This document shows positions 1 to 13,872 of a DNA stretch of 13,872 bases, one piece after another. The stretch is from JBFLXN01 sp040755715 [NCBI: Candidatus Edwardsbacteria bacterium]. GTDB taxonomy: Bacteria > Edwardsbacteria > AC1 > JBFLXN01. Location of the stretch: assembly GCA_040755715.1 (NCBI GenBank), contig JBFLXN010000061.1, forward strand, positions 1 through 13,872. Direction: 5' to 3'. The position numbers and the translations under genes were made by a program. Under the pieces are notes generated by a model that searched no databases, was not told the origin of the DNA, and worked only from the letters and a program-made list of their open reading frames with translations. Every line of letters begins with the position of its first letter. Position 1 is the stretch's first letter.

Positions 1-310
1 TGAGCCTGACATCCATTCCGTCTATCGTCCTGTTGGTGCCCTTGTAGACTATCTGCCAGCCTTTCTCTCCTACAATCTTCCGCTCAAACCGGCTGGCATT
101 GGTGACTCTGACACCGTCATCCCATCTCCTAACTGCTTCAACGGCGTTGGCGTCATTCGGATAGCCCCGATAGTAGGAAACAGGCCCACCCAAACTCATA
201 TCAGCCATGATGTAGCGAACCCGAGCCTCATCATAAGCTTCTGCTGAGGTGCTGAGGGCAAACAGTAGCCCTATGGACAGAAGAGCCAAAGATAGATTTT
301 TATGCTGCAT
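1..310 (-). CDS. Secreted protein of unknown function, N-terminal part only
   Basis: The gene reads from ATG at 310 leftwards and is still open at base 1, so only about 103 residues are visible. The start is supported by a strong Shine-Dalgarno (AAAGGAGG, five bases before ATG). Residues 1-25 form a typical Sec signal peptide: a short basic N-terminus (MQHKNLS), a hydrophobic core rich in Leu/Ala/Ile, and a small-residue cleavage region ending STSAEA before YDEARV. The mature part is polar and contains an Asn/Asp-rich stretch, then RWDDGVRV and GWQIVYKG. I do not recognise a family. Export to periplasm or surface is inferred from the signal peptide; function cannot be stated. Confidence 0.75.
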   Translation of the reverse strand, partial: MQHKNLSLALLSIGLLFALSTSAEAYDEARVRYIMADMSLGGPVSYYRGYPNDANAVEAVRRWDDGVRVTNASRFERKIVGEKGWQIVYKGTNRTIDGMDVRL

Positions 311-340
311 GGTTTCCTCCTTTCTTTTTGGGCAGAAGAC

Positions 341-473
341 TTCTGCAAAATGCCTGTTAAGTGTCATGGCGAGGAGCAAAGCGACGAAGCAATCTCTTTA
401 TTTACCATGAGTTGGGATTGCTTCGTCCCGATAAATCGGGACTCGCAATGACAAATTATCTCATTTTGCAGAA
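341..473. repeat. 133-bp palindromic element (MITE/REP-like)
   Basis: Three nested inverted arm pairs are visible. The outer 12-bp arms TTCTGCAAAATG (341-352) and CATTTTGCAGAA (462-473) are perfect. The next pair, GTCATGGCGAG (363-373) and CTCGCAATGAC (442-452), has one mismatch. The inner pair GACGAAGCAATC (383-394) and GATTGCTTCGTC (416-427) is perfect. The right half also holds a small hairpin, CCCGAT-AA-ATCGGG. The word GTCATTGCGAGGAGC..GCAATC is, from memory, a dispersed palindrome seen in many uncultured bacterial genomes. No coding capacity is credible; the open frame crossing it is an artefact of the palindrome. Confidence 0.7.
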
Positions 474-482
474 CTCTATTTG

Positions 483-578
483 GGCAGCATTTCGCCTAAC
501 GGTCTGCGTGTTTGCGAAGTGCCAAAGGCATTTGGGTGAGCGAAGCGAACCGCAAACACGCTGTTAGCCGATGCTGCC
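483..578 (-). other. attC-like recombination site (integron cassette end)
   Basis: Read on the minus strand, this begins six bases after the amidohydrolase stop codon. It shows GGCTAAC (569-563), the arm GCGTGTTTGCG pairing perfectly over 11 bp (506-516 with 551-561), a roughly 34-base variable loop, a short unpaired spacer, then GTTAGGC (500-494). The last box fits the attC core GTTRRRY exactly; the first differs from the ideal inverse by one base. A further 8-bp arm pair, GGCAGCAT (483-490) and ATGCTGCC (571-578), lies outside. Box, spacer, stem, loop, stem, spacer, box is the architecture of attC sites, and the position directly behind a gene in the gene's orientation is what a cassette requires. 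A chromosomal palindrome unrelated to integrons remains possible. Confidence 0.5.
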
Positions 579-584
579 AACTAT

Positions 585-1436
585 TTACCACTCCCATTTT
601 GTTAATTCAAGTATGTTGCCTTCAGATATATCAAATGCAAGATCCTTAGGCAAAAGTTGTGCAAATTTTTGCCAAACATCTAAACTCATTTTGAAATTAT
701 CTGGGTCTAAATCATCCCATGTAAATCTATCTGTTCCCCATACTACTCTTTTGGGGAATAATTGACAGATTTTTCGCCAACCATCCACTTTATCCAGTAG
801 CCACTGCTCAGCGCTTCCTGAGAGCCATTTTTCTCCTTCGAATCTGAATTGGACTCCAAAATCGCAGTAAAGATTAGTAACCTCATTCATAAGTGATTCA
901 ATAACAGAGTGAAAAACACCGTGATCTGCATGTGCCCAAATAAATTTTGTTCGTTTAAATTTAGCTAATGCTCGCTTCATAACCTCTATATCTCTACAAT
1001 GCACCATTATTGGAAGGCCTGCGTTACCACAATATTCAAAAATTTTCTTATATACAGGATTCTCTTCTTTTTCTTTGGGGACAGGCTTCAAAAATTTCTG
1101 TTCATGCTCTTTTCTATCTTTCCAAAAAACATACTCATCATTAGTACAATCTAGGAATATCTCCCCAACACCTTTCCAAAATTCAGTATCTAATTTTCTC
1201 AAATATACTTCTAATAAGGTTTCATCCCAAGTAAAATCTACAGTGGAGGAAAATGGAATAAATCTGCTTCTATATTTTATTACAGCTTTTTCAACTTCTG
1301 AATCAGTTTCCTCTTCCGCTCCTGGACACCCGAATAAGACAGCACCTCGAACTTCATTTTGATCCATTAGGTTCACTAAAGTGCTTATGTATTCATCTGT
1401 ATCTTCAGCAATTAAGTGGGTGTGACTATCTATCAT
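585..1436 (-). CDS. Amidohydrolase-family metal-dependent hydrolase (TIM barrel)
   Basis: A 283-residue protein beginning MIDSHTHL, the strand-1 HxH metal motif (His5, His7) of the amidohydrolase superfamily, most like the Amidohydro_2 (PF04909) group. Further expected ligands are PIMVHCRD (His146), FIWAHAD (His169) and VVWGTDRF (Asp236), with Glu92 in GVGEIF as a possible extra metal or active-site residue. SEGN near the C-terminus resembles the conserved GN that closes these barrels. There is no signal peptide, so it is probably cytoplasmic and acts on a C-N, C-C or ester bond of an unknown small substrate. No Shine-Dalgarno is obvious before ATG 1436. The gene is bracketed by attC-like structures rather than by operon partners, suggesting acquisition as a cassette. 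Family assignment is fairly sure; substrate is unknown. Confidence 0.85.
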   Translation of the reverse strand: MIDSHTHLIAEDTDEYISTLVNLMDQNEVRGAVLFGCPGAEEETDSEVEKAVIKYRSRFIPFSSTVDFTWDETLLEVYLRKLDTEFWKGVGEIFLDCTNDEYVFWKDRKEHEQKFLKPVPKEKEENPVYKKIFEYCGNAGLPIMVHCRDIEVMKRALAKFKRTKFIWAHADHGVFHSVIESLMNEVTNLYCDFGVQFRFEGEKWLSGSAEQWLLDKVDGWRKICQLFPKRVVWGTDRFTWDDLDPDNFKMSLDVWQKFAQLLPKDLAFDISEGNILELTKWEW

Positions 1437-1468
1437 GATTTATCTTTTAATTTGTTGTTGGCAGTTTC

Positions 1469-1549
1469 GGCTAACTCGTTCATATCTGCATTGCGTATAT
1501 CACTCCTATTTGGCAGTATAGACGCATTGCGCATATACTCACTTTAGCT
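1469..1549 (-). other. Degenerate attC-like site upstream of the amidohydrolase
   Basis: On the minus strand this runs AGCTAAA (1549-1543) .. TATATGCGCAATGC .. loop .. GCAATGCAGATAT .. GTTAGCC (1475-1469). The inner arms match at about 10 of 13 positions and the end boxes at 5 of 7. The bases after the last box (GAAACTGCC) resemble those after the better site (GAAATGCTGCC). The same stretch also holds a direct repeat of GCATTGCGNATAT (near 1488 and 1524), so the pairing could be fortuitous. It is the only candidate for the other end of the cassette. Confidence 0.25.
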
Positions 1550-1599
1550 GTAAACTCCTGAACTGACTTTTTTGTATCTTCAATTTCTCCCTTTTTACC

Positions 1600-4065
1600 T
1601 CATCCGACCACAAAATTCACCAGTTTTTTGGGAACAAAGATTGCTTTTTTAATCTCCTTTCCAGCTAAATAACCTTTTACCTTTTCATTCTCCATCGTCT
1701 TTTTCTTGACTTCTTCTTCTCCTGTCTCTGCCGGAACAGAAACCCTGCCCCTTACCTTTCCGTTCACTTCAACTATATATGTTATTTCTTCTTCTTTCAA
1801 TACAGATTCGTCGCAAACCGGCCAGGAACTCTTAAATATACTCTCCCCAAATTCCATCTTCTGCCACAATTCCTCTCCTAAATGAGGAGCAAAAAGCGCT
1901 AAGAGTTTGATAAAATTGACCAGACAATACCGACCAAACGAATTGTTTAACTCAATCTTCTCCAAATCAGTCAAAATATCCATCAATTTGGCAATAATTG
2001 TGTTAAACTGCAAAGCCACAATATCTTGTTCAATATATTTAATGTATTTGTTTAACTTACGACATAGTCTTATTTGTTCCTCGTTAAGTTCTGATGTTTT
2101 TGGAAGTTGCGTTTCTTGAGTTAATGGATATTCTTTGATATTTTGGACTAAGTTGTATATTCTGTTAATAAACCTTGTAGTTCCAGTTGTGGACTCTTCG
2201 TTCCAGATAATTTCTCGTTCAGAAGGAGCAAAGAAGAACATAGCTAGTCTTGAGGCATCTACTCCGTTGTTTTCCATCAACTCTACTGGAGAAATGAGAT
2301 TTCCTTTGGATTTTGACATCACTTCACCATTTTTGTCCAAGACCATTCCATGATTAAAAAGATTGAAAGTGGGTTCATCTATTGGAAGATAACCAGCATC
2401 AAATAGAACCTTGGTAATGAATCTGAAATAAAGAAGATGTCCGCAGGCGTGTTCCACTCCTCCGATGTATAAATCTATAGGAAACCACTTTTTCACTTTA
2501 TCTTTGGAAAAAGGCTCACAATCATTATGAGCATCAGTATAGCGAAGAAAATACCAAGAAGAACAGACAAAGGTATCCATCGTGTCCGGGTCTCGCTGTG
2601 CCATATCTTGGCATTTGGAACATTTTGTCTCCGTGAATTCTTTAACATCCGCTAAAGGCGAACGCCCTTTGGGGATAAAGTCAATGTTCCCCTTGGGGAG
2701 AAGGACTGGAAGGTCTTTTTCTGGGACTGAAACGATCCCACACTTCTCGCAATGAATGATTGGTATAGGTGCACCCCAGTAGCGCTGGCGAGAGATTAAC
2801 CAATCTCTCAATTTGTAATTTACTTTTTCTCTGCCTCTCCCCTTTTCTATCACATAATCGGTTACTCTTTTAATTCCAATTTCCGAAGGAATTCCATCAA
2901 AGGAACCAGAGTTAACCATTGTTCCTGGCTCTGTATAGGCTTCTTTCATCTCTGATGGGTCAAGGTTTTGACCAGGCGGCTGAATGACTACCTTTATCGG
3001 GATATCATATCTTCTAGCAAACTCAAAATCTCTTTGGTCATGTCCAGGCACACCCATCACTACTCCAGTTCCGTAAGAAGCCAGAACATAATCAACCACC
3101 CAGAGCTGAACTCTTTCACGAGATAGTGGATTGATTGCATATTCACCGGTAAAGATGCCGTCTTTTTCAGTTACAGTAGAAACTCGCTCAATTTCTGTTT
3201 TTAGAATTGATTTTTCAATATACTTTAAAACTTCCTTCTCATATCTTGTCCCTTCAACTATTTTCTTTGCCAAAGGATTTTCTGGAGCAATAGCGATGAA
3301 GGTAACGCCATAGATAGTATCGGGTCGAGTAGTAAAAACTGACAGAAGTTTACCGGTTTTCTCCATACTAAAATCAATTTCAGTGCCAATACTTTTACCA
3401 ATCCAATTCTTTTGCATTGTCTTGACATTTTCCGGCCAGCCAGTTAATCGGTCAAGACTCTTAAGCAATCTCTCGGCATATTCAGTAATCTTAAAGAACC
3501 ACTGTTTAAGTGTCTTTTTGGTTACTTGAGAATGACAGCGCCAGCAAGTTCCCTGTTCAACCTGTTCGTTTGCCAGAACTGTCTTACATCCTGGGCACCA
3601 ATTGACTAAGGATTCACCCTGATAGGCCAAACCTCGTTCAAAGAGTTTCAAGAAAACCCACTGCGTCCATTTATAGTAATTCGGGAGGCAAGTAATTACC
3701 TCTCGATTCCAGTCATAACTAATGCCCATCTTTTTGAGAGTATTTCTTGATACTTCAATACATCCTAATGTCCATTTTTCTGGGTCAAGACTCCGGGTAA
3801 TGGCGGCTTCTTCGGCTGGAAGTCCAAAAGCATCCCAACCAATTGGATGAAGGATATCATAGCCTTGCATCATTTTATAACGGGCGATGACATCACCTAT
3901 GGCATAGTTGCGAAAATGTCCCATATGAATATCCCCAGAAGTATAAGCGAACATTTCCAGCATGTAAAATTTCTTTCTGGGATTTTCGTTAGTCTTGTAT
4001 AATCCGGTCTCTTCCCAGATTTTTTGCCACTTGGATTCTATTTCTTTAAAAGGATATTTCAGCAT
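1600..4065 (-). CDS. leuS: Leucyl-tRNA synthetase
   Basis: A complete 821-residue class Ia synthetase that charges tRNA-Leu in the cytoplasm. In order: the ATP-binding HIGH motif as HMGH (47-50); a zinc knuckle with CPGC (157-160) and CWRC (174-177); the CP1 editing domain at about 220-415 with TRPDT (246-250) and GHDQRDFEFA (341-350), whose Asp is expected to anchor the mischarged amino acid; a second Cys4 cluster, CEKC (439-442) with CSKC (482-485); the KMSKS loop as VMSKS (582-586); the anticodon-binding helical domain; and a C-terminal tRNA-binding domain with VNGKVRGRV. Length and order are those of bacterial LeuRS, slightly shorter than the roughly 860 residues of E. coli. Its first 20 bases overlap the end of nfo, so it is last in the holA operon and probably translationally coupled. 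No terminator is evident downstream. Confidence 0.97.
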   Translation of the reverse strand: MLKYPFKEIESKWQKIWEETGLYKTNENPRKKFYMLEMFAYTSGDIHMGHFRNYAIGDVIARYKMMQGYDILHPIGWDAFGLPAEEAAITRSLDPEKWTLGCIEVSRNTLKKMGISYDWNREVITCLPNYYKWTQWVFLKLFERGLAYQGESLVNWCPGCKTVLANEQVEQGTCWRCHSQVTKKTLKQWFFKITEYAERLLKSLDRLTGWPENVKTMQKNWIGKSIGTEIDFSMEKTGKLLSVFTTRPDTIYGVTFIAIAPENPLAKKIVEGTRYEKEVLKYIEKSILKTEIERVSTVTEKDGIFTGEYAINPLSRERVQLWVVDYVLASYGTGVVMGVPGHDQRDFEFARRYDIPIKVVIQPPGQNLDPSEMKEAYTEPGTMVNSGSFDGIPSEIGIKRVTDYVIEKGRGREKVNYKLRDWLISRQRYWGAPIPIIHCEKCGIVSVPEKDLPVLLPKGNIDFIPKGRSPLADVKEFTETKCSKCQDMAQRDPDTMDTFVCSSWYFLRYTDAHNDCEPFSKDKVKKWFPIDLYIGGVEHACGHLLYFRFITKVLFDAGYLPIDEPTFNLFNHGMVLDKNGEVMSKSKGNLISPVELMENNGVDASRLAMFFFAPSEREIIWNEESTTGTTRFINRIYNLVQNIKEYPLTQETQLPKTSELNEEQIRLCRKLNKYIKYIEQDIVALQFNTIIAKLMDILTDLEKIELNNSFGRYCLVNFIKLLALFAPHLGEELWQKMEFGESIFKSSWPVCDESVLKEEEITYIVEVNGKVRGRVSVPAETGEEEVKKKTMENEKVKGYLAGKEIKKAIFVPKKLVNFVVG

Positions 4066-4900
4066 AAAGCGACCTGATTACTTTCATATTTCTTTTATCG
4101 TCTTCAAAATTCATCTTTGGCGTTTCCAGTATGGCTGGTAAATCCCTCAGTTTAGGATGATTTACCACTCTTCTAAAACCGTCAATTCCAATCTTACCCT
4201 TCCCAATATCTTCGTGGCGGTCAATATGGGAGCTACAATCTGATTTGGCATCATTCAGATGAAGAAGTTTCAGCTTTTCCAAACCTATGAGTTGCTCAAT
4301 CTCCTTGAGAGTCGTTTCTAATCCTTCAGCCGTAGCTAAGTCATAGCCTGCTGCAAAGGCATGACAGGTATCAAAACAAAGTCCTAATAATGATTTCCTC
4401 TCCCCTACTTTCCCAATAATTTCAGCAATTTCTTCAAAGGAACCTCCAAGATAATCACCACTTCCAGCAGTATTTTCTAATAAGACAGGAATTCTTGTAT
4501 TTGTTTCCTCCAGAATTTTTTTCAGTGCTTGCCCAAATCTCTTTATACCGCTTTCTCTTCCTTTACCCTTGTGACTTCCTAAATGGGTGACAAAAAATTC
4601 TGCCTGCAAGATTTCTGCATATTTGAGGTCCTGTTTAAAGGCTTGAATTGACTTTTTGTAAAGGGCATCTTCAGGAGAAGCCAGATTGACGACATAGGGA
4701 ATATGAACAACTAAGGGTGAAATTTTTGCTTCTTTTCTTAGGTTGACAAATCTAATAATGTCTTCTGTAAGATGTTTGGCTCTTTTCCAGTCAATTGGAT
4801 TGCGGGAAAAGATTTGCAGGCAATCGCAGTCAAGTGCCTTTGCTCTCTCTATGGCTTTGTGAATTCTCCCCGTAATAGAAACATGGAATCCAAAACGCAT
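4046..4900 (-). CDS. nfo: Endonuclease IV (AP endonuclease, DNA repair)
   Basis: A 284-residue TIM-barrel enzyme that cleaves 5' of abasic sites and trims blocked 3' ends in base excision repair. All nine trinuclear zinc ligands of the family can be placed: His66 (HIPY), His106 (HLGS), Glu142 (LENTAGSG), Asp177 and His180 (CFDTCHAFAAGYD), His214 (HLND), Asp227 and His229 (HIDRHEDIG), and Glu259 (ILETP). These sit within three residues of the E. coli numbering. I chose ATG 4900 because the family consensus begins MRFGFHVS. An upstream in-frame start at 4975 would add 25 residues made of the preceding gene's zinc-ribbon DNA. The start overlaps the preceding stop by one base (TGATG), a coupling arrangement. 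The 3' end overlaps leuS by 20 bp. Confidence 0.95.
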   Translation of the reverse strand: MRFGFHVSITGRIHKAIERAKALDCDCLQIFSRNPIDWKRAKHLTEDIIRFVNLRKEAKISPLVVHIPYVVNLASPEDALYKKSIQAFKQDLKYAEILQAEFFVTHLGSHKGKGRESGIKRFGQALKKILEETNTRIPVLLENTAGSGDYLGGSFEEIAEIIGKVGERKSLLGLCFDTCHAFAAGYDLATAEGLETTLKEIEQLIGLEKLKLLHLNDAKSDCSSHIDRHEDIGKGKIGIDGFRRVVNHPKLRDLPAILETPKMNFEDDKRNMKVIRSLYAEISF

Positions 4901-5634
4901 CAAATTTGAATCCCTAATAATTCGTTCCCACACTTTTCGCAATACCAGTTGTCGGCTCTGTTTGGTGTTCCACATTTTGGACAGACTAATTTCTCGGCGT
5001 CTTCATCCTCGGCCGGTGTTAAAGAACTGGGCCATTCCAGGCCAATGTCTTCTTTGGGCAAAGTCGGTTCTAATGTTACTGGTGGTGATACTGCCGCTAC
5101 CGTTTCCACAGGAATTTCTGGTGTAGGTGTGGGTGATGGCGGAACAACAGAAACCTCAGCTACTGGTTCTCTTTCTACTTTGGGCTTTACCACTGGTGGT
5201 GCCTGTCGCATTTGAAATAGTTTTTGGCCGAGAACAATTTTCTCATTTAATTCCCTTAGACGAGTTTCATAGTCAGCAATTTCTCGGTTTTTCTCTTCCT
5301 CCAAAGTTTTCTTTAAGTCATCTTCAAATTCACCGACTAAATGTCGCAACTCAATTTCATCAATATCATCTTTAAGCCTATTTTTCTTTTTTGTTAGTTC
5401 TTCTTTTTCTAACTCATATCTTGTGAGATCGCTCTCAATGTTTCCGCCTTTAGTTTGAAGTTCAGCTGAAATCTCTTTCAAACGGGCTTCATAATCAGTC
5501 TTGACTTTTTCATAAATTTCTGGCCGAGTAAAATTCTTCTTCTCTTCAAGTTTAGTTAGACGTTCAGTAAGTATAGCCTTGGTTTCTTCCAATCGCTGTA
5601 ATTCTTGGAGTAAAAGTTCAGCTTCATCTGCCAT
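4900..5634 (-). CDS. Coiled-coil protein with C-terminal zinc ribbon, unknown function
   Basis: A 244-residue protein in three parts. Residues 1-140 are a charged Glu/Lys/Leu-rich helix with long heptad character, expected to form a coiled coil. Residues about 145-195 are a Pro/Val/Thr-rich linker (PPSPTPTPEIP). Residues 216-240 form a zinc ribbon with Cys218, Cys221, Cys232 and Cys235 (CPKC..CEKC). I do not recognise a named family; the ribbon resembles those of protein- or nucleic-acid-binding adaptor proteins. ATG 5634 is preferred over a TTG at 5649 because an excellent Shine-Dalgarno (GAGGAGG, 5647-5641) lies between them and overlaps the holA stop. The gene sits between holA and nfo with no real gaps, so co-expression with replication and repair genes is certain in arrangement, but a functional link is only inference. 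Confidence 0.85.
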   Translation of the reverse strand: MADEAELLLQELQRLEETKAILTERLTKLEEKKNFTRPEIYEKVKTDYEARLKEISAELQTKGGNIESDLTRYELEKEELTKKKNRLKDDIDEIELRHLVGEFEDDLKKTLEEEKNREIADYETRLRELNEKIVLGQKLFQMRQAPPVVKPKVEREPVAEVSVVPPSPTPTPEIPVETVAAVSPPVTLEPTLPKEDIGLEWPSSLTPAEDEDAEKLVCPKCGTPNRADNWYCEKCGNELLGIQI

Positions 5635-5635
5635 T

Positions 5636-5648
5636 TTTCCCCTCCTCA
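5636..5648 (-). promoter_or_regulatory. Shine-Dalgarno overlapping the holA stop codon
   Basis: On the minus strand the bases TGAGGAGGGG combine the holA TGA stop (5648-5646) with a near-perfect ribosome-binding site six bases before ATG 5634. It fixes the start of the coiled-coil/zinc-ribbon gene and implies reinitiation coupling with holA. Confidence 0.75.
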
Positions 5649-6650
5649 ACCATTTTTACATATTTGATAGACTAACTTTTCTAATAGGAATTGTTCCTCT
5701 CCCCTACCTTCTTTTAAGTTCAGGTCTGTTTGATGCAAAAGGAAGAGTGCTTGTTTAATGTCTTCTTCTTTAATCCTTTGTGCTTGATAGAAATAATTAG
5801 GAAAATACATTTTGTTAATTTTCGTCTTTTCCCTTATGCTATCTTTGGATTCATTTCTGAGACAAAGGAGTTTTATTTTCCATAGACAAAGGTAATGATA
5901 TGTCAGAGTATTGAGAATCATTAATGGCTCTTCATCGCATTGAAGTAATTGATAAAGCAAAACTAAGGCTTGTTTTTTCTCTTGATTTCCCATCGTCCAA
6001 GCAAGGTCAAAAGCAGTCTTATTCTTGGATAGACCTACTACTTTTTCAACATCTGTTTGTTCAATAGTCCTCCGTTCTCCAGTGTAGATAACTAATTTAT
6101 CTATCTCATTTTTTAAATCAGCCAGATTCCTACCTACACTTTTTTGAAGTAGTTTACTTGCCTTGGGAGTGATTTTCTTTTCTTGTTTTTCTACTTGTCG
6201 TCTAATCCAGTCTGGAATTTCGTCCTCAAAAGGTGGCCAAAACACCAGACTATGCACTTTCTCTGCCAGTGCCTTATAAAATTTTGTTCTGAAGTCTATT
6301 TTGGGGGTAACTAAAACGAGAACATTAGTAAGTGAAGAAGTGGTCTCTAAATAATTTAAAATTTTCTCTTTTTCTAAAAGACGGTTGAAATCTCTTACGA
6401 TAATTATCCTTCTTTCAGCCAGAAACGCCAAACTGGACAACTTGTCTATAATTTCATCTGCCTTAGTTTCTGTTCCATAGAGTATTTCTCTATTAAACCC
6501 CCATGATGTTTTTGGTATCAGATTTTCACAGAGGAGTTGCAGAGATTCTTCTTTTAAGAATTCTTCCTCACCGCTGAGGAGATAAACAGAATAGAATTTT
6601 CTCTGAGAAATTTCTTCTCTTAATTGTGAATAAGCATTTTTTGAGGGCAT
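5646..6650 (-). CDS. holA: DNA polymerase III delta subunit (clamp-loader wrench)
   Basis: A 334-residue delta subunit, close to the 343 of E. coli, which opens the beta sliding clamp within the clamp-loader complex. The N-terminal region has the family signature YSVYLLSGEEEFLKEE, a degenerate AAA+ domain without a Walker-A lysine. It continues through the beta-clamp-interaction region (SSLAFLAERRIIIVRDF), the lid domain (GRNLADLKNEIDKL) and the C-terminal collar helices (QTDLNLKEGRG). ATG 6650 gives an N-terminus like other delta subunits; an in-frame TTG at 6665 would add five residues. Neither start has a clear Shine-Dalgarno. The gene is first in the operon holA, zinc-ribbon, nfo, leuS. 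In many proteobacteria holA also lies near leuS with lptE between them; here two other genes take that place. Confidence 0.93.
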   Translation of the reverse strand: MPSKNAYSQLREEISQRKFYSVYLLSGEEEFLKEESLQLLCENLIPKTSWGFNREILYGTETKADEIIDKLSSLAFLAERRIIIVRDFNRLLEKEKILNYLETTSSLTNVLVLVTPKIDFRTKFYKALAEKVHSLVFWPPFEDEIPDWIRRQVEKQEKKITPKASKLLQKSVGRNLADLKNEIDKLVIYTGERRTIEQTDVEKVVGLSKNKTAFDLAWTMGNQEKKQALVLLYQLLQCDEEPLMILNTLTYHYLCLWKIKLLCLRNESKDSIREKTKINKMYFPNYFYQAQRIKEEDIKQALFLLHQTDLNLKEGRGEEQFLLEKLVYQICKNG

Positions 6651-6850
6651 ATAGTGCTCTGTCAATTAAATAGTTACTTCTGAAAAATCTTATGAAACTA
6701 CAGATTCACCTACGCACCAAAATTTGGTGCGGGGTTAACACGGATATAAATATAACAAAAATAGAAAAACAAAAGCAAGAAAAAAAGGTAGCGGAAAGGA
6801 ATTGCAGAAAATAAAGAGCCCCTTGGGGTATTTGTTGAACATCAGCCAGC
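6651..6850. other. holA leader / left flank of the IS insertion
   Basis: A 200-bp AT-rich stretch. It holds a perfect palindrome GCACCAAAATTTGGTGC (6714-6730) not followed by a T-run, and a small CCCC-TT-GGGG hairpin near 6818. No convincing native promoter for holA was found here; a nearby possibility lies at the IS end (6912-6939). Confidence 0.5.
6846..6850. repeat. Possible 5-bp target duplication of the IS3-like element (left copy)
   Basis: CCAGC immediately precedes the left terminal repeat and recurs at 9735-9739 directly after the right one. Five bases is short, and the left and right ends differ by one base in spacing, so this is suggestive only. Confidence 0.4.
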
Positions 6851-6890
6851 ATTGGACAGATGGGGGTAAACAGACATAGAGACTTTAGGG

Positions 6891-6919
6891 TTGTGCTGGA
6901 CTCAAAAATGGGGTATAAT
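6891..6919 (+). promoter_or_regulatory. Sigma70-like promoter of the IS3-like transposase, now displaced
   Basis: TTGTGC (6891-6896), a 17-bp spacer and a consensus TATAAT (6914-6919). In the sequence reconstructed without the nested IS, the start point would fall about 20 bp before the AGGAGG and ATG of the transposase at 8701. Today 1.75 kb separates them. Confidence 0.6.
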
Positions 6920-6939
6920 ATTATCCCTGATAATGTCAA
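6912..6939 (-). promoter_or_regulatory. Possible hybrid promoter reading out of the nested IS towards holA
   Basis: On the minus strand a perfect TTGACA (6939-6934) lies inside the IS terminal repeat. After 16 bp comes TATACC (6917-6912) in the flanking DNA. Transcription would start near 6905 and reach holA after about 250 bp. The -10 is imperfect, so activity is uncertain. Confidence 0.35.
6920..6928. repeat. 9-bp target site duplication of the nested IS, left copy
   Basis: ATTATCCCT, identical to 8676-8684 on the other side of the element. This defines the insertion boundaries. Confidence 0.85.
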
Positions 6940-7102
6940 AAGTTCTATGAAAGAAAATGAAAGATAAAATGCAATACGAAGCAGGATAAAAGGCTGGAAA
7001 AATAGAAGAACAAGAGATTTAAAGAGCAGGAAAAGTATAGAAAAAGTAAAAAAGGCAAAAAGAGTTAGTTAAGGAAAAGGTCTTTGAAATAGTTAAGTAA
7101 GT

Positions 7103-8553
7103 TTAAGCGGCTAGGGAGAGAATTTTAGCCCACTTACCTTGAATGGTGGAAATATTCTGAAGTTCTTTAAGAGGGATTGGGACATTGTAGTTGAGAGACA
7201 TGTGAGGTCTTAAGAAATTGTAGTGTGTAACAAAGAGAATGATAAGAGCGAGAGCACCATTAAAGGAATTAAAACCAGCAGCAGGTCTGAGATGGTGTTT
7301 AAAAGTGCGAATAACTCTTTCTACGAGTTGTTTGAAAGGTCTGAATTCAGCAGATTCAGAATCAAGGTTTTGTAATCCAATGACTTTTTTGAGAGAGAGT
7401 TTATTGGCAGGACGGGATTGATTAATAAAATGGATACCTGCCGGAGAGGAAGGATTGCCATCAGTGATAAGAGTAATTTGTTGGTCATCTTTAGCGGTAC
7501 GAATAGCTTCGTTCATAGCAATGATAGCGGGTTGAGTCTCTCTGGAGTCAGCGAGATGGTAAGAGGAGATTTTACGAGATTTAGAAGAAATAAAGAGAAA
7601 AGAATAAAATTGTTTGCCTAGGATTTTAATATAAGCTTCGTCACCGGCAGAGATATCATCAATAGGGCCTTTGTTTTTAAGATTAAAGTTATGGCAATAA
7701 TAAGCAGCCGAAGAGGCATAATTTAAGATAGTTTTGTGAGAGACCCTGATATTGAAAATCATATACAAAATAAGTGCAGTTTTACGGGCTGAGAGTGCAA
7801 AAGAGACGTAGAAAGAAAGAATAAGACCAATGGTCTTAATAGAGTGGTAAGATTTAGCAAGGTTAATAGATGGTTTATCAGGAGAAGAAAGTTTTAATGG
7901 TGAAGGTTGATAAAGATATTCACGGAATTGATAGTTAAGTTTAAATTGAGAAAGGAGTTTGGTTTTAATAAATTTTTCTAAAGGATTAAGTTTGCTTAAA
8001 GCGGATAAACGATGTTGGCAGTTATCGTTACAGCATTTATGAATAATAAGGTCTTTAAAATGTTTCCAGACGAATAAAGCGTTGTGGCAATAAGGACAGA
8101 AGAATTTTGATTTTAAAGAAGTTTTTTTAGCTTGTTGAAAAAGGTTAGAACAGACTTTGCCTCTAATTTGGGATCTTTTAGAGCCGTCGTTGAAATAGAG
8201 ATATTTGCTTGGAGCGTGGCATAAGGGACAATAAACATTTTCGGTTACATAAAGAGATTTATCACGGTGATTAACAGGTTTAAGGGGTTTGCCGTGAGTA
8301 TGACAGTATTGTTTTAAGAGTTCTTTGAAGTTTTTTTTTGAGATTCTTCGGGTTTTTGAGTTAAAGGCGGATTAGGCTCAAGATAAAAGTTTCTATAGTT
8401 AGGATGTTTTTCCTTAAAATCGTCTTTAGGTTTAATGTTAGGATCGCGATTAGCAATAATATCTGAAAGTTCTTTTATGATCATAATAATTTGTTCGCGA
8501 GTAAATTTGGAGCATATCCAAATAACAAAACGTGAAACTTTGGTCATGGACAT
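7103..8553 (-). CDS. Zinc-ribbon DDE transposase made by -1 ribosomal frameshift
   Basis: Two overlapping frames are open without interruption across this span. Reading 74 residues from ATG 8553, slipping back one base on the A9 run at 8339-8331, and continuing to TAA at 7103 gives 483 residues. The start has a perfect AAGGAGG seven bases upstream. The N-terminal part (1-74) looks DNA-binding or regulatory. After the slip come cysteine pairs Cys109/Cys112 with Cys135, and Cys153/Cys156 with Cys174/Cys175/Cys179, i.e. zinc-ribbon modules (CPLC, CPYC). The catalytic domain follows, with Asp305 (GDEAYIK), Asp365 (LITDGNPS) and Glu412 (QLVERVIRTFK), then THYNFLRPHMSLN typical of IS6/IS240-like transposases. 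The second frame has no ATG, GTG or TTG for its first 188 codons, so it cannot easily be made except by frameshifting. Confidence 0.8.
8314..8553 (-). CDS. Unshifted OrfA product of the nested IS
   Basis: Without frameshifting, translation from ATG 8553 stops at TAA 8314 after 79 residues. The protein is basic with a helical segment (FTREQIIMIIKELSDII), then a Pro/Lys-rich tail. In IS1 and IS3 elements the equivalent short product binds the terminal repeats and represses transposition; a similar role here is inference from layout only. An in-frame ATG at 8616 was not chosen because it would translate through the ribosome-binding site and promoter. Confidence 0.65.
   Translation of the reverse strand: MSMTKVSRFVIWICSKFTREQIIMIIKELSDIIANRDPNIKPKDDFKEKHPNYRNFYLEPNPPLTQKPEESQKKTSKNS
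8331..8340 (-). promoter_or_regulatory. Slippery A9 site for -1 frameshifting
   Basis: The minus-strand run C-AAAAAAAAA-C contains the heptamer A_AAA_AAA in the OrfA frame. Slipping one base back puts the ribosome in the long transposase frame. OrfA terminates 15 bases past the run, as in other IS frameshift windows. Confidence 0.75.
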
Positions 8554-8586
8554 AAAATAACCTCCTTTATAGTGAATAACACTACA

Positions 8587-8616
8587 ATAATAAGGGGGGA
8601 GGGAGATAAAAATCAA
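8587..8616 (-). promoter_or_regulatory. Transposase promoter of the nested IS
   Basis: On the minus strand TTGATT (8616-8611), an 18-bp spacer containing a C-rich run, and TATTAT (8592-8587). The predicted start near 8580 gives a short leader that contains the small inverted repeat TAGTG-TTATT-CACTA just before the ribosome-binding site. Confidence 0.5.
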
Positions 8617-8637
8617 TAAAAATATTAAAAATAAAGA

Positions 8638-8661
8638 TTTTTAGGTAAAAATACCTAAAAA
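8638..8661. repeat. Perfect hairpin just inside the right end of the nested IS
   Basis: TTTTTAGGTA and TACCTAAAAA form 10-bp arms around AAAA, directly abutting the right terminal repeat. It may shield the transposase from outside transcription or be a protein-binding site. Confidence 0.6.
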
Positions 8662-8675
8662 ACTTTTGACATTAC

Positions 8676-8684
8676 ATTATCCCT
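8676..8684. repeat. 9-bp target site duplication of the nested IS, right copy
   Basis: ATTATCCCT, identical to 6920-6928. Confidence 0.85.
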
Positions 8685-8700
8685 ACGAAGGAGGGAAAAG

Positions 8701-9641
8701 ATGGAAGGCACAACTCAGGTAAGCGGAGAGAAACCGGTAGAAGTTGGGGGCAGTGGAGTGGTCAGCCTAATTCGTAAAGTAAATCGGGTGACCCAACGCA
8801 AGTTCAGTGCAGAAGACAAAATCAGGATAGTGCTGGAAGGATTTCGTAAGGAAATACCCGTAACTGACTTATGTCGCCGGGAACGGATAGGCAGTGCAGT
8901 CTATTATTCCTGGTTAAAACAGTTTATGGAGGGTGGTAAAGCCAGACTCAGAGGAGACACCTTAAGGGAAGCAACCAAAGAGGAAGTAGATAGGTTAAAA
9001 CAAGAAACCAGCCAGTGGTTTATCGTCTACTGAAGAAAGCCAGGTTGACTGAGCCGAGGGCTTTGGTAGAAATGGCGGTAGCAAAGGAATGGCGGTATAA
9101 GACAGTTGGTTGTGATGAAATCTGGCAGAGCGATGCGACGAACTATTTTGTGGTTGGTTGGGGGTATTACAAACAGATTACAGTTCAAGATGATTATTCA
9201 AGGTATCCTTCGGCTGGGATTTAAGGCCTGATGAGACGGCCTTTAGTTTTAGTGATGTGGTGGAGCAGGCGATAGAACATGCGTGTGGGAAAGGACATCT
9301 AAAAGACGGGGAAAGGGCCTCGATTGCTTTCTGATAACGGTTCAGGGTTCACTGGTGAGGTTATGGCTAATTATCTGAAAGTTCACGGGATAAAACATAT
9401 TTTGGGTCGGCCGTATCATCCTCAGATTCAGGGTAAGATAGAGCGATTTCATCGGAGTATAAAAGAGAAGGTGTGTTTATTGGTTTACTGTTCGCCGGAA
9501 GAGCTGAAGAAAGGAATAGATGAGGCGATAGCTACCTACCGGCTTACTCCACATAAATCCTTGGATAATGTTAGTCCAAGGGATGTCTATGAAGGGAAAA
9601 GAGAAGAGAACCTGAAAAGAGAGAAGAGACAAAGAGGTTGA
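8701..9641 (+). pseudogene. IS3-family-like transposase, deleted and frameshifted
   Basis: The first segment (8701-9033, preceded by GAAGGAGGG) is an OrfA-type protein: an HTH_Tnp-like domain (RKFSAEDKIRIVLEGF..LCRRERIGSAVYYSWLKQF) and the start of a coiled coil (EEVDRLKQE). It is then joined out of frame to the middle of OrfB (VYRLLKKARL, from about 9015), so the intervening part of the protein is missing. The rve catalytic core follows: first Asp in WQSDATN, second in LLSDNGSG, Glu in KIERFHR, with exactly 35 residues between the last two (D-x35-E). A one-base loss near 9205-9215 and a one-base gain near 9300-9318 break the frame; the middle piece (WDLRPDETAFSFSDVV) is readable in another frame. 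The last segment ends at TGA 9641. It cannot make active transposase. Confidence 0.85.
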
Positions 9642-9667
9642 CTTGGGAAAGGAGAAAAAGGTATAAT
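9638..9667 (+). promoter_or_regulatory. Outward-facing promoter near the right end of the IS3-like element
   Basis: TTGACT (9638-9643), an 18-bp spacer and TATAAT (9662-9667), reading out of the element. No plus-strand gene follows; a transcript would run antisense to the secreted-protein remnants beyond. Confidence 0.4.
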
Positions 9668-9734
9668 TTGGAAGAGCAATGGGTTCATTTAACCCTTTAA
9701 GGTCTCTATTCCAAAATTGTCAAAGTGTCCAATT

Positions 9735-9739
9735 CCAGC
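9735..9739. repeat. Possible 5-bp target duplication of the IS3-like element (right copy)
   Basis: CCAGC, matching 6846-6850. See the left copy for caveats. Confidence 0.4.
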
Positions 9740-9775
9740 TGAATGCTAACACTCAAACCAACCAACACCAACCGC

Positions 9776-9925
9776 TCAACCCTCAGTGTCGTTTATCATA
9801 TGCACAGCATTCGGTGCTGCCCCCGGACCGTAACTATCATAGACCCACTTCGGCTCAGCAGAACCCAAAGCCGCAAAAATCATCACCAAACCAGCGGCTG
9901 CGAATAATGTTCTGAGCTGTTTCAT
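9776..9925 (-). pseudogene. Truncated secreted-protein ORF (49 residues)
   Basis: ATG 9925 is preceded by AAAGGAG at 11 bases. The protein starts MKQLRTLF, has a hydrophobic core (LVMIFAALG) and a likely cleavage after GSA, then EPKWVYDSYGPGAAP and a stop at 9776. A good signal peptide on only about 26 mature residues, ending 42 bp short of the IS3-like element, suggests the start of a larger exported protein cut off by decay or by the insertion. No family can be named. The DNA on the far side of the IS does not obviously continue it. Confidence 0.5.
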
Positions 9926-9951
9926 TTTTGTATCTTCTCCTTTCCTGTAAC

Positions 9952-10000
9952 GGTTGGATTTCCGCCAAAAGCGGATCTGCCTCAGGCATGATATCCAACC
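9952..10000. repeat. Compound palindrome: outer stem with two inner hairpins
   Basis: Outer arms GGTTGGAT (9952-9959) and ATCCAACC (9993-10000) enclose TCCGC-CAAAA-GCGGA (9961-9975) and TGCC-TCA-GGCA (9978-9988), a three-stem cruciform-capable unit. Confidence 0.65.
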
Positions 10001-10023
10001 TTCTTTGATTTCTTGACTCTTTT

Positions 10024-10043
10024 GTCAGACAGGGATGTCTGAC
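10024..10043. repeat. Palindrome GTCAGACA..TGTCTGAC
   Basis: Perfect 8-bp arms around GGGA. No T-run follows on either strand, so it is not a standard terminator. Confidence 0.6.
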
Positions 10044-10146
10044 CTACCATTTTATCGCCGCCATTTCCGGTTTTCAACACCTCCTTTCCGCCAGCGGACG
10101 AATTTTTTTGTTTGTAGTGTAGCCCTTTATGGACGTAATTCCGTAG

Positions 10147-10166
10147 CCCAGACATTTATGTCTGGG
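10147..10166. repeat. Palindrome CCCAGACA..TGTCTGGG
   Basis: Perfect 8-bp arms around TTTA, preceded by CCGTAG. The same CCGTAGCCCAG word, inverted, borders the palindrome at 10247, so the two belong to one repeat family. Confidence 0.6.
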
Positions 10167-10207
10167 GAATAATGAAATAATGAATGAGAGATTTTGTTTT
10201 TTATAAG

Positions 10208-10228
10208 GCCGTTAACGGCTTTTTTTTT
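10208..10228 (+). terminator. Possible intrinsic terminator
   Basis: GCCG-TTAA-CGGC followed at once by nine T residues. The stem is only four strong pairs, and no plus-strand gene ends here, so it may stop stray transcription from the IS end promoter or simply be a repeat. Confidence 0.35.
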
Positions 10229-10246
10229 CGCGTTTTTTCTTTATTT

Positions 10247-10266
10247 CCCAGCCTTAAAAGGCTGGG
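10247..10266. repeat. Palindrome CCCAGCCTT..AAGGCTGGG
   Basis: Perfect 9-bp arms around AA, followed by CTACGG, matching the border of the palindrome at 10147. It lies 24 bp beyond the FG-GAP remnant stop and could act as a 3' stabilising hairpin for that transcript. Confidence 0.6.
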
Positions 10267-10412
10267 CTACGGATAAACCCAACTTCCAATCTATCGCAAT
10301 ACAATCATCTTCTTTGTATCTGCGAAATCACCTGCAGTTAGTCTATAGAAATACACGCCTGCCGACACCTGTTTGCCACTTTCATCTCTGCTATCCCATA
10401 CCACCGACCTCA

Positions 10413-10475
10413 CCCTTCCCTCCCCTTGTCCCGCCAGAGCGGGATCCCGCATTTGCGGTGAAGGGGAGGGAAGGG
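10413..10475. repeat. 63-bp compound palindrome inserted in the sorting domain
   Basis: Perfect 15-bp arms CCCTTCCCTCCCCTT (10413-10427) and its inverse (10461-10475) enclose two hairpins, CCCGC-CAGA-GCGGG and CCGC-ATTT-GCGG. The plan matches the unit at 9952-10000. It separates LVNE from RSVVWDSRDESG, which are normally only a few residues apart, and shifts the frame into a stop. Confidence 0.75.
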
Positions 10476-10546
10476 AGGGGTTATCTCATTGACTAATGTC
10501 TTCACCAGCTGCCCCGCCACATTGTAGACCTTCAGAGTAGTGTGGC

Positions 10547-10595
10547 TAATGGCTGATAGCTCATGGCTGATAGCGGACAGCGAATAGCGAATAGC
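10547..10595. repeat. Heptanucleotide tandem repeat, seven units
   Basis: Seven consecutive 7-mers ending in GC: TAATGGC TGATAGC TCATGGC TGATAGC GGACAGC GAATAGC GAATAGC. They lie inside the sorting-domain coding region and encode LSAISHE-LSAISHT-like residues. Confidence 0.75.
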
Positions 10596-10630
10596 GGTTT
10601 GTGAAGTGAAGGGATTCGGCTGATTCTGGA

Positions 10631-10665
10631 ATAAGCGTATAGCGTCAGGCGCCCAGCGTTTAGCG
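10631..10665. repeat. Heptanucleotide tandem repeat, five units
   Basis: Five 7-mers ending in GCG: ATAAGCG TATAGCG TCAGGCG CCCAGCG TTTAGCG, just upstream of the sorting domain. They code for KRWAPDAIRL on the minus strand. Confidence 0.6.
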
Positions 10666-12058
10666 GAAGTTTCCTCCACCCCCGGTCCCGGGCCTGTATA
10701 TTTACAAACTGACCGGACCAGAAGAACCCGACATCATTACTTCGTCTTTTCCATCCCCATTTACATCGCCTGCACAACAAACCCTATAGGCACATCCCGC
10801 AAGCCAGCCATCCTCAATCGTATCCATAATTGCGCTTCCAAGCCAGAGATAATCCACTCCTTTAGAAACTGAAGCAGGAATTGAATCACCACGGGCAGTG
10901 GACATAAACTCCCCATAATTATTGCTGTCTGCCTCACCAACTCCAGATGACCAATAACCTAAAGAACTTGAGTCTGTTTTGCCAACCATCCACACATCAA
11001 CAACGCTATCCATCGGGGAACCACCGTAAAAGACATATACTTTGCCCCCATATCTTCCACTAGGATAATACTCACTTCCAGTAACTACACGGTCATAATC
11101 TATTTTATTTTTGAAAAAAGAAACATTGTAGAAACCCAATCATTGACTTGCTACTTCCCCACATTTTGCCATATCATAGATTGTGTCCATTGGTGAGCCG
11201 CCATAATAGACATAGACCCTACCAGCCATGAAAGGTGCAATTGTCCCATCTCCATAACCCCAAGCTCCTATTACTATATCCTGAAAGCCATCCTTATTCA
11301 CATCACCACCAGAACCAACGCTGATTCCGAACGCCTCCCCGCTATCCCCGTGACCGCCAGACAAAATTACATCAGGAATGGTATCAAATGGACTACCATC
11401 ATAGTAGATAAAAACTGTTCCATTTACTGCCAGGGTTCAAGTAGTCTCCTGTAATCAAGTCTACTGTATCGTCAAGCATTGACATCTCCGCAAGCCAGTG
11501 CTAAACTTATTCTCGGAAGACTATCGTCTGGAAGACTATCCATCGGATTGCTACCATAATATATGAGTATATTGGGAATAGTTGCCCTCCCAGATACTAC
11601 TACATCTGAAAATCCATCACCATTCAAATCACCCTCTGCTATCCATCTGCCACCTGCACCCGGCTGTGCAGAGTCATACAATATTAAATCGGGTATGCTA
11701 TCTATTCCTCCAAGACCACCATAATATAAATACACTTTGGTTGCAATATCCTGTTGCGCCTTAACTCTATGTCCCAAAACGGTTACATCATCGTAGCCAT
11801 CTCCGTTCACATCACCAACTCCCCCAATCGCCATGCCAAAACTACTAATGCTGTCTTCAGGCGCCCCAGTCTTGAAGATTATCTGCAGATTATAGGTAGT
11901 CTGGGCGAAACAACAAGGTAGAAGGGAGAAGAGAAAAGGGAGAATGGAAAGCCCAAAGATAAGAAGTTTTTTCATAATTGGCTCCAATTTGGCATTTCGG
12001 TAATTGCCAAAGTGCCAAAGGGAAAAAAAGGACAAGATGAATTGCAACCGCTACTATA

Positions 12059-12087
12059 ATTATAACCAAAAATTTCCAAAAATGCAA
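12059..12087 (-). promoter_or_regulatory. Promoter of the FG-GAP gene
   Basis: On the minus strand TTGCAT (12087-12082), a 17-bp spacer and a consensus TATAAT (12064-12059). Start near 12052 gives a leader of about 77 bases to ATG 11975. Confidence 0.65.
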
Positions 12088-12316
12088 AAGGGAAATCAAG
12101 ATTTTTTTGAAAAAATTTTTGTGGCGGAAAACTTATGTCAAATCTGGGCTTTATTTAGACCTCACAGAAATTCTCCACACCCATATTGTTGAAATCAGAA
12201 AAATGGGCATCAAATGTGCAAGCGAATATAGAGGAAATAGATTTGTTTCCGGCGGAAAGTTGTAGGTTTTTTGAAAAACAATATTGATAAATGAGTTAGG
12301 GTTAAAAAACACAGAT
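12088..12316. other. AT-rich intergenic region between murA and the FG-GAP remnant
   Basis: No gene supported. It contains a TTTCCG-G-CGGAAA-like hairpin (about 12247-12259) and several A/T runs. No standard terminator for murA was found, although the hairpin is the best candidate. Confidence 0.5.
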
Positions 12317-13585
12317 TTATTCAGGCACTGATATCCTTTCTATTCTGGCTCCTAGTGCTTGTAGTTTCTTTTCAAAATTCTCATATCCACGGTCAAGATG
12401 ATAGATACGGGAAATTTCTGTTTTACCTTCAGCAACGAGTCCAGCCAAAACCAAAGCCGCACTGGCACGCAAATCCGAAGCCATCACAGGAGCACCGCTC
12501 AAAGACTTAATTCCTTTGATAATGGCACTATTTCCTTCAATTCTAATATCTGCTCCTAATCGCTGGAGTTCCAGAACATGCATAAAGCGGTTCTCAAAAA
12601 TAGTTTCGGTTATAACACTAATTCCTTCCGTTACTGTCATTAACGACATCAGTTGAGCCTGCACATCGGTGGGAAAGCCCGGATAAGGAGCGATGATAAC
12701 TTCTAATGGCTTGCGTTTTTCTCTTCCTGTAATTTTGATTTTTTTTGTTTCTATTTCTATTTGTATCCCAGCTTCTTGGAGTTTTTCAATAACTGCACTG
12801 CAATGTTCCGGAAAGCAATCCTCTATTTCTATTTGACCTTTGGTAATTGCACTAGCAATCATCAAAGTGGCGGTTTCAATCCGGTCAGGAATAAGAGTAT
12901 GCTCCGCACCGGCTAAGGATTTAACGCCGTCTATGGTTAACAGTGGTGTCCCTGCGCCAGAAATTCTTGCTCCCATTCTATTCAGATATTCGGCTACATC
13001 TGCTACTTCTGGTTCACAGGCGGCGTGTTCAATTACTGTTTTTCCTTGAGCCAGAGTAGCTGCCATCATTACATTGATTGTGGCTCCAACACTTGAGCCA
13101 TGGGGTCCTTCTAAAAAGATAGCCGCTCCTTTAAGTCCTTTTGCCTTTGCTTCAATGTAACCATATTTTACTTCAATTTCTGCACCGAGTTCACGCATTC
13201 CTTTGAGGTGTAGGTCTATCGGTCTTGCTCCAATAGCACATCCACCAGGTAACGAAACCTTTGCCTGCCCAAGCCGTGCTAAAAGTGGACCGAGAACATA
13301 ATAAGATGCCCTCATTGTTTTAACCAATTCATAAGGAGCCACAAAATTCAAAGAACCAGAAGCATCAATCGTCAAAACATTATTTTCAAATTCTACCTTT
13401 GCTCCCAACAGAGAGAGCATTTTCTTCATTGTTCTCACATCCATCACATTGGGAATATTACAAATCCTGCTCTTTCCCGAAGCTAAGAGTGAAGCCGCCA
13501 TAATTGGCAAAGCTGAATTCTTCGCTCCACTAATCTTCATTCTTCCTTCTAATCTATTTCCACCCTGAATGACAAATTTGTCCAT
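12317..13585 (-). CDS. murA: UDP-N-acetylglucosamine 1-carboxyvinyltransferase
   Basis: A 422-residue enzyme catalysing the first committed step of peptidoglycan synthesis, transfer of enolpyruvate from PEP to UDP-GlcNAc in the cytoplasm. Lys22-Asn23 (GAKNSALP), catalytic Cys116 in PGGCAIGARPIDLHL, Asp307 in PGFPTDVQAQ and Arg373 in ASDLRASAALV all match the family. Having Cys rather than Asp at 116 predicts fosfomycin sensitivity by covalent modification, as known for Cys-type MurA. ATG 13585 is chosen because homologues begin MDKFVIQGG; a TTG at 13609 would add eight residues. The Shine-Dalgarno is weak (AGAAGAGA). It is complete, in ordinary codon usage, and separate from the broken FG-GAP gene downstream. 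Confidence 0.97.
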   Translation of the reverse strand: MDKFVIQGGNRLEGRMKISGAKNSALPIMAASLLASGKSRICNIPNVMDVRTMKKMLSLLGAKVEFENNVLTIDASGSLNFVAPYELVKTMRASYYVLGPLLARLGQAKVSLPGGCAIGARPIDLHLKGMRELGAEIEVKYGYIEAKAKGLKGAAIFLEGPHGSSVGATINVMMAATLAQGKTVIEHAACEPEVADVAEYLNRMGARISGAGTPLLTIDGVKSLAGAEHTLIPDRIETATLMIASAITKGQIEIEDCFPEHCSAVIEKLQEAGIQIEIETKKIKITGREKRKPLEVIIAPYPGFPTDVQAQLMSLMTVTEGISVITETIFENRFMHVLELQRLGADIRIEGNSAIIKGIKSLSGAPVMASDLRASAALVLAGLVAEGKTEISRIYHLDRGYENFEKKLQALGARIERISVPE

Positions 13586-13607
13586 TTCATCTCTTCTCAC
13601 AAACGGC

Positions 13608-13674
13608 AAGGTTAAGGTTTAGGATAAGGTTCAGAAATTATATCTTATTTCTCTCAATCTTAACCTCAACCTTA
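13608..13674. repeat. Hexamer-rich inverted repeat around the murA promoter
   Basis: AAGGTT occurs at 13608, 13614 and 13626. The inverse words TTAACC and TCAACC follow at 13660-13671, forming imperfect outer arms. AGAAAT (13633-13638) and ATTTCT (13647-13652) form an inner pair. Confidence 0.55.
13637..13642 (-). promoter_or_regulatory. Probable -10 box of murA
   Basis: A consensus TATAAT on the minus strand, about 50 bp before ATG 13585 and in the loop of the surrounding inverted repeat. The -35 is poor (GGTTAA at 17 bp or TTAAGA at 15 bp). Confidence 0.4.
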
Positions 13675-13677
13675 TTT

Positions 13678-13800
13678 TTATTTGAAAGCAACAACAACTC
13701 GGTTAAAACCCGCATAATCTTTGACTATTTCTATTTTCTCATACTTAGTTACTGGTGAAAAATTATTTATTCCAACAAAAAATAGTGATTTCCAGTCTGA
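13678..13800 (-). pseudogene. Possible orphan C-terminal gene fragment (40 codons)
   Basis: Stop-to-stop minus-strand frame, with no start codon, that reads like real protein: WKSLFFVGINNF, then KYEKIEIVKDYAGFNRVVVAFK and TAA 13678. The aromatic, Val-rich end recalls the tails of some membrane glycosyltransferases, but no assignment is possible. It may be the 3' end of a gene whose rest was lost when the plus-strand gene at the right edge came to lie next to it. Confidence 0.25.
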
Positions 13801-13807
13801 TTATTTC

Positions 13808-13836
13808 TTGAGTATCCTCGGAAATTATGATATAAT
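13808..13836 (+). promoter_or_regulatory. Promoter of the gene starting at the right edge
   Basis: TTGAGT (13808-13813), a 17-bp spacer and a consensus TATAAT (13831-13836). It serves a gene whose ATG is 13870-13872, preceded by GAGGAGG. Confidence 0.7.
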
Positions 13837-13860
13837 TTAAATGTCAAAAAATTTCCGAGG
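13816..13860 (+). promoter_or_regulatory. Operator-like 11-bp inverted repeat overlapping promoter and RBS
   Basis: CCTCGGAAATT (13816-13826) lies wholly in the -35/-10 spacer; its exact inverse AATTTCCGAGG (13850-13860) lies in the leader and runs into the Shine-Dalgarno. The centres are 34 bp apart, about three helical turns. Because the left arm is upstream of the start point, this is more likely a protein-binding DNA site than an RNA hairpin. Confidence 0.55.
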
Positions 13861-13869
13861 AGGTTAAAG

Positions 13870-13872
13870 ATG
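13870..13872 (+). CDS. Start codon of a plus-strand gene leaving the window
   Basis: ATG at the last three bases, with GAGGAGG (13857-13863) seven bases upstream and a good promoter before it. Nothing of the product can be read; the promoter and operator layout hints at a regulated, possibly autoregulated, gene. Confidence 0.6.

Follow-up and report, generated by a model that had tools for sequence, protein, structure and literature searches.

An IS6-type insertion sequence with a two-frame transposase gene in a contig of Candidatus Edwardsbacteria

The window, that is, the whole stretch of 13,872 nt analysed here, carries a complete insertion sequence (IS) at 6929-8676 on the minus strand, which we regard with high confidence as IS6-type. 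The element is genuine and of a known kind, though one of its traits is a variant. On present evidence it is not a new family; it probably belongs with the long zinc-ribbon branch of IS6 (clade i/VIII-like), a placement made by described features rather than by alignment. Its transposase is encoded by two overlapping minus-strand ORFs, with a -1 shift at a run of nine A (A9) in the linker that leads from the N-terminal domain to the zinc ribbons. The frameshift at this linker and the absence of GG tips are departures from the published descriptions of IS6. Taken as a whole, the data are likely to be explained by a clade i/VIII-like IS6 element that inserted with an 8-bp stagger and would produce a 483-aa fusion transposase by -1 slippage.

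The transposase gene and its reading frames

The coding features of the element are listed below, where P0001 is the protein of the ORF2 frame (421 residues) and A1 is an alignment of nine rows.

8314..8553, minus strand: OrfA, N-terminal domain and linker; ATG at 8553, TAA at 8314; conserved in relatives
8331..8339, minus strand: A9 run where -1 slippage is presumed; OrfA frame CAA AAA AAA ACT
7103..8338, minus strand: ORF2, the -1 frame that starts at the A-run, ends at the stop codon and encodes the zinc ribbons and DDE core; upper limit approximate
8150..8230, minus strand: zinc ribbon 1 (P0001 residues 47-73); one Cys changed to Gly
8018..8098, minus strand: zinc ribbon 2 (P0001 residues 91-117); all four Cys kept
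7640..7642, minus strand: catalytic D1 (P0001 D243)
7460..7462, minus strand: catalytic D2 (P0001 D303)
7319..7321, minus strand: catalytic E (P0001 E350), with K357 seven residues on

D243, D303, E350 and K357 are all invariant in A1. Both ORFs stay open throughout except for the frameshift, and the fused OrfA and ORF2 product has 483 aa; the length and the -1 relation of the overlapping ORFs, joined at the A9 run, agree with what the first-pass annotation had reported. Its two zinc ribbons hold in part: ribbon 2 retains four Cys, and ribbon 1 is incomplete, with Gly at P0001 residue 70, where six of the seven other A1 rows covering that column have Cys. The N-terminal domain is conserved across the window group (RFVIWICSKF...KPKDDFKEKHPNYRNF) and has no match in Pfam or NCBIfam; judged by eye, Bacillota proteins carry a looser counterpart of it. 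A search of solved structures gave only two rows (E 0.53 and 0.57), which we regard as chance, and the predicted structure of a relative (L002) was unusably poor, with a mean pLDDT of 49.4.

The linker could be read in 20 elements (the window element, L001, L002, L004, L006, L007, L022-L025, L031-L035, L038-L040, L069 and L070); L003, L005, L008-L010, L026, L041-L043, L046, L047, L071 and other short or weak matches lack the region and were left out of this count. A -1 shift at the linker is required in four of the 20, namely the window element, L038, L040 and L039. The site is A9C in the window element, A8G in L038 and L040, where TAG follows in the first frame, and A9T in L039, which has a second, opposite shift soon afterwards, an in-frame stop and further damage. 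L038 has no recognisable left end; at its positions 1-411 (reverse complement) the left end is missing, and the DNA upstream resembles, by eye, part of another transposase.

The shift might instead be an ordinary homopolymer indel or an assembly error, in a copy that is dead or has moved only in trans, which would leave the IS6-type identity unaffected. The remaining 16 of the 20 elements pass the linker in one frame, stops or shifts occur elsewhere in several copies, and the window copy has lost a zinc-ribbon Cys, all of which favour such decay. Moreover, at this composition an A9 run is by itself nothing unusual (one appeared in 621 of 2000 sequences simulated to first order from the window gene), so that decay or assembly error keeps an appreciable, though minor, share of the probability for the window copy. 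The coding A-runs of at least eight in ten scanned copies, all six of which lie at or beside a frame transition (five -1, one +1), also speak for decay; two of the six shifts, in L004 and L006, fall elsewhere in the gene and not at the linker. The coincidence of A-runs and frame transitions suits slippage and indel-prone runs alike. Transitions at A7-A9 runs were seen between the zinc ribbons in L004 (-1, about 574-583), after the zinc ribbons in L007 (-1, about 880-890) and in the catalytic part of L006 (+1, about 3635-3645).

Against decay stand the otherwise open frames of the window element and the shift of L038, L040 and L039 at the same linker and in the same direction. L038 and L040 have the A8G site in common. 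Comparison of 339 of their codons gives 70% protein identity, pN 0.19 and a pS of 0.73 that is near saturation; in L040, a gap of N immediately after the A8G site hides its downstream frame relation. The shared site and the purifying selection on the downstream frame argue for programmed slippage in this lineage. Slippage is the better reading there because such constraint would not be expected had the common ancestor been inactivated by the shift. A stem after the A9 run of the window is not beyond chance (21 of 200 shuffles fold as well), and the corresponding numbers are 9 of 200 for L038 and 200 of 200 for the short stretch before the gap of L040. For the lineage of the window copy itself, we lean towards programmed slippage as the somewhat more probable reading. 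Whether the pattern extends further is a more tentative matter: lineages of long IS6-type elements in uncultured phyla may combine a separate N-terminal protein, and its fusion by programmed -1 slippage at an A-run, with the loss of GG tips, a proposal that we put at slightly under even chances.

The IS1 family has a 9-bp duplication and a -1 frameshift that joins two ORFs. The layout of the window element resembles the OrfA/OrfAB arrangement of IS1 and IS3, with their -1 slippage at A_AAA_AAG or A_AAA_AAA as given in the available parts of two sources (PMC4066793, PMC5009743); unlike the window element, these families have different transposase profiles, and the upstream ORF of the window has no DNA-binding domain recognised in Pfam. 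Slippage at nine A is likewise on record in IS genes (PMC1088944). According to the accessible text of a 2016 review, the frameshifting families are IS1, IS3, IS5 and IS630 (PMC5009743), and a 2021 review, in the part available, considers the biological relevance of the few apparent IS6 frameshifts unclear (PMC7986276). Among the papers found in a literature search on IS elements with programmed frameshifting or slippage, none reports it in its title or abstract for this IS6 branch.

Under the slippage reading, the element would make its active transposase in vivo as the 483-aa fusion, through -1 slippage on the A9 run by the ribosome (at A_AAA_AAA) or by an RNA polymerase that adds an A. By analogy with IS1 and IS3, OrfA alone may be the commoner product, non-catalytic and perhaps inhibitory. 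If this is true, slippage control in the style of IS1 and IS3 operates inside IS6-type elements, and the window element offers a testable case of frameshift control in them.

Family placement and distribution

P0001 scores 33.5 bits against DDE_Tnp_IS240 (PF13610; cut-off 27) and 34.6 bits against rve_3 (cut-off 26.5), and its best NCBIfam match is the IS6 model (E 3.7e-21). The IS6/IS240-looking DDE core and the distance of about 46 residues between the last two catalytic residues, both noted at first pass, are thus borne out. Of the two profiles suggested then for comparison, DDE_Tnp_IS240 is the one above cut-off; for IS1, neither Pfam nor NCBIfam gave a model that matched this protein up to E 10, and membership of IS1 was rejected. 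In profile comparisons, IS26 aligned with a probability of 96.6% over the DDE core and the region before it, and a zinc-ribbon IS6 element of Cetobacterium with 99.4% over 317 columns, zinc ribbons included.

The long zinc-ribbon branch has been described twice. Clade i of Varani et al. (2021) comprises, in the part of the review available, three elements of 1710-1760 bp with a zinc finger and a supplementary N-terminal extension, and stays inside IS6 in the ISfinder clustering (PMC7986276). The same three elements form clade VIII of Harmer and Hall (2019), where the accessible text gives transposases of 453-454 aa and 8-bp duplications on record for ISHahy6 and ISTet2, with none for ISHco2, and proposes the removal of the clade from IS6 (PMC6807381). 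By their descriptions, ISTet2 (1761 bp), ISHahy6 (1713 bp) and ISHco2 (1727 bp) resemble the window element in size and in having a zinc finger and a further N-terminal domain before an IS6-type DDE core. The window element has the same parts in 1748 bp, with one Cys missing from ribbon 1 and the parts in two frames. Compared by description, the published members, from Halanaerobia and Thermoanaerobacter, have a single-ORF transposase for which the available text mentions no frameshift, whereas that of the window element is split.

Clade h/VII, represented here by the Cetobacterium element, has the zinc finger without the extra N-terminal domain. The 317 columns aligned with the window protein take in its zinc ribbons, HTH region and DDE core; unlike the window element, it is 1271 bp long, encodes 341 aa, has 33 residues between D2 and E and passes the IS6 cut-off. 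The classical elements IS26, IS257 and ISS1 share with the window the DDE core, 8-bp duplications and the TGT...CAAA end motif as published, and differ from it in lacking a zinc ribbon, having GG tips and forming a separate clade.

A separate, undescribed family outside IS6 is an unlikely alternative, although several measures would fit it. The window protein reaches 75.8 bits of the 125 set as the NCBIfam IS6 equivalog cut-off, which L002, L038, L031, L033 and L034 also miss (73.9-82.9 bits), whereas the controls pass (IS26 278.2, IS257 242.8 and the Cetobacterium element 145.9 bits). The D2-E gap is 46 residues in the window element (D303 to E350), 44 in L031 and L033, 47 in L002 and 48 in L038, compared with gaps of 34 (IS26) and 33 (Cetobacterium element). 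The branch to IS26, IS257 and ISS1 is long, and the removal of clade VIII proposed by Harmer and Hall would point the same way. On the other side, the best profile matches are IS6/IS240 models, the Cetobacterium element aligns through its zinc ribbons, ISfinder keeps clade i in the family, and the duplications and internal end motif are IS6-like. The first-pass annotation had held that the mix of traits fitted no one family and was possibly new. That view is unsupported, since architecture, length and 8-bp duplication match published clade i/VIII, and comparison of homologues reveals full-length protein relatives with like ends and 8-bp repeats.

Relatives of the IS6-type element were found in a range of genomes. 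A scan of genome contigs yielded 10 loci out of 20 pattern matches, with record titles naming Deltaproteobacteria, a proteobacterium, Thermodesulfobacteriota, Omnitrophota, Elusimicrobia, Caldisericaceae and Nitrospirae. In searches of sampled genomes (E up to 0.001; samples partly overlapping, many matches short or weak), matches occurred in 17 of 395 genomes of one phylum (10 of 198 and 11 of 198 in earlier samples of that phylum), in 9 of 384 (earlier 9 of 237), 8 of 198, 1 of 40 and 1 of 11 genomes of further samples, and in 8 of 292 when L038 served as query. Among 72,556 plasmid records 17 matched, of which 10 covered 80% of the query or more, chiefly from lactobacilli and Geobacillus. 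Phages gave nothing at E 1e-5 and viral contigs no protein relative; the right-end DNA pattern occurs in three viral-contig stretches, with no transposase seen in up to 900 bases upstream. The branch published from three elements of Halanaerobia and Thermoanaerobacter now also takes in Bacillota plasmids and a number of uncultured phyla.

In a tree of 25 rows, from which a short Rhizobium row had been dropped, 21 rows including the window form one side of a split supported at 100/100, with IS26, IS257, ISS1 and the Cetobacterium element on the other. An uncultured group of 15 has support of 91/99, and the nearest neighbour of the window element is not settled.

Ends and target duplication

The extent of the element and its target duplication are as follows.

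6929..8676, minus strand: whole insertion sequence, 1748 bp; register from homologous ends and the 8-bp repeats of relatives
6921..6928, no strand: target duplication TTATCCCT, low-coordinate copy
8677..8684, no strand: target duplication TTATCCCT, high-coordinate copy
8661..8676, minus strand: left end (transposase 5' side), TGTAATGTCAAAAGTT on the minus strand; 14 of 16 positions match the other end
6929..6944, plus strand: right end (transposase 3' side), GATAATGTCAAAAGTT on the plus strand, then CTATGAAAG

Both ends are present, and none of 300 first-order Markov shuffles of the flanks gave an end pair matching at 14 or more of 16 positions with an adjoining exact 8-bp repeat, in agreement with the earlier view of a complete IS. 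The ends had been set by 14-base terminal repeats. This inverted repeat is indeed perfect (6931-6944/8661-8674) and sits two bases inside the true ends, which by homology read GATAATG and TGTAATG; the span, previously 6929-8675 (1747 bp), is corrected accordingly. In the 8-bp register the tips are TG and GA and not the GG of IS6, and TGTCAAAAG at both ends corresponds to the internal TGT...CAAA motif published for IS6. Left ends of relatives read NGTAnTGTCAAAAG. Most of their right ends are G[AG]TAnTGTCAAAAGTT and continue into a conserved CTATGAAAA-like tail, though there are exceptions, and the CTATGAAAG tail of the window is found again in relatives. In one assembly, the right ends of L009 and L010 are identical as far as AATAGTG and diverge beyond it. 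The GC content of the element is 34%, versus 39% and 43% on its two sides in the rest of the window. An inverted repeat of 15 bp (93%), hairpin-like, lies at 8633-8666 and overlaps the left end.

The perfect 9-bp duplication reported at first pass is present as such, ATTATCCCT standing on both flanks, and is best read from the relatives as 8 bp. When both flanks of ten elements were checked, a full repeat was found in four (window, L031, L033 and L034) and was absent in five (L001, L007, L022, L039 and L032); L006 matches over the four bases that are all its contig holds. A fifth full repeat, that of L069, came from outside this check. In L033 and L069 the repeat is exactly 8 bp, the ninth base being excluded in both directions. 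In L031 and L034 the ninth base mismatches on the side where the window has its own, and the right end finishes in the same base that stands just outside the left repeat, which creates a one-base ambiguity on the side opposite to that of the window. The first base of 12 left ends of the window group is variable (C in seven, T in two, G in two and A in one) and therefore looks like part of the element. The left tip is AG in L069, and the Bacillota relatives L031-L034 have GG tips.

The 8-bp register is preferred because no single 9-bp register fits all repeats and an 8-bp one does. The target duplication of the window would therefore most likely be TTATCCCT, the ninth base matching by chance, and the 9-bp trait that had pointed away from IS6 would fall away. 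A true 9-bp duplication between ends differing by one base, an IS1-like trait, is very improbable and was rejected: the nine identical flanking bases, the IS1-like pairing of such a duplication with a -1 frameshift, the GGnnnTG tips that IS1-family elements have in common (a remark in the available text of PMC6807381) and the ninth base of L031 and L034, which matches once the right end is trimmed by one, are outweighed by the exact 8 bp of L033 and L069, the AG tip of the latter, the opposite side of the extra base in L031/L034, the element-like first base and the lack of any IS1 model match in Pfam or NCBIfam at E up to 10, so that the 8-bp register alone fits all full repeats.

For the 8-bp insertion preferred here, the DDE transposase would cut the 3' strands at both NGTAnTGTCAAAAG-type ends, and the cut ends would be joined to target DNA with an 8-bp stagger. 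On the model of IS26, this may proceed through copy-in or cointegrate formation followed by recombination. In IS6 models, intramolecular events account for the repeats missing in some copies.

Surroundings and start-site hairpin

A decayed IS3-type transposase lies in two pieces on the plus strand of the window at 8701-9641 (HTH_Tnp_1 at 8701-9033, rve_3 at 9324-9641). The IS6-type element precedes the first start codon of this gene by 24 bases, so the element may have landed in an older IS. Farther away, frames at 10410-12047 on the minus strand resemble, by eye, fragments of a secreted protein that has repeats and, at its C terminus, a domain of the sorting type. Promoter-like sites are no more frequent than chance would give (8 versus 5.5 expected).

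In some relatives, the start of the transposase gene is covered by an inverted repeat of 11-14 bp, which spans the ribosome-binding site and reaches up to or near the start codon:

L001, 2701-2779
L002, 206-284
L007, 230-308
L022, 2958-3036
L023, 2775-2853

A hairpin burying the ribosome-binding site and start codon as in these five, out of 15 elements, was equalled by none of 100 controls; the number rises to 3 of 100 in L004 and 81 of 100 in the window element, where the hairpin is weak or absent. Pooled covariation is weak, with three pairs changed on both sides, a level reached by 32 of 500 shuffles. Such a hairpin could block translation from read-through transcripts.
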